A DNA stretch of 64,000 bases from contig JAHRFE010000013.1 of the NCBI GenBank assembly GCA_019084245.1, positions 62,001-126,000 on the forward strand, read 5' to 3'. Under the pieces are notes generated by a model, which worked only from the letters and a program-made list of their open reading frames with translations, was not told where the DNA came from and did not search any database. A program made the translations under genes and the position numbers. The DNA is from Hoeflea sp. (GTDB lineage Bacteria; Pseudomonadota; Alphaproteobacteria; Rhizobiales; Rhizobiaceae). Positions 1 to 64,000 of this stretch are shown piece after piece. Within the stretch, counting starts at the first letter, position 1. Every line of letters starts with the position of its first letter.

Positions 1-606
1 GAGATCGGGATAATGCAGGGGCGCCATGAGCAGGATCTGCTCCGCGACACTCAGGCCGGGCCAGCCGCCCTGGACAAAAAGCCGCGTCAGCATGCGCGGG
101 CCGGTGATATCCTCGACATCCGACCGGTCGCAGGTCGATGCCTCCGAGAAGAGCCTGAAACAGCGCTCGAGCGCCGCTTTGAAGAAAGCGTGGCCCGGGC
201 GCGCCGCCAGGATGCAGTTGGCGATCTGAAATGGCATCGGGTAGCCAAGCTCGCGGGCGCGCGCCGGGTCCAGTTTCGCCTCGATGCTGAGCAGGCCGGA
301 GAGGTCGAAGAGCGCTTTCGGCAAGGGACGCAGGCACTCCATGTCGATGTCGGCATACATGCCGCCGTCACGAAAGATCACCGCATACCGGAAAACATCA
401 GCGCGCATGACCGGAAACGGCATGGCGTCATAGGCGTCAAGATGTTCAGGCGCCACGTCCGCAACAACCGTGCGGCTGGCCGCGTTGTCAAACAGCCGAT
501 ACTGCAAATCCGGGTTGTGCGTCAGCCAGCCGCGCCGAAATGCATCGGCCCGCGGTGGCAAGGCGTCTGATTTCCAGGTCTGCGACAGCAGTCGGGGTGT
601 CGTCAT
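1..606 (-). CDS. DXD-motif sugar transferase (partial, 3' end beyond window)
   Basis: An open frame of 202 codons runs from an ATG at 606 down to the first base of the window without a stop, so the C-terminus is missing. It contains the region typical of the capsular polysaccharide/initiation-specific mannosyltransferase family (sugar-binding region containing the DXD motif): an N-terminal LPPRADAFRRGW stretch, then VMRADVFRYAVIFRDGGMY directly followed by ADIDME, where DID is the metal/nucleotide-sugar motif. It probably transfers a sugar from a nucleotide sugar in the cytoplasm. It is transcribed away from the pgpA-like gene and fits the polysaccharide/glycolipid locus to its right. The donor and acceptor cannot be told from sequence. 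Confidence 0.8.
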   Translation of the reverse strand, partial: MTTPRLLSQTWKSDALPPRADAFRRGWLTHNPDLQYRLFDNAASRTVVADVAPEHLDAYDAMPFPVMRADVFRYAVIFRDGGMYADIDMECLRPLPKALFDLSGLLSIEAKLDPARARELGYPMPFQIANCILAARPGHAFFKAALERCFRLFSEASTCDRSDVEDITGPRMLTRLFVQGGWPGLSVAEQILLMAPLHYPDL

Positions 607-806
607 ATGTGCCTTCACGCTGGTTCCAGGACCGGCATTCATCCGAATATCCGCTGAGACGGAGGTGTTGTCCTATCCCACGCCGTGGCAGCTTCAACAT
701 CCGCGCCGGATCAAAGCGGAGATCCATGCCTGTTGTTGCATAGATACATTGCTTTTGCCGGATGTCCCATGCATTAAGACGCTGACGCAGTCTGTGGGGT
801 GGGACA

Positions 807-1325
807 ATGAAGCCGGGTCAAGGTCGGCAGCCGAAGCTCAAGGGCCGGAAGCCGGAACTGGGCGAGATGGTGAGAAAGCCGCACCAGATCATCGCGCTGG
901 TCTTTGGCTGCGGGCTCTCGCCGATTGCGCCGGGCGCGGTGGGTAGCCTCGCGGGATTCGGGCTGTTCTTCGCCCTTCAGCCGCTCGGTCTCGAACTGCG
1001 CATCCCCGCCTATGTCGGGCTCGTCGCACTCGCCTCATGGGCCGCACTGCGCACCGGCCAGGATCTTGAAGCGCATGATCACAACTCCATCGTTATCGAT
1101 GAGACCATCGGCATGAGCCTGACCCTCGAGGTTGCGCGCATGACAGTGCCGGCGCTGGTGGCCGCCTATCTCCTGTTCCGGCTTTTCGATGTCTGGAAAC
1201 CATGGCCGGTCTATCTTGCCGACCGGGCCCGCGGCGGCGGCTTCATGGTCATTCTGGATGACATTCTGGCGGCGTGCTGGGCAGGTGCGGTCTTGCTCGC
1301 CGCGAACCTGCTGGGCATATTTTAG
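807..1325 (+). CDS. pgpA: Phosphatidylglycerophosphatase A family protein
   Basis: 172 residues. PgpA dephosphorylates phosphatidylglycerol phosphate to phosphatidylglycerol at the inner membrane. Family features seen: the N-terminal FGCGLSPIAPGAVGSLAG block, the acidic IVIDETIG motif, the FRLFDVWKPWP segment and the C-terminal DDILAACWAG motif, with several hydrophobic helices. The ATG at 807 follows a purine-rich GGTGGGA; an internal ATG at 867 would remove 20 residues and bring the start closer to the usual family start. The deacetylase gene follows after 3 bases, so the two are probably cotranscribed. A phospholipid phosphatase beside a CDP-alcohol transferase and acyltransferases suggests either housekeeping phosphatidylglycerol synthesis or a dedicated lipid pathway. 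Confidence 0.88.
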   Translation: MKPGQGRQPKLKGRKPELGEMVRKPHQIIALVFGCGLSPIAPGAVGSLAGFGLFFALQPLGLELRIPAYVGLVALASWAALRTGQDLEAHDHNSIVIDETIGMSLTLEVARMTVPALVAAYLLFRLFDVWKPWPVYLADRARGGGFMVILDDILAACWAGAVLLAANLLGIF

Positions 1326-1328
1326 GGG

Positions 1329-2096
1329 ATGACGGAACCGGTGACTTCAAGAGACGGCCAAAGCCGCATTGTCTACATGACGGTGGACGCGGAACCGGAT
1401 TGCCCGCCTTTCCTGTGGACCTGGCGGGGGATCGAGGAAGGCATGCCGCTTCTGTTCGATCTCTTCGACAATGAAGGCATCAAGGCGACATTCTTTACCA
1501 CCGGTGACACTGCGGCAAAGCACCCCGCTTGCGTCGAAACGCTGGTCGCCAAGGGGCATGAACTTGGCTGCCACGGCTATTCGCACAATTCCTTTGCCGA
1601 AATGGACGAGGAAACCGCCCGCGACGAAATCGTCCGAACCAATGAAATCCTGCGGAAATTCGCTCCGGTCACCTCGTTTCGGGCGCCATATCTCTCCTTC
1701 CCGGAAAGGTTTGTGAAAATCCTTGCCGAAGAGGGGTTCTCGCTCGACAGCTCGCGCGCGGCCTACAAGCTCAAGGATCCGCCGGCGGAAGTGGAAGGCG
1801 GGCCGGTCCGGCTGGAGGCCTCGGTGACGTCCAGCGTTCTGCGGATCCCCGAAATTGTCAGAACGCCCTGGTTCCGGCTCCTGCAAAGTCCTGTCACGCT
1901 GTTTGTGCATCCCTGGGAGTTCGTCGACCTGACCGCGACCAGGTTGCGCTATGATTGCCGCTTCCGCACCGGGCAGCCGGCGCTGGACAGTCTGCGCTCG
2001 GCCATCCGCCATTTCAAGGATCGTGGTTTCGAGTTCCGCCTGGCGCGCGATCACGTGTCCGGCGCGGCGCCCGCCTGCCGGACAAGGTCGCGGTAG
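1329..2096 (+). CDS. Polysaccharide deacetylase (NodB homology domain)
   Basis: 255 residues. Members of this family remove acetyl groups from N- or O-acetylated sugars in a metal-dependent reaction. Motif 1 is TVDAEPD, motif 2 is HGYSHNSF (the two metal-binding His), motif 3 is FRAPYLSFP, and a late LFVHPWEF carries the conserved His region. No signal peptide is visible, so the enzyme probably acts in the cytoplasm on a lipid-linked or nucleotide-linked precursor. It starts 3 bases after pgpA, and its last 46 bases overlap the convergent glycosyltransferase gene. A role in modifying the glycan made by this locus is inference. Confidence 0.87.
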   Translation: MTEPVTSRDGQSRIVYMTVDAEPDCPPFLWTWRGIEEGMPLLFDLFDNEGIKATFFTTGDTAAKHPACVETLVAKGHELGCHGYSHNSFAEMDEETARDEIVRTNEILRKFAPVTSFRAPYLSFPERFVKILAEEGFSLDSSRAAYKLKDPPAEVEGGPVRLEASVTSSVLRIPEIVRTPWFRLLQSPVTLFVHPWEFVDLTATRLRYDCRFRTGQPALDSLRSAIRHFKDRGFEFRLARDHVSGAAPACRTRSR

Positions 2097-3169
2097 ACCT
2101 CCAGGTGCCGGGCAGTCACCCGCGACCAGTCGTGCCGGATCAGGGCAGGGCGCGGGCCCGAGAGGCGCGCCAGCAGGTCGCGGTCATGACACAGCCGAAC
2201 CAATGCTTCGGCCATCTCAATATCGGAACTGCACAGAATTCCGTCTATGCCGTCGGTGATGTAATTGTCCACGCCGGTTCCCGAGCGGGCGACAACCGGC
2301 AAGCCCGCGGCTCTTGCCTCCAGGGCCGCCAGCCCGAAGGATTCCGTGATCGACGGCAGCACGAACACATCGGCGCGCTTGTAAAGCGACCGCAGGCCCT
2401 CGCGGTCCAGCCATCCCTCTATGTGGAACTGCTGCGCAACACCGAGCCTGGCGGCCTTCTTCAGGACGGCACGGGATAGCCTTCCTTGCCCGGCCGCAAC
2501 GAGATCCACCTGCTTGCCCTTTGCCGATTGCGCGACGGTCTTGAGCAACTCCGGCAGGACCAGAGGCCGCTTCTTGGTTTCAAACCGGATCGCCGTCGCG
2601 ATGGTGAAGCCTTGTCTTGCCGCAAGAGGCCCGTCCTGTTTCGACCAGAATTCGTAATCGAAGCCGTTCGGCAGGATGCCGGCGTTGAGGCCGGGGCGGA
2701 CGGTGTCGAGCTGCGCCACGATATGCCGGCCGACACCGGTTACGCGCACGGGTGGCGATGCCCATCCCCAAATCCGGTCGGCCAGCCGCAACAACCGCGG
2801 CAGGTTGACCATCCAGGAATGAAACGTGAGAACCACCGGCAGCCCGAGGGAGCGCGCCGCGATAAAGCCTGCCAGGCAGGTTGGCGCGACAATGCTCGGG
2901 TGGATGTGAACCACATCCGGCCTGACGTTCAGAAGCGCCGCCTTGAGGATGCCGACCAGACGCGGGGACACGGCGAGAAGGAGCCAGGGCAGACGCAGGC
3001 ATTTGAGACGGGTCACCGCGATGCCGCCGACTAGGTCCGGCCCCGGCATGCTGGTGATGACGTTGACATCGACGCCCGCGGACTTGAGTCCATTTGCAAG
3101 TCCAAGCAGTTGGCTTTCGATTCCGCCGCGGCGCGGCGCGAACCAATCGGCGACGAGCGCGACTTTCAT
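2051..3169 (-). CDS. Glycosyltransferase family 4 (GT-B fold)
   Basis: 372 residues from the ATG at 3169; an upstream in-frame extension to 3271 has no family similarity. The start MKVALVADWFAPRRGGIE is the classic N-terminal block of GT4 enzymes. The C-terminal donor-binding domain has ADVFVLPSITESFGLAALEARAAGLPVV, which contains the E-x7-E signature. The enzyme is a retaining glycosyltransferase acting at the cytoplasmic face of the membrane; the sugar is unknown. The gene follows the CDP-alcohol phosphatidyltransferase gene by 40 bases on the same strand, which suggests that it glycosylates a lipid made by its neighbour. Confidence 0.88.
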   Translation of the reverse strand: MKVALVADWFAPRRGGIESQLLGLANGLKSAGVDVNVITSMPGPDLVGGIAVTRLKCLRLPWLLLAVSPRLVGILKAALLNVRPDVVHIHPSIVAPTCLAGFIAARSLGLPVVLTFHSWMVNLPRLLRLADRIWGWASPPVRVTGVGRHIVAQLDTVRPGLNAGILPNGFDYEFWSKQDGPLAARQGFTIATAIRFETKKRPLVLPELLKTVAQSAKGKQVDLVAAGQGRLSRAVLKKAARLGVAQQFHIEGWLDREGLRSLYKRADVFVLPSITESFGLAALEARAAGLPVVARSGTGVDNYITDGIDGILCSSDIEMAEALVRLCHDRDLLARLSGPRPALIRHDWSRVTARHLEVYRDLVRQAGAAPDT

Positions 3170-3209
3170 GGTCACCGGACGTCTCCGCACAACGGGAAGG
3201 GCCCGGCGA

Positions 3210-4019
3210 TCATGGTTGATCGGAGGGACCGGGGTTTGCCGGTCGGCCAGAGGGGTCCGACGCCGATTCATAGGCGGAAATCAGGAACCACGTCCGGGCT
3301 ATCCGTTGAAACGCGGTAAAATAGGTAGCGGCGGCCAGGATCCAGAGCCCGACCTCCAGCATCCAGGGCAGGGCATGGGTGGCGATAAGGGCAAAGCAGA
3401 GGAAGAACTGGCGGGAGGCCTTGTTGAAGAAATCCGGCCAGCCCTTGTTGGCGACCGGGATTTCGATCGCGGCGCGCGCCTTGTTGTAGCTGGTCATCAT
3501 CGAACCGGTGATCACCAGGAACGCCGGCAGCCACAATCCGGAAACCGCGCCCACGACCAAGAGCGTGGCCGTTTCCTGCATCCGGTCGACAATTGCATCG
3601 AGATATCCGCCGAAGCGGCTCGTCGTGCCCTGGGCCCGCGCCACCAGGCCGTCAAGTGCGTCAAAGACATAACTCAGAATGAGACCTGTCCCGAACAGGA
3701 ACGGATCCTGGTGGAGGAGGTAGAGGCCGCAATTGAGCAGGACGAGAAGCAGCCCGATGAGGGTGACCTGATTCGGCGTCACGCCGGAGCGAACCAGAAT
3801 GCCAAGCAGATCTCTCCCGATGCGGATCACGAATTGACCGCTCGCCGCCGGCTTGGCGGCGCCTGCCTGCGCGGCAGGCTTGGGACGAACGCTCCCGGCG
3901 GGTTTTGCCGGGCCGGTCAGGTTGATCAGAAAGACCGCGAACATCACAGGCAACCAGATCAGCACCATGATGAAGGTCGCCTGATCCAGCATCAGAAAAG
4001 TCCGAACAGAGTCCAGCAT
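3210..4019 (-). CDS. CDP-alcohol phosphatidyltransferase family protein
   Basis: 269 residues from the ATG at 4019 (MLDSVRTFLMLDQ); a longer frame to 4127 exists, but the added residues look non-coding. The full active-site motif DG-x2-AR-x8-G-x3-D-x3-D is present (DGLVARAQGTTSRFGGYLDAIVD), the site for the metal ions and CDP-lipid. Five or six membrane helices surround it. Such enzymes join a phosphatidyl group to an alcohol such as glycerol phosphate, inositol phosphate or serine. The alcohol here is not known. Its position between a GT4 gene and a DegT aminotransferase gene points to a specialised head group rather than housekeeping lipid. Confidence 0.88.
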   Translation of the reverse strand: MLDSVRTFLMLDQATFIMVLIWLPVMFAVFLINLTGPAKPAGSVRPKPAAQAGAAKPAASGQFVIRIGRDLLGILVRSGVTPNQVTLIGLLLVLLNCGLYLLHQDPFLFGTGLILSYVFDALDGLVARAQGTTSRFGGYLDAIVDRMQETATLLVVGAVSGLWLPAFLVITGSMMTSYNKARAAIEIPVANKGWPDFFNKASRQFFLCFALIATHALPWMLEVGLWILAAATYFTAFQRIARTWFLISAYESASDPSGRPANPGPSDQP

Positions 4020-4151
4020 TGCAAATCCCACGGGGGCGCCCCAAACAATTCTCCCACAGCGCCGGGCGAATTGACTTATATCCGTCCAACCGGAATGATC
4101 AATCCGTTGAACGGCCCGCAGACACATCGACTGTTTCCAGGGAGCGGCGTC

Positions 4152-5366
4152 TTGAAATTATTTCCACGCATGGTGCTCGATTACGGCGCTTCGGACCTGG
4201 CGAGGCTGCTCGCTCGGGGCGGGCATGACGCCGCGGCTGATCTTGCCGCGATCGACCGCGAACTGGCCAGGGGGCGGCCCTTTGCAATGGCCCTGTCGGT
4301 GCGCACTTCCCTCGACCTTTTGCTGTCCTGCCTGTCGGTCCAGCCCGGCGACGAGATAATCCTCAGCGCGGTGACAGTGCCCGGCATGGCCGAAATAGCC
4401 CATCATCACGGGCTGGTCGTCCGCGTCGTCGACATCGATCCGGACAGCCTGACAGTGTCCGCCGACGATCTTCGGGCGCTGGTCAATGAGCGAACCCGTG
4501 TGGCCGTGATTGCGCCCTTGTTCGGGAGCCATGGAGACCTGTCGGAACATGCGCTGGTTTGCCGCGAGCGCAAGGTCGTCCTGGTGGAGGACGCGGCGCA
4601 GGCCTGGGACGGCGAGTATCGTGGTTCGATGGTCGCGGACGTGGTGTTCTTCAGCTTTGGCCCCGCCAAGACAGCGACCGCCCTTGCCGGCGCCGTGGTC
4701 GTTTTCCGGGACCAGGTCATGGCGCAGCGATTTGCGCGGATGCAAGCCGAACTGCCGGCCCAATCCGCCGGGTGGCTGTTTTACCGGGTCGTCAAATTCG
4801 GAGCCGTCCTGCTGTTTCGCGGACCACGGCGGCTTGGTTTCATCGCGCGTCTGGCGGCGCTCACCGGCCGCGATCCCGATATCTTCATCGGATCGATGGC
4901 GAAGGGTTTTGCGGGGCAGGGGTTCATCGCCCGCATCCGCCATCGACTTCCCGACGCGGTGCGAAGCCTTATCGCCCACAAACTCCGCACCCACCCTGGC
5001 GCGGCCCAGAGGAAGGCCCGGGCGCGCCAGTTCATCGCCATGATCGATCCCGTGTTGACAGCTCCAGGCCGCGCCAATCCGGCCACGAGCTACTGGCTGC
5101 TGCCGGTGTGTGTTGCGGACCCGTCGCGCCTGGTTGGAGCCCTCAGGGCCAGGGGATATGACGCCAGCCGTGGCGCCAGCAGTCTCGCAGCCATCATTGA
5201 CGACCGCACGGGGCGACCCTGCACGAAGGCGCAGCAGATGATGGGCAGTCTCGTCTACGTGCCGCTCACGCAGTACACCGGAGAAGACGAGATGCGGCAG
5301 ATGGCCAAGATCATAAAGCGGCATGCGCGGGCGGTTGGAACTGTTGGCGAAGAAATCGCTGCCTGA
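4152..5366 (+). CDS. DegT/DnrJ/EryC1/StrS-type PLP-dependent aminotransferase
   Basis: About 404 residues. Family features seen: SVRTSLDLLLSCLSVQPGDEIILSAVTVPGM near the N-terminus, VLVEDAAQAWDGEY (PLP-binding Asp) and FSFGPAKTATALAGAVV, whose Lys is the expected Schiff-base residue. Such enzymes usually aminate keto-sugars bound to nucleotides. The start is uncertain. A TTG at 4152 has GGAG 7 bases upstream and is preferred; an ATG at 4170 and an ATG at 4098 are alternatives. Roughly 1.2 kb of open frame further upstream is antisense to the neighbouring genes and is not counted. It is divergent from the CDP-alcohol transferase and convergent with the acyltransferase gene that ends at 5378. 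Confidence 0.83.
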   Translation: MKLFPRMVLDYGASDLARLLARGGHDAAADLAAIDRELARGRPFAMALSVRTSLDLLLSCLSVQPGDEIILSAVTVPGMAEIAHHHGLVVRVVDIDPDSLTVSADDLRALVNERTRVAVIAPLFGSHGDLSEHALVCRERKVVLVEDAAQAWDGEYRGSMVADVVFFSFGPAKTATALAGAVVVFRDQVMAQRFARMQAELPAQSAGWLFYRVVKFGAVLLFRGPRRLGFIARLAALTGRDPDIFIGSMAKGFAGQGFIARIRHRLPDAVRSLIAHKLRTHPGAAQRKARARQFIAMIDPVLTAPGRANPATSYWLLPVCVADPSRLVGALRARGYDASRGASSLAAIIDDRTGRPCTKAQQMMGSLVYVPLTQYTGEDEMRQMAKIIKRHARAVGTVGEEIAA

Positions 5367-5377
5367 AGCGACATGCC

Positions 5378-6085
5378 TCAATCGGATGACGGGTTCTGGC
5401 GGGCAAGGTCCCGGACTGCACGCTCGATTGCGCCAACAAACTCGACCGCCTCCTGGGCGGAGCCGTCCGCCACCTGCTTGTCCGTGCGCCTGGCAGGGTC
5501 GATCGGCCTGGGGACGCCGAAGCGGACCGAAATCGGCCCAAGTCGCGGCAGAAGCCGCGCCTTGGAAAATACCCGGAAGGTTCCATCGATATGAACCGGA
5601 ACGACCGGATACCCGATGATCTTCAGGATCGGATAAACCCCGCCCTTGAAGGTCTGGATCCGACCGTCAAGGCTTCGGGAGCCTTCGGGATACAAGATGA
5701 CGGCCCGTCCGCCCTTGTCGAGAAACGCTTTGCAATCGCGCGCGCAGGAAAGCAAGCTCGACGCGCGGGCCAGGGAGTTCGCATTCGAACCGGCGCGCTC
5801 GATGGGAACAAGATTGAACATCTTTCCCACAACCCATGACCGAAGCGATCTGTCGAAATGGAAATCCATCGCCGCGATCGCGATCGTGTCGGAGTAGGGT
5901 ATCCCCATGGCTTCGACGAGGGCGATGTAGTCAAGATGACTGGCGTGGTTGGCGCAGATGACAAACGGGCCATCTGGCAGGTTGGATCTGCCCATGACGG
6001 TGAATTTGAAAAAAGTGCCTATGCTGCAGCAATACCGGACAATGGCGCTGAACAGGATGATGATAATGTCATGCAGAACGCGCAT
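5378..6085 (-). CDS. 1-acyl-sn-glycerol-3-phosphate acyltransferase family (PlsC-like)
   Basis: 235 residues. The PlsC family transfers acyl chains to lysophospholipids or related acceptors at the inner membrane. The catalytic HX4D motif is intact in CANHASHLDYIAL, and the acceptor-phosphate motif is present as ILYPEGSRS, followed by FKGGVYPILK and PVVPVHI. One N-terminal hydrophobic segment (IIIILFSAIVRYCC) should anchor it. It ends 11 bases from the convergent aminotransferase gene. It is one of two PlsC-like proteins in this locus; this one has a complete active site, in contrast to the copy at 6703. Confidence 0.88.
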   Translation of the reverse strand: MRVLHDIIIILFSAIVRYCCSIGTFFKFTVMGRSNLPDGPFVICANHASHLDYIALVEAMGIPYSDTIAIAAMDFHFDRSLRSWVVGKMFNLVPIERAGSNANSLARASSLLSCARDCKAFLDKGGRAVILYPEGSRSLDGRIQTFKGGVYPILKIIGYPVVPVHIDGTFRVFSKARLLPRLGPISVRFGVPRPIDPARRTDKQVADGSAQEAVEFVGAIERAVRDLARQNPSSD

Positions 6086-6208
6086 CAGGTAATGACTGCT
6101 TTCCAGCCGGTCGCCATTTTCGGAGGTCGCGTTGATTTACATCGGTTCGAGATGTTCATGTATTCAATCGGACGCATCACATGCTGCTTTTATCATGACA
6201 TTTGTGAA

Positions 6209-6227
6209 ATCACAGTTGAATTGTGAT
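6209..6227. promoter_or_regulatory. Inverted repeat ATCACA-N7-TGTGAT
   Basis: A perfect 6-bp inverted repeat with a 7-base spacer lies in the 251-base gap between the divergent acyltransferase gene (start 6085) and the small membrane-protein gene (start 6337). Its size and symmetry suit a dimeric regulator. The half-sites recall CRP/FNR-type sites but in everted order, so no specific regulator is named. Apart from this repeat, nothing else recognisable was seen in the gap. Confidence 0.3.
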
Positions 6228-6336
6228 CGTCGAACAAGATTTGGCGGCGATACCGGATAGGTCTTGACGGGCCGCGTTGCATCCCGCAGATCAGGTCGTC
6301 CAGAGGATCGGAAACGGACATGGAATTGGCTTGCCG

Positions 6337-6732
6337 ATGAAACAGCTCACCCGGATTTATCTTGACACACTTGGCGTTCCATCGGAGGGCGACAGGGCGC
6401 CGCGCCTGGGCGGGGCTCACACGTGGATGGCGCGGGCGCTTGTGCTGGCGGCAGTGCCCATTCTGGTCGCCGTCAATCTGGTCACGCTGATGTTCGGGGT
6501 CAGCGTCGGGTTCCTCGGCCGGGACGGTGTCAGGTTCTCGTTCCTGCGGCTGTGGGGCCGGGTGCGGGCGATCTATGTGATGTTGCCTGTCATGATCGCC
6601 TATGGCGTCTGGCACAAGCTGCAAGCCATCGGTGTGTTCGAGCTGGTTTCATCGATGGCGGCGACCATTGTCGCGGCAATTGCCGCCATGGCGCTTGTGC
6701 TGCTATTGAACGGCTCGCGCGCCAGACCTTGA
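6337..6732 (+). CDS. Small integral membrane protein, unknown function
   Basis: 131 residues from the ATG at 6337 (MKQLTRIYLDTLGVPSEG); an upstream ATG at 6277 in the same frame would add 20 residues. Three hydrophobic stretches are visible: ALVLAAVPILVAVNLVTLMFGV, IYVMLPVMIAYGVW, and a C-terminal VSSMAATIVAAIAAMALVLLL. No family was recognised. The 3' end overlaps the convergent acyltransferase gene by 30 bases. Its place between two acyltransferase genes suggests a membrane accessory of the lipid locus, but this is only context. Confidence 0.55.
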   Translation: MKQLTRIYLDTLGVPSEGDRAPRLGGAHTWMARALVLAAVPILVAVNLVTLMFGVSVGFLGRDGVRFSFLRLWGRVRAIYVMLPVMIAYGVWHKLQAIGVFELVSSMAATIVAAIAAMALVLLLNGSRARP

Positions 6733-7437
6733 CGGCGCACGGCTCAACCTGAGTGATCCTTCGTCAAGCGCGGTTTTGAGCGCGTCCATGAAATCCTGCC
6801 GGGAGAGCCCTGCCGGAATCGGATCGAGCACTTCAATGGTAATGGTCCCGGGGCGGATCAGATGGTGGCCGTAGGGCCAATAGTCGCCGGAATTCAACAC
6901 GACCGGCGTGCAGGGGACTTTGAGCATCTGGTAGAGAGCGGCGATGCCGGCCTTGATGCGCGCGTCGCCGGGCACGGTGTTGCGCGTTCCCTCCGGGAAG
7001 ATCAACACCGGCCTGCCGGCCTCGAACTGCCGTCTGGCTTCCTCGAAACCCTGTTTGGTGGTTGTCAGGTCCCCATGGCGCGCCGCCCACACATAGCCGT
7101 TCTGGCGGGCGATCCAGCCAGCGACCGGGAAGCTCCTAAGCCCGGTCTTGACAAACACCAGGGGATTGGAAAACAGCAGCGGAAAAGCGAAGTTCTCCCA
7201 GGTTGACTGCTGGCCGCAGGCAATCAGCTCCGCGCCGCCGGACAGTTTTTCCGTTCCCTTGAACTGGTGCTTTAGGCCAACGATATTCGACAGGCCCCAG
7301 AGCAAGGCTCTCAAATACCAGGATATGAGAGGCCATGCATCGCCGCGACGCAGGCGGACAACGACCGATGACGCCATAAGCAGGCACGACACAATGCCGA
7401 GATACGTGTAGAAGGCCGCGTTGCGCAGAAGTATCAT
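6703..7437 (-). CDS. PlsC-like acyltransferase homologue with catalytic His replaced by Gln
   Basis: 244 residues from the ATG at 7437. Family blocks II and III are good: FVKTGLRSFPVAGWIARQNG and VLIFPEGTRNTVPGD, followed by PCTPVVLNSGDYWP. In block I, where related enzymes have a His just before QS/AS (as in KHQSxWE), this protein reads ACGQQSTWENF. The codon at the His position is CAG, i.e. Gln. The Glu of the HX4D/E-type motif remains. The protein may be inactive, may have a changed mechanism, or may act as a partner of the intact PlsC-like enzyme encoded at 5378. An N-terminal hydrophobic segment is present. The gene is divergent from the sulfotransferase gene. Confidence 0.82.
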   Translation of the reverse strand: MILLRNAAFYTYLGIVSCLLMASSVVVRLRRGDAWPLISWYLRALLWGLSNIVGLKHQFKGTEKLSGGAELIACGQQSTWENFAFPLLFSNPLVFVKTGLRSFPVAGWIARQNGYVWAARHGDLTTTKQGFEEARRQFEAGRPVLIFPEGTRNTVPGDARIKAGIAALYQMLKVPCTPVVLNSGDYWPYGHHLIRPGTITIEVLDPIPAGLSRQDFMDALKTALDEGSLRLSRAPSRSGARAVQ

Positions 7438-7735
7438 GGAACACCGGAGCACCTTGTCTCTTCCACATAGGGAGGAGGTCTGGTTGTCCCAGATTCATGT
7501 TTGGCTTGCAACAAAATCGCAAACCTGGTGCCTGCCCAGCAGGATCGGCGATGATTGGCGTGTCCAAATGGATATCAACGCACATGGCGGCCCGCCCGAC
7601 GAACCCGGACGCCCCTCGGAGCGTAAGACACTTGATCTGCAGAGGAAATCAGGTGATTCTAACAGCCAAGCGGTCCGTCCTGGACGAAACATCGGTCGGC
7701 CATCATCACCAGTCTGGCATTCGCGTGGGGTTCTG

Positions 7736-8389
7736 TTGGGCTACATCCTGTCTTACCCGCGATCCGGCAATCACTTGGCGCGGGCGCTCATCGAGTATCT
7801 CAGCCGGTGCCCGACATCTTCAATTTATGTCATCGAGGACGATCATCTCGGCATTGCCGAGCGCTTTGATGCGGCGGCGCTCCTGGGTGTGGACCCTGGC
7901 CTGGCTCCCGAATACGTCAAGGTTCATCGGATCGCCCATCTGGAAAATCGCGTCGACCGTTCCAAGCCGCTGATTTTCATTCTGCGCGATCCGTTCGAGA
8001 GCATTTCATCGGATTTGAGACATATTCCGCAACTCATCGTCTGGCTCACTCGGCGATGGCCCAAAGAGTGGGCGCATTTCATTGAAAACACCCGGGAATA
8101 TGTCGCATGGCCGGGCCCGAAATTGCTGCTCTACTATGAGGACATGAAATCAGCGCCCGATGCTTCCATTCGAGCCATCGGCGAATTCCTGGGCGTGCCG
8201 GAAGCTCGTATCGCGGAAGCAAAGACCAACTTCGCCATGATCGCAGGGGTTGGGCTGATCTCCCTTCCGCGCAAATCCAGATCCGGCAGCGATGTGGCAT
8301 TCTACCGGAAGCGCCGCTGGTTTTCGTACCAGATCGTGGCGCCCGAAGACCTCCGACACCTGTTTGCCCGCTACGATTCAGTTGGATAG
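7736..8389 (+). CDS. Sulfotransferase domain protein
   Basis: About 217 residues from a TTG at 7736 preceded by a G-rich stretch. An open frame continues upstream to ATGs at 7568 and 7421, but that part lacks family features. The PAPS 5'-phosphosulfate loop is ILSYPRSGNHLARALIEYLS, and the 3'-phosphate site is IFILRDPFESISSDLRHI. LLYYEDMKSAPDASIRAIGEFLGVP is the usual C-terminal block. Such enzymes transfer sulfate from PAPS to a hydroxyl or amino group of a sugar or lipid. Within a glycosyltransferase/acyltransferase locus, sulfation of the surface glycan or glycolipid is a reasonable inference. The start codon is the least certain part of the call. Confidence 0.72.
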   Translation: MGYILSYPRSGNHLARALIEYLSRCPTSSIYVIEDDHLGIAERFDAAALLGVDPGLAPEYVKVHRIAHLENRVDRSKPLIFILRDPFESISSDLRHIPQLIVWLTRRWPKEWAHFIENTREYVAWPGPKLLLYYEDMKSAPDASIRAIGEFLGVPEARIAEAKTNFAMIAGVGLISLPRKSRSGSDVAFYRKRRWFSYQIVAPEDLRHLFARYDSVG

Positions 8390-8460
8390 CCCTTTTATCA
8401 AGGGGCATGTGATTGAATGCGCAAAAGGGTGCTTTCAGTGGCCGGGCAAAACGCAAAACA

Positions 8461-9900
8461 ATGCCTTCATGCTACAGTGACATGACCAATGGTGCATCGA
8501 GCCGTCCAATGCCAGAAATTGCAAGACCTACCCCGGCACTCTTGGCTCTAAGCTGGGTCATCGCGGCCACGATCTGCTTTGCGTTCTATAGCCTTGTCAT
8601 CATCAGGCATTTCGAAGCAGGCGGCGTCGTTGAGGATTCGGGGTGGTTCGCCTATCTGATGTCGAGCGGCGACCCGTTGTTGACCAACCCGAGATCGGTG
8701 AACGGGCTCAGCTATTACGCGCATCATCTTTCACCGGTCTTGTACATCTGGTCCATCGTCTTCAACTCTGGCTTCGGCTTTGCCGGCATAACCGGTTTTG
8801 CCCTGTATTTCGGCTTCAGTGCACTTCTTGTCCTTGTTCCGTTCGCACTGCTTTCCCTGCGCAACGGTCTGCCGGCGTGGCAAGCCTATCTGGCTGTGGC
8901 CGCCGCGGCCGTTTTCACCCTGACCAACATACCGATGATCAGGGTTCTGGACTATCCGCATTTCGAGATCGCATTTCCCGGATTGGTCGGGGTCCTGTTT
9001 CTTTGCCTGCTCCGCAAGCGTCTTCTGCCGGCGCTGATCACAATCGCCGTCATGGCGCTGGTTCGCGAAGACGGCGGGCTTTTCGCCGCCTACACGGTCA
9101 CTGTCTACTGGGCTGCGAATGTGCGTTTTGACGACAAGGCGATGGTCTCCAGATGCCTCGCTTTGTTCACTCTTTCGCTGGCCTTGTCGGTCCTCGGGAT
9201 GATCGTCCAGCATGTCTGGTTTCCCGGATTTGCGGCATTCTCCTCGAATTTCTCAGGCAATCATTTTGATCACATTACAATCGGGTTCCTGCTTCACCGC
9301 CTCGGAGCGTTGTTCACCAATTTCGGAACCGCGCCGGCAATCCTGGTCTCTGTCATCCTGGGGATGGCGAACGTGCGGTATGCCTTTCCGCTCCTGTTCA
9401 TGCTGCCGCTCATTGTCCTGCAACTGGTTTCGGTGCGCGATGTCATCGGGACGTTTCAGCTTCACTACGGCATCCCGTTTGCGATTGTGGGCTTGCTGAT
9501 CCTGATCATGGTCTTGTTCGACTCTGCAAGGACGCAACAGAGCAAAGTGGTCTGGATCGCCATCTTTGCGCTGTTGGCGGTCAATCATGCCCCGACCCGC
9601 ACATGGGTCACATGGGTGACACAGGTCCCCGAATTTTCTATCCCGGCCAGCCAACGCTACATTGAAGAGTTGACGCCCGATGAGAACCATTCGATTTGCG
9701 GATCGGTCGGTGTGCTGGCGCTTGCGCCGGACCGGTTTGCGCGGGAGCAATTCGTGAAAGGTGAGATCCCGGATCATTGCACGAGCGTTATCCTGTTCGA
9801 GGGGGATCTCGATTATCGACGCCTGCATCCGCTCATGTCCGCGCTTGCCTTCTCGCGAATTGACAAACTCAATCGGCTTGAGCTGTACCGGCGGCAGTGA
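8461..9900 (+). CDS. DUF2079-like polytopic membrane protein
   Basis: About 479 residues with ten or more membrane helices. The stretch YPHFEIAFPGLVGVLFLCLLRKRLLPALITIAVMALVREDGGLFAAY resembles the HFE...REDxGL block of the DUF2079 family, whose members are GT-C-like membrane proteins of uncertain function. A soluble C-terminal part carries two Cys (SICGSV, PDHCTSV) and is probably periplasmic. The start could be the ATG at 8461 or 8482; no clear ribosome-binding site decides. It lies 71 bases after the sulfotransferase gene in the same direction and may belong to the same transcript. Confidence 0.7.
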   Translation: MPSCYSDMTNGASSRPMPEIARPTPALLALSWVIAATICFAFYSLVIIRHFEAGGVVEDSGWFAYLMSSGDPLLTNPRSVNGLSYYAHHLSPVLYIWSIVFNSGFGFAGITGFALYFGFSALLVLVPFALLSLRNGLPAWQAYLAVAAAAVFTLTNIPMIRVLDYPHFEIAFPGLVGVLFLCLLRKRLLPALITIAVMALVREDGGLFAAYTVTVYWAANVRFDDKAMVSRCLALFTLSLALSVLGMIVQHVWFPGFAAFSSNFSGNHFDHITIGFLLHRLGALFTNFGTAPAILVSVILGMANVRYAFPLLFMLPLIVLQLVSVRDVIGTFQLHYGIPFAIVGLLILIMVLFDSARTQQSKVVWIAIFALLAVNHAPTRTWVTWVTQVPEFSIPASQRYIEELTPDENHSICGSVGVLALAPDRFAREQFVKGEIPDHCTSVILFEGDLDYRRLHPLMSALAFSRIDKLNRLELYRRQ

Positions 9901-10058
9901 CGGTACGAGGTATCAAGCGGCCAATGGGCGGATTCCAGCGAGGTTCGTTTGTTGTACGCGCAAGCGCGATTCCGGCTTGATATCCAACACCGAAGGCCAA
10001 GAAAGTGTAGGATTTCGCAGGGACGATGCTGCAGTCGCAGAGGCAGGGTGAAACCGGC

Positions 10059-11681
10059 TCAGTTTGTCCGCACGACCCGGTCAATATCCCGGGCAACATC
10101 GGACCAGGTCCGCCGGACATGGTTTGAAGCTATCCAGGCCTCGCGCGATGCCCGGTATCCGGTATCGAAAATCAGCAGTTCGGCCATCTCGATAAAAGAT
10201 TCGAGCGAGCGTGGATCGGCGTAGTCGATCAGATCGCCGCCAGCCTCGCAGATCACGTCGAGCGATGATGCGAGGACCGGCTTCGACCACGACAGGCTTT
10301 CCGTCACCGGCAGGCCCCAGCCTTCGGCCAGGCTCGGATACAGCGTGAACACGCAATTCCTGTAAAGGACGTTGAGCTCTTCATCACCAATACCCTGCAG
10401 GTGCCTGACAGGAACCTTGTCCACGTCGAGTTCACCCAGTTCACGTACCAGGTCCTCGACCATCCACCCAATCCTGCCCACCAGCAGCAACTGCGGCACG
10501 GCGCCCGAACCATGGCGCTCCGCCAGCGCTTTCCAGCAGTCTAGTGCCAGCCGATGGTTCTTGCGTATTTCCAGGGTTGAAACGAACAGCACATATTCGG
10601 TTCCGGCCAGACCAAGCCTTTCAAGCGCCAGCTCGTCGGCTCCGGGGTGCGGCGGGACTGCGTCGTTGCTGCCGAAAGGAACAACCGAAACCTTCGGATC
10701 AGCCGCGCCCTCCGATTTCAACGCGTCTATCAGACGCCTTCGTGTTGTGCGGGTGGAGGTGAGGAAGTGGTCCGTAAAGGCGGCGGATTGGCGAATGAAG
10801 GATCGAAACCGCTCTATGGTGAGCTGATTGAAATATTCGGGGTTCGTCAGCGGCAAGCAGTCATGCACAAGGTTGACATGCTTCAAGCCAGTGCAGCCGC
10901 GCATCCGGCTGACTTCGCCAAAATAGGCCGGATTTGCAGGGATCCCCAGATTCACCAGGCACGCATTTTGCGCGCCCTCGCAGGAGGCGCTGTCTTCCAA
11001 TATCGCCACCAGTGTTTCGAAACGTGTCGTCCCCGCCATGATCCTGCCGTTGGCCAGATCGAACAACCGCTGTGGATCCACGAGAACAAATCTGAGAACG
11101 ACCGGGTGAAAAAACACATACCCTGTCGTTGACTTGCCGGCACCGGGGCTGCCTGCGGCCTGGCCCAGCAGTTCGAACTGTATCCGCTGTATCCCGGTCA
11201 CTGTGTATGTTCGGGTGTTCGACCTTGCGGCATGTTCGATCAAATCCGTGACATCATAAAGAACGGGACCGGACTCGCTGCCCGGCGGAACTGGCCGAAA
11301 TCCCACAGTCTCAGGGCCCTTCCGGGGGTCATGGGAAAGCAGACTGGTCAGGAAAAGTTCGGAGATCATTGAGGCGTAGTGTCCGCTATCCGCCAGCAAC
11401 CGGTGGATCCGCAACGCCTTTGCCCGATTTCCTGTCATGGTCGCCACCTGACCGATCTGGAAATCGCATTCAATGTTGCCGTATCCCCGTCGGCGCGCCA
11501 TCCGGTAGGCTGCTTCAGCCTCTTTCAACAGCCGCCTTTCCTTGAGGCAGTGGCCATAGAGCAGCCAGGCTTCCGGGTCGGCCGGATCAAGTGCGATCGC
11601 GGTCCGGAGCAGCCATGCGGCGGGGCGCAATCTCCGCGCCGCAAGCAGTTTCCATCCCAGGCCCAGCAGCAACGGGCTCAT
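10059..11681 (-). CDS. Glycosyltransferase (GT4 type) with N-terminal TPR-like repeats
   Basis: 540 residues from the ATG at 11681. The first 110 residues are helical repeats resembling TPRs (AAWLLRTAIALDPADPEAWLLYGHCLKERRLLKEAEAAYRMARRRG). The C-terminal half is a GT-B glycosyltransferase: YVLFVSTLEIRKNH, LLLVGRIGWM, and the donor site LYRNCVFTLYPSLAEGWGLPVTESLSWSKPVLAS with the E-x7-E pattern. The middle part (residues about 150-300) starts VLYDVTDLIEHAARSNTRTYTVTGIQRIQFELL, the block found in large glycan-assembly glycosyltransferases. It lies on the same strand as the PIG-V-like gene, separated by 133 bases. The sugar is unknown. Confidence 0.82.
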   Translation of the reverse strand: MSPLLLGLGWKLLAARRLRPAAWLLRTAIALDPADPEAWLLYGHCLKERRLLKEAEAAYRMARRRGYGNIECDFQIGQVATMTGNRAKALRIHRLLADSGHYASMISELFLTSLLSHDPRKGPETVGFRPVPPGSESGPVLYDVTDLIEHAARSNTRTYTVTGIQRIQFELLGQAAGSPGAGKSTTGYVFFHPVVLRFVLVDPQRLFDLANGRIMAGTTRFETLVAILEDSASCEGAQNACLVNLGIPANPAYFGEVSRMRGCTGLKHVNLVHDCLPLTNPEYFNQLTIERFRSFIRQSAAFTDHFLTSTRTTRRRLIDALKSEGAADPKVSVVPFGSNDAVPPHPGADELALERLGLAGTEYVLFVSTLEIRKNHRLALDCWKALAERHGSGAVPQLLLVGRIGWMVEDLVRELGELDVDKVPVRHLQGIGDEELNVLYRNCVFTLYPSLAEGWGLPVTESLSWSKPVLASSLDVICEAGGDLIDYADPRSLESFIEMAELLIFDTGYRASREAWIASNHVRRTWSDVARDIDRVVRTN

Positions 11682-11814
11682 ATGCCTGGGCAGAGTTGAT
11701 CTGGTCGGCCTCGGGTGTGTCAATCCAGGCATCCTGGTTCATCTCTCAGTCGCAACGACAAACAGCACCGCTGGATCTCCTCAAAACGCAGCGTGCGGCG
11801 GCGGACAGGAGCGG

Positions 11815-13017
11815 TCAATAGACTGGCCAGCCCAATGCCCAGCCCCACATGAGAAAGGCTTCGGTCATCACCATGACAGGCAGTAGCGCAAGGCCAATCC
11901 GCGGCCAACAGGCCATCAAGCTTCCTGCCATCATGAAGAATGGCGCAATCGGAAGAACCAGCCGAAATACCGACAAGAGCCCCGCGGTGAGCAGGACGGT
12001 CAGGCCGATGAAGGCAAAAGCCGCATGAGCCCATTGCCGTTGCCAGACCATGACAATGCAGAGGCCCGTGGCCACCCAGGCGGCGATGGCGCTCGGCCAC
12101 AGAACCAGCGGGAACAGCCAGAGTTCAAGGACTGGCCGGAGCAAGGCCGCAAAAGGCCAGTCGGCCGTGCGACCCCAGGCTCTCTGAATCGTGACAAAGG
12201 CCAGGAAATCCCCGGTCCGTTCATGCAGAAACGCCATGAACCCGCCAAGCGCGAGACAGGGCAAGAGAACTGAAGCGGCGAAAGCCAAAAATCGCCGGCT
12301 GCCCAGAACCGTCAACAGGCCGGACATCCAACCCGCCTTGAGCGTCGGCGGTTTCACTTCGCGCTCGACGAAATACACCGCCATCGGCACCAGAAGCAGA
12401 ACGCCGAAATTGCGCGTCAGCACAGCCAGCGCCGCCAGACACCCCGCGGCCAGCCAATGGCCGTTGCGCGCCATCGCCAGCGTACCGACGACAAAAAGCA
12501 AAAAGGTCGATTCAGAATAGGCGGAGGAAAAGACGTGGCTTCCGGGAACCACGCAAAGCAGCACGACAGTCCATTTGGCCGCTTTGGGTCCGTAAAGATC
12601 GACCGTTTCAGCGTGGATCCAGATCAGGGCCGCAATGAAACACAGATTGGAGACCACCAGAAGCGAGACAAAGTCTGACAGACCGGTGAGATCCGCAACA
12701 ACGGCCGCGAGCATCGGGTAGAGCGGGAAAAACGCCCAGTTCGCCTGTAATGGCGTGTCTGGATTTGTGGACACCGCATGATCATAGCCCTGGCTCATTA
12801 TGCTGAGGAACCAGCCCGTGTCCCAAACGCCCCAGATATCGAGCCAAACCCGGTCATGATAGATCCAGACGTAGTCAACGGGGTTAAGCATTTGATCCCG
12901 AGCGACCAGACCGATCACCAGCATCGCCAGTCGGCTGACCAGGTAGGCAAGCAGTGGAAACAGCACCGCCGCTCGCCACCCGGCGACACCGGAGCTGAGG
13001 TTTAAATAAGAAACCAT
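11815..13017 (-). CDS. PIG-V-like mannosyltransferase family membrane protein
   Basis: 400 residues from the ATG at 13017; the open frame reaches back to 13317 but crosses into the divergent gene. About ten membrane helices are visible. Features matching the PIG-V/GPI mannosyltransferase 2 family of GT-C enzymes: RVWLDIWGVWDTGWFLSIMSQGYDH near the N-terminus (WDTGWFLSI like WDxxWYxxI), WAFFPLYPML, SSAYSESTFLLFVVGTLAMARNG and LAALAVLTRNFGVLLLVPM. GT-C enzymes use polyprenyl-phosphate sugars at the outer face of the membrane. The divergent gene at 13204 encodes a dolichol-phosphate-mannose-synthase-like enzyme, which would supply exactly such a donor. Confidence 0.82.
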   Translation of the reverse strand: MVSYLNLSSGVAGWRAAVLFPLLAYLVSRLAMLVIGLVARDQMLNPVDYVWIYHDRVWLDIWGVWDTGWFLSIMSQGYDHAVSTNPDTPLQANWAFFPLYPMLAAVVADLTGLSDFVSLLVVSNLCFIAALIWIHAETVDLYGPKAAKWTVVLLCVVPGSHVFSSAYSESTFLLFVVGTLAMARNGHWLAAGCLAALAVLTRNFGVLLLVPMAVYFVEREVKPPTLKAGWMSGLLTVLGSRRFLAFAASVLLPCLALGGFMAFLHERTGDFLAFVTIQRAWGRTADWPFAALLRPVLELWLFPLVLWPSAIAAWVATGLCIVMVWQRQWAHAAFAFIGLTVLLTAGLLSVFRLVLPIAPFFMMAGSLMACWPRIGLALLPVMVMTEAFLMWGWALGWPVY

Positions 13018-13086
13018 CTTCAACGTGCCCCGGTATTCCGGTTGTTCCTGGAGGATCCTGGCGGGGGTTTGAAACGGTCCGCCATC

Positions 13087-13108
13087 ACACCTGCGAGCCC
13101 GCAGGTGT
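13087..13108. promoter_or_regulatory. Perfect 9-bp inverted repeat in divergent promoter region
   Basis: ACACCTGCG-AGCC-CGCAGGTGT lies between the divergent PIG-V-like gene (start 13017) and the GT2-GtrA gene (start 13204). In a 186-base divergent spacer it may be an operator, or a hairpin in the leader of either transcript. No regulator gene is adjacent. Confidence 0.4.
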
Positions 13109-13203
13109 CGGCACCCTATTCGCCTTGAGCGATTCTGCAAACAGGTTGTGCAGCCCCTTCGAAATGGATAGGAAATGATCACTCCGGGAAAGCAGAATTT
13201 TTC

Positions 13204-14325
13204 ATGCGTACAGAAGACCAGCCTGACAAGCGCCAGCAACCGATGCTCTGCGTGGTGCTTCCCACATACAATGAAATCGACAATATCGGCCATGTGATCT
13301 CTGACATCGCCAGCCACGATGTCAAAGGCCGGGTGAAGCGGCTGATCTTTGTCGATGACAACAGCTCCGACGGCACCGCCGGTTTCATCAAGTCATTCAA
13401 GGATGCTACGCCCTTCGACATTGTGTGCCTGGAACGCATTGGCCGGATGGGGCTGAGTTCGGCCATCGCCGAAGGCATCATGGCGGCCGACACCGATCTT
13501 GTCGCGGTCATGGATTGTGACGGGCAGCACCGGGCGCGGGATCTTTTCGCCATGCTCGACACCGCCCTTGCCACGGATGCCGACATCGTCATCGGCTCGC
13601 GCTTCAAGGATGTTCGCAGCCAGGACAGTCACGGCGGCCTGCGGGACCGGTTGAGCAAGGTCGGAAACCGACTTGCCAATCTGATGCTCGGACATGAGCT
13701 GTCGGATCCGCTGACAGGATTTTTCATCATCAAGCGTGCCGGATTTCGCGATGTTGCGCGGCTGGCGAGCGGTTCCGGCTTCAAGATCCTGCTTGATTAT
13801 CTGTTTTACTACCGCAAACGGCCTATCCGTCTCGAGGAAGTGCAGATCACCTTTGAACCCCGGCATGGCGGGGAATCAAAGCTGGATACGCGAATCGTTC
13901 TTGAATTTGCCGACCAATTGATCAACCGCCTGAGCCAAGGCCTGATCCCTGAGCGTTTTTTCTTCTTCGCCTTGACCGGCGCGCTCGGCATCGCCGTCCA
14001 CATGCTGACCGCTTACGGGCTCCTGGCGCTTGCGGGGCTGCCTTTCCGAATCGCCATCATAGGGGCGACACTGACGGCCATGGTGTTCAATTTTTCACTC
14101 AACAACCGGATCACCTTTCGCCGGTTCCGTCTCCGAGGCCTGGCCTGGATTCGCGGGCTGGGCGGGTTCATTCTGGTGTGCAGCGTCGGCGCCGCGGCGA
14201 ATGTCGGGGTCGCAGGCTATCTCAACGACCACGACAATTCCTGGCAGATTTCGGCGCTTGCCGGTGTGATTGTCGGTACGGTTTTCAATTTTGTTCTTTC
14301 GCGGCATTTCGTCTGGAAAACCTGA
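13204..14325 (+). CDS. Polyprenyl-phosphate glycosyltransferase (GT2) fused to a GtrA domain
   Basis: 373 residues. The N-terminal 230 residues are a GT2 domain like dolichol-phosphate mannosyltransferase: VVLPTYNEIDNI, FVDDNSSDGT, and VAVMDCDGQHRARDL with the DCD metal motif, then VIGSRF and SDPLTGFFIIKR. From about residue 250 a GtrA domain follows with four membrane helices (FFFALTGALGIAVHMLTAYGLLAL, FNFSLNNRITFRRF, VGTVFNFVLSRHFVWKT). The enzyme should load a sugar onto polyprenyl phosphate, and the GtrA part may help flip it. This makes it a natural donor source for the divergent GT-C-type PIG-V-like enzyme. The ATG at 13204 begins a typical N-terminus. Confidence 0.88.
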   Translation: MRTEDQPDKRQQPMLCVVLPTYNEIDNIGHVISDIASHDVKGRVKRLIFVDDNSSDGTAGFIKSFKDATPFDIVCLERIGRMGLSSAIAEGIMAADTDLVAVMDCDGQHRARDLFAMLDTALATDADIVIGSRFKDVRSQDSHGGLRDRLSKVGNRLANLMLGHELSDPLTGFFIIKRAGFRDVARLASGSGFKILLDYLFYYRKRPIRLEEVQITFEPRHGGESKLDTRIVLEFADQLINRLSQGLIPERFFFFALTGALGIAVHMLTAYGLLALAGLPFRIAIIGATLTAMVFNFSLNNRITFRRFRLRGLAWIRGLGGFILVCSVGAAANVGVAGYLNDHDNSWQISALAGVIVGTVFNFVLSRHFVWKT

Positions 14326-14384
14326 GCAGCGGGTCCGCCGCCGCGATATCAGATCGATGCAATCCATTCAGCGGCGGCGTTGGC

Positions 14385-15272
14385 TCACGAGCCCTTTTTC
14401 GCTCTGTGCTCGCGGAAGAAGATGAACAGCCCGGCTGCAATGATGACTGCGGCGCCCGCGAGCATGGCCGGGCGCGGCGCGTCGCCGAAGACGATGAAGC
14501 CGAACACCACCGCCCAGAACAGGAGCGTGTACTGGAACGGCGCGACGACAGCCGCGTCGGCCAGCTTCATCGCGCGGTTGACGCAGACATGCGCCACCAT
14601 GGCGACGACGCCGAGCCCAGCGAGCAGCGCCAGGTCGAAGGCGGACGGCTGGACCCAGCCGAACGGCGCCGTCACCAGGCCGAGCAGCCCGGCGCCGACA
14701 ATCTGCCAGAACACCAGCACCTTGTCGGGAGTGCCCCTCAGTGCGCGACCTGAGAGCATCATGAAGGCGAAGCAGAACGATCCGAATATCGATATCAGCG
14801 CCGGCGCGGTCAGGGTCGCTGCCGAGGGCTCGAGCGCAATGATCACGCCGACAAAGCCGATGAAGATCGCCGTCCAGCGTCGCCAGCCGACCTGTTCGCC
14901 GAGCAGGAAGGGCGAGAGGGCGGCAACGTAGATCGGCGCCGCCAGCCAGTAGGTCATGACGTCGGCCAGCGGCAGGTAGATGACCGCGAAGTAGAAGGCG
15001 TAGACCTCGATCGAGGAGAGCGCCACGCGCAGCGCCTGCATGCCCGGCCGCTCGACGGTGACCAGCGGCCGCCAGCCCATGCGCCAAATCAAGGGCGAAA
15101 GCACCACCAGCGCGGCGATGCTGCGGATCAGCAGCACCTGGCCGACCGAATAGGTCGCCACCAGCCACTTGCCCAGCGTGTCGTTGAGCGCAAACATGAA
15201 GATGCCGAGCAGCATCACCGCGATGCCGAGGCGGGCGTTGGGGGAGTGAAGTGCAACGGCGACGGCGGTCAT
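14385..15272 (-). CDS. EamA/DMT-family transporter
   Basis: 295 residues with ten hydrophobic helices in two five-helix EamA repeats. Seen: GIAVMLLGIFMFALNDTLGKWLV at the start, the end of repeat 1 with WRRWTAIFIGFVGVIIAL, and the matching repeat 2 end with RPAMLAGAAVIIAAGLFIFFREHR. DMT exporters move small metabolites or amino acids out of the cell; the substrate cannot be told. Its start codon overlaps the stop of the small upstream frame by 4 bases (ATGA), which suggests translational coupling. Confidence 0.88.
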   Translation of the reverse strand: MTAVAVALHSPNARLGIAVMLLGIFMFALNDTLGKWLVATYSVGQVLLIRSIAALVVLSPLIWRMGWRPLVTVERPGMQALRVALSSIEVYAFYFAVIYLPLADVMTYWLAAPIYVAALSPFLLGEQVGWRRWTAIFIGFVGVIIALEPSAATLTAPALISIFGSFCFAFMMLSGRALRGTPDKVLVFWQIVGAGLLGLVTAPFGWVQPSAFDLALLAGLGVVAMVAHVCVNRAMKLADAAVVAPFQYTLLFWAVVFGFIVFGDAPRPAMLAGAAVIIAAGLFIFFREHRAKKGS

Positions 15273-15625
15273 GCGCTCAAGGCCGGGCGGGTGTCGGACA
15301 AAGTCAGGCGCCGGCCGCTATCGGGCGCGGTGATCCCTGAACCCATCACCAGGCCATGAGCCATCGGAGCGAGGGCGCTGACCTCGACGATACCGGCGAT
15401 CTTGCGCGCCTGGGAAGGTCCGCCCGGCCAGGAGAGGCCAGGCATGGCGGCGCCCGTGAAGTCGGCGGCAGGACAATCACGGAAGGCAGAGGGATCGGAA
15501 ACCGTCCCCGATGCGCAGATCATGGTTGCATGCAGTCCCATTGGCAAAATCCATTCTGATGGTTCCAGGGAATCGACGTGAGCGCGCAAGTCGTCAGGCA
15601 GCGAACAATGCTGCATGGACTCCAC
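15269..15625 (-). CDS. Hypothetical protein, possibly a gene remnant
   Basis: 118 residues. No family was recognised, and no domain, signal peptide or membrane helix is evident. Codon choice is moderately like that of real genes here, and the stop overlaps the EamA start by 4 bases, an arrangement usual for genuine operon partners. The N-terminal third reads less like protein than the C-terminal half (ARKIAGIVEVSALAPMAHGLVMGSGI), so this may be the tail of a once longer gene. The start at 15625 is arbitrary. Confidence 0.35.
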   Translation of the reverse strand: MESMQHCSLPDDLRAHVDSLEPSEWILPMGLHATMICASGTVSDPSAFRDCPAADFTGAAMPGLSWPGGPSQARKIAGIVEVSALAPMAHGLVMGSGITAPDSGRRLTLSDTRPALSA

Positions 15626-15660
15626 GTGAGACTGTAAATCAGCGCCGAAACCCTCAAATG

Positions 15661-16383
15661 CTACTTTCCCTCAAGCCATTCCTGCAGTTCCGCCTCGGCC
15701 CGCTCGACCGCGCTGTAATTCAGCAGCTTGCGCAGGAAGGCCACCGTGACCGCGCGGGCGCGGAGATTGAAGCGGCCGTCCTCGTTGTCGTCGCCCGAGG
15801 TCTGATAGACATCGAGCTTGTCGTAGAGGTTCTGAAGACGGTTCTGCACGCTGCGCAGCGACAGGCTGCGGCGCCTGGCAATGGTCCGGTCGGTCAGGCC
15901 GAGCGCGATGTCGATGAGGATCTCGTATTCGGAATCGGTGAAGCCGTTGGTCTGACCGAGGCTCTTTTGCTGGAGGCCCCGCACCTCGCGGTCGATGACG
16001 CACTGGCTCTCGATGAAGATCGAGCGCAGCGCAAGCCTCAGCCGCTCATCGGAGGCCGACTTCAGCACGTAGCCATAGGCGGCGCCGTCGGGAACGATGC
16101 GCGAGACACCGCGGACATAGGCCTCGTCCGAGTAGTTCGACCAGAACAGGATGTGGGTCTCGGGCCGCTCCTTCCAGATCGTGCGCGCCGCCTCGATGCC
16201 GTTGCGGGTCGCCATCTGCAGATCCATGACGATATGCGCGGATTTGTGGTCGCGGGCGAGCTTCTCGCCGGCAAGCCCGTTCTCCGCCTCGATCACCGTG
16301 TCGCATTCGGGCAGGGCGGCAATCACCGCCTCGTGCAGATAGGTGCGATGCAACGGGTCGTCCTCAACGATCAGAACCTTCAT
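15661..16383 (-). CDS. Response regulator with receiver and LuxR-type HTH
   Basis: 240 residues. The receiver domain (about 1-120) has the acidic pocket E7-D8-D9, the phosphoacceptor D54 in IVMDLQM and the conserved Lys in YVLKSASDE. The C-terminal LuxR/NarL-type HTH (about 145-195) reads FTDSEYEILIDIALGLTDRTIARRRSLSLRSVQNRLQNLYDKL. It is encoded together with the sensor kinase gene by a 4-base overlap (16380-16383), so the two form a pair. The likely targets are the divergent sugar ABC importer genes starting at 17906. Confidence 0.9.
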   Translation of the reverse strand: MKVLIVEDDPLHRTYLHEAVIAALPECDTVIEAENGLAGEKLARDHKSAHIVMDLQMATRNGIEAARTIWKERPETHILFWSNYSDEAYVRGVSRIVPDGAAYGYVLKSASDERLRLALRSIFIESQCVIDREVRGLQQKSLGQTNGFTDSEYEILIDIALGLTDRTIARRRSLSLRSVQNRLQNLYDKLDVYQTSGDDNEDGRFNLRARAVTVAFLRKLLNYSAVERAEAELQEWLEGK

Positions 16384-17630
16384 ACCGCCCCCTCCCCAAG
16401 GTTTTCCGCGCCGGCCGGCTGCGCAAGCGGCAGCACCACGCGGACCACGGTACCACGATTGTTGGGCCCCGACGCGATGGTGAAGCGCGCGGAGATCAGC
16501 CGGGCGCGGGTCTGCATGTTGTCGATGCCCCCGCCGATCCGCTTGCGCGTCCTTGCCTGTCCGCTGCCGTCATCGGAAATCTCGATCACCAGCCGGTCCT
16601 CATCCGCGGCGAGGCGGACCGTGATGGCAAGCGGGGCGGCATGGCGCACTGCATTGTTGATCGCCTCCTGCGCGATGCGGAACAGGGCCACGCTGACGGT
16701 CGGCTCCAGTTGGTCCAGGGCGCCATGGGTTTCATCGGTGAGGCCCCATTCGGTGGCGGAGCCCGTGTCCCGCGTCGAGCGATCCAGATGGTGTTCGATC
16801 GCCTGGGCGAGGCCGAAGAGCTGGAGGACGGAGGGCTTTGCCTGCTCGATGATCTGCCGCAGGTCCTGCATGCAATGCTGCAGGGACCGGGAGACGGGCT
16901 CCAGCGCCTCGGGCGCCACTTCGTTCGCGCGCGACAGGCGGTCGATCCGGCGGGCGAGGCGCGTCAGGTCGGCAAGCGTCTGGTCGTGCAGGTCCATGCC
17001 GATGCGCTGGCGTTCCTGCTCCAGCGCTTCGGTAAGCTTCAGCGCGCCGAGCCTCAGGCCCTCTTCGCGCGCCCGCGCCTCGGCCTCGACGATGGCCGAG
17101 CGCTGGGCCTGTTCGGCGGCGCGCAGGGCGAAGAAATAGGGTGTCAGAAGATCGGCGATGATCCGGGCGCGCTCGACATCCTCCATGGTGTAGACATTGG
17201 CTCTTTGCGACGAACACGAAAGCGCCGCTATGATCGTGCCCTGCACCTTCATCGGCACATGCAGACGGCTCCTCAGCGACTGTTCGAAGATCGGTCGCTT
17301 GAACGCGCCCTCGAAGTGGAAGCGCGGATCCGTCATGGCGTCGTCGGCAAGCAGATAATCCACCTCGCCCCAGAGCAGCGAGCGGATCGGGCTGTTGACC
17401 ACCGGCGCGCCCGCAAGCTCGCCCCAGGCGGTCTCGATTCCTGTCTCGTAGGCCGTGTGGTAGTTGCCATCCTCCAAAAGCACGCAGACATCGAGATGGT
17501 CGTGCGGGACGATATGCGCGACTTCGGCTGCGACCGAACGAATGGCCGAGCGAAAGTCGAGCTGTCCCGCAAGCAGCCTGCAAATGCCCAGGTAATGGTC
17601 GATCAGCGCTGCCGGCGCGAGATGCAGCAT
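16380..17630 (-). CDS. GAF-domain sensor histidine kinase (HisKA_3 / NarL-partner type)
   Basis: 416 residues from the ATG at 17630, chosen because GGGAGGA lies 6-7 bases upstream; the frame is open to 17912 but would then overlap the divergent gene. A GAF-like sensor occupies about residues 20-170. A coiled-coil linker (AEQAQRSAIVEAEARAREEG) leads to the HisKA_3 dimerisation helix ERQRIGMDLHDQTLADLTRLARR with the phosphorylated H215. A HATPase_c domain follows with N-box EAINNAVRHA and G-box SDDGSGQ. No membrane segment is visible, so it should sense an intracellular signal, perhaps a sugar-derived metabolite. It partners the adjacent response regulator. Confidence 0.9.
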   Translation of the reverse strand: MLHLAPAALIDHYLGICRLLAGQLDFRSAIRSVAAEVAHIVPHDHLDVCVLLEDGNYHTAYETGIETAWGELAGAPVVNSPIRSLLWGEVDYLLADDAMTDPRFHFEGAFKRPIFEQSLRSRLHVPMKVQGTIIAALSCSSQRANVYTMEDVERARIIADLLTPYFFALRAAEQAQRSAIVEAEARAREEGLRLGALKLTEALEQERQRIGMDLHDQTLADLTRLARRIDRLSRANEVAPEALEPVSRSLQHCMQDLRQIIEQAKPSVLQLFGLAQAIEHHLDRSTRDTGSATEWGLTDETHGALDQLEPTVSVALFRIAQEAINNAVRHAAPLAITVRLAADEDRLVIEISDDGSGQARTRKRIGGGIDNMQTRARLISARFTIASGPNNRGTVVRVVLPLAQPAGAENLGEGAV

Positions 17631-17905
17631 TGTCAGTTCCTCCCAAAACGGCAGGCTCCACCCCGCCGTCATCGCTTCGCCAGTAAGCGCCTGCGGAAGG
17701 GTCGCCGTCTTGCGTAAACCCGCAGCTTTTTGCGCAGAACCCGCAAAGATCTTGCCGCCTCGCGCCTGTACAGCCCCGGCGGGCTTCAGCATACTGCCCT
17801 TACTGAGAGGAGGAAGCTCAGTGCAAGAACAATTTTCATTCAGGCTCATTGGGGGCCGGGGTGAAGCGATCCGCCGATGGGGCGCGATCATCAGGGAGGA
17901 AAGAC

Positions 17906-18922
17906 ATGACAATCCGTAAGATGCTCATGGCATCGGTCGCCGTCGCGTGCGCCGCCATGCCTGTTTCCGCACTCGCCGACACCGCCGACAAGAAAATCGC
18001 GCTCTCCAACAACTATGCCGGCAATTCCTGGCGTCAGGCCATGCTGACCAGTTGGGAGAAGGTGACCGGCGAGGCCGTGACGGCCGGCGTCGTCGCAGCA
18101 GCCGATCCCTTCACCACCGCCGAAAACCAGGCCACCGAGCAGGCGGCGCAGATCCAGAACATGATCCTTCAGGGCTATGATGCGATCGTCATCAACGCGG
18201 CCTCGCCGACGGCGCTCAATGGCGCCGTCAAGGAAGCCTGCGATGCCGGCGTCACCGTCGTCTCCTTCGACGGCATCGTCACCGAACCCTGTGCCTGGCG
18301 CATCGCCGTGGACTTCAAGGAAATGGGGCGCAGCCAGGTCGAATATCTGTCGGGCAAGCTGCCCGATGGCGGCAACCTGCTCGAAATCCGCGGTCTCGCC
18401 GGCGTCTTTGTCGATGACGAGATTTCGGCTGGCATCCACGAGGGCGTTGCCCAGTTCCCGCAGTTCAAGATCGCCGGTTCCGTCCATGGCGACTGGGCGC
18501 AGGACGTTGCACAGAAGGCCGTTGCCGGCATCCTGCCGAGCCTGCCGGAAATCGTCGGCGTCGTCACCCAGGGCGGTGACGGCTACGGCGCAGCCCAGGC
18601 AATCGCCGCGACCGATCGGGAGATGCCGATCATCGTGATGGGCAATCGCGAGGACGAACTGAAGTGGTGGAAGGAACAGAAGGACGCCAACGGCTACGAG
18701 ACCATGTCCGTCTCGATCGCACCCGGCGTCTCGACGCTCGCCTTCTGGGTGGCCCAGCAGATTCTTGACGGCAAGGACGTCAGCAAGGATCTCGTCGTGC
18801 CGTTCCTGCGCATCGACCAGGACAATCTCGAGGAAAACCTCGCCAATACCCAGGCCGGTGGCGTCGCCAATGTTGAATACTCGCAGGAAGACGCGATAAA
18901 GGTCATCGAAGCCGCGAAATAA
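17906..18922 (+). CDS. Sugar ABC transporter substrate-binding protein (RbsB-like)
   Basis: 338 residues. The ATG at 17906 follows GGAGGA by 5 bases. An N-terminal signal peptide (MTIRKMLMASVAVACAAMPVSALA) directs export to the periplasm. The mature part has the periplasmic-binding-protein type 1 fold of sugar binders: ALSNNYAGNSWRQAML, MILQGYDAIVINAASPTALNGAVKEACDAGVTVVSFDG, and a late GGDGYGAAQAIAA. Conserved aromatic residues (W42, W287-W288 region, EDELKWW) suit a sugar ring. It heads the operon SBP-ATPase-permease-permease-lactonase and is divergent from the two-component pair. A perfect hairpin follows the gene. Confidence 0.9.
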   Translation: MTIRKMLMASVAVACAAMPVSALADTADKKIALSNNYAGNSWRQAMLTSWEKVTGEAVTAGVVAAADPFTTAENQATEQAAQIQNMILQGYDAIVINAASPTALNGAVKEACDAGVTVVSFDGIVTEPCAWRIAVDFKEMGRSQVEYLSGKLPDGGNLLEIRGLAGVFVDDEISAGIHEGVAQFPQFKIAGSVHGDWAQDVAQKAVAGILPSLPEIVGVVTQGGDGYGAAQAIAATDREMPIIVMGNREDELKWWKEQKDANGYETMSVSIAPGVSTLAFWVAQQILDGKDVSKDLVVPFLRIDQDNLEENLANTQAGGVANVEYSQEDAIKVIEAAK

Positions 18923-18938
18923 GCCTCCCGGCACCTGT

Positions 18939-18975
18939 CGCGCGGCCGCGAATGGCCGCGCGCTTTTCCTTCTTT
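18939..18975 (+). terminator. GC hairpin with T-rich tail behind the binding-protein gene
   Basis: CGCGCGGCC (18939-18947), loop GCGAAT, GGCCGCGCG (18954-18962), then CTTTTCCTTCTTT. The stem is a perfect 9 bp and starts 16 bases after the SBP stop. Because the rest of the importer lies downstream on the same strand, it probably acts as a partial terminator or as a 3' stabiliser that keeps binding-protein mRNA more abundant. Confidence 0.7.
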
Positions 18976-18997
18976 GATCGAGCACGCGACGGCGACC

Positions 18998-20452
18998 ATG
19001 GCGAAAGACATGATGAAGGCGGTGATCGAGGTCGACGGCGCCCGGGTTAGCTTCGGCGCCGTGAAAGCGCTCGATGGAGTGACGCTGAGCGTCATGCCGG
19101 GTGAATGCATCGGCCTCGTCGGGCACAACGGCGCCGGCAAGTCGACGATCGTCAACGTGATCAATGGCGGCCTGACGCCGCAGGAAGGGACGGTCGCAAG
19201 CGATGGCGAGCGGCTCGATCGCTACAACATCACCATCGCGCGGGGACGGGGGGTGCGCTGCGTCTTCCAGGAATTGTCGCTCTGCCCCAATCTTTCCATC
19301 GTCGAGAACACGCGCATCATGCATCATGAGCTTGGCGGCTTCGGCTGGCGCGCGAAGGCTGCCAAGGTGATCGAGAAGAGTCTCGACGCCGTATTTCCCG
19401 GCCACGGCATCGACAGCGGCCAGCCGGTGGGTGACCTGTCGATCGCCGAACGCCAGATGGTCGAGATCGCCATGGCCTTCTCCGATGCCGGCATTGCGCC
19501 GCGTCTCGTCATTCTCGACGAGCCGACCTCGTCGCTCGACGCGAGCCTGGCGCGCCAGATGCTCGACCATGTCCGGCGCTTCGTCGCGAGCGGCGGTTCG
19601 GTCATCTTCATATCGCACATCCTGCACGAAATCCTCGAGACCTCGGATCGCATCGTCGTCATGAAGGACGGGCGAGTCGTCGCCGAGAGGCCGGCAGGCG
19701 AGTTCGACCACCATCGCCTTGTCGAGGCGATGGGCAGCGTTGCCAATGACGACGCGTTCCAGCGCTCCGCGCGGGAACTCGCAGCCGCCCCGGTCGTGCT
19801 CAAGCATCAGGCGGCCGGACTTCCCTTTACCGCCCGTCAGGGCGAGATCATCGGGCTCGCGGGCCTTGCCGGCCACGGGCAGACCGAGCTGCTGCTTGCC
19901 CTTCATGCCGCGCAATCGAACAGCTGGTGGCCGCGGCGCGATCCGCTCGTGACCTTCGTCGCCGGTGACCGCCGTCTCAACGGCGTTTTTGAGCTCTGGA
20001 GCATCCTTCGCAACTTCTCCATCGCCTCGCTGGGCGATCTGTCGCGGGGCGGCGTCGTGCGGACCGCGGACGAGGCGGAGCGCGGCGCCGACTGGAAGGG
20101 CCGCATCGAAATCCGCACGCAGGACATGGACAACGGCATCCTGTCGCTGTCGGGCGGCAACCAGCAGAAGGTGCTTTTCGCACGCGCGCTGGCGACACGG
20201 GCGCCGGTGATCCTGATGGACGATCCGATGCGCGGCGTCGATGTCGGCACCAAGCAGGAAGTCTACGAGATCATCCGCCAGGAGGCCGCCAAGGGGCGCA
20301 GCTTCATCTGGTACTCGACCGAGATGGACGAGGTGCGGCTGTGCGACCGCGTCTATGTTTTCCGCGAGCGTGTCATCACGGCGGAACTCGTCGGCGATGA
20401 CGTCAACGAGACCAACATCATCGCCGCCTCCTTCGAGGGAGTGGCGGCATGA
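18998..20452 (+). CDS. Sugar ABC transporter ATP-binding protein (two ABC domains)
   Basis: 484 residues from the ATG at 18998; a TTG at 18974 and ATGs at 19010 and 19013 are alternatives, and no ribosome-binding site decides. The first ABC domain has Walker A GHNGAGKST, a degenerate signature LSIAERQM and Walker B RLVILDEPTSSLDA. The second domain has the altered P-loop typical of RbsA/MglA proteins (LAGLAGHGQTELLLAL), the signature LSGGNQQKVLFARAL and VILMDDPMRGVDVGTK. So one protein serves both nucleotide sites, as in other carbohydrate class-2 importers. The next gene starts within its stop codon (ATGA overlap). Confidence 0.9.
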   Translation: MAKDMMKAVIEVDGARVSFGAVKALDGVTLSVMPGECIGLVGHNGAGKSTIVNVINGGLTPQEGTVASDGERLDRYNITIARGRGVRCVFQELSLCPNLSIVENTRIMHHELGGFGWRAKAAKVIEKSLDAVFPGHGIDSGQPVGDLSIAERQMVEIAMAFSDAGIAPRLVILDEPTSSLDASLARQMLDHVRRFVASGGSVIFISHILHEILETSDRIVVMKDGRVVAERPAGEFDHHRLVEAMGSVANDDAFQRSARELAAAPVVLKHQAAGLPFTARQGEIIGLAGLAGHGQTELLLALHAAQSNSWWPRRDPLVTFVAGDRRLNGVFELWSILRNFSIASLGDLSRGGVVRTADEAERGADWKGRIEIRTQDMDNGILSLSGGNQQKVLFARALATRAPVILMDDPMRGVDVGTKQEVYEIIRQEAAKGRSFIWYSTEMDEVRLCDRVYVFRERVITAELVGDDVNETNIIAASFEGVAA

Positions 20453-21396
20453 AGCTGCGTCTCACCTCGGATGCGATGCGTCTGCTGATCCCGGCGCTTT
20501 CGATGACGGTCCTGCTCGCGGCCGTGTTCTGGCTGCAGCCTCGCGCCATGAGCTATTTCGGGCTCAACCTGCTTCTGAACCTGGCTGTGCCGATCGCGCT
20601 TGCGACGATCGCCCAGATGCTGGTGATGGCGGTGAACGATCTCGATCTCTCGATCGGCGCCTTTGTCAGCTTCGTCGCCTGCGTGACGGCGACCTTCCTG
20701 CGCGACGCGCCGCTTATCGGCACGCTGATCCTTGCCGGCGCCGTCGGCGTCTATGCGCTGATCGGGGTGGTGATCTACCTGCGCAACCTGCCCTCGATCG
20801 TCGTGACGCTGGGCATGAGCTTTGTCTGGGCCGGGCTTGCGGTGCTGATGCTGCCGGCGCCGGGCGGGCAGGCGCCCGACTGGGTGCGCTGGTTGATGAC
20901 CGTCAAGCCGCCGCTGATGCCGATGGCCATCGTCGCCAGCATCGTCATCGCCATCGTCGCGCATCTCATCGTCATGCGCTCGTCGCTGGGCGTGCTGATC
21001 CGCGGCGTTGGCGGCAACCAGCGCTCGGTCGAGCGCGCGGGCTGGTCGATCATTGCGGCACGGGCCGCCGCCTACGGGCTTGCCGGCCTGTTCGCGGTGG
21101 CCGCGGGCATCGCGCTCGTCGGGCTGACCACGTCGGCGGACGCCAATATCGCGCTGCGCTACACACTTCTGTCGATTGCCGGCGTCATCCTCGGCGGCGG
21201 CGAGTTCACCGGCGGGCGCGTGTCGCCGATCGGCGCCGTCATCGGTGCGCTGACGCTGACCCTGGCCGGCTCGTTCCTGTCGTTCCTGCGGATTTCTCCC
21301 GACTGGCAGATCGGCGCGCAGGGCGCGATCCTGATCATCGTGCTGGCGCTCCGCCTTGTCTTCAACCGGGTCGAAAAGCGGGGGGCGCGGCCATGA
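20449..21396 (+). CDS. Sugar ABC transporter permease 1
   Basis: 315 residues with eight to ten hydrophobic helices. It belongs to the RbsC-like permease family: NLDLS-type motif VNDLDLSIGAFVSFVACV, LPSIVVTLGMSFVWAGLAVL, VGGNQRSVERAGW (the ATPase-contact loop, like GxNxxAARxxG) and ISIAGVILGGGEFTGGRVSPIGAVIGAL-type glycine-rich end. It overlaps the ATPase gene and the second permease gene by 4 bases at each end. Two different permeases imply a heterodimeric channel. Confidence 0.9.
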   Translation: MKLRLTSDAMRLLIPALSMTVLLAAVFWLQPRAMSYFGLNLLLNLAVPIALATIAQMLVMAVNDLDLSIGAFVSFVACVTATFLRDAPLIGTLILAGAVGVYALIGVVIYLRNLPSIVVTLGMSFVWAGLAVLMLPAPGGQAPDWVRWLMTVKPPLMPMAIVASIVIAIVAHLIVMRSSLGVLIRGVGGNQRSVERAGWSIIAARAAAYGLAGLFAVAAGIALVGLTTSADANIALRYTLLSIAGVILGGGEFTGGRVSPIGAVIGALTLTLAGSFLSFLRISPDWQIGAQGAILIIVLALRLVFNRVEKRGARP

Positions 21397-22343
21397 TTTC
21401 CTTCGGGCGCCTGGCGAAGAAGCCCTGGATCTGGTCATGGATCGCGGCCTTCGTGGTCTGGTTCGCGACGATCATGGTAACCGGCGGCGCGAGCACGCTG
21501 GGCCTCAGCCAGGCGGCGCTCACCTTCGCCGCCTTCTCGATCATCGTCGGCATCGGCCAGATGTTCGTCATCACGCTCGGCCCCGGCAATATCGACCTTT
21601 CGGTGCCCGCCACCATGACGCTGGCCGGAACGGTGGCGCTGAAGCTGATGAATGTCGACAACTCCATGGTGGTGCCGGGACTGCTTGTCGCGGTGCTGAT
21701 CGGGGTGGCCGTCGGCGTCGGCAACTACGCGCTGATCAAGGCGCTGCGCATTCCGCCGATCATCGCCACGCTGTCGATGAGCTTCATCGTGCAGTCGGCG
21801 GCGATCTGGACAAACCGCGGGCTGCGCATCAAGCCGCCGGCCGTCCTGGCCGACTTCACGACGTCGAGCACGCTTGGCGTGCCCAATGTCGCGCTGGTCG
21901 CGCTCGGCCTCTCGCTAATTGCCTGGGTGCTTCTGGAAAAGTCGGTCTATGGCCGCTGGATCTCGGCGATCGGCCAGAGCATGGCGGCCGCCCGCATGGC
22001 CGGCATTCCGGTCGATGGCGCGCGCTTCGTCACCTATCTCTTCTGCGCGGTGCTTGCGTCCGTCGCCGGCTACCTGCTTGCCTGCTTCTCCGGCGGCGCA
22101 GCGCTCAACATGGGCGCGGAGTATCTTCTGATGTCGATCGCGGTCGTCGTCATCGGCGGCACCGCGGTGGCAGGCGGCGATTCCAACGTGCCCGGCATCT
22201 GGGGCGCGTCGCTCTTCATGTTCCTGGTCGTCTCGATGCTCAACACCTACGGCATCGGCGCGGGTATCCGCCTGATCATGACCGGGCTCATCATCATCAG
22301 CGTCATCATGCTCGCCGGCGGTCGCCGGACCGGCATGCGATAA
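21393..22343 (+). CDS. Sugar ABC transporter permease 2
   Basis: 316 residues with eight to ten hydrophobic helices. The RbsC-like marks are clear: GPGNIDLSVPATMTLAGTVAL, LRIPPIIATLSMSFIVQSAA, IGQSMAAARMAGIPVDGARFVTYL (ATPase-contact loop) and LLMSIAVVVIGGTAVAGGDSNVPGIWGASL. It pairs with the preceding permease. The lactonase gene follows after 14 bases. Confidence 0.9.
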   Translation: MISFGRLAKKPWIWSWIAAFVVWFATIMVTGGASTLGLSQAALTFAAFSIIVGIGQMFVITLGPGNIDLSVPATMTLAGTVALKLMNVDNSMVVPGLLVAVLIGVAVGVGNYALIKALRIPPIIATLSMSFIVQSAAIWTNRGLRIKPPAVLADFTTSSTLGVPNVALVALGLSLIAWVLLEKSVYGRWISAIGQSMAAARMAGIPVDGARFVTYLFCAVLASVAGYLLACFSGGAALNMGAEYLLMSIAVVVIGGTAVAGGDSNVPGIWGASLFMFLVVSMLNTYGIGAGIRLIMTGLIIISVIMLAGGRRTGMR

Positions 22344-22357
22344 ACGGAAAGACCACC

Positions 22358-23272
22358 ATGGCAGAGGCCAGCATCTACGAAATCCACGATCCGCGCTTCC
22401 GGCACATGATCGTGACAAGCGCCGGACTCGACGAGCTCTATTCCGGCTGCCGCTGGGCCGAAGGTCCGGTCTGGTTCAACGACGCCAACCAGCTTGTGTG
22501 GAGCGACATTCCCAACCAGCGCATGCTGCGCTGGACGCCCGACGGCGGGGTCTCGGTCTACCGGCAGCCGTCGAACTTCGCCAATGGCCATACCCGTGAC
22601 AGGCAGGGCCGTCTGGTCTCCTGCGAGCACGGCACCCGCCGGGTCACGCGCACGGAAGCGGACGGGTCGATCACCGTGCTGGCCGACCGCTTCGAGGGGG
22701 CGCGGTTCAATTCACCGAATGACGTGGTGGTGAAGTCCGACGGCACGGTCTGGTTCACCGATCCCACCTACGGCATCTTGTCCGACTATGAGGGTTACCG
22801 CGCGGAGCCGGAACAGAAGACGCGCAATGTCTACCGTCTCGATCCCGCGACCGGCGAGCTGACGGCAGTGGTGACGGATTTCGTCCAGCCGAACGGTCTC
22901 GTGTTCTCGCACGATGAAACCGTTCTCTACGTGGCCGATTCCGCGGCAAGCCATGACGAGAGCCTGCCGCGGCACATCCGCGCCTTCGACGTGCAGGATG
23001 GCAAGCGGCTCGCCAATGGCCGCATCTTCTGCGTGATCGACAACGGCATTCCGGACGGCATCCGCACGGACACGGATGGGAACCTCTGGTCCAGCGCCGC
23101 GGACGGCGTGCACTGCTTCGCTCCGGACGGCAAGCTGATCGGCAAGATCCTGGTGCCGCAGACCGTCGCCAACCTGACCTTCGGCGGCCCGAAGCGCAAT
23201 CGGCTTTTCATTGCCGCAACCCGCTCGCTCTATTCGATCTATGTCACCGCCACGGGCGCACAGGTGCCGTGA
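22358..23272 (+). CDS. SMP-30/gluconolactonase family protein
   Basis: 304 residues forming a six-bladed propeller family that opens sugar lactones with a bound divalent metal. Seen: the metal-ligand Glu in GCRWAEGPVWF, NGHTRDRQGRLVSCEHGTRRV, FNSPNDVVVKSDGTVWFTDPTYG (metal-ligand Asn region), QPNGLVFSHDETVLYVADS (Asn-Gly block) and IPDGIRTDTDGNLWSSAADGVHCF (metal Asp). No signal peptide is visible, so it should act in the cytoplasm on the lactone formed when the imported sugar is oxidised. No sugar dehydrogenase gene is next to it in this window. Confidence 0.88.
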   Translation: MAEASIYEIHDPRFRHMIVTSAGLDELYSGCRWAEGPVWFNDANQLVWSDIPNQRMLRWTPDGGVSVYRQPSNFANGHTRDRQGRLVSCEHGTRRVTRTEADGSITVLADRFEGARFNSPNDVVVKSDGTVWFTDPTYGILSDYEGYRAEPEQKTRNVYRLDPATGELTAVVTDFVQPNGLVFSHDETVLYVADSAASHDESLPRHIRAFDVQDGKRLANGRIFCVIDNGIPDGIRTDTDGNLWSSAADGVHCFAPDGKLIGKILVPQTVANLTFGGPKRNRLFIAATRSLYSIYVTATGAQVP

Positions 23273-23306
23273 ACCGACTGTCGATCCGCCACCTGCCGCC
23301 GGACGC

Positions 23307-24620
23307 TCAGTTTATCGCCCAGGTGGCGATCGGCGGATAGAACAGGATGATCCCCAGCACCACCAGTTGCAGCGCGATGAACGGCAGCAGTGCCCTATAG
23401 ATGTGACTGAGGGTTATCTCCGGCGGCGCCACACTCTTGAGGTAGAAGGCGGCGGGGCCAAACGGCGGGGTGAGATAGGACACCTGCATGTTGACCGCGA
23501 ACAGGATGCCGAACCAGATCGGATCGTAGCCGAGCTGAATGACGATGGGCACGAAGATGGGCAGGGTGAGCAGGGCAATGCCGATCCAGTCCAGGAACAT
23601 GCCCAGCACCAGCAGTATCAGCATCATGACCATGATGATCACCACGGGCGGCGCGTCGATGCCGAGGATGGCGCCGGAAACGAAGCGGTTGCCGCCCATG
23701 AGGTTGTAGACCCCCACCAGCACGGCGGCGGCAATGCCGATCCAGATGATCATGCCGCAGGTTTCGAGCGTGTGGACCAGGCTCGCCTGCAGCATCTTGA
23801 CCGACAGCTCCCGGCGCAGAAACGCCACGAGCAGAACGGCTGACACGCCCAGGGCAGCGGCCTCGGTAATCGAGGCAATGCCGCCATAGATCGAGCCGAG
23901 CACCGCCGCCACGATGAACAGCGGCGCGATGATCGACCTGAGCGCGCTGCCGAGCGATTCCGTTGACAACTCCTCCTTGGACATTGGCGGACCGAGCTGA
24001 GGATTGCGGATGCAGATAAACAGCACGTAGCCGATGTAGAAAGCCAAGAGCAGCAGGGCCGGGGTCACGGCTGCGACGAACAGATCGGCAATCGAAACGC
24101 TGGCCACCAGACCATAGATGATGAGCACGATCGAAGGCGGCATCATGGTGCCGAGCGATCCGCCGGCACAGACCACGCCAATCGACAGGCTGCGATCATA
24201 GCCGAGGCGCAACATGTGCGGCAGCGCCAGAATGCCCAACAGCACGATTTCGCCGCCGATGACGCCGGACATGGCTGCCATGAGAATGGCGACGATCAGC
24301 GTCTGTACCGCAACCCCGCCAGGCAGTCGTCCAGCCATGATGCGCATGCCGTTGAACAGGTCCTTGGCGATGCCGGACCGGTCGAGCAAGGCCGCCATCA
24401 GGATGAACATGGGGATGGCGACCAGCGAGTATTCGGTGATGAAGCCGAATATGCGGGACGTGACCAGGGGCAGGGCGTTGCTGCCGAACCAGCCGATGGT
24501 GAAGATCAGGGCAACCAGCCCGGTGACCCAGGCCAGGGGCTGGCCGGTCAGCAGCAAAAGGAAGATGGCGGCCACCAGAAGATAGGAGCCGTATTCGATG
24601 CCGAGCGCACTCAGGCCCAT
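23307..24620 (-). CDS. dctM: TRAP transporter large permease (DctM-like)
   Basis: 437 residues with about twelve membrane helices. Family blocks include TGQPLAWVTGLVALIF, FALMAALLDRSGIAKDLFNGM-like (IPMFILMAALLDRSGIAKDLF), MAAMSGVIGGEIVLLGILALPHMLRLGYDRSLSIGVVCAGGSLGTMMPPSIVLIIYG and MVMMLILLVLGMFLDWIGIALLTLPIFVPI. It forms the ion-coupled translocation channel. The gene follows the small permease gene with 2 bases between them. The 34-base gap to the convergent lactonase gene holds nothing recognised. Confidence 0.92.
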   Translation of the reverse strand: MGLSALGIEYGSYLLVAAIFLLLLTGQPLAWVTGLVALIFTIGWFGSNALPLVTSRIFGFITEYSLVAIPMFILMAALLDRSGIAKDLFNGMRIMAGRLPGGVAVQTLIVAILMAAMSGVIGGEIVLLGILALPHMLRLGYDRSLSIGVVCAGGSLGTMMPPSIVLIIYGLVASVSIADLFVAAVTPALLLLAFYIGYVLFICIRNPQLGPPMSKEELSTESLGSALRSIIAPLFIVAAVLGSIYGGIASITEAAALGVSAVLLVAFLRRELSVKMLQASLVHTLETCGMIIWIGIAAAVLVGVYNLMGGNRFVSGAILGIDAPPVVIIMVMMLILLVLGMFLDWIGIALLTLPIFVPIVIQLGYDPIWFGILFAVNMQVSYLTPPFGPAAFYLKSVAPPEITLSHIYRALLPFIALQLVVLGIILFYPPIATWAIN

Positions 24621-24622
24621 GG

Positions 24623-25201
24623 TTATTTCTCTCTCGTGGCGTCAGTCGGTCCCGGCGCATGGCGGCGAACAGCTTTGACAAGGTGCATGACGGTCTGGAC
24701 GAACATGACGGAAACGCAGAGCAGGACCAGGATCTTCAGCAGGGCTGGCGTCGGCGGGTTCCACGATGTGCCGGTGCCCTCGAAGTGGATTTCCCCATTG
24801 GGGTTGTGGGTGGCTTTCCACGACATGATGGAGGCCGCATAGGCGAGGCCGGCAAAGAACACCAGGGCGATGAGCGAGTTGACGATGTCGAACAGGCGGC
24901 GACCGCGCGGTGAGACGGTGTCATAGAAGATGCGCACGCGGATGTGCTTGTCGCGGGCCAGGGCAATGGGCCCGCCAATCAGAAACACGGCAGCTATCAG
25001 AAAGGTGGTGCTTTCGTGAGCCCAGTAGGTCGGCTCGTCGAAAACATAGCGCGATATCACCTCGAAGACCGTGATCAGGAAGGCCAGGAAAATGGCCCAG
25101 GCGAAGAATTTGGTGGAACCGGCAACGGCCCGGTCCAACCCGCTGCGGATTTCGACATCGTCGCCATCGACATGCGCTGCTGGTTCAGTGTGGTCGGCCA
25201 T
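24623..25201 (-). CDS. dctQ: TRAP transporter small permease (DctQ-like)
   Basis: 192 residues with four membrane helices. Typical blocks are FFAWAIFLAFLITVFEVISRYVFDEPTYWAHESTTFLIAAVFLIGGPIALARDKHIRVRIFYDTVSPRGRRLFDIVNSLIALVFFAGLAY, with RYVF/W-x-E-E-like WAHE. It binds the large permease in the inner membrane. The order on the minus strand is dctP-dctQ-dctM, with a strong hairpin between dctP and dctQ. Confidence 0.9.
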   Translation of the reverse strand: MADHTEPAAHVDGDDVEIRSGLDRAVAGSTKFFAWAIFLAFLITVFEVISRYVFDEPTYWAHESTTFLIAAVFLIGGPIALARDKHIRVRIFYDTVSPRGRRLFDIVNSLIALVFFAGLAYAASIMSWKATHNPNGEIHFEGTGTSWNPPTPALLKILVLLCVSVMFVQTVMHLVKAVRRHAPGPTDATREK

Positions 25202-25225
25202 TTCGCCCCTCCGGGTGCACGAAGC

Positions 25226-25253
25226 CCGCGCCCGGCGACAGAGCCGGGCGCGG
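25226..25253 (-). terminator. Perfect 11-bp GC hairpin between dctP and dctQ
   Basis: CCGCGCCCGGC (25226-25236) and GCCGGGCGCGG (25243-25253) pair perfectly around a 6-base loop. Read in gene direction it starts 12 bases after the dctP stop. No T-tract follows, so it is more likely an mRNA-stabilising or processing hairpin than a full intrinsic terminator. Confidence 0.6.
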
Positions 25254-25265
25254 AATTATTCTGGT

Positions 25266-26291
25266 TCAGAGCAGGTTGCGGCCTTCGAGATAGGACGTGA
25301 CCGCGTCGTAGTAACGCTGGGTCATGTCGGACTTTTCAGCCCACACCTTCCACTCGTCCTGGGCGATGCGACGGAACTTGGCGCGTTCGTCACCGGACCA
25401 GTTGATGATCTCTATTTTCGGATTGGCGCGTGCCTCGGCGACTGCCTTTGCGTCAAGCTGGCGCACAGAATAGATGTGGTCAAAGCTGAACTTGTCGACA
25501 GACGCGTTCAGGATTGCCTTGAGATCCTCGGGCAGGTCGTCCCAGACAGCCTTGTTGATCGAGATGTCGATCAGCGGCAGCGAGTGAAAGCCCGGATAGA
25601 GCGGGAAATTGGCAATATCGTTCATGCCAAGCGCCTGATTTGTGGCGAACACGGTGTTGTCTGCAGCGTCCACCACGCCCTTGTCGAGCGCGGAGAAGAT
25701 TTCCGAGCCGGGGAGAGCCACCGGCGAGGCGCCGGCCTTGGAGAAGATTTCAAACACCATGCCTTCGGGGGCACGCAGCTTGACGCCCTTGAGGTCTTCC
25801 ACGGTGCGGATCGGCACGCTCGAGACGAAGGCCTCAGGCTCGGTTGCCGCTGCGCCGATGAAGTGGACGCCATAGGGCTCGACCAGTTCGGCGTAGAGTT
25901 CGTCACCGCCGCCCGACTGCATGAAACCGAGCAGCTCAAACGGATCGCTCCAGGCGCCGACGAGATTGCCCATCATGGCAAACGCCGGATCCTTGCCGGC
26001 GAAATAGCTCGGATCTGTCAGGTGGCCCTGAAGGATGCCCGAGCCGACGGCTTCCAGCGTGTCGGTGTGCGGAACCACGGAGCCGATCGGCAGGATCTCG
26101 ATGTTGATCCGGCCGCCGGACAGGACGCCGACGCCTTCTGCCCATTTCTGCTTGTTGATGAAGCCCGGCTCGCCTGCCGTTTCCGATGTCTGGAACGTCC
26201 AGTTGTAGTCCGCGGCCAGCGCGGCGCCGGACAACGCCAGAACCGATACGGTCACGGCGGCCAGTCCGGCCAGCTTGTTCATGAAGTTCAT
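25266..26291 (-). CDS. dctP: TRAP transporter substrate-binding protein (DctP-like)
   Basis: 341 residues. The ATG at 26291 follows GGGAGAGAG; a second ATG three codons later is possible. The signal peptide (MNFMNKLAGLAAVTVSVLALSGAALA) ends before ADYNW. The mature protein has DctP-family features: GGRINIEILPIGSVVPHTDTLEAVGSG, PIRTVEDLKGVKLRAPEGM (the conserved Arg that binds a carboxylate is in this LRAPEG block), GSEIFSALDKGVVDAADNT and FHSLPLIDISINKAVWDDLPEDLK. The ligand is probably an organic acid, but its identity is unknown. The gene is divergent from a GntR-type regulator gene that likely controls it. Confidence 0.92.
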   Translation of the reverse strand: MNFMNKLAGLAAVTVSVLALSGAALAADYNWTFQTSETAGEPGFINKQKWAEGVGVLSGGRINIEILPIGSVVPHTDTLEAVGSGILQGHLTDPSYFAGKDPAFAMMGNLVGAWSDPFELLGFMQSGGGDELYAELVEPYGVHFIGAAATEPEAFVSSVPIRTVEDLKGVKLRAPEGMVFEIFSKAGASPVALPGSEIFSALDKGVVDAADNTVFATNQALGMNDIANFPLYPGFHSLPLIDISINKAVWDDLPEDLKAILNASVDKFSFDHIYSVRQLDAKAVAEARANPKIEIINWSGDERAKFRRIAQDEWKVWAEKSDMTQRYYDAVTSYLEGRNLL

Positions 26292-26369
26292 TTCTCTCTC
26301 CCTTTTGATTGATGCGTCACATACCCACCGGGTGCGCCTCCTGCGTTCCGGCTTGTCGGTGGATGATGC

Positions 26370-26407
26370 ACACGGATCGTGTCAGGGATCAATAATACAA
26401 TATTATT
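26370..26407. promoter_or_regulatory. Two palindromes between dctP and the GntR-type gene
   Basis: Two perfect inverted repeats sit 8 bases apart in the 277-base divergent spacer: ACACG-GAT-CGTGT (26370-26382) and AATAATA-CAA-TATTATT (26391-26407). The second is very AT-rich in a GC-rich genome. They are about 80-120 bases upstream of dctP and about 160-200 bases upstream of the regulator gene, a good place for an operator of the GntR/FCD protein. Which palindrome is bound is not decidable from sequence. Confidence 0.45.
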
Positions 26408-26568
26408 TTTTTCGGGAATTCACGCATTTTGTCATACCACACGATCCCGGTTCTCACTTTCGAGCCTCAAATTCTCCTTGGATTTTGCCAGGTTTGCGCC
26501 ATTATGCTGAATCTGGTCCTACAAAATTGAATGGGCGGGTCGGTCCATTTCCTGTTTGGAGACGGCAA

Positions 26569-27267
26569 TTGAGCACTGAAAGCCTCCTATCAGCGTCGCC
26601 GCGGGCGCGCTCGGCCGTGGACAGGCTGGTGTTCGAAATCCGGGCGATGATCGACAGTGAAGTGCTTCGGGTCGGCGATGCGCTGCCATCCGAACGCGAG
26701 CTCTGCGAGCGCTTTTCCACCAGCCGGAACACGGTGCGCGAGGCCATGCGCATGCTCAAGGCCTATGGCGTGGTGGATGTGCGGCCGAAGGTCGGCGCGA
26801 CGATCATCGACAACCGGATGGCGCGGGCGCTCGACCTGTTCTCGTTCAACACGATCGAGATTTCACGCAAGTCCTTTGCCGACATCCAGGGATTCAGGAC
26901 GCTGATCGAAGTCAATTCCGTCGATACCGTGTTCGAGAAAGTCACGGGCGACCATATCGACGTGCTCAACGCGGCCAACAGCGCAATGGGCAGCGCCGAA
27001 ACCCTCGCGGAGGCCTCGGAGGCCGATTTCAATTTCCATATCGGATTGATCACCATTCTCGACAATGCCGCGTTGATCGAGATCTACAGGATCATGAAGC
27101 CGGTGATCATCCGCATCATGGAAAAAGGCAAGTCGCGGCAGGATTTCCGGACCATCACCGTGGCGCAGCACAATTCGGTTGTCGAAGCACTGCAGACGCG
27201 CGACCGCATCAGCTACCAGTATGCCCTGCAGTTTCACCTCAACAACGGTCTGAATACGTTCGACTAG
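26569..27267 (+). CDS. GntR/FadR-type transcriptional regulator (FCD domain)
   Basis: 232 residues from a TTG at 26569, chosen because GGAG lies 7 bases upstream and the protein then begins at the usual distance from the HTH. The open frame goes back to 26275 over the promoter region. The winged HTH (about 15-80) reads VFEIRAMIDSEVLRVGDALPSERELCERFSTSRNTVREAMRMLKAYGVVDVRPKVGATI. The C-terminal helical FCD domain carries the metal/ligand residues in EADFNFHIGLITILDN and a late TVAQHNSVVEAL. It probably senses the TRAP substrate or a product of it and controls the divergent dctPQM genes. Confidence 0.88.
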   Translation: MSTESLLSASPRARSAVDRLVFEIRAMIDSEVLRVGDALPSERELCERFSTSRNTVREAMRMLKAYGVVDVRPKVGATIIDNRMARALDLFSFNTIEISRKSFADIQGFRTLIEVNSVDTVFEKVTGDHIDVLNAANSAMGSAETLAEASEADFNFHIGLITILDNAALIEIYRIMKPVIIRIMEKGKSRQDFRTITVAQHNSVVEALQTRDRISYQYALQFHLNNGLNTFD

Positions 27268-27368
27268 TCGTCTGACCAAAACAGATGGTTCCCACCCGTT
27301 TCGAAAAGCCAGCCCACAAGCCATTGAACTGATGGGGCCACGGTTCGGTCGTACCCGGAAACGGTCGA

Positions 27369-27740
27369 TCAGCCCCGACGGCCCGCCTCGGGGCCGGTGA
27401 CAAGGCCGCGCGGCCCGGCAGAACCGTCATCGGGGTCGAGAACGACGTGATAGAGCTTGTCATCGCGGAAGGCGCTGGCGAAATCCGTGGTGGTTCCGTC
27501 ACCCGGCTTGGCGCCGATATCGAGAAAGTCGATCTCAGCTCCGGCGGCGACGATCCGCGCGTCAGCGGGCGAGAGAGCACGAACCCGGATTTCTCCATGA
27601 CAGGGCGCATTGTCCCAGCGCGGGTCGTCGGGTTCTGCGCTGGGGATCATGCGGTAGACCTTCAGATCGCCGCCGATCTGGTCAGTGCGAGCTTCTGTAT
27701 CGAGCGTGCCAACTGCGGGCTGGGAGGGTTTTTCATGCAT
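27369..27740 (-). CDS. Hypothetical protein
   Basis: 123 residues from the ATG at 27740, with GAGG 9 bases upstream. An in-frame extension to 28118 looks non-coding and overlaps the small gene at 27930. The protein is rich in Asp, Gly and Pro. The stretch GEIRVRALSPADARIVAAGAEIDFLDIGAKPGDGTTTDFASAFRDDKLYHVVLD reads like a folded domain, but no family was recognised. It is soluble, with no signal peptide. Confidence 0.5.
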   Translation of the reverse strand: MHEKPSQPAVGTLDTEARTDQIGGDLKVYRMIPSAEPDDPRWDNAPCHGEIRVRALSPADARIVAAGAEIDFLDIGAKPGDGTTTDFASAFRDDKLYHVVLDPDDGSAGPRGLVTGPEAGRRG

Positions 27741-27929
27741 GGCGGGAATCCTCTGCAAACAATGTTCCGAGAAGGACAAACGGGCGAGACGCATTTTGGT
27801 TGCGGCAGGGCGAAACGTGACGCCCGCAATGACGCGGCGGGCCCCCGCGTTTTCGGCGGCCGAGTGACGGCGGAACGATTTGCCGGGATTGGCGTTGCTT
27901 TGGCATGAGACACCAACCGGAGCATAGTC

Positions 27930-28097
27930 ATGCCTGAAGTAAGCTGGCTTTTCATTCTCGCCATGACGACCTTTGCCATTGCAATAGGGTTCATGTTGTT
28001 TTCGCTGGCTCGGACCCGGCGCGACAGGAAGAGCCACACCAGGACCTCGATCCCGCGTGAGGACATCGCCAAGGCGCGCCAGCGGATCAACGAATGA
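27930..28097 (+). CDS. Small single-pass membrane protein (55 residues)
   Basis: ATG at 27930, stop TGA at 28095-28097, with GGAG 7 bases before the start. The first half is one hydrophobic helix (WLFILAMTTFAIAIGFMLFSL), followed by a basic, polar tail (ARTRRDRKSHTRTSIPREDIAKARQRINE). The charge pattern predicts the tail in the cytoplasm. It is too short for many gene callers. No family is recognised and the function is unknown. Confidence 0.6.
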   Translation: MPEVSWLFILAMTTFAIAIGFMLFSLARTRRDRKSHTRTSIPREDIAKARQRINE

Positions 28098-28526
28098 ACG
28101 GTCGTTGAACGGCTTCAACGATCCGTGACGGTGGACCCGTCCTCGTGAGCGAGATCCGGGACCGCTCCTGACCTGCGCTCGGCGCCATGCATGTCCAAAG
28201 CAGTCAGGCTTTCCTGCCAGTTGGGCTCAGTCACGCTCGTAGTGCTCAATTCCCCGTCGATATGTTTTTCGCCTGGTCGGCGGGAGCGCGTCTTCACCGC
28301 CTTGTTCATACGGTAAAAATACCATGGCGAATTGTCATCTTCGTTAAACCGCCCCTCTCATATTCGGCCTACTGCATAATTCCCTACACCGGAATCGATC
28401 CAGGGCAGGAATTATGCAGCGATTTGAAGTGCTACAGCGGCCTTGTGTGCGTCACAAAACGCTCGGCGCGGTAGAACGCAGGCAGGAAATGCACTTGTCT
28501 GGCAATGGTCCCGGAGGCGCCGCAAA
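28098..28526. other. Intergenic stretch without a supported gene
   Basis: About 430 bases between the small membrane-protein gene and the PilZ gene. A 64-codon frame on the minus strand (28115-28309) has no ribosome-binding site and no recognisable domain. An AT-rich part (28310-28390) could hold the promoter of the PilZ gene, but no clear -35/-10 pair was found. Confidence 0.5.
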
Positions 28527-29219
28527 ATGTTCCACAATCCTCAATGTCCCTCGTCGGAATCTGGCAAGCCTCGATCGCCGGGTATCAGCTATATTGAGCA
28601 TCAGGTTGCGTCAGGGAGTACAGCTGATCCGCACGACAGCCGTGTGACCATTTCAGTCCATGGCCGGTTCATGAGCGCGGATCATTCCGAACATGATTGC
28701 ATTGTCGAAACCATGTCACCACACGATGCAGTCATCTCATGCGGCGAGCGCCCGAGGATCGGCGAGCGGATCATCGCCTATCTCGACCATGTCGGGCGCA
28801 TCGAGGGCCAGGTAACCGAGGCCGGGATTCGATACTTCGTCATCTCGATCAATGCCACCGACCGCAAACGCGACAAGCTTTCGGCGCAGTTGACCTGGCT
28901 CGCCAACAAACACACATTCGGCCTGCCGGACGACCGCCGCCATGACCGCGTTGCCCCGAGCAATCCGATGTCCGAAATCAAGCTTCATGGGTGCAGCTAT
29001 TCCTGCCGCATTGTCGATCTTTCGGTGTCCGGCGCTGCTGTCGAGGTCGACGTTCGCCCGGCTTTTGGCTCCATGGTTGTCCTTGGCACAATGCGGGGTC
29101 GCGTCATCCGGCATTTCCAGGAGGGCATTGCGATCGAATTTCTGATGAGACAACCGGAAGAAGCCATAAGCCAACTGTCGTCGCGCGGTTCATTGGACGA
29201 ATTGAGGATCAGATCATGA
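28527..29219 (+). CDS. Protein with two PilZ-like domains
   Basis: 230 residues from the ATG at 28527; an upstream in-frame extension to 28443 lacks domain similarity. The first PilZ-like module (about 40-125) reads HGRFMSADHSEHDCIVETMSPHDAVISC and continues with RIGERIIAYLDHVGRIEGQVTEAG. The second (about 135-215) reads DRRHDRVAPSNPM and CRIVDLSVSGAAVEVDVRPAFGSMVVLGTMRGRVIRHFQEGIAIEF. PilZ domains bind cyclic di-GMP through RxxxR and D/NxSxxG: the second module has RRHDR and DLSVSG, while the first lacks a clear RxxxR. The next gene overlaps its stop by 4 bases. Confidence 0.8.
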   Translation: MFHNPQCPSSESGKPRSPGISYIEHQVASGSTADPHDSRVTISVHGRFMSADHSEHDCIVETMSPHDAVISCGERPRIGERIIAYLDHVGRIEGQVTEAGIRYFVISINATDRKRDKLSAQLTWLANKHTFGLPDDRRHDRVAPSNPMSEIKLHGCSYSCRIVDLSVSGAAVEVDVRPAFGSMVVLGTMRGRVIRHFQEGIAIEFLMRQPEEAISQLSSRGSLDELRIRS

Positions 29220-29872
29220 TGCAAATCTCGACCCACACATCAGCTGTGCGCTATATCGACAACCTGCAGTTACAGCGTGACCTTGAAGTACAAAAACAGG
29301 CCCACTTTGCCTCCCAGAGGGGACCGAGCTACTTCCTTTCTCATGGTCTTGACAGTAGCCGACGCGAACTCGCCGCTTCAGGCAACATAACACCGCTCAT
29401 CGTCTCGAAGTCAGAGGTTGCTCGACTGTCGGCGTTGAAACTTGCGGCTGAGGCGGATAAAGCGTCGGCAGCGATTGCGAAAGTGCTGACACCCCATGGC
29501 CTCAAGGTTGTCCGAGGCGACAGGACCGTTACCCAACCCTTCGCAAACAGACGTCTCGTCCATTTGTGCGAAACCATGGTTTGCTACGTGCCCTATGCCA
29601 CCAATGAGGGCAATGGTCGCCTGGTCGTGAAGATGACGAATTTCGCAAGCGGTGTGGCCGTGCCCACCAGCGATGGCATTCACTACAGGGACGTGGTGCC
29701 GATGCAGGACACCTCAGCAGAGCGCAACGCGTTTCGCGTCCTCGGTGTTCTGACAGATGCGGAAGGCCAGGTTGTGGGTATCGACCAACGTTTTACTACG
29801 AAGGGCATCGCCTGGAGCGTCGGCAGCCTCAAAGCAGTGACAGATGCATGCAAGCGAAGGGCCATGCGGTAG
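29216..29872 (+). CDS. Hypothetical protein coupled to the PilZ gene
   Basis: 218 residues. The start codon overlaps the PilZ stop (ATGA), suggesting translational coupling and a joint function. The N-terminal 90 residues are helical and polar; the C-terminal half (RRLVHLCETMVCYVPYATNEGNGRLVVKMTNFASGVAVPTSDGIHYRDVVPMQD) looks like a compact beta domain. No family was recognised, and no signal peptide or membrane helix is seen. A role in cyclic-di-GMP signalling is only a guess from context. Confidence 0.55.
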   Translation: MMQISTHTSAVRYIDNLQLQRDLEVQKQAHFASQRGPSYFLSHGLDSSRRELAASGNITPLIVSKSEVARLSALKLAAEADKASAAIAKVLTPHGLKVVRGDRTVTQPFANRRLVHLCETMVCYVPYATNEGNGRLVVKMTNFASGVAVPTSDGIHYRDVVPMQDTSAERNAFRVLGVLTDAEGQVVGIDQRFTTKGIAWSVGSLKAVTDACKRRAMR

Positions 29873-29971
29873 GCATCCGGGGACATGACCGTCCGAAAGA
29901 GATGACGGCGGCAATTCCCGGACGTGACAGCTAGGCAGACTGCGGTCGACGCCCTTGGCGCCACTTTGCCG

Positions 29972-30637
29972 TCATCCGGCTTCCCGTCGGTCAACCTGGG
30001 TTCCAACCAGCTTTGCGACCAGGTGAACGAGATTCTTGGCGCCAAAGCGGATCTTCATCTTGTCGATGCGATGCTCGATGGTGCGTGGCGACAGGTTGAG
30101 CATGTCCGCAATCTCCCTGGCTGTGTTGCCTTCGATCAGGAGCTGGACAATGCCGTCATCCGTCAGATCAATGCTCGGCCCTTCGTGCGATGGAATGGCG
30201 AAGCGTCCTTCCGCGAGACTGAGGCACCATTTCGGAGTTCCTTCCGTCTTCTGCGGAAGAATGATGCGCTCATACCCTATCCGCACCCCCAGAAGCTGGC
30301 TCTTCACGAAATCAATGATGGGGCGGTTGGACTCAAGAACGCGTTGAAAGCCTGGAATAATGGCCTGATCCACGAAGGTCCGGTCCAGGTCACGCAACAC
30401 GGAATCCCTCAACTCGGCGAGGAGCTTTTCGAGAACCCTGCTCCTGTAGCCAAAGGCCTTTATGCGCTTCAGGCGCCAATCATAGGGATCGTCGGCAGTG
30501 GTCTCGATTACTGACAGGCCCATCTTGATGCTGAGACTGCTGATTATCGGCTCGTACAGGTCTTTCGGCGTTTCCAGCGAATCCGCCTTGACCCAGATGT
30601 CGATGAGTTGGTGAGACAGTGTGTTGAATGAAGCCAT
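29972..30637 (-). CDS. LuxR-family transcriptional regulator
   Basis: 221 residues from the ATG at 30637. The C-terminal LuxR-type HTH (about 155-215) reads LTDDGIVQLLIEGNTAREIADMLNLSPRTIEHRIDKMKIRFGAKNLVHLVAKLV. The N-terminal 140 residues do not show the acyl-homoserine-lactone binding residues, nor a receiver domain, so the signal is unknown. The gene is convergent with the PilZ-linked gene (100-base gap). Its upstream region contains an AT-rich stretch that may be the promoter. Confidence 0.82.
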   Translation of the reverse strand: MASFNTLSHQLIDIWVKADSLETPKDLYEPIISSLSIKMGLSVIETTADDPYDWRLKRIKAFGYRSRVLEKLLAELRDSVLRDLDRTFVDQAIIPGFQRVLESNRPIIDFVKSQLLGVRIGYERIILPQKTEGTPKWCLSLAEGRFAIPSHEGPSIDLTDDGIVQLLIEGNTAREIADMLNLSPRTIEHRIDKMKIRFGAKNLVHLVAKLVGTQVDRREAG

Positions 30638-31135
30638 AACCAACCTGCAAAACGGAGATGGTGAAAATCAACCCTTAGTGGCGGCCGCTTGAAATAATCG
30701 TTACATAATTGGCTTCAATTGTTGCATTTTGGCAAAAACTTAGCGGATAGCTGACGCTTGGGCCGGCTGCGCGGTGGCGAAGGCGCCTGTTTCCCGCGGC
30801 ATAAAGAGGCGGCGGCCGCATGGGCCGCGAAACTGCTACACAAATGGCGCGGCCGCTGCTAATGATGCATGATCATTGCTGCGTCGCCGCTCTCGCCGCA
30901 CGTCCGCGTCCGGCCTTTCGCCGGTTCGTTCCTCACCGCACAAGTGGAACCTGTGGCCAGCCCTGACGATCCTTCGCCTCTGGCGCGCCTCGAGCGTTTC
31001 CAGTTGCCATGGACCGCCGAGCGTGTGCTGGCGGTTTACGGGATCGGTCCGGCGCGAGGTTGCCCGGTTCACCGCCTTTTCCGGCACTGCCGCCGGCAAG
31101 GGAACAGGCATGCGGATTTGGAAAGAGGTTTGAGA
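30638..31135. other. Intergenic region with three GCGGCCGC octamers
   Basis: About 500 bases without a convincing gene; frames that cross it are shadows or unsupported N-terminal extensions. The palindromic octamer GCGGCCGC occurs at 30681-30688, 30812-30819 and 30849-30856, and the second is part of a GCGGCC-GCATG-GGCCGC hairpin (30812-30828). The AT-rich part at 30690-30740 may carry the promoter of the divergent LuxR-type gene. Confidence 0.45.
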
Positions 31136-31759
31136 ATGGCAAAGACAGCGACACCGATACAGCAGAAGAAGAGAGTGGCTCACCGTGTCGAGCGCGACTA
31201 CCGCCTCTATCGCATCGTTGCGGGCGACCTCGGCGATCGCTGCAAGGCCATCGCCTATCTCGGCATGGGGGATATCGCGCCGGTCGAGCCGGTGGAGGCA
31301 TCAAGCGTGGACGAGGCGGTGGCGCTGATGGAGGCGGCGCTGGAGGCACGGCTTGGCGACATGCGCCGCGACCGGCGCGACGGCATCCCGACCGCGGCGG
31401 AGTTCCACGAAGCCATCTCCGCGCTTCCGGCAACCATTCGCGAGGATATCCGCAGCCTGCAGATCGAGCGGCTCGATCCACAGTCTTCGCAGCCGGTCCT
31501 GGACGCCCTTTCGAGGCGTACGCAGGTGCAGGGCGCGACCATTGTCGACAAGTTGCGCAAGGCGGCGCGCAAGCTGGCCGATCTCCTCGACGCCCGGCCG
31601 GACGGCGTGGAAAAGGGCGCCGATCCGCTGCTTCTGCTGGCCACTCTCGAGGATGCGGACACCAAGACGTTGCCCGTGCTCACGTTCCATCCCGAATTTG
31701 GCGAAGCGCTTGCGAGCCTGCCGCCGGAGCGCCAGGTGGCCGTGGTGCGCCGCCGGTGA
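31136..31759 (+). CDS. Hypothetical protein
   Basis: 207 residues from the ATG at 31136 (MAKTATPIQQKKRVAHRVERDYRLYRIVAGDLGDRCKAIAYLG), preceded by GGAAAGAGG. The protein is mostly helical and charged (LEARLGDMRRDRRDGIPTAAEFHEAISALP, VDKLRKAARKLADLLDARP). No family was recognised. An open frame upstream to 30869 is not included. The methyltransferase gene starts 65 bases downstream, so the three genes may form one transcript. Confidence 0.6.
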   Translation: MAKTATPIQQKKRVAHRVERDYRLYRIVAGDLGDRCKAIAYLGMGDIAPVEPVEASSVDEAVALMEAALEARLGDMRRDRRDGIPTAAEFHEAISALPATIREDIRSLQIERLDPQSSQPVLDALSRRTQVQGATIVDKLRKAARKLADLLDARPDGVEKGADPLLLLATLEDADTKTLPVLTFHPEFGEALASLPPERQVAVVRRR

Positions 31760-31823
31760 GGCGTCGGCCGGACCGGAACGCGGCGCAAGGCGCGAGCCTT
31801 GCGCGAAAGCCGGGCGCAGCGTG

Positions 31824-32522
31824 ATGATGGCGTCGCACGGCACGCTCCCGGCTGTCGCGCAAGCAGAAGCTTCACGGCCGTCATGCCGCCTGTGCGGACG
31901 GCCGGGTCTTGGCGCTTTCGCCACGATCAGGCAGCAGACCTACTGGCGCTGCCAGGGCTGCGAGGCGGTTCTTCTCGACGAATCCTGCCTGCTCTCGGGC
32001 CCCGAAGAGCACGCCTATTACGACTTGCATGAGAACGAGGTGAACGACCCGGGCTACCGGGCCTTTGTCGCCCGTCTCGGCGATCCGATGCTGCAGCGGC
32101 TGAAACCCGGCAGCCAGGGTCTGGACTATGGATGTGGTCCTGGTCCGGCGCTGGCCACAATGCTGGGCGAACACGGACATGCGGTCAGCCTGTACGACCC
32201 GTTCTTCCAGCCCGACACCGCGGTGCTCGATCGCAGCTATGACTTCATCATCTGTTGCGAGGTTGCGGAGCATTTCCATCGGCCCGGCGACGAATTCGCA
32301 CGGCTCGACAGGCTGCTGCGGCCGGGGGGATTGCTCGGCCTGATGACCTGCTTCCGCACCGAGGACCGGCTGTTTGCGAACTGGCACTACCGGCACGATC
32401 CCACCCATGTCGTGTTCTATCGCGAGGAAACCCTGCGCAATGTCGCCACGCGCCTTGGCTGGAGCTGCGACATTCCCCGCAAGGACGTGGTCATCATGGG
32501 CAAGCCGGGAGGGACGGCGTGA
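31824..32522 (+). CDS. SAM-dependent methyltransferase with N-terminal CxxC-CxxC motif
   Basis: 232 residues from an ATG at 31824 (a GTG at 31821 and an ATG at 31827 are equally possible). The N-terminus has two Cys pairs, C21-C24 and C43-C46 (CRLCGR, CQGCEAVLL), which could bind zinc. The class I methyltransferase domain follows with motif I LDYGCGPGPALA (about 100-111), FIICCEVAEHF and RLLRPGGLLGLMT. The substrate is unknown. The next gene, encoding a Hen1-like methyltransferase, overlaps its stop by 4 bases (GTGA). Confidence 0.82.
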   Translation: MMASHGTLPAVAQAEASRPSCRLCGRPGLGAFATIRQQTYWRCQGCEAVLLDESCLLSGPEEHAYYDLHENEVNDPGYRAFVARLGDPMLQRLKPGSQGLDYGCGPGPALATMLGEHGHAVSLYDPFFQPDTAVLDRSYDFIICCEVAEHFHRPGDEFARLDRLLRPGGLLGLMTCFRTEDRLFANWHYRHDPTHVVFYREETLRNVATRLGWSCDIPRKDVVIMGKPGGTA

Positions 32523-33154
32523 CCGCCTGGCTGCATGAATTGCGGCTCCAGGCCGTTCTCGATGTGATCCGCGACAGGGCGCCACGGTCGGTTCTCGATC
32601 TGGGCTGCGGCGATGGCGACCTCCTCGTCCGCATTGTCGGGGATATCGCTATCGACCGCGTTGTCGGTGTCGACCTGTGCGAAAGGTCGCTTGCCCGCCT
32701 GCGCACCCGGCTGGACGCGGCACGCGGTCACGGCAGCACAGTCGAGCTCCTGTGCGGATCGCTGCTCGACGTTCCGTCCCGGTTCTCCGGATTTGACTGC
32801 GCGGTGCTGGTCGAGACGATCGAGCATCTCGATGCCGATCACCTCGGTGCGTTCGAGCGCTCGGTGTTTCAGCGTGTCCGTCCCGCGACGGTGGTGGTGA
32901 CCACGCCCAATGCCGAATTCAACGATCTGCTCGGCGTGCCCCGGCACCGCTTTCGCCATCCCGATCACCGGTTTGAATGGGACCGCGCACGCTTCCAGCG
33001 CTGGGCAGGCGGCGTCGCCAAGCGTCAGGGCTATGCGGTCAGCTGTTCGGATATTGCCGGGCGCCACCCGCGCCTGGGCGGCGCGAGCCAGATGGCGGTG
33101 TTCGACCTGCCAGGGATGAACCAGCCGATGACCCAGCACGACAAGGTCGCCTGA
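32519..33154 (+). CDS. Hen1-like 3'-terminal RNA ribose 2'-O-methyltransferase domain, stand-alone
   Basis: 211 residues from a GTG at 32519. Motif I is VLDLGCGDGD (25-34). The Hen1 signature is strong: VETIEHLDADHLGAFERSVFQRVRPATVVVTTPNAEFND, with the metal ligands E99, E102 and H103, and then FRHPDHRFEWDRARFQRWA with H150 as the expected fourth ligand. Hen1 methylates the 2'-OH of RNA 3' ends. In bacteria it is usually part of a longer protein that works with the Pnkp repair enzyme; here the N-terminal ligase-activating domain is absent and no Pnkp gene is nearby. Its partner may be the overlapping upstream methyltransferase. Confidence 0.82.
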   Translation: MTAWLHELRLQAVLDVIRDRAPRSVLDLGCGDGDLLVRIVGDIAIDRVVGVDLCERSLARLRTRLDAARGHGSTVELLCGSLLDVPSRFSGFDCAVLVETIEHLDADHLGAFERSVFQRVRPATVVVTTPNAEFNDLLGVPRHRFRHPDHRFEWDRARFQRWAGGVAKRQGYAVSCSDIAGRHPRLGGASQMAVFDLPGMNQPMTQHDKVA

Positions 33155-33227
33155 GCATTCAAGGCAATTGACCCCGGCCTCGTCCATGGCCAAGTATCGG
33201 CGCACGGGGAATCACAATTGGGACACC

Positions 33228-34952
33228 ATGATGCGGGCGGACACCACAGAGTTTGACGAGACCCCGGGCAACGAGACGGGCGGCCGCGGTGCACTGCTCT
33301 GGCTTTATCCGCTGCTGGCGGGCTTTGTCGCGATCCTCCTGGTGTTGCAGATGCTGCCGCTGGTTCTGCCGATCGGGCCGATGTATTGGGACGTGCTGAT
33401 CTATTACGATGCGATCGGGCGTATCGCCCAGGGCCAGTGGCCGGGGATCGATTTCTTCGCGCCGGTCGGACCGCTTGAGTATTTCCTGGCAGCGTTTTCC
33501 AACGCGCTGTTTCCCGAGGCGCACCCGGTGCTCATGACCCAGTGGATCTGGCTGCCGGTGACGGTGCCGGTGATGGGGTTGATCCTGTGGGACACGGTGC
33601 GGCGCGGCTCACGGGTTGCTCTCTGGCTCATGGTGCCGTGGATGCTCTACACGGCGCTGCCGTTCAACGTGATCGACTTCTATCCCTATCCGGGAACAGA
33701 CGCCTTCGGCATCTACAACCGGCACGGCGCCATCCTGATCTATCTGGTGGCGGCTTCCGTGCTGTTCGTGCGCGGCCCAATCATACAGACGATCTGCCTG
33801 AGCGTGCTTGCGCTGGCGCTGGCCTTTTGCAAGATCACCGCCTTTATCGCGGTGGGTCCGATCCTGCTGTTCGGACTGATCCTGGGCCGCATCTCGCTCG
33901 GCACGGCGATTGCCACCGCGCTGATCTGCATTGGCGTGACGGGGGTCGTCGAGCTGTCGACCGGTCTGGTCATCCCTTACGTGCAGGACATCCTTGTTCT
34001 GGCGTCGCAGAACACCGAGGCCATCCTGCCGCGCTTCCTGACGGCGGCGTCGCAGCATTTCAACGTTTTTGGCGCGGGCGGGTTTCTGGCCATCGTGTTG
34101 CTGCTTGCAGCCCTGTTCGGGCATCGGTCAGCCGGCGGGCGCGCGTCGGGCAACAGGCTTGCCCGGTCGATCGATGCGCCATGGTTCTGGGTCGGCCTGC
34201 TTCTGGTCTGCGGGCTTTTTTACGAAACCCAGAACACTGGCGGGCAGGCCTTCCTGATGGTCTGGCCGGCGCTGCTTTTGATCCTGTTTCGGCCGCTGGC
34301 CGGCTACGGCCGGTTTGGCGCAGCGATCCTGGTGCTGATCGGGTTCACCGCGCTGCCCAATGTCTCGACGATGCTGCACAAGGCGGCCCGCGCCGCGGCC
34401 GTGGCGCCAGGCTACATCACGCTCGATGCGCCGGATTTGGGGCCGATCGGGCGGGTGTCGGCCAAGGACGTGTTCGTCGAGCAGGCGGAGCGGATGCGCG
34501 GGATCTATATCAGCCGCCGCGACACCTATGAGGCGATCGCCGAAACCGAGGCGCTTCCCTCCTTCATTCTGTTCTCGGACCCGGACTATCAATACCTGCT
34601 GCTCAAGGAGATGCAGGCGGCGACGGTGGCGATCAAGGCGCTGGAAGCCAGTTCCGGCCGAAAATTCGAGCGGGTGCTCAATCTCGATTTCGCCAATCCC
34701 TTTCCCTACATTCTCAGGATGAAAGGGACGGAAAATGTCGCCATCGGCGCGGATCCGAGCCGCGCCTTGCCCATGCTTGACGACAGCACGCGCGATGCGG
34801 TGGCGCAAACCGACCTGGTGCTGGCGCCGGTCTGCCCGGTTCACCGCGCCCGCAACCAGCTTTTGGAGCATTATCAGTCGGCGCTGACCGGGCACGCCAG
34901 GATCGCGCTGACGCCCTGTTTCGACGCCTATGTCCTGCCGCTGGACCGATAG
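33228..34952 (+). CDS. Polytopic membrane protein, glycosyltransferase-39-like
   Basis: 574 residues from the ATG at 33228, chosen for GGGA 5 bases upstream; an ATG at 33186 is in frame. About ten membrane helices make up the first 400 residues. The early loop YWDVLIYYDAIGRIAQGQWPGIDFFAPVGPLEYFLAAF resembles the acidic first loop of GT-C enzymes, and FYETQNTGGQAFLMVWPALLLIL lies later. A soluble C-terminal part of about 160 residues (MRGIYISRRDTYEAIAETEALPSFILFSDPDYQYLLLKEMQ) probably faces the periplasm. The sugar donor is not known, and the glycosyltransferase call is tentative. Confidence 0.65.
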   Translation: MMRADTTEFDETPGNETGGRGALLWLYPLLAGFVAILLVLQMLPLVLPIGPMYWDVLIYYDAIGRIAQGQWPGIDFFAPVGPLEYFLAAFSNALFPEAHPVLMTQWIWLPVTVPVMGLILWDTVRRGSRVALWLMVPWMLYTALPFNVIDFYPYPGTDAFGIYNRHGAILIYLVAASVLFVRGPIIQTICLSVLALALAFCKITAFIAVGPILLFGLILGRISLGTAIATALICIGVTGVVELSTGLVIPYVQDILVLASQNTEAILPRFLTAASQHFNVFGAGGFLAIVLLLAALFGHRSAGGRASGNRLARSIDAPWFWVGLLLVCGLFYETQNTGGQAFLMVWPALLLILFRPLAGYGRFGAAILVLIGFTALPNVSTMLHKAARAAAVAPGYITLDAPDLGPIGRVSAKDVFVEQAERMRGIYISRRDTYEAIAETEALPSFILFSDPDYQYLLLKEMQAATVAIKALEASSGRKFERVLNLDFANPFPYILRMKGTENVAIGADPSRALPMLDDSTRDAVAQTDLVLAPVCPVHRARNQLLEHYQSALTGHARIALTPCFDAYVLPLDR

Positions 34953-35062
34953 AAGCTACCGAGTGCGGCAATCCGCTGGATGCGGCATTTGCCATCTTGA
35001 CGGCACCACACGCGCGCAGGACAGTGCCGGTCTCAAACCAATCCAAACGTTCGGAGTATGTG

Positions 35063-36076
35063 ATGGTCATCGATCCGCCCTATCTGATTTTCCTTGGTGA
35101 TGTGCCCGACGCACTGGCGGCGAAAACCGGGCTCGGGATCGTCGACTGGCGGCCGGAATGGTGCATCGGCCAGCTCCGGCTTGAGGGCTGCCAGGCCGAA
35201 GCCGGCATTCCCGATCTGTCGATCGAGGCTGCGGCGGCGGCCGGCGTCAAGACCATGGTGGTGGGCGCGGCCAATGCCGGCGGCGTGCTGCCCGCACACT
35301 GGATCGCCTCGATCGTGGCGGCGCTCGACGCCGGGATTTCCGTGGCGACCGGCCTGCATGTCCGCCTTTCCTCGATCCCAGAGATCAGGGATGCGGCCGC
35401 GAAGAGCGGGGCGAAACTGCATGACGTGCGGTTCTCCGACCATCGTTTTGACACCGGCAAGGGCACAAAGCGCCCGGGCCTTCGCTGCCTGACCGTCGGC
35501 ACCGATTGTTCGGTGGGCAAGAAATACACGGCCCTTGCGCTCGAGCGCGAAATGCGGGCGCGTGGCATGAAGGCGGATTTCCGCGCCACCGGGCAGACCG
35601 GCGTGTTCATCTCCGGCCGAGGAGCTGCGATCGATGCTGTGGCGGCGGATTTCATATCCGGCGCGGTGGAATGGATCGCACCGGCGGCAGAGCCCGATCA
35701 CTGGGATCTGGTCGAGGGCCAGGGCTCGCTGTTTCATCCGAGCTTCGCCGGCGTGTCGCTCGGTCTTCTGCACGGCGCGCAGGCCGATGCCTTCGTGGTC
35801 TGTCACGAGCCGACGCGGACGACGATGCGCGGAGTCAAGCATAAGCTGCCGAGCATCCAGGAGGTCATCGACATGACGATCGCCTGCGGAAAGCTCACCA
35901 ATCCCGCCATCACCTGCACAGGCATCGCCGTCAACACCCAGAAACTGGGCGAGGCCGAGGCTCATGCGATGCTGGAGGCAATGGCCAAAGAGTATGGCGT
36001 ACCCGCGACAGACCCGATCCGCTTCGGCGTCAAGGCGCTGGTCGACCGGCTGCGGACCGTCAGCGCTACGGCTTGA
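35063..36076 (+). CDS. dgcN: DUF1611 / DgcN-type N-acetyltransferase
   Basis: 337 residues from the ATG at 35063. The DUF1611 family includes DgcN, which acetylates D-glutamate in a catabolic route that continues with the epimerase DgcA. Seen: IGQLRLEGCQAEAGIPDLSIEAA, VVGAANAGGVLP, a P-loop GTDCSVGKKYTAL (residues about 149-161), FRATGQTGVFISGRGAAIDAVAADFISGA and VEGQGSLFHPSFAGVSLGLLHG. No DgcA-like epimerase gene is next to it in this window, so the partner must be elsewhere or the substrate may differ. The TetR-type operator at 36123 lies just downstream. Confidence 0.82.
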   Translation: MVIDPPYLIFLGDVPDALAAKTGLGIVDWRPEWCIGQLRLEGCQAEAGIPDLSIEAAAAAGVKTMVVGAANAGGVLPAHWIASIVAALDAGISVATGLHVRLSSIPEIRDAAAKSGAKLHDVRFSDHRFDTGKGTKRPGLRCLTVGTDCSVGKKYTALALEREMRARGMKADFRATGQTGVFISGRGAAIDAVAADFISGAVEWIAPAAEPDHWDLVEGQGSLFHPSFAGVSLGLLHGAQADAFVVCHEPTRTTMRGVKHKLPSIQEVIDMTIACGKLTNPAITCTGIAVNTQKLGEAEAHAMLEAMAKEYGVPATDPIRFGVKALVDRLRTVSATA

Positions 36077-36122
36077 AATATTCCTAAAGTAGGACTTGCA
36101 ACGGAGGCAAAGGGGAATAAAG

Positions 36123-36140
36123 TAAACGAGCGTTCATTTA
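36123..36140. promoter_or_regulatory. TetR-type operator upstream of the acyl-CoA synthetase operon
   Basis: TAAACGAGCGTTCATTTA is a near-perfect palindrome, followed by ATTG. The same sequence with one change occurs at 44013-44030 in front of the tetR gene. It lies 175 bases upstream of the acyl-CoA synthetase start. The match between the two sites makes it likely that the TetR protein encoded at 44043 binds both and represses both transcripts. Confidence 0.75.
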
Positions 36141-36314
36141 ATTGATGAGCCAAAATGAAGACCGGTTGCTGAGAGGACAGGAGCCGGAATTCACTCACAA
36201 AAGACACCGGGTCAACCGGTGCGGGACTGGCCGATGGGAACGGCTTTCAGTGTGGCGGGAACCACGCGACCGGGTTGGCGTCAAGTCGTCCGGACAGGGA
36301 GGAGAGTGGAGGAA

Positions 36315-38300
36315 ATGGAAGCCACAGGCGTCACCGCCGGCGGCAAGCCGGTTACTTTTCCGCAGTATCTGCTGCTCAACGCCAAGCGCTTCGCGGCCCG
36401 GCCTGCGATGCGGTTCAAGGATTACGGTATCTGGCAGAGCTGGAACTGGTCCGAGCAGCGCGATGAAATCCGCGACCTGGCGCTCGGGCTCAAGGCGATG
36501 GGGCTGGCTGAGGGCGAGCGGATCGCCATTGTCGGCTCCAACCGGCCGCGGCTCTACTGGGCCTTTTGCGCAGCGCAATCACTCAAGGCCATTCCGGTTC
36601 CGGTCTATGCCGACTCGGTCGCCGAGGAGATGGCGCATGTGCTCAACAATGCCGGTGTGCGCTTCGCCGTTGTCCAGGACCAGGAACAGGTCGACAAGCT
36701 GCTGTCGATGACTGCGGAAATTCCCCAACTGACCGACATCATCTTTGATGAGCCGCGGGGCCTGCGCGATTATGATCGCACGCATCTGCATGATTTCGGA
36801 TCTGTGCAGGATCGGGGCAGGGATGCCGCGCGCGCCAACCCATCCGCGGTCGCTGACTGGGAAGCCGGAATCCGAGCCTCCGACGGCAGCGAAATTTCGG
36901 CCATACTCTATACCTCCGGCACCACCGGTCGCTCCAAGGGCGTGATGCTGACGGCGGCGGCCTCGGTCAAGGCCGCCGAAGACACCGCTGCCTTCGACAA
37001 CATGAGCGAGCGTGACGAAGTGCTGGCCTATCTGCCGCTCGCCTGGGTCGGCGACCATTATCTCAATTATGCGCAGGGCTATGTTGTGGGGCTGTGCATG
37101 AGCTGCCCGGAGAGCCCGGACACCGTGGCGCAGAATTTGCGCGAGATCGGACCGACTTTCTATTTTGCCCCGCCCAGGGTGTTCGAGAGCCTGCTCACCA
37201 GCGTGATGATCCGCATGGAGGACGCAAGCCGGCCGAAGAAATGGCTGTTCGAGCATTATCTCAAGGTCGCAAAGGCCCATGGCGAGAAGATCCTCGAAGG
37301 CCGGCCAGTGCCGCTGTCGGGCCGGATCTCCTACTTCATCGGCGACAAGCTGATGTACGGGCCGCTCAGGAACGTGCTTGGCTTCACCCGCATCCGCACC
37401 GCCTACACCGCAGGCGAGGCGATCGGGCCGGACCTGTTCTCGTTCTTCCGCTCGCTGGGGATCAATCTCAAGCAGCTCTACGGCCAGACCGAAGCCTTCC
37501 TCTATGTCACCTGCCAGAAGGATGGCGATGTGCGCCCCGACACGGTGGGCCCCGCAGCCCCGGATGTGGAGATCCGCATCACAGAAAGCGGCGAAGTGCA
37601 GTTCCGCTCGCCCGGCATGTTCTCGGGCTATTATGGCGACGAGGACAAGACGAAGGAAACCATGACGCCGGACGGCTGGGTGATGACCGGGGACGCGGGC
37701 ATCTTCGATGCCCATGGACATCTCAAGATCATCGACCGGGCCAAGGATGTGGGCAAGCTCACCACCGGCGCGCTCTATGCGCCGAAATACATCGAGAACA
37801 AGCTCAAGTTCTTCCCCAACATCAAGGAGGCGGTGGCTTTCGGCGACGGGCGGGACTTTGTCGCGGTGTTTCTCAACATCGATCTCACGGCGGTGGGCAA
37901 CTGGGCCGAGCGCAACAACATCTCCTATGCGTCCTACCAGGAACTGGCCAACCTGCCGCAGGTCTACGACATCATGGCGGGCCACATCGACAAGGTGAAC
38001 AAGGATCTGGCAGCCGAGCCGATGATGGCCGGCGCGCAGATCAAGCGCTTCCTTGTGCTGCACAAGGAGCTCGAGGCCGATGACGGCGAGCTGACGCGGA
38101 CCCAGAAGGTGCGCCGCGGCTTCATCGCCGAGCGCTACGCGCCGCTGATCGAGGCGCTCTATAATGGAGCGGCCGAGCAGTTCATCGAGACCGACATGAC
38201 ATTCGAAGACGGCCGCAAGGGCGTGATCCGCGCCACCGTCAAGCTCATGGACGCAAAGGTCCATCCCGCCGCGAAGCTGTTGCCGGAGGCCGCCGAATGA
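36315..38300 (+). CDS. AMP-binding long-chain-type acyl-CoA synthetase
   Basis: 661 residues from the ATG at 36315, preceded by a strong GTGGAGGA. The enzyme joins a carboxylic acid to CoA through an acyl-adenylate. Seen: the phosphate loop ILYTSGTTGRSKGVML, the gate region YLPLAWVGDHYLNYA, LKQLYGQTEAFLY, and GWVMTGDAGIFDAHGHLKIIDRAKDVGKLTTGALYAPKYIENKLKFF with the Asp-Arg hinge and the ligand-binding turn. It is the first gene of a seven-gene operon with branched-chain-type ABC genes; the next gene overlaps its stop (ATGA). The pairing suggests that the imported compound is, or becomes, a carboxylic acid that is activated at once. The substrate is unknown. Confidence 0.9.
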   Translation: MEATGVTAGGKPVTFPQYLLLNAKRFAARPAMRFKDYGIWQSWNWSEQRDEIRDLALGLKAMGLAEGERIAIVGSNRPRLYWAFCAAQSLKAIPVPVYADSVAEEMAHVLNNAGVRFAVVQDQEQVDKLLSMTAEIPQLTDIIFDEPRGLRDYDRTHLHDFGSVQDRGRDAARANPSAVADWEAGIRASDGSEISAILYTSGTTGRSKGVMLTAAASVKAAEDTAAFDNMSERDEVLAYLPLAWVGDHYLNYAQGYVVGLCMSCPESPDTVAQNLREIGPTFYFAPPRVFESLLTSVMIRMEDASRPKKWLFEHYLKVAKAHGEKILEGRPVPLSGRISYFIGDKLMYGPLRNVLGFTRIRTAYTAGEAIGPDLFSFFRSLGINLKQLYGQTEAFLYVTCQKDGDVRPDTVGPAAPDVEIRITESGEVQFRSPGMFSGYYGDEDKTKETMTPDGWVMTGDAGIFDAHGHLKIIDRAKDVGKLTTGALYAPKYIENKLKFFPNIKEAVAFGDGRDFVAVFLNIDLTAVGNWAERNNISYASYQELANLPQVYDIMAGHIDKVNKDLAAEPMMAGAQIKRFLVLHKELEADDGELTRTQKVRRGFIAERYAPLIEALYNGAAEQFIETDMTFEDGRKGVIRATVKLMDAKVHPAAKLLPEAAE

Positions 38301-39121
38301 ATGCGCGTGTCAAACATGTCGAACTGCACGCCGATGACGATGGCCTCAATCCCGGCGACGTGATGCTCAAGCTTGAAAACGTCTCGCTGTCCTTTGGCGG
38401 GGTGAAGGCGATTTCTGACATTTCCTTCGACATATTGAAGGGCGAAATCCGCGCCATCATCGGCCCCAACGGGGCGGGCAAGACCTCGATGCTCAACGTC
38501 ATCAACGGATTCTATCACCCGCAGCAGGGGGTGATCACTTTCCGCGGCCAGGCCCGATCGCGGATGCAGCCCTATGAGGCGGCGGCCTCGGGCATCGCCC
38601 GCACCTTCCAGAACGTGGCGCTGTTCAAGGGCATGTCGACGCTCGACAACATCATGTCGGGGCGGACCTTGAAGATGAACAAGAATTTCTTCTGGCAGGT
38701 GCTCAATATCGGGCCGGCGCGCAACGAGGAGATCGAGCACCGGCTCAAGGTCGAGGAGATCATCGATTTCCTCGAGATCCAGCACATCCGCAAGACCCCG
38801 GTCGGCAAGCTGCCCTACGGGCTGCAAAAGCGCGTCGAGCTCGGCCGGGCACTTGCGATGGAGCCGGACCTCTTGCTGCTCGACGAGCCGATGGCGGGCA
38901 TGAACCTCGAGGAAAAGGAGGACATGAGCCGGTTCATTCTGGATGTGAACAGCCAGATGGGCACGACGATCGCGCTGATCGAGCATGACATGGGCGTGGT
39001 GATGGATATTTCCGACCGCGTGGTGGTGCTCGACTACGGCCGCAAGATCGGCGACGGCACGCCCCAGGACGTCAAGAACAACCAGGACGTCATCGACGCC
39101 TATCTGGGAGTGTCGCACTGA
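38297..39121 (+). CDS. livG: Branched-chain-type ABC transporter ATP-binding protein (LivG-like)
   Basis: 274 residues. Walker A is GPNGAGKTS, the Q-loop is RTFQNVALF, the signature is the LivG-like variant LPYGLQKRVELGRAL, and Walker B is LLLLDEPMAGMN with H-loop LIEHDMGVV. It powers import together with the LivF-like protein encoded at 43063. It overlaps the synthetase gene by 4 bases and shares one base with the LivH-like gene. Confidence 0.9.
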   Translation: MNARVKHVELHADDDGLNPGDVMLKLENVSLSFGGVKAISDISFDILKGEIRAIIGPNGAGKTSMLNVINGFYHPQQGVITFRGQARSRMQPYEAAASGIARTFQNVALFKGMSTLDNIMSGRTLKMNKNFFWQVLNIGPARNEEIEHRLKVEEIIDFLEIQHIRKTPVGKLPYGLQKRVELGRALAMEPDLLLLDEPMAGMNLEEKEDMSRFILDVNSQMGTTIALIEHDMGVVMDISDRVVVLDYGRKIGDGTPQDVKNNQDVIDAYLGVSH

Positions 39122-40080
39122 TGGATATTCTCTATGCAATCCTTGTCGACCCCTTCGTCCAGATGGTGGAGCTGCCAGACTTCTTCCTGCAGGTGCTGTG
39201 GGAAGGCTTTGTCGCGGGCGTGCTTTACGCGCTGATCGCGCTCGGTTTCGTGCTGATCTACAAGGCTTCGGGCGTGTTCAACTTCGCGCAAGGCATCATG
39301 GTGGTGTTTGCCGGCCTGACGCTGGTTGGGCTGCACGAAAAGGGCGTGCCCGCCTATCTGGCGCTGATCCTGACCATCGGCGTGATGGGGCTTCTGGCGC
39401 TCGCGGTCGAGCGCTTCGTGATGCGGCCGCTTGTCAACCAGCCCGACATCATCCTCTTGATGTCGACCATCGGGCTTACCTATTTCCTGGTCGGCTTTGG
39501 CGAGTTTGTCTTTGGCGGCGAACCCAAGCAGATGATCACCACCGAGTTGGGGCTGCCGACCGGATCGACGGCGTTCGAGATCGGCGACGGCGGCCTGCTG
39601 ATCCTGCAGCATATCGACATCGCGGCGGCGGTGATCGCCATCATCATGGTGGCCGTGCTCGCCGTGTTCTTCAACAAAACCCGGATTGGACGTGCATTGA
39701 GAGCGGTGGCGGATGACCATCAGGCAGCGCTGTCGGTGGGGATCTCGCTCAACCAGATCTGGGCGATCGTCTGGTTTGCCGCGGGCATCGTGGCGCTGAC
39801 GACGGGCATCATGTGGGGCGCGCGCTCGGACGTGTCCTTCGCGCTCGAGATCATCGCCTTCAAGGCCTTGCCGGTGCTGATCCTGGGCGGCTTCACCTCG
39901 ATCCCCGGCGCCATTGTCGGCGGGCTGATCATCGGCGTCGGCGAGAAGATCGGCGAGATCTACTGGGGTCCGCTGGTGGGTGGCGGCATCGAAAGCTGGC
40001 TTGCCTACATGATTGCCCTTATCTTTCTCCTGTTCCGGCCGCAGGGCCTGTTCGGAGAACGCATCATCGAAAGGGTCTAG
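39121..40080 (+). CDS. livH: Branched-chain-type ABC transporter permease (LivH-like)
   Basis: 319 residues with eight hydrophobic helices. Family blocks are GFVAGVLYALIALGFVLIYKASGVFNFAQGIMVVFAGL at the N-terminus, RIGRALRAVADDHQAALSVGIS (ATPase-contact loop) and FKALPVLILGGFTSIPGAIVGGLIIGVGE. It forms the channel with the LivM-like permease. A VOC-fold gene begins 2 bases after its stop. Confidence 0.9.
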   Translation: MDILYAILVDPFVQMVELPDFFLQVLWEGFVAGVLYALIALGFVLIYKASGVFNFAQGIMVVFAGLTLVGLHEKGVPAYLALILTIGVMGLLALAVERFVMRPLVNQPDIILLMSTIGLTYFLVGFGEFVFGGEPKQMITTELGLPTGSTAFEIGDGGLLILQHIDIAAAVIAIIMVAVLAVFFNKTRIGRALRAVADDHQAALSVGISLNQIWAIVWFAAGIVALTTGIMWGARSDVSFALEIIAFKALPVLILGGFTSIPGAIVGGLIIGVGEKIGEIYWGPLVGGGIESWLAYMIALIFLLFRPQGLFGERIIERV

Positions 40081-40082
40081 CC

Positions 40083-40460
40083 ATGCACAAGAGCCGACTT
40101 TCCTCCATTGTCATCGATTGCCACGCCGGCCATATCGAGCAGGCGGCCGGGTTCTGGTCGCAGTTGCTGGGCGAGCCCTCACAGGTCACTGACGACGGGC
40201 GCCGGGCCACCATTCTGGCTGGCGACAAGGGCGTTACCCTGGTGATCGAAGCGGTTGCCGACGAGGCGCGGATCCATTTCGACATCGAAACCGACGACCT
40301 TGCCGCGGAAATCCACCGTGTCGAACAGCTCGGCGGCCGCAAGGTCAGCGTCGTCGACCACACAGTGATCATGGAAGCGCCGACCGGGCACCGGTTCCGC
40401 CTGACGGGGCCGAGTTCGCACCTGCTTCCGTCAAGCGGCAACGTCTGGGGGGACGACTGA
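40083..40460 (+). CDS. VOC-family (glyoxalase-like) protein inside the ABC operon
   Basis: 125 residues with the beta-alpha-beta-beta-beta fold of glyoxalase/dioxygenase proteins: SIVIDCHAGHIEQAAGFWSQLLGEPSQV in module 1 and IHFDIETDDLAAEIHRVEQLGGRKVSVVDHTVIMEAPTGHRFRLTGP in module 2. It resembles the glyoxalase-like family without clear metal ligands in all positions. It sits between the two permease genes, 2 bases after livH and sharing one base with livM, so it is cotranslated with the importer. It may bind or convert the imported compound; the function is unknown. Confidence 0.8.
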   Translation: MHKSRLSSIVIDCHAGHIEQAAGFWSQLLGEPSQVTDDGRRATILAGDKGVTLVIEAVADEARIHFDIETDDLAAEIHRVEQLGGRKVSVVDHTVIMEAPTGHRFRLTGPSSHLLPSSGNVWGDD

Positions 40461-41539
40461 TGCTCTACCGCGAATCCGGCCAGTACAAGACCAGCTACAT
40501 TGCCGACCAGGCGATCTTCCCGATCCGGGAAGACCGGATCGGGATGGCGATCATCGGGCTCGTCGCACTGGCAATTCCGTTCTTTGCCAGCGACTTTTTC
40601 CTCAACGCAATCATGACGCCGTTCCTGATCCTGTCGCTGGCGGCTATCGGACTCAATATCCTGACCGGCTATGCCGGCCAATTGTCGCTCGGCACCGGCG
40701 CCTTCATGGGCGTGGGCGCCTACAGCTGCTACAAGCTGACCTCGATATTCCCGGATGTGAACATCATCATCCTGGTGATGATTTCCGGACTGTTCTCGGC
40801 CGGGATCGGCGTGATGTTCGGGCTTCCGTCACTCCGCATCAAAGGGCTGTATCTGGCGGTGACGACGCTGGCCGCGCAGTTCTTTCTCGAATGGTGTTTC
40901 ATCCGCATTCCGTGGCTGTACAATTACAATGCATCCGGCGCGATCGAGGTGCCCGAGCGGCGTGGTTTTGGCGACATCATCCTGACCGGGCCGTCGGCCT
41001 CGGCGATGACCCAGTATTTCGTCGTTCTCGCCATCGTCGTGGTGGTCACTCTGGCGGTCAAGAACATCGTCCGCGGGCGGATCGGGCGGCAGTGGATGAT
41101 GATCCGCGACATGGATATCGCCGCCGAATTGATGGGTGTGCGACCGCTGACGGCCAAGCTCTCGGCCTTCGCGGTGTCGTCCTATCTGAGCGGCGTTGCC
41201 GGCGCGATGTTCATCTTCTTCTATCTCGGTGCGGCCGAACCCTCGGCGTTCTCGATCACGCTGTCGTTCCAGATCCTGTTCATGGTGATCCTTGGCGGAC
41301 TTGGCAGCCTGGTCGGCTCATTCTTTGGCGCGGCCTTCATCTGGGGGTTGCCGATCGTGTTGCGCGCGGGGTTTCCGGCGCTCGGCCTGAATGTCGGTGC
41401 GGAAGTGATCTTTCACATCGCTCAGATGGTCGTCGGCGCGCTTATCATTTTTTTCCTGATCACCGAACCGCATGGCCTCGCCCGGCTGTGGCAGATCGGC
41501 AAGGAAAAACTCAGGGTCTGGCCGTTCCCCTATGCCTGA
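40460..41539 (+). CDS. livM: Branched-chain-type ABC transporter permease (LivM-like)
   Basis: 359 residues. Blocks seen: LAAIGLNILTGYAGQLSLGTGAFMGVGAYSCYKL, LPSLRIKGLYLAVTTLAAQFF, GRQWMMIRDMDIAAELMGVRPLTAKLSAFAVSSYLSGVAGAMF (ATPase contact) and FMVILGGLGSLVGSFFGAAFIWGLP. The N-terminal 35 residues are polar before the first helix. It pairs with the LivH-like permease. A hairpin follows the gene at 41551-41571. Confidence 0.9.
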   Translation: MLYRESGQYKTSYIADQAIFPIREDRIGMAIIGLVALAIPFFASDFFLNAIMTPFLILSLAAIGLNILTGYAGQLSLGTGAFMGVGAYSCYKLTSIFPDVNIIILVMISGLFSAGIGVMFGLPSLRIKGLYLAVTTLAAQFFLEWCFIRIPWLYNYNASGAIEVPERRGFGDIILTGPSASAMTQYFVVLAIVVVVTLAVKNIVRGRIGRQWMMIRDMDIAAELMGVRPLTAKLSAFAVSSYLSGVAGAMFIFFYLGAAEPSAFSITLSFQILFMVILGGLGSLVGSFFGAAFIWGLPIVLRAGFPALGLNVGAEVIFHIAQMVVGALIIFFLITEPHGLARLWQIGKEKLRVWPFPYA

Positions 41540-41550
41540 CCGTGAACGAA

Positions 41551-41571
41551 ATGCCCGGGTGATCCGGGCAT
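41551..41571 (+). terminator. Hairpin between livM and the binding-protein gene
   Basis: ATGCCCGG (41551-41558), loop GTGAT, CCGGGCAT (41564-41571): a perfect 8-bp stem 12 bases after the livM stop. No T-tract follows. It may slow transcription or mark an mRNA processing point before the separately translated binding-protein gene. Confidence 0.45.
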
Positions 41572-41653
41572 CAAGAGGGGCGCCGGACTCGAGAGCCAGG
41601 TCCGGATGTCAACAATGGCTCTAAAACTGTCGACGCGATCATGGGAGGAAATC

Positions 41654-42973
41654 ATGAGATTGCACACACTGACAGCCGGCGCATTTGCACTTGCACTTAC
41701 AGCGGGCGCGGCGCTTCCCGTACAGGCCGAGGATTCGGTCTATATCCAGTTGCCGACCTACCGCACCGGACCCTTTGCCGGCTCCGGCATTCACATCGCC
41801 AACGGCATGTCCGACTACCTCAAGATGCTCAATGAACGGGACGGCGGCATCAATGGCGTCAAGCTCACCATCGAGGAGTGTGAAACGGGTTACGACACCC
41901 AGAAGGGCGTGGAATGCTACGAGCAGGCCAAGGCCAAGGGAACGCTCGTGTTCAATCCCTGGTCTACGGGCATCACCCTGCAGGTGATTCCGAAGGCCTC
42001 GGTGGACAAGATCCCGGTCCTTTCGATGGCCTATGGCCTTTCGGCCGCCTCCGATGGCGAGACTTTTCCGTGGGTCTTCAATCCGCCGATGACCTATTGG
42101 GACGGTGCTTCAGGCGTCATCAAATATATCGGTGAGCAGGAAGGCGGACTGGACAAACTCGCCGGCAAGAAGATCGGCTACATTTTTCTCGACGCCGGCT
42201 ATGGCCGTGAACCGATTCCGCTGCTTGAGAACCTCGCCAAGGAATACGGTTTCGAAATGGTGCAATATCCGGTTCCGGGCAAGGAAATGCAGAACCAGGC
42301 CTCGCAGTGGCTCAATGTCCGCCGCGACAAGCCCGACTACATGGTGATGTGGGGTTGGGGCGCGATGAACCCGACCGCGGTCAAGGAAGCCACCAAGATC
42401 CGCTATCCGATGGACAAGTTCATCGGGGTGTGGTGGGCCGGCGGCGAGGACGACGCCCGCGCTGGCGGAGCCGAGGCCAAGGGCTACAAGACCCTCAACT
42501 TCAACCTCGTGGGCGCCGATCTTCCTGCATTCGAGGACATCAGGAAGCATGTCGTGGATGCTGGCAAGAGCCAGACGGCTCCTGCCAATGTCGGCGAGAA
42601 CCTCTACAATCGCGGCGTGCTCAACGCGATGCTGATGTCGGAGGCCATCCGCATTGCCCAGGAAAAGACTGGCAAGACCGTGATCACCTCCGAGGACATG
42701 CGGATCGGTCTTGAGAATCTGGTCATCGATGAAGCCCGCCTGGAGGCCATCGGTCTCCCCGGCTTCATCGCGCCGCTCAATGTGACCTGCGCCAACCATT
42801 CCGGCACCACCAAGATGTATATCTCGGAATGGGACGGGGAAAAATGGGTCAAGGCGTCTGACTGGTTCGAGCCGATGACCGACAAGGTTGCGCCGCTGCT
42901 GGTGAGTGCGGCGGAGGAATACAAGGCTTCCAACGCGCCATGGCCGGCCCGGTCCGAGCCTTGCGCCAATTGA
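41654..42973 (+). CDS. Branched-chain-type ABC transporter substrate-binding protein
   Basis: 439 residues from the ATG at 41654, with GGGAGGA 5 bases upstream. The signal peptide (MRLHTLTAGAFALALTAGAALPVQA) is cut before EDSVY. The mature protein is a type 1 periplasmic binding protein: LPTYRTGPFAGSGIHIANGMSDYLKMLNERDGGINGVKLTIEECETGYDTQKGVECYEQAKAKG is the usual Liv-type N-lobe start. Its large size, and KTVITSEDMRIGLENL near the end, match the subgroup found with acyl-CoA synthetases rather than classic LivK. The ligand is probably an acid. A 12-bp perfect hairpin follows. Confidence 0.9.
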   Translation: MRLHTLTAGAFALALTAGAALPVQAEDSVYIQLPTYRTGPFAGSGIHIANGMSDYLKMLNERDGGINGVKLTIEECETGYDTQKGVECYEQAKAKGTLVFNPWSTGITLQVIPKASVDKIPVLSMAYGLSAASDGETFPWVFNPPMTYWDGASGVIKYIGEQEGGLDKLAGKKIGYIFLDAGYGREPIPLLENLAKEYGFEMVQYPVPGKEMQNQASQWLNVRRDKPDYMVMWGWGAMNPTAVKEATKIRYPMDKFIGVWWAGGEDDARAGGAEAKGYKTLNFNLVGADLPAFEDIRKHVVDAGKSQTAPANVGENLYNRGVLNAMLMSEAIRIAQEKTGKTVITSEDMRIGLENLVIDEARLEAIGLPGFIAPLNVTCANHSGTTKMYISEWDGEKWVKASDWFEPMTDKVAPLLVSAAEEYKASNAPWPARSEPCAN

Positions 42974-42988
42974 TGGCATGACAACCAA

Positions 42989-43018
42989 CCGCCGCGCGGG
43001 GATTTTCCCGCGCGGCGG
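42989..43018 (+). terminator. Perfect 12-bp GC hairpin behind the binding-protein gene
   Basis: CCGCCGCGCGGG (42989-43000), loop GATTTT, CCCGCGCGGCGG (43007-43018). It starts 15 bases after the stop and is followed by ACAACTG, not a T-tract. It separates the binding-protein gene from livF and is probably a stabilising or attenuating element. Confidence 0.65.
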
Positions 43019-43062
43019 ACAACTGCCCCTGACGCCTAATCAGACCGGAGAGGGTCCAGACC

Positions 43063-43899
43063 ATGTCCGCTTCCGTATCGCTTGATGCGCCAACGCCGCC
43101 CAACATCCTGGCGGTGAACAATATCGAGGTGATCTATGATCACGTCATCCTCGTGCTCAAGGGTGTGTCGCTCACGGTGCCGGAAGGGGGGATCGTGGCG
43201 CTGCTCGGCGCCAATGGCGCGGGCAAGACGACGACGCTGAAGGCGATCTCCAACCTGCTGCGCTCCGAGCGCGGCGAGGTGACCAAGGGATCGATCGAAT
43301 TCGAGGGCAAGCGGATCGAGGCGCAGACGGCCAATGAACTGGTCAAGCGCGGCTGCATCCAGGTGATGGAAGGCCGCCATTGTTTCGGCCATCTGACAGT
43401 CGAGGAAAACCTGCTCACCGGCGCCTTCACCCGGCGCGACGGCAATGCCGCGATCAGGCGCGACATCGAGATGGTCTACAATTATTTCCCGCGGCTGAGA
43501 GAACGCCGAACCAGCCAGGCGGGCTACACGTCGGGCGGCGAACAGCAGATGACGGCGATCGGGCGGGCGCTGATGAGCCGGCCGAAGATGATCCTGCTCG
43601 ACGAGCCGTCGATGGGGCTGGCGCCGCAATTGCAGGAAGAGATCTTCGAGATCGTCAAGAAGCTCAACGAGCAGGAAGGCGTCTCCTTCCTGCTGGCAGA
43701 GCAGAACACCAATATCGCGCTCCGCTACGCAACCTATGGCTATATACTCGAGTCGGGCCGCATCGTCATGGATGGCGTCGCCAAGGACCTGCGCGAAAAC
43801 GAGGACGTCAAGGAGTTCTATCTCGGCGTCGGCGGCGAGGGGCGGCGCTCGTTCAAGAACGTCAAGCACTACAAGCGCCGCAAGCGCTGGCTGGCTTGA
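43063..43899 (+). CDS. livF: Branched-chain-type ABC transporter ATP-binding protein (LivF-like)
   Basis: 278 residues. Walker A is GANGAGKTT, the signature is TSGGEQQMTAIGRAL (LivF type), Walker B is MILLDEPSMGLAP and the H-loop region is LLAEQNTNIALRYA. The basic C-terminus (FKNVKHYKRRKRWLA) is longer than in classic LivF. It completes the importer whose other parts are encoded at 38297-42973. Confidence 0.9.
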   Translation: MSASVSLDAPTPPNILAVNNIEVIYDHVILVLKGVSLTVPEGGIVALLGANGAGKTTTLKAISNLLRSERGEVTKGSIEFEGKRIEAQTANELVKRGCIQVMEGRHCFGHLTVEENLLTGAFTRRDGNAAIRRDIEMVYNYFPRLRERRTSQAGYTSGGEQQMTAIGRALMSRPKMILLDEPSMGLAPQLQEEIFEIVKKLNEQEGVSFLLAEQNTNIALRYATYGYILESGRIVMDGVAKDLRENEDVKEFYLGVGGEGRRSFKNVKHYKRRKRWLA

Positions 43900-44012
43900 G
43901 CGGCTGGCGGGTCGGGGTGTCGGCCCGACCCTGTGCGAGGCCGCCGATACCGGCACCCGGACGCCGGATCGTCCCTGGCAGGGCTTGCCGGATGGGGCGG
44001 AAGACGATAAAA

Positions 44013-44030
44013 TAAACGAACGTTCATTTA
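44013..44030. promoter_or_regulatory. TetR-type operator in front of tetR-ivd
   Basis: TAAACGAACGTTCATTTA is an 18-bp palindrome with one mismatched pair. It matches 36123-36140 in 17 of 18 bases, and the matching continues for four bases (ATTG). It ends 12 bases before the tetR start, so bound repressor would block the promoter or the first steps of transcription: autorepression. Confidence 0.8.
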
Positions 44031-44042
44031 ATTGTGTGGGCC

Positions 44043-44645
44043 ATGGCGCGACGGGCGGGATCATCGGGAGCTGAAACAGCGGAGAAAGTGCGCAACGCCG
44101 CACTGGAGCTGTTCGCGCGCTCGGGCTATGCGGCGGTGTCGATGCGGGCGATCGCGGCGGAGACAGGCGTGCAGGCGGGCGCGATCTACAATCATTTTCC
44201 GACCAAGCAGCATCTGCTGCATGATCTCCTGGTGGTGCACATGGAGACCCTGCTCAAGGCCTGGGAAGAGGCTGATCAGCCGGAGCTTGAGGCACCGGCG
44301 GCGCTTGAGCATTTTGTCCGGTTTCACATCCGCTATCATCTCGACCGGTCGCGCGAAGTGTTCATCTCCTACATGGAGCTCAGAAGCCTTGAGGACGAGA
44401 ACTTCGGCGTCATCGAGCGCCTGCGCCGCAGCTATGAGGCCGTGCCGCGCGCTATCCTGGAACGCGGCGCCAAGGACGGCAGTTTTACCATCATCGATCC
44501 GCAGATCACCACCATGGCGATTATCGCCATGCTCACAGGCATGACCACATGGTACCGCGAAAACGGACGGCTGTCGCTTGACGAGATCGAGGCGATCTAC
44601 ATCCGCCTGGTCAAGCGGCTGGTGGGGCAGAAAGAGGAAGACTGA
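44043..44645 (+). CDS. TetR-family transcriptional regulator
   Basis: 200 residues from the ATG at 44043; a GTG at 44034 is in frame but almost touches the operator. The N-terminal HTH reads [48 protein letters not shown] (about 15-62). The C-terminal part is the helical ligand-binding and dimer domain. It is followed after 1 base by the isovaleryl-CoA dehydrogenase gene. A TetR protein beside ivd recalls LiuQ, the TetR-type regulator of leucine catabolism in some proteobacteria, but identity with LiuQ is not shown. It probably responds to an acyl-CoA. Confidence 0.88.
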
Positions 44646-44646
44646 C

Positions 44647-45810
44647 ATGTTCACCACCAGCATGAATTTTGGCCATGGCGAGGAGATCGATGCGTTGAGG
44701 GACATGGTCTCGCGCTTTGCCCGCGACCGGGTCGCCCCGGTGGCGGACCAGACCGACCGGGAGAACGCCTTTCCCATGCATTTGTGGAAAGAGATGGGCG
44801 CGCTCGGCCTGCTCGGCATGACGGCGGACCCGGAATTTGGCGGCACCGGCATGAGCTATCTCGCGCATGTGGTGGCGATGGAGGAAATCAGCCGTGCCTC
44901 GGCCTCGATCGGCCTGTCCTATGGCGCGCATTCCAATCTCTGCGTCAACCAGATCAACCGCTGGGGTTCCGAGGCGCAGAAACAGCGCTATCTGCCCGGG
45001 CTGTGCTCGGGCGAGAATGTCGGCGCGCTGGCGATGAGCGAACCTGGCGCGGGCTCGGACGTGGTGTCGATGAAGCTCCGCGCCGAGAAGCGCAACGACC
45101 GCTATGTGCTCAATGGCAACAAGATGTGGATCACCAACGGCCCGGACGCCAACACGTTGGTCGTCTATGCCAAGACCGACCCGGAGGCCAAATCGCGCGG
45201 CATCACCGCGTTTTTGATTGAAAAGGGCATGGCCGGGTTCTCGACCGCGCAAAAGCTCGACAAGATGGGCATGCGCGGCTCCAACACCTGCGAACTGGTC
45301 TTCGAGGACTGCGAAGTGCCGTTCGACAATGTGCTGGGCGAAGAAGGCCAGGGCGCGAAGATCCTGATGTCCGGGCTTGATTACGAGCGCGTGGTGCTCG
45401 CCGGCGGTCCGCTCGGCATCATGGCGGCGGCGATGGATGTGGTGGTGCCCTATTGCCATGAGCGCAAGCAGTTCGGCGAGCCGATCGGCAATTTCCAGCT
45501 GATGCAGGGCAAGCTGGCCGACATGTACACGACGATGAACGCCTGCCGCGCCTATGTCTATGCCGTGGCCCAGGCCTGCGACCGGGGCGAAACCACCCGC
45601 AAGGACGCCGCCGGATGCATTCTCTATGCCGCCGAAAAGGCCACGCAAGTGGCGCTCGAAGCGATCCAGGCGCTTGGCGGCAACGGCTATATCAACGACT
45701 ACCCGACCGGACGGCTCTTGCGCGACGCCAAGCTCTACGAGATCGGCGCGGGAACGAGCGAAATCCGCCGGATGCTGATCGGGCGGGAGATGATGGCAGA
45801 GACGGCATAA
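44647..45810 (+). CDS. ivd: Isovaleryl-CoA dehydrogenase
   Basis: 387 residues. This FAD enzyme oxidises isovaleryl-CoA to 3-methylcrotonyl-CoA in leucine breakdown. Acyl-CoA dehydrogenase blocks: [23 protein letters not shown] and [20 protein letters not shown] (FAD and substrate), [39 protein letters not shown] and [47 protein letters not shown]. The stretch [16 protein letters not shown] carries the catalytic Glu at the place special to isovaleryl-CoA dehydrogenase. Its 3' end exists a second time, diverged, at 46766-46816. Carboxylase genes for the next step follow at 47376 and 50302. Confidence 0.93.
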
Positions 45811-45824
45811 CGTTATGTGGCTTG

Positions 45825-45870
45825 ATATTATGTAATATGCCTGTATATTATGTTTATTTCGGTAAACATA
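45825..45870. promoter_or_regulatory. AT-rich operator region of the first toxin-antitoxin pair
   Basis: ATATTA-TG-TAATAT (45825-45838) is a perfect palindrome, and TATGTTTA-TTTCGG-TAAACATA (45849-45870) is a perfect 8-bp inverted repeat. The 9-mer ATATTATGT occurs at 45825 and 45845, 20 bases apart, i.e. two helical turns. All this lies just before the AAGGAG of the antitoxin gene, as expected for cooperative autoregulation by the antitoxin-toxin complex. Its base composition is much more AT-rich than its surroundings. Confidence 0.65.
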
Positions 45871-45882
45871 AAGGAGACGTTT

Positions 45883-46368
45883 ATGTTGTACGAAAACATT
45901 CGTCCTGGCTCGGAGAAGGCGCGGATCTGGCAGATCTGCGATGAACTGTTCGCCCAGCGCGGCGTGATCCCGTCAGGGCGCGAGGTGGCCGACATCTATG
46001 TGTCCGAAGGCGGCAATGAAGGCACAGGCTTCACCCAGTATTCCCACTGGAAAAAGGCGTTGGCTGAACAGCAGGAGGCAGGCGCGGGGAAGAGCGCGGA
46101 TCCGGTCGAGCCGGGCTCGGTCGATTTCAGGGCGCTGAACGTGACGGCTGACGGCGCATTGGTGCTGCCTGCGGATATCCGCCGCGCCATGGCGCTCGAC
46201 AAGGATGGCCGCGTGACGGTGCAGGTGAGGGACGGCGAACTGATGGTCATCTCGCCGATGGCGGCGGTGCGCCGCTTGCAGAAGAAAGCCCGCGAACTGG
46301 TTCCTGGCAACAGCCTCGTGTCGGACGAACTGGTTGCTGACCGCCGGGCGGAAGCGTTGCGGGAATGA
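45883..46368 (+). CDS. AbrB/MazE-type antitoxin with N-terminal extra domain
   Basis: 161 residues from the ATG at 45883, with AAGGAG 6 bases upstream. The C-terminal part (about 85-130) is a swapped-hairpin AbrB domain: LNVTADGALVLPADIRRAMALDKDGRVTVQVRDGELMVIS. The N-terminal 65 residues (RPGSEKARIWQICDELFAQRGVIPSGREVADIYVSEGGNEGTGFTQYSHWKKAL) look like a small helical DNA-binding domain of the KfrA kind, which is unusual for a short VapB. The toxin gene overlaps the stop by 4 bases. It should neutralise the PIN toxin and repress its own promoter. Confidence 0.8.
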   Translation: MLYENIRPGSEKARIWQICDELFAQRGVIPSGREVADIYVSEGGNEGTGFTQYSHWKKALAEQQEAGAGKSADPVEPGSVDFRALNVTADGALVLPADIRRAMALDKDGRVTVQVRDGELMVISPMAAVRRLQKKARELVPGNSLVSDELVADRRAEALRE

Positions 46369-46748
46369 GCGGGACCATGCTGGATGCATCGGCTCTGCTG
46401 GCGCTGGCTTTCAAAGAGCCGGGCGCGGACATCGTCGCGGCCGTCCTGGGCGACGCGGCGGTCAGCGCGGTCAATCTGTCGGAGGCCGGCGCGAAGATGA
46501 TCGAAAAGGGGTTCGACCCGGACCATGCAACCGGATGGCTTCTGACGCTTGGCTTGCGCATCCTGCCATTTGAAGCAGTGCATGCGGACCGCGCGGCGCG
46601 TCTTCGCACGGACCTGACCAGGAAGAAGCTCTCCTTCGCCGATCGGGCCTGCATCGCCACTGCGGCTCTCGAAAACGCGAGAGCATTGACGACCGATCGC
46701 ATCTGGGCGGATCTCGACCTGCCTTGCAAAGTGGAGTTGATCAGATGA
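46365..46748 (+). CDS. vapC: PIN-domain toxin (VapC-like)
   Basis: 127 residues. The PIN nuclease active site is complete: the first Asp in MLDASALLALAF, Glu in SAVNLSEAGAKMIEKG, Asp in LSFADRACIATAALE and the last Asp in ALTTDRIWADL. VapC toxins cut tRNA or rRNA and are held inactive by their partner. The gene overlaps the antitoxin gene (ATGA). Directly behind it lies a remnant of an ivd 3' end, so the pair appears inserted between ivd and the DUF1622 gene. Confidence 0.88.
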   Translation: MSGTMLDASALLALAFKEPGADIVAAVLGDAAVSAVNLSEAGAKMIEKGFDPDHATGWLLTLGLRILPFEAVHADRAARLRTDLTRKKLSFADRACIATAALENARALTTDRIWADLDLPCKVELIR

Positions 46749-46765
46749 TGTCCATCAGCCAGTGC

Positions 46766-46816
46766 GAAAACCACCGGATGCTGATCGGTCGCGAGATGCT
46801 GGCGGTGACAGCATGA
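46766..46816 (+). pseudogene. Diverged copy of the ivd 3' end
   Basis: Sixteen codons plus stop read [16 protein letters not shown] and align with the end of ivd, [16 protein letters not shown] (45760-45810): 12 of 16 residues and 40 of 48 bases are identical. There is no start and no other part of the gene. The stop TGA overlaps the ATG of the DUF1622 gene in an ATGA arrangement, so this is probably the old end of ivd, displaced when the toxin-antitoxin pair came in together with a new 3' end. Confidence 0.8.
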
Positions 46817-47232
46817 ACGGGTCTGAAGAGATTAAGGGTTTCTTTGGCGTGGTCGCGCCGTGGCTGGATCAGCTCTCCGGCGTGATTGATCTGTTGTCAA
46901 TCGCTGTCCTGCTGATCGGGGCGGCGCGATTTACCCTCAAGATGGTGCGCGGCGAATTCGCGTCGGAGAATTTCCGGCGGCTGTCGATCATGAATACCGC
47001 CCGCCGCGAGTTGGGCAGTTACATCCTCGCCGGGCTCGAGCTGCTGATCGTCTCGGACGTCATCCACACAGCCATCACGCTGGATCTTGACGGGCTCTTG
47101 TTCCTCGGCGGCCTTGTGATCATTCGTGCGATCATCGGTCTGTTTCTCGAGCGCGAGATCAGGGTGCTCTCGGAGGTGTCCTATGCGAGCGCTGCGGACG
47201 AAGATGGACAGGATAAAGATCGTGGTTCTTGA
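46813..47232 (+). CDS. DUF1622 family membrane protein
   Basis: 139 residues from the ATG at 46813. Three membrane helices: VIDLLSIAVLLIGAARFTLKMV, LGSYILAGLELLIVSDVIHTAI and GLLFLGGLVIIRAIIGLFLEREI. The blocks RRELGSYILAGLELLIVSDVI and IIRAIIGLFLEREI match the DUF1622 family, whose function is unknown. Its start overlaps the stop of the ivd remnant, as though it were once directly coupled to ivd. Confidence 0.8.
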   Translation: MNGSEEIKGFFGVVAPWLDQLSGVIDLLSIAVLLIGAARFTLKMVRGEFASENFRRLSIMNTARRELGSYILAGLELLIVSDVIHTAITLDLDGLLFLGGLVIIRAIIGLFLEREIRVLSEVSYASAADEDGQDKDRGS

Positions 47233-47359
47233 CGACACGCAAAAGCATCTGGTGTCTGCACACAGCGGGCGCTTCGAGGGCTTGAAAGCCGTATTCATTG
47301 ACACAAGGCGGCATTCCGGATGGGTGGAAATGACCATGTCGACCCATCACCATCCTTAG
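47204..47359 (+). CDS. Possible small protein
   Basis: 51 residues from an ATG at 47204 (47183 is an alternative), overlapping the end of the DUF1622 gene by 29 bases and ending 16 bases before mccB. The start [17 protein letters not shown] is protein-like, but there is no clear ribosome-binding site and no family match was recognised. It may be only a chance frame. Confidence 0.25.
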
Positions 47360-47375
47360 AACCGGACAGCGCATC

Positions 47376-48992
47376 ATGACCATCATCCAATCCAAGATCT
47401 CCACCGGCTCACAAGCATTCAAGGACAATTCCGCGCGCATGCATGGGCAGATCGCCGAGATGGCTGAGGCAGCAGAATTGCACGGGCAGGGCGGGCCGGA
47501 AGCGTCGCGCGAGCGCCATGTGGGGCGGGGCAAGCTCTTGCCGCGCGACCGGGTGGCGACGCTGCTCGATCCGGATTCGCCGTTTCTGGAGATCGGGCGC
47601 TTCGCCGCGCACGGGCTTTACGGGGGTGACATCGCCTCGGCGGGCGTGATCGCCGGGATCGGCCGGGTCAGGGGCCGCGACGTGATGGTGGTGTGCAACG
47701 ACGCCACGGTGAAGGGCGGCACCTATTATCCGCTGACGGTGAAGAAGCATCTCCGCGCCCAGGAGATCGCGCTCGAGAACAATCTGCCATGCGTCTATCT
47801 GGTCGATTCGGGCGGCGCCAACCTGCCAAACCAGGACGAGGTGTTCCCGGATCGCGACCATTTCGGCCGGATCTTCTTCAATCAGGCCAATATGAGTGCA
47901 GCAGGAATTGCCCAGATCGCCGTGGTGATGGGCTCGTGCACGGCGGGCGGCGCCTATGTGCCAGCCATGTCTGACGAGACCATCATCGTGCGCGACCAGG
48001 GCACGATCTTCCTCGCCGGTCCGCCGCTGGTCAAGGCCGCCACCGGAGAGGTGGTGAGCGCCGAGGATCTCGGCGGCGGCGATGTGCACACGCGGCTGTC
48101 GGGCGTGGCCGACCATCTGGCCGACAATGACGCCCATGCGCTCGAACTGGCGCGCCAGGCGGTGGCCAATCTCAACAGCCGGGGCAGGGCGGGGCTCTGC
48201 CAGATGGACTGCCTGCCGCCAGAGGATCCGCTCTACGACCCGGCGGAGATCGCCGGCATCATCCCCGCCGACACGCGCCAGCCCTACGACATCCGCGAGG
48301 TGATCGCCCGCATCGTCGACGGCTCGCGGTTTGACGAGTTCAAGGCGCGCTATGGCGCCACCATTGTCTGCGGCTTTGCCCATGTGATGGGCATGCCGGT
48401 GGGCATTATCGCCAACAATGGCGTGCTGTTTTCGGAAAGTGCGGTCAAGGCCGCGCATTTCATCGAGCTGTGCTCCCAGCGCAAGATCCCGCTGGTCTTC
48501 CTGCAGAACATTACCGGCTTCATGGTGGGACAGAAATACGAGGCCGGGGGCATCGCCAAGGACGGCGCCAAGATGGTCACCGCTGTGGCCACCACCGCCG
48601 TGCCGAAGATCACCATGATCATCGGCGGCTCGTTCGGCGCGGGCAATTACGGCATGTGCGGCCGCGCCTATTCGCCCCGCTTCCTGTGGACCTGGCCCAA
48701 CAGCCGCATCTCGGTAATGGGCGGCGAACAGGCGGCGGGCGTGCTCGCCAGCGTCAGGCGCGACGCCATCGAGCGCAAGGGCGGGAGCTGGTCGGCCGAG
48801 GACGAAGCGGAGTTCAAGCGCCCGACCATCGAGATGTTCGAAACGCAGTCGCACCCGCTCTACGCCTCGGCGCGGCTCTGGGACGACGGCATCATCAACC
48901 CGCTGAAGAGCCGTGAGATCCTGGCGCTGAGTCTGTCTGTGGCGCTGAACGCGCCGGTGGGCGAGACGAAATTTGGCGTGTTCAGGATGTGA
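47376..48992 (+). CDS. mccB: Methylcrotonyl-CoA carboxylase, carboxyltransferase (beta) subunit
   Basis: 538 residues. It moves the carboxyl group from biotin to 3-methylcrotonyl-CoA, step 4 of leucine breakdown. Acyl-CoA carboxyltransferase features: [64 protein letters not shown] and [34 protein letters not shown] (a mark of methylcrotonyl- rather than propionyl-CoA carboxylase), and [35 protein letters not shown] in the C-terminal half. The biotin-carrying subunit is encoded at 50302, unusually separated by a nuclease element and a toxin-antitoxin pair. Confidence 0.93.
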
Positions 48993-48996
48993 GGGT

Positions 48997-49083
48997 TAAT
49001 CTCCCCCTGGAGGGGGAGAAAGCGATTTCGGTGTCTTGGACGTGCGCAGCGCGGCCAAGCGCCAGAAATCGCAAGAGAGGGGG
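48997..49083. repeat. Left inverted repeat of the DUF559 element
   Basis: Parts in order: TAA, then TCTCCCCCT-GG-AGGGGGAGA (hairpin, 49000-49019); then GCGATTTC (49022-49029) pairing with GAAATCGC (49065-49072), with CTTGG (49035-49039) pairing with CCAAG (49055-49059) inside; then GCAAGAGAGGGGG (49071-49083). The last part also gives the ribosome-binding site of the DUF559 gene. Two palindromes in one unit of about 90-110 bases recall the rhizobial intergenic mosaic elements (RIME). Confidence 0.75.
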
Positions 49084-49440
49084 ATGGGCATGGCAGACGA
49101 GATGTCCGAGCGGCTGAGGCGCTTCGCCCGCGCGATGCGCAAAGATCCAACCAAGGCGGAGAACATGCTTTGGCAGATGCTGCGGGGACGAAAGCTTGAA
49201 GGGATGAAGTTCAAGCGTCAGGAGCCGATGGGTCCTTACATTGTCGATTTCGTCTGCCATGAGAAGAAACTGATCATTGAAGCCGATGGCGGGCAGCATT
49301 CCGAAAGCGTTTCGGATCTTGAACGCGACAGCTACTTCAGCTCGAGAGGCTACCGGATATTGAGGTTCTGGAATGACGAGATCGAACGCAACGGCGATGG
49401 AGCAGCCCTGCATATCATCAAGGTGGCGACCGATGCGTGA
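49084..49440 (+). CDS. DUF559 (Vsr-like) endonuclease-domain protein
   Basis: 118 residues from the ATG at 49084, with AAGAGAGGGGG immediately upstream; an ATG at 49090 is also possible. The DUF559 family is related to very-short-patch-repair nucleases (PD-(D/E)XK fold). Seen: RRFARAMRKDPTKAENMLWQMLRGRKLEGMKFKRQEPMGPYIVDFVCHEKKLIIEADGGQH, with the Asp of YIVDF and the E-x-D of LIIEADGGQH as likely metal ligands, and RGYRILRFWNDEI. It is the only gene of the palindromic element around it and may act on that element's hairpins, which is inference. Confidence 0.85.
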   Translation: MGMADEMSERLRRFARAMRKDPTKAENMLWQMLRGRKLEGMKFKRQEPMGPYIVDFVCHEKKLIIEADGGQHSESVSDLERDSYFSSRGYRILRFWNDEIERNGDGAALHIIKVATDA

Positions 49441-49450
49441 GCGCGACCTG

Positions 49451-49528
49451 CCCCCTCTCTTGCAAAATCTAACACTTGGCTTCGCCAAGATGTTGATTTT
49501 GCTTTCTCCCCCTCCAAGGGGGAGATTA
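49451..49528. repeat. Right inverted repeat of the DUF559 element
   Basis: Read on the plus strand: CCCCCTCTCTTGC (49451-49463); GCAAAATC (49462-49469) pairing with GATTTTGC (49495-49502), with CTTGGC-TTC-GCCAAG (49475-49489) as inner stem; then TCTCCCCCT-CCA-AGGGGGAGA (49505-49525) and TTA. Reverse-complemented, it has the same parts in the same order as the left repeat; the outer hairpin and inner end are almost identical, while the middle stem differs in bases but keeps its pairing. Confidence 0.75.
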
Positions 49529-49573
49529 GGCGCCGCCGGTGGGCAAGACGAGGTGGAAATGCCAAGACAGAAG

Positions 49574-49592
49574 TGATATCATTTTGATATCA
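49574..49592. promoter_or_regulatory. Tandem TGATATCA palindromes before the second toxin-antitoxin pair
   Basis: The palindrome TGATATCA occurs twice (49574-49581 and 49585-49592), separated by TTT, 15 bases before the antitoxin start. This is the expected form of an operator for a ribbon-helix-helix antitoxin that represses its own promoter. Confidence 0.7.
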
Positions 49593-49607
49593 ACCGGAGT
49601 GAGAGAG

Positions 49608-49868
49608 ATGGGTCAGATCGTGGTGCGGCAATTGGAGGATGCGGTCTTGGAGGCGGTCAAGCTGCGGGCTGCGGCCAACAATCGCTCGACCGAGGCGGAA
49701 GTGCGCGCCATTCTTTCGAGCGCGGTGGGCCTGACATCTCCTGCGGGCTCCCTGAACCCGGACATGCCAAAGCGGTTCAGCGACTTCGTCGGTATTGCGT
49801 CGAAGCGGAGCACCCAGGAAGAAATCGATGCCTATGTCCGGTCGTTGCGTGACGAATGGGAGCGTTGA
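49608..49868 (+). CDS. FitA/Arc-type (ribbon-helix-helix) antitoxin
   Basis: 86 residues from the ATG at 49608, with a GAGTGAGAGAG leader. The N-terminus MGQIVVRQLEDAVLEAVKLRAAANNRSTEAEVRAILSSAV is the FitA/Arc-like DNA-binding domain. The C-terminus (FSDFVGIASKRSTQEEIDAYVRSLRDEWER) should wrap the toxin. The PIN gene starts 2 bases after the stop. Confidence 0.85.
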   Translation: MGQIVVRQLEDAVLEAVKLRAAANNRSTEAEVRAILSSAVGLTSPAGSLNPDMPKRFSDFVGIASKRSTQEEIDAYVRSLRDEWER

Positions 49869-49870
49869 CG

Positions 49871-50305
49871 GTGGCGGAAGCTCGGCGGGTTTATCTTGAT
49901 ACCAATGCCCTCATCGCCGTTCTGGAAAAGGTCGGCGAGTTGGATGGCGCTCAAACGGCGTTTGTCGGCGATATCGATACGGGCGTGCTTGAGGCTGTGA
50001 CCAGTGAACTGACGCTGGCGGAATGCCTTGTCAAACCTATCGCAGACAAGGACGAACCGCTCATTCGCGCCTATCTGTCCCTGCTTTCAGCAGACAGTGA
50101 AATTGTAAGGGTGTCGGAAGTGTCACGCGCGGTTCTCCTTAAGGCGGCGCGGGTGCGGGCCGGGACCGGTGTGAGGTTGCCGGATGCCATTCACATTGCC
50201 ACCGCCACTCTCAGCCGGTGTGATGCCTTCGTCAGCAATGATCGACGGCTCGCTTCGGCAAGTACGATGGACTTCAAACTCTGGAGCGAAATGGGACATC
50301 CATGA
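49871..50305 (+). CDS. vapC: PIN-domain toxin (VapC/FitB-like)
   Basis: 144 residues from a GTG at 49871 with GGAG 8 bases upstream; a TTG at 49865 and an ATG at 49856 are alternatives. All PIN residues are present: Asp in VYLDTNALIAVLE, Glu in ELTLAECLVKP, Asp in VRLPDAIHIATATL and Asp in AFVSNDRRLASAS. The stop overlaps the start of mccA (ATGA), so toxin and carboxylase are translationally coupled, an odd union. Confidence 0.88.
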   Translation: MAEARRVYLDTNALIAVLEKVGELDGAQTAFVGDIDTGVLEAVTSELTLAECLVKPIADKDEPLIRAYLSLLSADSEIVRVSEVSRAVLLKAARVRAGTGVRLPDAIHIATATLSRCDAFVSNDRRLASASTMDFKLWSEMGHP

Positions 50306-52293
50306 TCACCAAAATCCTCATCGCCAACCGGGGCGAGATTGCCTGCCGGGTCATTCGCACCGCGCGCATGATGGGTATTGCCACGGTGGCGGTCTATTCC
50401 GAGGCGGACCGGAACGCGCTGCATGTGGAGATGGCGGACGAGGCGGTGCTGATCGGACCGGCCCAGGCGTCCGAGAGCTATCTCAAGGTTGATGCGATCC
50501 TTGATGCGGCGAAGCGAACCGGCGCGGATGCGATCCATCCGGGCTATGGCTTCCTGTCGGAGAACCCGGACTTCGTCGAAAAGGTGGAAAGAGCGGGGCT
50601 GATCTTCATCGGGCCGTCGGCCAAGGCGATCCGGGCGATGGGGCTCAAGGACGCGGCCAAGGCCTTGATGGAAAAGGCCAATGTTCCGGTGGTGCCGGGC
50701 TATCACGGCGAGGCGCAGGAGCTTGTGGTGCTGGCGGGCAAGGCCAACGAGATCGGCTTTCCGGTCTTGATCAAGGCGCGCGCCGGCGGCGGCGGAAAAG
50801 GCATGCGCAAGGTCGACAATCAGGCGGATTTTCCCGCAGCGCTGTCCTCGGCGCGGCGCGAGGCCAAGGCATCCTTCGGCGACGACCGGGTGCTGGTGGA
50901 GAAATATGTCACCACCCCGCGCCATATCGAGATCCAGGTGTTCGGCGACAGCCACGGCAATGTGGTGCATCTGTTCGAGCGCGATTGTTCGGCGCAGCGC
51001 CGCCACCAGAAGGTGATCGAGGAAGCGCCGGCGCCCGGCATGCCCGCGGAGATGCGGGCGGCGATGGGAGCGGCTGCCGTGCAGGCGGCAAAGGCGATCA
51101 GCTATTGCGGGGCGGGGACGGTGGAATTCATCGTCGACGCCAGCGAGGGGCTCAATCCCGACCGGTTCTGGTTCATGGAAATGAACACGCGGCTGCAGGT
51201 CGAGCATCCGGTGACCGAGCTGATCACCGGGCTTGATCTGGTCGAATGGCAGATCCGGGTGGCTTCGGGAGAAGCCTTGCCGATGCGCCAGGAGGAGCTC
51301 GCGATCAACGGCCATGCGGTGGAGGCGCGGATCTATGCCGAGGATGCGGGCAAGGGCTTTCTGCCGGCGGTCGGGCGGCTCGCGCATCTCGCGTTCCCCA
51401 ATGGCGACATCCGCGTTGATGCCGGGGTGCGCGAAGGCGACGAGATCACCCCGTTCTATGATCCGATGATCGCCAAGGTGATCGCCCACGGCAAGACCCG
51501 CGCCGAGGCGCTCAGCAAGCTTGCAGGCGCTCTCGGGCGCACCGAGATCGCCGGCACGGTGACCAACACGGCGTTCCTGGCAAAACTCTGCCGCGACGCC
51601 GATTTCGCCGCCGGGCGGCTCGACACCGGGCTGATCGAGCGCAATCTGGCGAGCCTGACAGAGGCTGAGCCTGCGCCGGATCACATCGTGGCGCTGGCCG
51701 CGCTGGCGGCTTCCGGCATGGTTCCGGCGCCAGGGGGCGGTGCCGTCAGCGCCATCGGTCCGTTCGAGATCTGGGGCGCGCCCAGGCGCAGGGTCGTGCT
51801 GGAGATCGACGGTGCGGAGCACGCCTTTCAGGTGGAGCGCCTCGGCGCGGATCATTGGCGGGTTTCGGGGGCCGGGCTTGCTGTGGATATGGATCTGGAG
51901 GCGGTGTCGGCTCGGGGCCATGACTGGGCGTTCCGTGCCGATGGCGTGGCTCGGCGTTGCCGCGTGGCGCAATCGGAGAGAAGCGTGGCGGTGTTTTACG
52001 AAGGCCTCACCCACCTGCTTTCCAAGCCGCAGGGCAAGCGCAGCGACGATCTGGCGGCGGGTGGCGACCAAGTGATCTCGGCGATGCCAGGCATTGTCAA
52101 GCATGTGCTGGTGGAGGCAGGCGCGAGCGTCAAATCGGGTGATGCGATGGTGATCATGGAAGCCATGAAAATGGAAATGACGCTCAGCGCCCCGCGTGAC
52201 GGCGTGGTGGCCGAAGTCCTGGTGGCCGTGGGCGCGCAGGTAACGGACGGGGTCAGCCTGGTTACGCTTCAGGTCGAGGCGGAGGCCGCCTGA
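50302..52293 (+). CDS. mccA: Methylcrotonyl-CoA carboxylase, biotin-carrying (alpha) subunit
   Basis: 663 residues. Biotin carboxylase domain: KILIANRGEIACRVIRTARMMGIATVAVYSEADRNALHV, HPGYGFLSENPDF, IKARAGGGGKGMRKV (ATP grasp) and ERDCSAQRRHQKVIEEAPAP, with FMEMNTRLQVEHPVTE. The C-terminal biotin-carrier domain has MEAMKMEMTL, whose Lys is biotinylated. It works with the MccB subunit encoded at 47376. The methylglutaconyl-CoA hydratase and HMG-CoA lyase genes of the same pathway are not in this window. Its start overlaps the toxin gene. Confidence 0.93.
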   Translation: MITKILIANRGEIACRVIRTARMMGIATVAVYSEADRNALHVEMADEAVLIGPAQASESYLKVDAILDAAKRTGADAIHPGYGFLSENPDFVEKVERAGLIFIGPSAKAIRAMGLKDAAKALMEKANVPVVPGYHGEAQELVVLAGKANEIGFPVLIKARAGGGGKGMRKVDNQADFPAALSSARREAKASFGDDRVLVEKYVTTPRHIEIQVFGDSHGNVVHLFERDCSAQRRHQKVIEEAPAPGMPAEMRAAMGAAAVQAAKAISYCGAGTVEFIVDASEGLNPDRFWFMEMNTRLQVEHPVTELITGLDLVEWQIRVASGEALPMRQEELAINGHAVEARIYAEDAGKGFLPAVGRLAHLAFPNGDIRVDAGVREGDEITPFYDPMIAKVIAHGKTRAEALSKLAGALGRTEIAGTVTNTAFLAKLCRDADFAAGRLDTGLIERNLASLTEAEPAPDHIVALAALAASGMVPAPGGGAVSAIGPFEIWGAPRRRVVLEIDGAEHAFQVERLGADHWRVSGAGLAVDMDLEAVSARGHDWAFRADGVARRCRVAQSERSVAVFYEGLTHLLSKPQGKRSDDLAAGGDQVISAMPGIVKHVLVEAGASVKSGDAMVIMEAMKMEMTLSAPRDGVVAEVLVAVGAQVTDGVSLVTLQVEAEAA

Positions 52294-52438
52294 CCGGGGA
52301 GGCACTGACAAAACCGAGCATCCCGACTGGCAATTGACCGCCGGATGGTTGAAGCTGCGGCCGATGTCACCACATTGACGCGACACATTCACGCGATGCA
52401 TTTATGTGATACTGGCGAAACGCAAGACAGGATAATTC

Positions 52439-52984
52439 ATGACCGAAACCATCGAAACCGTGCTCGACTTCTGGTTCAACGAGCTCACGCCGAAGCAATG
52501 GTTCGTCAAGGATCCGGAGCTGGACCGGACGATCACAGAGCGGTTTTCCAGCTTGCACCTGGATCTGTCGCGGACGGTGCCGCCGGAATGGCGGGCTTCG
52601 GCCGAGGCGCGGTTGGCGCTTTTGATCGTGCTCGATCAGTTCCCCCGCAACATGTACCGGGGCTCGCCCCTGGCCTTCGCCACCGACAGCCTTGCGCTCA
52701 ACGCAGCCAAGGCCGCGCTTGCCGTCGGTGCCGACGCGGCGGTGAGCGAAGACCGGCGGATCTTCTTCTACTTGCCGTTCGAGCATGCCGAAACCCTTGC
52801 GGACCAGGATCGCGCAGTGGCGCTGTGCGAGGCGCTGGGCAATGAGACCTATCTCGATTATGCCCGCCAGCATCAGGACATCATCGCCCGCTTCGGGCGG
52901 TTTCCGCATCGCAATGCGATCCTCGGCCGGGTGTCGACGGCAGAGGAAGAAGCTTACCTCGCCGAGCCCGGCGCCGGATTCTAG
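52439..52984 (+). CDS. DUF924 family protein
   Basis: 181 residues. Typical family blocks: VLDFWFNELTPKQWFVKDPELDRTITERF at the start, LALLIVLDQFPRNMYRGSPLAFATDSLAL, IFFYLPFEHAETLADQDRAVAL and FGRFPHRNAILGRVSTAEEEAYL. The fold is an all-helical TPR-like bundle, and the biochemical role is unknown. It is soluble and cytoplasmic. The gene lies 145 bases after mccA and may be cotranscribed. Confidence 0.88.
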   Translation: MTETIETVLDFWFNELTPKQWFVKDPELDRTITERFSSLHLDLSRTVPPEWRASAEARLALLIVLDQFPRNMYRGSPLAFATDSLALNAAKAALAVGADAAVSEDRRIFFYLPFEHAETLADQDRAVALCEALGNETYLDYARQHQDIIARFGRFPHRNAILGRVSTAEEEAYLAEPGAGF

Positions 52985-53069
52985 TTTCCGGCGGCGCAGC
53001 AAATGGATTCCGATCCGACGGCTTATGCGCTAAGGATGAACCGGCGGACTTTAACGGGATAGGGATTCC

Positions 53070-55703
53070 ATGCGTTTTGACTGGTTGACGGCATTTGTCC
53101 TGGCTGGCCTGCTGATCACCGGATCGGTGGCCGCAGCCGATGCCCAAACCGTAGACCCGTCGCCGCTTCAGGCCACAGAGCAATCGGCCCCTGTCGCCGC
53201 CCCGCGGGCCGCAGCGCCTGCCGATATTGCTGCGTCGCCCGCGATTACGGCGGCGGAAGAACGCCTTGCGTCCGCGGAAGCAAATATTGCCCGGCTGACG
53301 ACGCGCGTGGCCGAAAATGCCGACAATGACAGCGCCCTGGTCGACCTCAAGCTCGAACTGGAAACGTTGGCCCGCGGCATGCTCGAGATCGGGGTTTCGC
53401 TCCGGCCACGGCTGACCGAAATCAAGGCGCGGATCGATGAGCTTGGCCCGGTTCCCGCCGAGGGCGAACCGGCGGAGCCGGCGGCAATCGTCGAGGAGCG
53501 GGCCCGGCTTTCCGCCGAACGGGCGCGGATCAACACACTCACTGGCCGGGCGGAAGGCGTCACGGTCAGGGCTAGCGAACTCGGTGACCGGATCACCGAT
53601 GCGCGCCGGGAGCTGTTCGCCACGACCCTGTTCAAGCGCACGGAAATCGGCCCGGCGATGCTGTCGGAAGCGCTGATCGCCATCGGCGATGAGGTGGACG
53701 ATGTTGTCCGCACCTATGGATCCTGGATGAAATTTGTCTGGGCCTTCAAATGGCACGCGCTGTTCGGATGGCTGTTCTTCGCGCTGCTGGCTGCGCTGGT
53801 GTTCGTGTCGGGCGCCTACAGGCTGTTCGGCAATCTGATTGCACGGGATCCCGGTGTCGAGGATCCGCCCTATACCAGCCGGCTGTCGGTGGCGTTCTGG
53901 TCCACCATCATCCCGACGATGGCGATGACGGCGCTTGTCGGCGCGATCTATGTTCTGGCCGGGAGCTTCGCAATCCTGCGGCCCGACGTGGCCCCGGTCA
54001 TCAGCAGCCTGCTTGCCGTCATCGTCGCTGTCTTTTTCGTCAGCAAGCTTGCGCGCGGAATTCTTTCGCCGCGCATGCCGGCCTGGCGTCTGGTGGACGT
54101 TTCGAACAGCGGCGCACGGGTGCTCTACCTGCTCGTGGTGGCGCTGGTGGCGGTCAACGGGCTCGACTATGTCTCGGGCCAGCTCAGCCGGTCGCTTGGA
54201 TCGCCGGTGGTGCTGACGGTCCTGAAGGGCATCATCTCGGTGTGCCTGATGGCGTTCATCCTGATCGGCATGGCACTGGTGAGGCCAATGCTTTCCAAAT
54301 CCGGCGATGCGGCTGATCCGGGCGAAGCCTGGCCGCGGGTGATTTGGGTGACGCTGCTGATCGGCGGCCTCGGATTGCTGGCCACGGCGGCTCTCGGCTA
54401 TGTCGGGCTCGCCCGATTCGCCGCGACCCAGATCGTTGTCACCGGCGCGATTCTTACAACAATGTATATCGGCTATCTGTCGGGCAAGGCCATCTCCGAG
54501 CGGGGCACCTTTGCTCAAACCGTCATCGGCCGGTGGATGGAGACCCGCTTCGAGGTCGGTCAGGTCGGGCTCGACCAGGCCGGACTTGCGGCGGGACTGC
54601 TGATCAGTCTTCTGGTGCTGCTGCTTGGCGTGCCGCTGATCCTGCTGCAATGGGGCTTCCAGATCCAGGATATCGAACTGTGGTTCTACCGGTTCCTCAC
54701 GGAAATCCGCATCGGCGGCATCACCATTTCGCTGGTCGGCATCTTCTTCGGCATTCTGCTGTTCATCGCCGGTCTGCTGGCGACGCGCTGGTTTCAGCGC
54801 TGGCTCGACGGCAACGTCATGGCGCGTGGGCAGATGGACACCGGCGTGCGCAACTCGATCAAGACCGGGATAGGTTATCTCGGTGTCGCGGTAGCCGGAC
54901 TGATCGGTATTTCCGCCGCGGGCATAGATCTATCGAGCCTGGCTCTTGTTGCTGGCGCCTTGTCGCTGGGCATCGGTTTCGGGCTTCAGAACATTGTCAG
55001 CAACTTCGTCTCTGGCCTGATCCTGCTCGCCGAACGGCCTTTCAAGGTCGGCGACTGGGTGGTGACCGGTACGACCGAGGGCTTTGTCAGGAAGATCTCC
55101 GTGCGCGCTACCGAGATCGAGACATTCTCGCGCCAGTCGATCATCGTGCCGAATTCCGAACTGATCAATGCGCCGGTCGGAAACTGGACTCACCGCAACA
55201 GCCTGGGGCGGGTCGATGTGCCGATCGGCTTGAGCTACAGCGTGGATCCGCGAAAGGTAATCCAGATCCTCGCCGAAGTTGCCGACAGCTGTGAACTCGT
55301 CCTGAAGAATCCCCCGCCGGTGATCTATTTTGCCGGTTTTGGCGATTCTTCGCTGAATTTCGAAGTGAAGGCGCATCTGGCCGATGTGCTCAGCGGTCTT
55401 TCGGCGCGCACCGAACTGCGCCTGCGCATCTTTGAGCGGCTCAAGGCCGAGGGGATTGAAATTCCGTTCCCGCAGCGCGATCTCAACGTCAAGTTCAGCG
55501 ATGATGCGGGGCCGCTCGCGGAACTGGCCGCCAAGCTCTCGGGCAAGGTGACCGAAACCGTACCTTCGCCGGACGCGGCTTCGGACCCGGACGCCCCCGA
55601 GGCCAAAACCAGCCCTGCAAGACGACCGAGGCGCAAGCGGCCGCCAAAGACCGCCCAGGACTCGATGGAGGACGATGCCGGCCCGGACGGGGGTGACCGG
55701 TGA
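53070..55703 (+). CDS. Large MscS-family mechanosensitive channel (DUF3772-type)
   Basis: 877 residues. A signal peptide (MRFDWLTAFVLAGLLITGSVAAADAQ) is followed by a periplasmic coiled-coil/DUF3772-like part of about 200 residues (AAEERLASAEANIARLTTRVAENADNDSALVDLKLELETLARGMLEIG). About ten membrane helices come next, the last carrying the pore: AVAGLIGISAAGIDLSSLALVAGALSLGIGFGLQNIVSNFVSGLILLAERPFKVGDWVVTG. The cytoplasmic MscS beta and C-terminal domains follow with RQSIIVPNSELINAPVGNW. It should release solutes on osmotic downshock. The C-terminus ends in a basic, Pro-rich tail. Confidence 0.9.
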   Translation: MRFDWLTAFVLAGLLITGSVAAADAQTVDPSPLQATEQSAPVAAPRAAAPADIAASPAITAAEERLASAEANIARLTTRVAENADNDSALVDLKLELETLARGMLEIGVSLRPRLTEIKARIDELGPVPAEGEPAEPAAIVEERARLSAERARINTLTGRAEGVTVRASELGDRITDARRELFATTLFKRTEIGPAMLSEALIAIGDEVDDVVRTYGSWMKFVWAFKWHALFGWLFFALLAALVFVSGAYRLFGNLIARDPGVEDPPYTSRLSVAFWSTIIPTMAMTALVGAIYVLAGSFAILRPDVAPVISSLLAVIVAVFFVSKLARGILSPRMPAWRLVDVSNSGARVLYLLVVALVAVNGLDYVSGQLSRSLGSPVVLTVLKGIISVCLMAFILIGMALVRPMLSKSGDAADPGEAWPRVIWVTLLIGGLGLLATAALGYVGLARFAATQIVVTGAILTTMYIGYLSGKAISERGTFAQTVIGRWMETRFEVGQVGLDQAGLAAGLLISLLVLLLGVPLILLQWGFQIQDIELWFYRFLTEIRIGGITISLVGIFFGILLFIAGLLATRWFQRWLDGNVMARGQMDTGVRNSIKTGIGYLGVAVAGLIGISAAGIDLSSLALVAGALSLGIGFGLQNIVSNFVSGLILLAERPFKVGDWVVTGTTEGFVRKISVRATEIETFSRQSIIVPNSELINAPVGNWTHRNSLGRVDVPIGLSYSVDPRKVIQILAEVADSCELVLKNPPPVIYFAGFGDSSLNFEVKAHLADVLSGLSARTELRLRIFERLKAEGIEIPFPQRDLNVKFSDDAGPLAELAAKLSGKVTETVPSPDAASDPDAPEAKTSPARRPRRKRPPKTAQDSMEDDAGPDGGDR

Positions 55704-55814
55704 AACCAATCCGTTCAGACTGCATTCAGTTTCGCGGTGCTAATAAAGCATACATACCGGGCCAACAGGGCTCGACAGCGTTTTAACAGGGAGCGGCGAC
55801 ACCGCCGAAGACCG

Positions 55815-56090
55815 ATGAAAACTTATCTTATTCGATTGGCCATGGCTTTGGGCATGAGCGTGGCGATGATTGGCGGCGCTGCTGCTGCCAGCGTCACCAA
55901 CAAGGATGCCCAGGCCCAGGTTCTGAGCGTCACCGAAGACGGCAACAAGATCGAACTGGTGGTCGAGGCCGGCGCGACCGTGACTTTCTGCCCCGCCGGC
56001 TGCTTCGTCACCATGCCCTCGGGCGACCGGGAAACGCTCGCCGGCAACGAGGACATCGACATCGTCAATGGCGGTGCGGTGATCAAGTAA
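55815..56090 (+). CDS. Small secreted protein
   Basis: 91 residues from the ATG at 55815; an upstream ATG at 55737 would spoil the signal peptide. The signal peptide is MKTYLIRLAMALGMSVAMIGGAAAA. The mature 66 residues hold two Cys close together (FCPAGCFV), which may form a disulfide or bind metal, within a small beta-rich sequence ending in IVNGGAVIK. No family name was recognised. A clear terminator follows the gene. Confidence 0.7.
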   Translation: MKTYLIRLAMALGMSVAMIGGAAAASVTNKDAQAQVLSVTEDGNKIELVVEAGATVTFCPAGCFVTMPSGDRETLAGNEDIDIVNGGAVIK

Positions 56091-56111
56091 CACCAGTCTG
56101 GCTTGAAAACC

Positions 56112-56150
56112 GGGGCGCGATCCGAAAGGCTCGCGCCCCTTTCCGTTTGT
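56112..56150 (+). terminator. Intrinsic terminator
   Basis: GGGGCGCGA (56112-56120), loop TCCGAAAGGC, TCGCGCCCC (56131-56139), then TTTCCGTTTGTTCT. The perfect 9-bp GC-rich stem with a T-rich tail lies 21 bases after the stop of the small secreted protein gene. Confidence 0.85.
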
Positions 56151-56312
56151 TCTGCCTGCGCGCATTCCGGCCAATCCCGGCCGTCTCCTCATCCGGTTGG
56201 CCCGGTCCGCAGGCCACTCGTCGTGCAGCATGGAAAGAATGTCGTAGACAGGCTCTGGTTTTGCTGCGGCAGATCCTAAATTCTGCTGCAAGTGCAAACA
56301 GGGTCAAAGACA

Positions 56313-58874
56313 ATGGCAGGGTTTCCGTCCAAGGCAAATGTCGTCATCATCGGGCTCGGCGGCATCGTCGGCGCCTCCATCGCTCACCATCTGATCGAGC
56401 GCGGTTGGGACGATATTGTCGGCATCGACAAGTCGGGGATTCCGACAGATATCGGCTCGACGGCGCATGCGTCGGACTTCTGCTACACCACGAGCCACGA
56501 CTATCTCTCGGTCTGGACCACGCAATATTCGATCGATTTCTTCGAGAAGATGGGCCATTACGCCCGAATCGGCGGGCTGGAAGTCGCGCGCACCGGCGAT
56601 GACAGCTGGATGGAAGAGATCAGGCGCAAGCTGTCTTCCGCCAAGGCGTTCGGCACCCGCGCGCATTATGTCTCGCCCGCCGAGATCAAGGCGCTGTTCC
56701 CGCTGATCGAGGAAGATCAGGTGATGGGCGGCCTGTTCGATCCGGATGCCGGCCTCGTCATCCCGCGTTCGCAAACGGTTGCCGGCAAGCTGGTCGACGC
56801 TGGCGAGAAGACCGGCAAGCTGAAAGCCTTCGCCAACACACCGGCGCAGTCGCTGATCGTCGAGAATGGCCATATCAAGGGCGTCGTCACGCCGCGCGGC
56901 ACGATTCATGCGGACCATGTCGTGGTCTGCGCCGGCATCTGGGGCCGCCTGATCGCCGGGATGGTGGGCGAGGATCTTCCGGTGATGCCGGTCGACCATC
57001 CGCTGACGTTCTTTGGCCCCTACACCGAGTTTGAAGGCACCGGCAAGGACATCGGCTGGCCGCTTTTGCGCGACCAGGGCAACTCCGCCTATATGCGCGA
57101 CACCGGCGACCCGAAGACCTCCGAGGGCGGGCAGATCGAATGGGGCTACTACGAGACCGACAGCCCGCGTCTCTGCCATCCGCGCGACATCCTGGAAAAG
57201 CACGAGGCGCGGCTGTCGCCCTCGCAGCGCGATCTCGACATGGAGCAGATCCTCGCGCCGCTGGAGCGCGCCATGGAACTGACGCCGATCCTCGGCGAAC
57301 TCGGCTACAATGAAAGCCATTCCTTCAACGGCCTGCTGCAGGTGTCTGCCGCCGGCGGGCCTTCCTGCGGCGAAAGCCAGAAGGTGCGCGGATTGTGGTA
57401 TTGCGTCGCCATCTGGGTCAAGGACGGTCCCGGCTACGGCAAGCTGATTGCCGACTGGATGACCGACGGCCGCACCGAGATCGACCACAATTCGATCGAC
57501 TATGCCCGCTTCTATCCGCATCAGCTGACGGAAGAGTTCATCGAGGGCCGCACCTTCGAGGCGGCGCAGAAGATCTACTTCCCCGCTGTCCACACCCGTG
57601 AGCCCTATGGCACCGGCCGCAACGTCAAGCGGTCGCCGTTCTACGAGCGCGAAGTGGAACTCGGGGGGCATTTCATGGAGCTCGGCGGCTGGGAGCGGGC
57701 GCATGGCTACGCCGCCAACGAGCCTCTGCTGCAAAAATACGGCGCCCAGGTGCCGGTGCGCGAGAACGAGTGGGACAGCCGCCATTTCTGGCGCGTCTCC
57801 AATGCCGAGCACCTGGCGATGAGCGAGGATTGCGGTATCGTCAATCTGAGCCACTTCCACATGGTCGACATCGAAGGCCCCGACCATGTCGAGCTGCTGG
57901 AATGGCTGTGCGCGGCGAAGATCGGCGGCGACGGCAATATCGGCAAGGGCATCTACACACATTTCCTCGACGACGAGGGCATGGTGCGCGCCGACTTTAC
58001 CGTGTTCCGGCTCGCCGACCGCTGCCGTCTGGTCAACGGCGCCGACGCCGGCCCGCGCGACTTCCACTACATGAAGCGCGTGGCCAAGGATCGCGGCCTC
58101 GACGTCACCATCACCGAAACGTCGGAACACTACATCACCATCGGCATCTGGGGCCCGAACGCGCGGACGACCCTGAAGAAAGCCGTGGCCGATCCGGCGG
58201 GCCTCGATCCCGAGAACTTCCCCTTCGCCGCGATCAAGCCGATCGAGATCGCCGGCAAGGCCGTGACCGCCTTCCGCATCTCCTATGTCGGCGAGCAGGG
58301 GTGGGAGCTGCACATGAAATACGAGGACGGGCTCGCCGTGTGGGACGCGCTGCGCGCCACCGGCGTCATGGCCTTCGGCATCGAGACCTATGCCAATTCC
58401 CGCCGCATGGAGAAGAGCCTGCGCCTGCAGAACGCCGACCTCCTGACCCAGTACAATCTGCTGGAGGCCGATCTGGCGCGCCCGAAGGTCAAGGAGGCCG
58501 ATTTCCGTGGCAAGGCGAAGCACCTCGAATACAAGGCGCGCGACCACCAGCCGGCCATGCTCTGCACGCTGATCATGACCAACACTATCGACAGCCACGG
58601 CGTCGCCCGCTTTCCCGTCGGCACGCTGCCGGTGATGGACCCGGAGACCCGCGAAGTTCTCATCGACGCGCTCGGCCGCCGCTCCTACACCACCTCGATC
58701 GCCTATGGCCCGACCATCGGCAAGAACATCGCGCTCGCCTATCTGCCGTGGGAGTACTGCCAGGTGGGGCGCAAGCTCAGCGTTGAGTATTTCGCCGAGA
58801 CCTATCCGGTGGAAGTGGCGGCTGTCGGCTACAAGCCGCTGTATGACCCGGAAAATCTGAAGCCGCGGAGCTGA
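56313..58874 (+). CDS. FAD-dependent dimethylglycine/sarcosine dehydrogenase-like protein with GcvT domain
   Basis: 853 residues from the ATG at 56313. The N-terminal half is a DAO-type FAD domain: VVIIGLGGIVGASIAHHLIERGWDDIVGIDKSGI with a glycine-rich dinucleotide motif, GSTAHASDF (in many relatives the His of the AG(W)H motif binds FAD here), VVVCAGIWG, and DGPGYGKLIADWM near its end. The C-terminal half (from about 430) is an aminomethyltransferase (GcvT) domain: NLSHFHMVDIEGPDHVELLEWLC, GMVRADFTVFRLADRC and YVGEQGWELHM. Such enzymes demethylate N-methylated glycines and pass the one-carbon unit to tetrahydrofolate. The exact substrate is uncertain. Confidence 0.88.
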   Translation: MAGFPSKANVVIIGLGGIVGASIAHHLIERGWDDIVGIDKSGIPTDIGSTAHASDFCYTTSHDYLSVWTTQYSIDFFEKMGHYARIGGLEVARTGDDSWMEEIRRKLSSAKAFGTRAHYVSPAEIKALFPLIEEDQVMGGLFDPDAGLVIPRSQTVAGKLVDAGEKTGKLKAFANTPAQSLIVENGHIKGVVTPRGTIHADHVVVCAGIWGRLIAGMVGEDLPVMPVDHPLTFFGPYTEFEGTGKDIGWPLLRDQGNSAYMRDTGDPKTSEGGQIEWGYYETDSPRLCHPRDILEKHEARLSPSQRDLDMEQILAPLERAMELTPILGELGYNESHSFNGLLQVSAAGGPSCGESQKVRGLWYCVAIWVKDGPGYGKLIADWMTDGRTEIDHNSIDYARFYPHQLTEEFIEGRTFEAAQKIYFPAVHTREPYGTGRNVKRSPFYEREVELGGHFMELGGWERAHGYAANEPLLQKYGAQVPVRENEWDSRHFWRVSNAEHLAMSEDCGIVNLSHFHMVDIEGPDHVELLEWLCAAKIGGDGNIGKGIYTHFLDDEGMVRADFTVFRLADRCRLVNGADAGPRDFHYMKRVAKDRGLDVTITETSEHYITIGIWGPNARTTLKKAVADPAGLDPENFPFAAIKPIEIAGKAVTAFRISYVGEQGWELHMKYEDGLAVWDALRATGVMAFGIETYANSRRMEKSLRLQNADLLTQYNLLEADLARPKVKEADFRGKAKHLEYKARDHQPAMLCTLIMTNTIDSHGVARFPVGTLPVMDPETREVLIDALGRRSYTTSIAYGPTIGKNIALAYLPWEYCQVGRKLSVEYFAETYPVEVAAVGYKPLYDPENLKPRS

Positions 58875-58944
58875 GGCGAAGGCGGTTAGCGCCGAGGCGT
58901 GAGATTGGACCCGTCGGTCGAGAGGCTGGCGGGTTTTGTATTGC

Positions 58945-58985
58945 GTCAAGTTGTTTGACATGCATGCGACTTAAGCGTGTATTAT
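58945..58985 (+). promoter_or_regulatory. Likely promoter and operator of the HigBA-like pair
   Basis: TTGACA (58955-58960) and TATTAT (58980-58985) are separated by 19 bases. The inverted repeat GTCAA-GTTGT-TTGAC (58945-58959) overlaps the -35 box and may be bound by the antitoxin. The remaining gap between the dehydrogenase gene and the toxin gene holds nothing else recognised. Confidence 0.45.
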
Positions 58986-59114
58986 TGTGCCCGGTTACTG
59001 CTGTATTGGTACTTTGCCGGAGAATACGAGAAACAGGGTCGTACGGCGGGGACAGCCTGCCCCTATGCTTATGCAACATCTCGCTTGCGGGCTTGTATCT
59101 CATGGGATACAATA

Positions 59115-59426
59115 ATGAATATTCGCAGACATCCGATCTTCGACCGCTGGCTGCGTGCACTCCGGGACAGGCGCGCCGTTTCAAAGATTCTCTTGCGGAT
59201 CGAGCGGATCTCCGACGGCAACTTCGGCGATCACAAGGGCGTCGGCGATGGTGTTCAGGAACTGCGCGTTGACCATGGTCCCGGCTACAGGGTCTATTAT
59301 GTGCAACGCGGTTCCCTGGTCGTGGTGCTCCTGTGCGGCGGGGACAAGAGCAGCCAGGCGCGAGACGTGGCGACAGCCAAAATTCTGGCAAAGGAATTGA
59401 AGGATTGGCCCAATGACCTCCATTAA
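59115..59426 (+). CDS. higB: HigB-type toxin (RelE/ParE superfamily killer protein)
   Basis: 103 residues from the ATG at 59115; the open frame reaches back to 58977 across the promoter. Family blocks: PIFDRWLRALRDRRAVSKILLRIERISDGNFGDHKGVGDGVQELRVDHGPGYRVYYVQRGSLVVVLLCGGDKSSQARDVATAKILAKEL, the phage-derived Gp49-like/HigB killer family. These toxins cut mRNA at the ribosome. The toxin gene comes first and overlaps the antitoxin gene by 14 bases, the usual order for this family. Confidence 0.9.
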   Translation: MNIRRHPIFDRWLRALRDRRAVSKILLRIERISDGNFGDHKGVGDGVQELRVDHGPGYRVYYVQRGSLVVVLLCGGDKSSQARDVATAKILAKELKDWPNDLH

Positions 59427-59712
59427 GAACATGCCCCGCTTCGACGCCGCCGACTATCTCGACAGCCCCGAAGCGCGCGCGGATTACATGGCAGCCGCGT
59501 TTGAGGAGGGCGATGTAGCCCAGATCCGCCGGGCGCTCGGCACCGTGGCGCGCTCGCTCGGCATGACGGCGGTGGCGGAAGACGCGGGGCTCGGGCGCGA
59601 GAGCCTCTACAAGGCGCTTGGCGAGACCGGCAATCCGGAATTCGTCACCGTGCTCAAGCTGATGAAGGCCATGGGCCTCAAGCTCTCGGCATTACCGATC
59701 ACGGCCGAATAG
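59413..59712 (+). CDS. higA: HigA-type antitoxin (XRE-like HTH)
   Basis: 99 residues. It matches the addiction-module antidote family: YLDSPEARADYMAAAFEEGDVAQIRRALGTVARSLGMTAVAEDAGLGRESLYKALGETGNPEFVTVLKLMKAMGLKLSALP, with a helix-turn-helix around residues 50-75. It binds and silences the overlapping toxin and should repress the promoter at 58955. Confidence 0.9.
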   Translation: MTSIKNMPRFDAADYLDSPEARADYMAAAFEEGDVAQIRRALGTVARSLGMTAVAEDAGLGRESLYKALGETGNPEFVTVLKLMKAMGLKLSALPITAE

Positions 59713-59860
59713 GCAAGGACCGGGGCACTGTAGCCGGCAAGAGCCAGGCCGATCCGGTCCACACATCACCGCCCTTGCGGCATAGAAGCCGCCGCATCTG
59801 GTCCCGGGCTTCGTCAAAAACCCGCTTCGACCCGTCCTCCCTCCATGCTAGACTTGCGCC

Positions 59861-60697
59861 ATGGCAAGATGGATCACGGCGCTCATGACAGCTGCGGGTC
59901 TGGTTGCGGCCCTTCCGGGCGCGCAGGCTCAGGAGCCTGTCGACGTGGCGCTGGTGCTGGCGGTCGATGTGTCCCGCTCGATGTCGCCACGGGAACTGAC
60001 GATCCAGCGCGAGGGCTATGCAGCCGCGCTCAATCATCCCGACGTGGTGCGCGCCATCGCGCAAGGCGCTTATGGCCGCATTGCCATCACCATGTTCGAA
60101 TGGGCCGGGAACGGCTCGATCCGCGAGGTGTTCGACTGGACGCTGGTGGAAACCGCGGCGGACGCCGATCAGGTGTCGGCTCTTGTTCTGGACTCGATGC
60201 CGCTGGCGCAGCGGCGCACCTCGATCTCAGGCGCCATCAAGCACGCGGTGAAGCGGCTGGACGAGGCGCCGTTCGACGGGTTTCGCAAGGTGATCGATGT
60301 CTCCGGGGATGGCCCCAACAATCATGGCGGGCCGGTCCTGAGCGCCCGCGAGGAGGCCCTGGCGCAGCGCATCGTCATCAACGGCCTGCCGTTGATGACG
60401 AGCGACGGGCCGGGCGGCGGCTTCAATATCGGCGATCTCGACACCTATTACGCGGAGTGTGTGATCGGCGGGCCGGGGAGCTTTCTGGTGCCGGTCAAGA
60501 GCTGGGACCAGTTTCCGGAGGCGATCCGCCGCAAGCTGATCCTTGAGATCGGCAGCCTGCCGGACGAACTGCCCGCGGTCGTCCCCGCCCAGGCGCTGCC
60601 GTCGTCGCCCTTCCTGCGACCGTCGAGCGAGCCCTATGACTGCCTGATTGGCGAGAAGATCTGGGAGCAGCGGCGCTGGATGTTTGACGAACCGTGA
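59861..60697 (+). CDS. DUF1194 family secreted protein (vWA-like)
   Basis: 278 residues. A signal peptide (MARWITALMTAAGLVAALPGAQA) leads to a von Willebrand A-like domain with the metal-site motif D36-x-S38-x-S40 (VLAVDVSRSMSP). It continues with RIAITMFEWAG, SISGAIKHAVKRL and KVIDVSGDGPNNHGGPV, all typical of DUF1194. It is exported and of unknown role; vWA domains usually bind other proteins through a metal. It stands alone between the HigBA-like pair and the regulators. Confidence 0.88.
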   Translation: MARWITALMTAAGLVAALPGAQAQEPVDVALVLAVDVSRSMSPRELTIQREGYAAALNHPDVVRAIAQGAYGRIAITMFEWAGNGSIREVFDWTLVETAADADQVSALVLDSMPLAQRRTSISGAIKHAVKRLDEAPFDGFRKVIDVSGDGPNNHGGPVLSAREEALAQRIVINGLPLMTSDGPGGGFNIGDLDTYYAECVIGGPGSFLVPVKSWDQFPEAIRRKLILEIGSLPDELPAVVPAQALPSSPFLRPSSEPYDCLIGEKIWEQRRWMFDEP

Positions 60698-61021
60698 GCA
60701 AGGGCTGCCGGTTCTGATCCCCCTGCCATCAGGCGGGTTTTGCCCCTACCAGATCTGAATGGCAAGAATCCGGCCCGGCGGAGGGAATTGGCTGGCTTGC
60801 GGCTGGCCAGTCGCCGCGCGTCATTTCGGTGTAACCTGATGAAAAATCACATATTATTCACGCGTGATCAATTCGGTGGTAGGTCGGATTGTTGCGGGCG
60901 CGTCGCACGGATTGACGCCGGCCAGACCGGGAGGCGGTGGCTGCAGACCAGATCGGCTTCAACCGTTAACTGAAATTCAATCGCCGCTTTGGTAGTTTCG
61001 GTCGATTGAAGGGGTAGGCGC
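60698..61021. other. Intergenic region with a TCACGCGTGA palindrome
   Basis: About 320 bases without a gene. The 10-bp palindrome TCACGCGTGA lies at 60858-60867 next to an AT-rich stretch (60840-60860). It is a possible operator or promoter region for the first twin-receiver gene, about 155 bases downstream. No clear -35/-10 pair was identified. Confidence 0.4.
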
Positions 61022-61867
61022 ATGTTCATCGGGCTTTCAGGTATGCAGTATTCCGGCGGGTCTCTCGGGTCCCACCGCATCATCGTGGCGGAAGATTCCA
61101 ACGTGTTTACCTCCATGATCGGGCAGACGCTGAAAGAGAATTTCGACATCGACATCGAGGTGTGCCGCAGTTTCGAAGAGCTGCAACTGGCGTTCGAATA
61201 CAATGAACGCCCGATCACCCTGGCGATCTCCAACATCAACCTGCCGGGCGCCGAAAACGGCGAGGCGCTGAATTATCTGGCCGATCTGTCGATCCCGATC
61301 ATCGTCTTCACCGGCACCTTCCACGAATCCACGCGCGAGGGCATTCTGGCTCGCGACATCGTCGATTACGTGATCAAAGACAATATCCTGGCGATCGATC
61401 TGCTGGCGGAATCGGTCTGCCGCTTTCTCACCAATCACCGCCACCATGTGCTCATCGTCGATGACAGCGCCACCGCGCGGGCGCTGTTGCGCAGCCGGCT
61501 GGAGCGGTTCAACTTCAAGGTCAGCGCTGCCGAGAACGGCGCCCGGGCCCTCGATATCCTGAAGGTCACCCCGGATATCGGCCTGGTGATCACCGACTAC
61601 AACATGCCTGACATCGACGGCTTCGAGCTGACGCGGCGTTTGCGTGCGGTGCGCGGCAGCCATGAGCTCAGGATCATCGGCGTTTCGTCCTCCGACAACC
61701 GGATGCTCTCAGCCCGGTTCCTGAAGGCGGGCGGCAATGATTTCATGCTGCGGCCCTATGTCGACGAGGAATTCTACTGCCGCGTCAATCAGAACCTCGA
61801 CACGCTTGATCAGATCAAGTCGGCGCGGAGATGGATGGGGAGCCGCGCTGCGGCAAAGGTCGCCTGA
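61022..61867 (+). CDS. Twin-receiver response regulator, first receiver lacking the phosphoacceptor Asp
   Basis: 281 residues with two receiver domains and no output domain. Receiver 1 (about 18-137) has the acidic pair E24-D25 and the Lys in DYVIKD, but the phosphoacceptor position is N71 (LAISNINLP; codon AAC). Receiver 2 (about 142-262) is complete: D147-D148, D192 in VITDYNMPDIDGF and SS/K-type features near ASFLK-like ARFLKAGGNDFMLRPY. Such proteins relay signals to kinases, phosphatases or chemotaxis-like parts. A second gene of the same build follows 60 bases downstream. Confidence 0.88.
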   Translation: MFIGLSGMQYSGGSLGSHRIIVAEDSNVFTSMIGQTLKENFDIDIEVCRSFEELQLAFEYNERPITLAISNINLPGAENGEALNYLADLSIPIIVFTGTFHESTREGILARDIVDYVIKDNILAIDLLAESVCRFLTNHRHHVLIVDDSATARALLRSRLERFNFKVSAAENGARALDILKVTPDIGLVITDYNMPDIDGFELTRRLRAVRGSHELRIIGVSSSDNRMLSARFLKAGGNDFMLRPYVDEEFYCRVNQNLDTLDQIKSARRWMGSRAAAKVA

Positions 61868-61927
61868 CCTTGTCAGGGCATTTTCTCAGTCGTGCGGCCG
61901 AAACCGCGCGCAATTGGAGTAGCTGCT

Positions 61928-62785
61928 TTGCCTAGAGCGAAAAAAGACGCTGGGATGCGCGCCAGTCTTGCGACCGCGCCCGAACGCCTGCGTGTCCTGC
62001 TTGTCGAAGATTCGCGGATGTTCACCTCGGCGCTGAAATACCGGTTCGAAACCGATCTGGGCGTCGATGTCGTCACCTGCAGCTCATTGGCTGAAATGCG
62101 GCAGGCTGCCGCCGGCGCCGATCACGGGTTCTTTGTCGCCGTGACCGACCTCAACCTGCCGGATTCGCCCCATTGCGAGGCGCTCGACTATGCGCTTGAA
62201 ATCGACCTGCCGACCATTGTGTTCACCGGCAAGTTCGATTTCAACACGCGCAAGAGCATCCTGAAGAAGAACGTGCTCGATTACGTCATCAAGGACAATG
62301 ACCGGGCGTTTGACGAGATCGTCATGGCGGTCGGCCGGATCATTTCCAACCGCGATTTCCGCATTCTGGTCGTCGACGACACGAAAACCCAGCGCAGCAT
62401 CCTGTCATCGATGCTTACGGCGCAGAAATTCGAGATTGTCGAAGCTGCCTCGGGGCAGGAGGCGCTTGAGGCCATCGAAGCACATCCGGATATCAGCCTG
62501 GTGCTGACGGATTACCACATGGGCGACATGGATGGCTATCAGCTGACCCGCAAGCTGCGCCGCAAATATTCCGACGACGTGCTGCGCATCATCGGCATTT
62601 CCAATTCGAACGATCCCGAGCTTTCAGCCAGTTTCCTCAAGGCCGGGGCGAGCGATTTTCTCTACCGTCCCTTCGTCCAGGAGGAATTCCAGTGCCGCAT
62701 CGCGCAGAACATCGGCATTCTGGTGAAGATGGAAGCCTTGAAAAAGGCAGCCTCGCTGTTGCCGATTGTCGCCGCGTCGGCCTGA
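61928..62785 (+). CDS. Twin-receiver response regulator with both phosphoacceptors
   Basis: 285 residues from a TTG at 61928, chosen for GGAG 8 bases upstream; a GTG at 61892 and an ATG at 61955 are alternatives. Receiver 1 has E27-D28 and D74 (VAVTDLNLPD); receiver 2 has D150-D151 and D195 (VLTDYHMGDMDGY) with SASFLKAGASDFLYRPF. It is clearly a paralogue of the preceding protein (shared DYVIKDN, EEFxCRIxQNI, FLKAG blocks), so the two genes arose by tandem duplication. There is no output domain. Confidence 0.87.
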   Translation: MPRAKKDAGMRASLATAPERLRVLLVEDSRMFTSALKYRFETDLGVDVVTCSSLAEMRQAAAGADHGFFVAVTDLNLPDSPHCEALDYALEIDLPTIVFTGKFDFNTRKSILKKNVLDYVIKDNDRAFDEIVMAVGRIISNRDFRILVVDDTKTQRSILSSMLTAQKFEIVEAASGQEALEAIEAHPDISLVLTDYHMGDMDGYQLTRKLRRKYSDDVLRIIGISNSNDPELSASFLKAGASDFLYRPFVQEEFQCRIAQNIGILVKMEALKKAASLLPIVAASA

Positions 62786-62800
62786 GCTTGGAATCCCAGT

Positions 62801-63802
62801 TCAGGCTGCGGCCTGGTACTGCTTGCGCTCGGCGCGCTCCTGTTGCGGCGAGCGGTTGTAAAGCTCGCGGTAGCATTTGGAGAAATGCGAGGCGGAGACA
62901 AAGCCGCAGGCGACCGCCACCTCGACCACCGGCATCGGAGACTGGATGAGCAGGTGCCGCGCCCGGTCGAGCCGGATCTCGAGATAGTAGCGCGCCGGCG
63001 AGCGGCCCATTTCCTGGCGGAACAGGCGTTCGATCTGGCGCCGCGACAGGCCGGCGTCGTCGGCGATCTCGATCAGCGACAGCGGTTCGGACAGATTGGC
63101 TTCCATCAGTTCGATGATCGACAGCACCTTGGCATTCTGGACGCCGAGGCGGGCGCGCAGCGGCAGGCGCTGGCGGTCATGGGCGTTGCGGACCCGGTCG
63201 GTCAGCGCCATTTCACAGATGCGGTTGACCAGCGTGTCGTCATGATCCTCGCCGATCAGGCTCAGCATCATGTCGAGTGCTGCAGTGCCGCCGGCACAGG
63301 TGTGGATGTTGCCGTCGATTTCATAGAGATCGGCATAGACATGGGCCTTGGGGAAGGCCTCGGAAAAGCCCGGCAGATTTTCCCAATGGATGGCGCAGCG
63401 CCGGCCCGACAGCAGCCCGGCCTTCGCCAGGATGTGGGCGCCGGTGCACAATCCGCCGATGGCCACGCCGCGATTGTTCTCCTCACGCAGCCAGGCGAGC
63501 ACCGACTTGTTGTCGAAACGCTCGACATTGACGCCGGAACAGACGAACACCATGGTGGGCCGGTTCTCGCCCGACAGGCTGCGGCGTTCGTCGGCGAGCG
63601 AGGTGTTGACCGCCACCACGACCTGGTTCGAGGCGGGCACAGGCGCGCCGTCATGGGACGCCAGACGCCATGTGTAGCACTCGTAGCCCAGCATCCGGTT
63701 GGCCAGGCGCAAGGGCTCGATCGCCATGGAAAATGCGATCATGGAAAATTCCGGAACCATGAAAAAGACGATCGACCGCATATGCTTCGTATGTGAGGGC
63801 AT
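62801..63802 (-). CDS. GlxA-family AraC-type transcriptional regulator
   Basis: 333 residues. The N-terminal DJ-1/PfpI-like domain (about 8-185) has FFMVPEFSMIAFSMAIEPLRLANRM and GGLCTGAHILAKAGLLSGRRCAIHWE. The C-terminal AraC domain (about 230-325) has LSLIEIADDAGLSRRQIERLFRQEMGRSPARYYLEIRLDRARHLL and VVEVAVACGFVSASHFSKCYRELYNRSP. It resembles GbdR/CdhR-type regulators of betaine and carnitine breakdown, and a dimethylglycine dehydrogenase-like gene lies 4 kb away, but direct control of that gene is unproven. The 198 bases after it hold no recognised gene. Confidence 0.9.
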   Translation of the reverse strand: MPSHTKHMRSIVFFMVPEFSMIAFSMAIEPLRLANRMLGYECYTWRLASHDGAPVPASNQVVVAVNTSLADERRSLSGENRPTMVFVCSGVNVERFDNKSVLAWLREENNRGVAIGGLCTGAHILAKAGLLSGRRCAIHWENLPGFSEAFPKAHVYADLYEIDGNIHTCAGGTAALDMMLSLIGEDHDDTLVNRICEMALTDRVRNAHDRQRLPLRARLGVQNAKVLSIIELMEANLSEPLSLIEIADDAGLSRRQIERLFRQEMGRSPARYYLEIRLDRARHLLIQSPMPVVEVAVACGFVSASHFSKCYRELYNRSPQQERAERKQYQAAA

Positions 63803-64000
63803 TCAAAAATCCCAGTTCGCGCCCCCGCGAGGCCCATGTCGCGATCAGGCCATAAATTTCGCGATTTGTCACTGGGATGACACGCAAATATTTCGGCCTG
63901 CGACATGGTCCGCAGCGGGGACGGGACCGGGAATTGCCGGGCTTCACAGCATCGGACGGGCATGGATATCGGCTTGCGCGCTGCTCAGCGATGGCAGATC

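Follow-up and report, generated by a model that had tools for sequence, protein, structure and literature searches.

The stretch of DNA analysed here, referred to as the window, is 64 kb long and carries a compact element in which a gene encoding a DUF559-family nuclease lies between two inverted copies of a structured repeat (Table 1). The element begins at 48997 and finishes at 49528, with the ends TAATCTCCCCCT and AGGGGGAGATTA. It had been described in an earlier note as a 532-bp unit with hairpins at both ends, and the ends, hairpins and coordinates were all confirmed. Repeats were assigned to types A, B, C, E and F with regular expressions that were built from repeats beside DUF559 genes, in genomes that are related; the two type-A repeats flanking this gene were the only typed units in the window. 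The encoded protein scored 130.7 bits against the DUF559 model (PF04480), for which the cut-off is 20.6.

Translation most likely starts at the ATG located 6 nt past the GAGGGGG tail of the left repeat, an alternative ATG being present at 49084, and by eye this tail can act as the ribosome-binding site of the gene. The stop codon is followed by a 10-nt gap before the right repeat. The gene therefore starts at one repeat, with the tail as its candidate ribosome-binding site, and stops just short of the other, as first described.

The carboxyltransferase to the left is presumably mccB-like; the mcc and pcc names used below were assigned from family and context. The FitA-like antitoxin and PIN-domain genes to the right were found in the genus both with and without the DUF559 element. 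Both type-A DUF559 units of the genome (that in the window and L012:1402-1923) closely precede a biotin-carboxylase-like gene, with the FitA-PIN genes lying between in the window.

Table 1. Features of the DUF559 element and its neighbours (window coordinates)
Feature	Position	Strand	Remarks
Carboxyltransferase gene (left neighbour, outside the element)	47376..48992	+	Pfam PF01039; used for the empty-site search
Left type-A repeat	48997..49083	+	Tail toward the gene; covariance model match 80.8 bits
Left repeat, hairpin 1	49000-49019
Left repeat, hairpin 2	49022-49072
Left repeat, purine tail	49073-49083		AAGAGAGGGGG
DUF559 nuclease gene	49090..49440	+	PF04480; Pfam E 2.6e-38
Right type-A repeat, inverted	49451..49528	-	Covariance model match 91.9 bits
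Right repeat, tail	49451-49461
Right repeat, hairpin 2	49462-49502
Right repeat, hairpin 1	49505-49525
FitA-like antitoxin and PIN-domain genes (neighbours)	49608..50305	+	Pfam PF22513, PF01850

Structure of the repeats

In each window repeat, hairpin 1 is built from a pyrimidine arm, a short loop and a purine arm; hairpin 2, which is longer, follows it, and the unpaired tail reads AAGAGAGGGGG. Folding as single-stranded DNA gave z scores of -6.6 for the left and -8.2 for the right repeat, a stability reached in 0/200 shuffles. Among 19 type-A repeats, double changes were present at 11 of the 15 pairs of hairpin 2, and 62 double-change cells were counted over the whole structure, compared to 17.3 for shuffled alignments and 2-22 for slid controls; the number of double-changed pairs was less clear-cut (11 compared to 8.5 in shuffled alignments, matched by 18/500 shuffles). 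Hairpin 1 was near-invariant over these repeats, and for that reason uninformative on covariation; in general, there was little variation within a type in hairpin 1 and the tail. The paired substitutions in hairpin 2 indicate that the pairing has been kept rather than the sequence, consistent with the earlier claim that its bases differ between the two ends of the element while the pairing is maintained.

By eye, the tails are composed of purines, for example GAGGGG or GGGGAGGGG. In each of the five types the tail nearly mirrors the purine arm of the hairpin if T is allowed opposite A. A mirror relationship with T opposite A is the letter code of the purine-motif triplex. In 7-nt windows with free offsets, mirror scores were 0.84-1.0 (strict) and 0.96-1.0 (triplex code) compared to 0.59-0.80 for direct alignment. 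This rule is regarded as a lead only, since every score is raised by the freedom of the offsets and, among types A, B and F, one type fits the tail of another nearly as well as its own. In a version of the comparison with shortened tails, type F scored 0.68 for the mirror and 0.77 for the direct alignment. The single-hairpin type E (GGGGAGGGGTTGGGGAGGGG) could, as judged by eye, form a G-quadruplex instead.

DUF559 genes are accompanied by typed repeats

DUF559 was present in 87 of 151 genomes (the genome that carries the window and 150 relatives), all from the Hyphomicrobiales. The window's own genome has five DUF559 genes, each adjoining a repeat of type A (two genes), B (one) or C (two). 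The 96 loci analysed were automatically fetched ones together with 60 stretches hand-picked among the matches listed, same genus first and then roughly by score, with weaker matches left out. A unit was counted if its tail pointed toward the gene and its distance from the domain was no more than 300 nt on the upstream side or 420 nt on the downstream side. On this basis, 92/96 loci had a typed unit: 75 upstream, 57 downstream, 40 on both sides and 4 on neither. The initial detector had found repeats at 83/96 loci, with 14 upstream and 23 downstream in the wrong orientation. Between 100 and 299 bp from the domain there were 2.5-2.7 units per kb; between 400 and 1999 bp the figure was about 0.09, so that density fell about 27-fold past 400 bp. 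Unlike DUF559, the true Vsr genes (PF03852) of the same genomes had typed repeats at 0/28 loci (30 were returned, of which 2 were too short). The DUF559 genes of relatives thus do carry flanking repeats, and the pairing proposed in the earlier note is borne out and is wider than first suggested, extending to several repeat types and, as described below, several phyla.

By eye, several type-B and type-E DUF559 genes were immediately followed by a gene with a GFA-family-like start, in L009, L015, L018, L024, L055, L058 and L064.

Agreement was also seen between repeat type and protein phylogeny. Where both flanks could be typed, they were of the same type in 35/40 loci, compared to a permutation mean of 9.8 and a maximum of 21. 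Type F was involved in all five disagreements, one of which (L095_4010, C and F) had no mismatch in either call. When the type label was placed on a 96-row DUF559 tree, 11 changes were needed compared to 50-62 in 200 shuffles, so that the DUF559 clades match the repeat types, with the proviso that single placements on this tree are unsure because it rests on few columns and has many weak forks.

Repeats with and without the gene across genomes

The 151 genomes were searched with covariance models of types A, B and C, and up to 31 (A), 42 (B) and 39 (C) candidates per genome were scored; counts are among the matches listed, and A and B can cross-match. At E≤1e-8, repeats were found among the matches listed in 73/87 genomes with DUF559, compared to 13/64 without it. 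Within the family the corresponding figures were 62/64 and 9/27 (Fisher p = 1.5e-10, kinship ignored). The distribution of the repeats is therefore not independent of DUF559, yet some genomes without DUF559 carry them: the complete genome G012, of the same genus, had no DUF559 match and had at least 18 A-, 14 B- and 4 C-model matches.

A search for the repeat alone, in pairs and with DUF559 recovered all three arrangements: copies of the same repeats without a gene were dispersed over the genome, some of them single and others in closely spaced inverted pairs. At E≤0.01 the window's own genome contained at least 30 type-A model matches, of which the weak ones may stem from other types through cross-matching. 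The strongest type-A matches listed (<1e-16) numbered 10; four flank the two type-A DUF559 genes and six lie elsewhere, and four of these six form two close tail-to-tail pairs.

Sites with and without the element

Three sites were compared between genomes of the genus. In the mccB-mccA gap (17 genomes) the element was present in G000, G013 and G006 (the right gene was not reached in G011), and the other 14, G004 and G005 included, had neither DUF559 nor a typed unit. G004 has a lone palindrome resembling hairpin 1 with AAT/ATT ends, and G005 a decayed one. In the pccB-pccA gap (16 genomes) the element was present in G000, G016, G006 and G002, and the other 12 again lacked both DUF559 and typed units. 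Inspection by eye identified a decayed repeat in G017, lone palindromes in G003, G012 and G014, and a gap of only 61 bp in G009. In both gaps, typed units were found only where DUF559 was found.

At the third site (18 genomes) DUF559 was accompanied by type C in G000 and by type E in G011, G016, G010 and G002, so that one site holds two different DUF559/repeat pairs. In G014, G008 and G003 only 4 bp separate the stop codon from the next start codon (by eye); in G006 and G009 the stretch covered contains typed units and no DUF559 (in G009 it stops short of the right gene), and the remaining genomes have other content. Element-free sites are therefore present in relatives at all three loci, and the unit does not sit at the same place throughout. 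In these comparisons, insertion and loss at each site are indistinguishable. The window unit has inverted repeats at its ends; as for the target-site duplication that accompanies such repeats in DDE-type IS elements and MITEs, no clear one was seen by eye at the window and third sites, where the flanks outside the genes are too diverged for one to be visible, and neither excision nor new insertion of the unit was seen.

The mccB-mccA gap (window 48993-50301; L104-L119) is a hotspot whose content varies within the genus: FitA-PIN genes, the DUF559 unit and unrelated sequence are gained and lost there. A candidate empty site in Sinorhizobium was rejected, as it proved to be a truncated DUF559 gene: in S. 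meliloti Ak57 (L340 compared to L345) a deletion has shortened the gene, and its end point lies within hairpin 1 of the type-B repeat on the 3' side.

Occurrence beyond the order and in E. coli

Typed units were present at 70 of the 80 best DUF559 loci listed from named species (57 upstream, 56 downstream, 43 both), and 76/80 had either a typed unit or a long cross inverted repeat. Within 300 bp of the gene, 124 units at these loci faced it and 59 faced away. The hosts include Mesorhizobium, Sphingomonas, Pseudoxanthomonas, Helicobacter, Nitrospira, Neisseria gonorrhoeae and Legionella anisa, although some of the 80 are metagenome-assembled bins in which the host may be misassigned; the Legionella anisa and Nitrospira loci have an inverted repeat and no typed unit. 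Three of the 80 loci were also among the 96. A phylum-level set was typed at 27/28 loci, one of the 28 being among the 80, and on metagenome contigs labelled viral typed units were found for 19/23 of the closest relatives and 0/57 of the more distant ones.

Two further arrangements were noted. On a Sphingomonas plasmid (L344:1941-2426) DUF559 lies between sufB and sufC, again within an operon. In Azospirillum argentinense MTCC4035 (L337 compared to L346) the repeat upstream of DUF559 is the site of an insertion of about 1.16 kb.

In E. coli K-12 the DUF559 gene is ycjD, with a degenerate repeat directly 3' and an intact type-F-like repeat further on that points away from the gene. A 43-mer of the intact repeat matched 5377/5426 E. 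coli genomes, at a median of 19 places, and a 1401-base query spanning ycjD was at least 80% covered in only 3333 of the 5426, which indicates that the repeats outlast the gene. For the zntA-tusA copy, the region was in one piece in 21 of the 25 sampled records and none was apparently repeat-free, a result to be read knowing that the 80% coverage threshold alone would not reveal a 43-base gap; strain-level mobility was thus not seen for this one copy in these 25 records. In four strains lacking ycjD, efflux-transport or regulator genes lay beside fabI or sapF and no clean gap was found. The annotation of E. coli ETEC6 (L336:1109-2239) shows an IS1 element interrupting ycjD.

Fold and conservation of the DUF559 protein

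The Vsr model PF03852 did not match the window protein at E≤0.001, where only DUF559 and the below-cut-off MTES_1575 were reported, and it had no match in the genome as a whole. An AlphaFold2 model of DUF559 had a mean pLDDT of 89.2. In a Foldseek comparison with the PDB, the predicted fold is nearest to NGO0050 (3hrl, E 3.8e-8) and to the catalytic domain of the homing endonuclease I-Bth0305I (3r3p, 1.3e-4), with Vsr (1vsr) at 0.03. Six residues were invariant in 58 sequences, E24, D53, E64, D66, H70 and D76, with candidate catalytic residues among them. The dN/dS ratio was 0.04-0.18 in 21/22 orthologue pairs (one was undefined) and 0.08-0.15 among the three DUF559 orthologues of the window site. 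Such low values suggest a gene that is useful to the host or vertically kept rather than purely selfish. A role in anti-phage defence was considered, and no PADLOC match was obtained.

Discussion

DUF559 genes and hairpin repeats occur together, the types of the repeats match the clades of the protein, and the whole unit is present at some sites and absent from the same sites in relatives. The reading that we favour, at a probability of about 0.68, is that DUF559 is the cognate nuclease of a REP-like superfamily of repeats, the two forming a two-part system that resembles RAYT in its working and has an unrelated fold. Such a system would be widespread and would combine a small PD-(D/E)XK nuclease, similar to Vsr and to the EDxHD homing endonucleases, with matched hairpin repeats. 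DUF559 would recognise the folded repeat in single-stranded or extruded DNA, probably through the near-invariant purine/pyrimidine hairpin and the GAGGGG tail, between which hairpin 2 would act as a variable spacer. It would then nick or cut the folded repeat, after which host repair or replication would place a copy elsewhere, either of the repeat by itself or of the complete repeat-gene-repeat unit. Its working would in this respect also resemble that of a free-standing homing endonuclease. The tail might also supply the ribosome-binding site in copies like that of the window. The earlier proposal had two parts: the pairing of DUF559 with the repeats is supported by the flanks, the distribution and the empty sites, and the processing and spreading of the repeats by the protein itself we infer, as we do its recognition and cutting of them, by analogy with REP/RAYT and homing endonucleases.

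Several results were counted against the favoured reading. These were the repeats in 13/64 genomes without the gene, the lack of a visible target-site duplication, the wider spread of the repeat than of ycjD among E. coli genomes, the orientation of the intact K-12 ycjD repeat, the lack of a repeat-free zntA-tusA site in 25 records and the low dN/dS, together with the facts that the repeat types were defined beside DUF559 and that the genomes are related. Some of them fit an alternative that we consider unlikely, in which DUF559 acts on the repeats in place and does not move them. The enzyme might resolve hairpins, or possible triplexes or quadruplexes, at replication, or repair mismatches and so homogenise the repeats by gene conversion, with matched flanks arising from tight co-inheritance. 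A Vsr-like fold, a dN/dS of 0.04-0.18 and the constancy of the one E. coli copy agree with such a role, as does the apparent vertical retention of some DUF559 genes in the genus (the type-E and type-B sets). However, the element-free sites and the two types at one site show that whole units have been gained, lost or replaced, and a pure maintenance enzyme need not adjoin its own substrates at 92/96 loci.

It is considerably less probable that the repeats serve to control DUF559 itself at the RNA or DNA level, with the tail as ribosome-binding site, the hairpins as operator or attenuator and the other copies in the genome as decoys or leftovers of old gene copies. By eye, an RBS-like GAGGGG tail does lie just before the start in the window and in other copies such as L012, but inverted copies are also found 3' of the gene in 56 of the 80 best named-species loci listed, and gene-less copies exist, some of them close inverted pairs, as in L008. 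Least credible of all is the movement of the repeats by a RAYT-type Y1 or IS transposase with DUF559 as cargo. REPs elsewhere are linked to RAYTs (PMC3733652), and the window's own genome has one Y1 transposase match. Nevertheless, Y1 transposases and repeats were not associated across the 151 genomes, repeats being found in 13/27 Y1-positive and 74/124 Y1-negative genomes (Fisher p = 0.29), and none of five inspected Y1 loci (of 46 matches listed) had a typed repeat; RAYT as mobiliser thus found no support. One kind of cargo across all types and phyla would also be odd.

Beyond the cognate-nuclease reading lies a bolder one, which we put forward tentatively and hold slightly more doubtful than not. 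DUF559 and mirror-symmetric hairpin repeats may be a second, independent REP-type system, in which a nuclease of the Vsr/EDxHD fold recognises a folded purine-pyrimidine structure and spreads it with or without its own gene. The tail might lie as a third strand on the purine arm of hairpin 1 (G.GC, A.AT, T.AT), or type E might form a G-quadruplex, and the system might be found throughout the Pseudomonadota, with YcjD of E. coli K-12 as one member, and in several further phyla. If this is true, a second REP-type system would account for common repeats that have no known mobiliser, and the orphan Whalefall-1 "RNA" considered below would become one of its DNA repeats. More generally, DUF559, a large family of unknown function, gains a likely substrate, and common intergenic hairpin repeats gain a likely enzyme.

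Comparison with known systems

The layout has a counterpart in Whalefall-1 (Rfam RF01762), which likewise has a purine/pyrimidine hairpin, a second hairpin and a GGGUGAGG tail. Type-F repeats beside DUF559 matched it over its full length at L025:1415-1470, L041:1849-1905 and L043:1917-1973, with scores of 27.0, 25.8 and 22.8 bits, below the Rfam cut-off of 37. No Rfam family reached its gathering score in either of two sets of 12 and 8 loci (L025 being common to both). Matches to microRNA families at repeat loci were taken as chance, and the sub-threshold Whalefall-1 match alone fits the layout. Whalefall-1 has been described as a noncoding RNA from environmental sequences only (PMC2864571); as judged from sequence, it may be one of these DNA repeats.

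On the protein side, the predicted fold resembles those of Vsr and of EDxHD homing endonucleases such as I-Bth0305I, and a DUF559 gene has already been placed in the EDxHD family (PMC9403480). Unlike those homing endonucleases, the DUF559 gene described here lies outside any intron or intein and has no proven target. Caulobacter VsrA (CCNA_02930) is, like the window protein, a DUF559 protein with a Vsr-like predicted structure and is tied to DNA damage upon loss of cytosine methylation (PMC12907096); the terms "palindromic" and "mobile element" are absent from the main text of that paper. In the open PMC literature (subscription journals and preprints lie outside it), no paper joining DUF559 with palindromic repeats was found by title or start of abstract.

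In the alpha-proteobacteria, palindromic repeats apparently without a dedicated transposase have been described, among them the CGTC-tagged REPs (Di Nocera et al. 2013, PMC3733652), and none or only a few Y1 (RAYT-type) homologues have been reported per genome (PMC6006769). The repeats studied here share with the CGTC-tagged REPs their palindromic nature and prominence in this class and differ in having another tag, in being two-hairpin structures in most types and in going with a nuclease gene. The pairing makes the questions of few Y1 genes and of mobiliser-less repeats in these bacteria testable, also in a laboratory strain, since E. coli K-12 has ycjD.

As in REP/RAYT (TnpA-REP, of the IS200/IS605 superfamily), the palindromic repeats are short and numerous, a nuclease gene lies between inverted copies, the repeat type follows the protein clade, and some gene-less copies form close, REPIN-like inverted pairs. 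The tag differs, by eye being a GAGGGG-type purine tail here and GTAG in REP; because typing requires the purine tail, the counts of typed units say nothing on the GTAG tag. The fold differs as well, that of DUF559 being an endonuclease/Vsr-like fold and that of RAYT the HUH tyrosine (Y1) fold. The Vsr-like nature of DUF559 (PMC12907096) and its EDxHD membership (PMC9403480) were already known, and REP/RAYT is the closest system in how DUF559 and its repeats may work.
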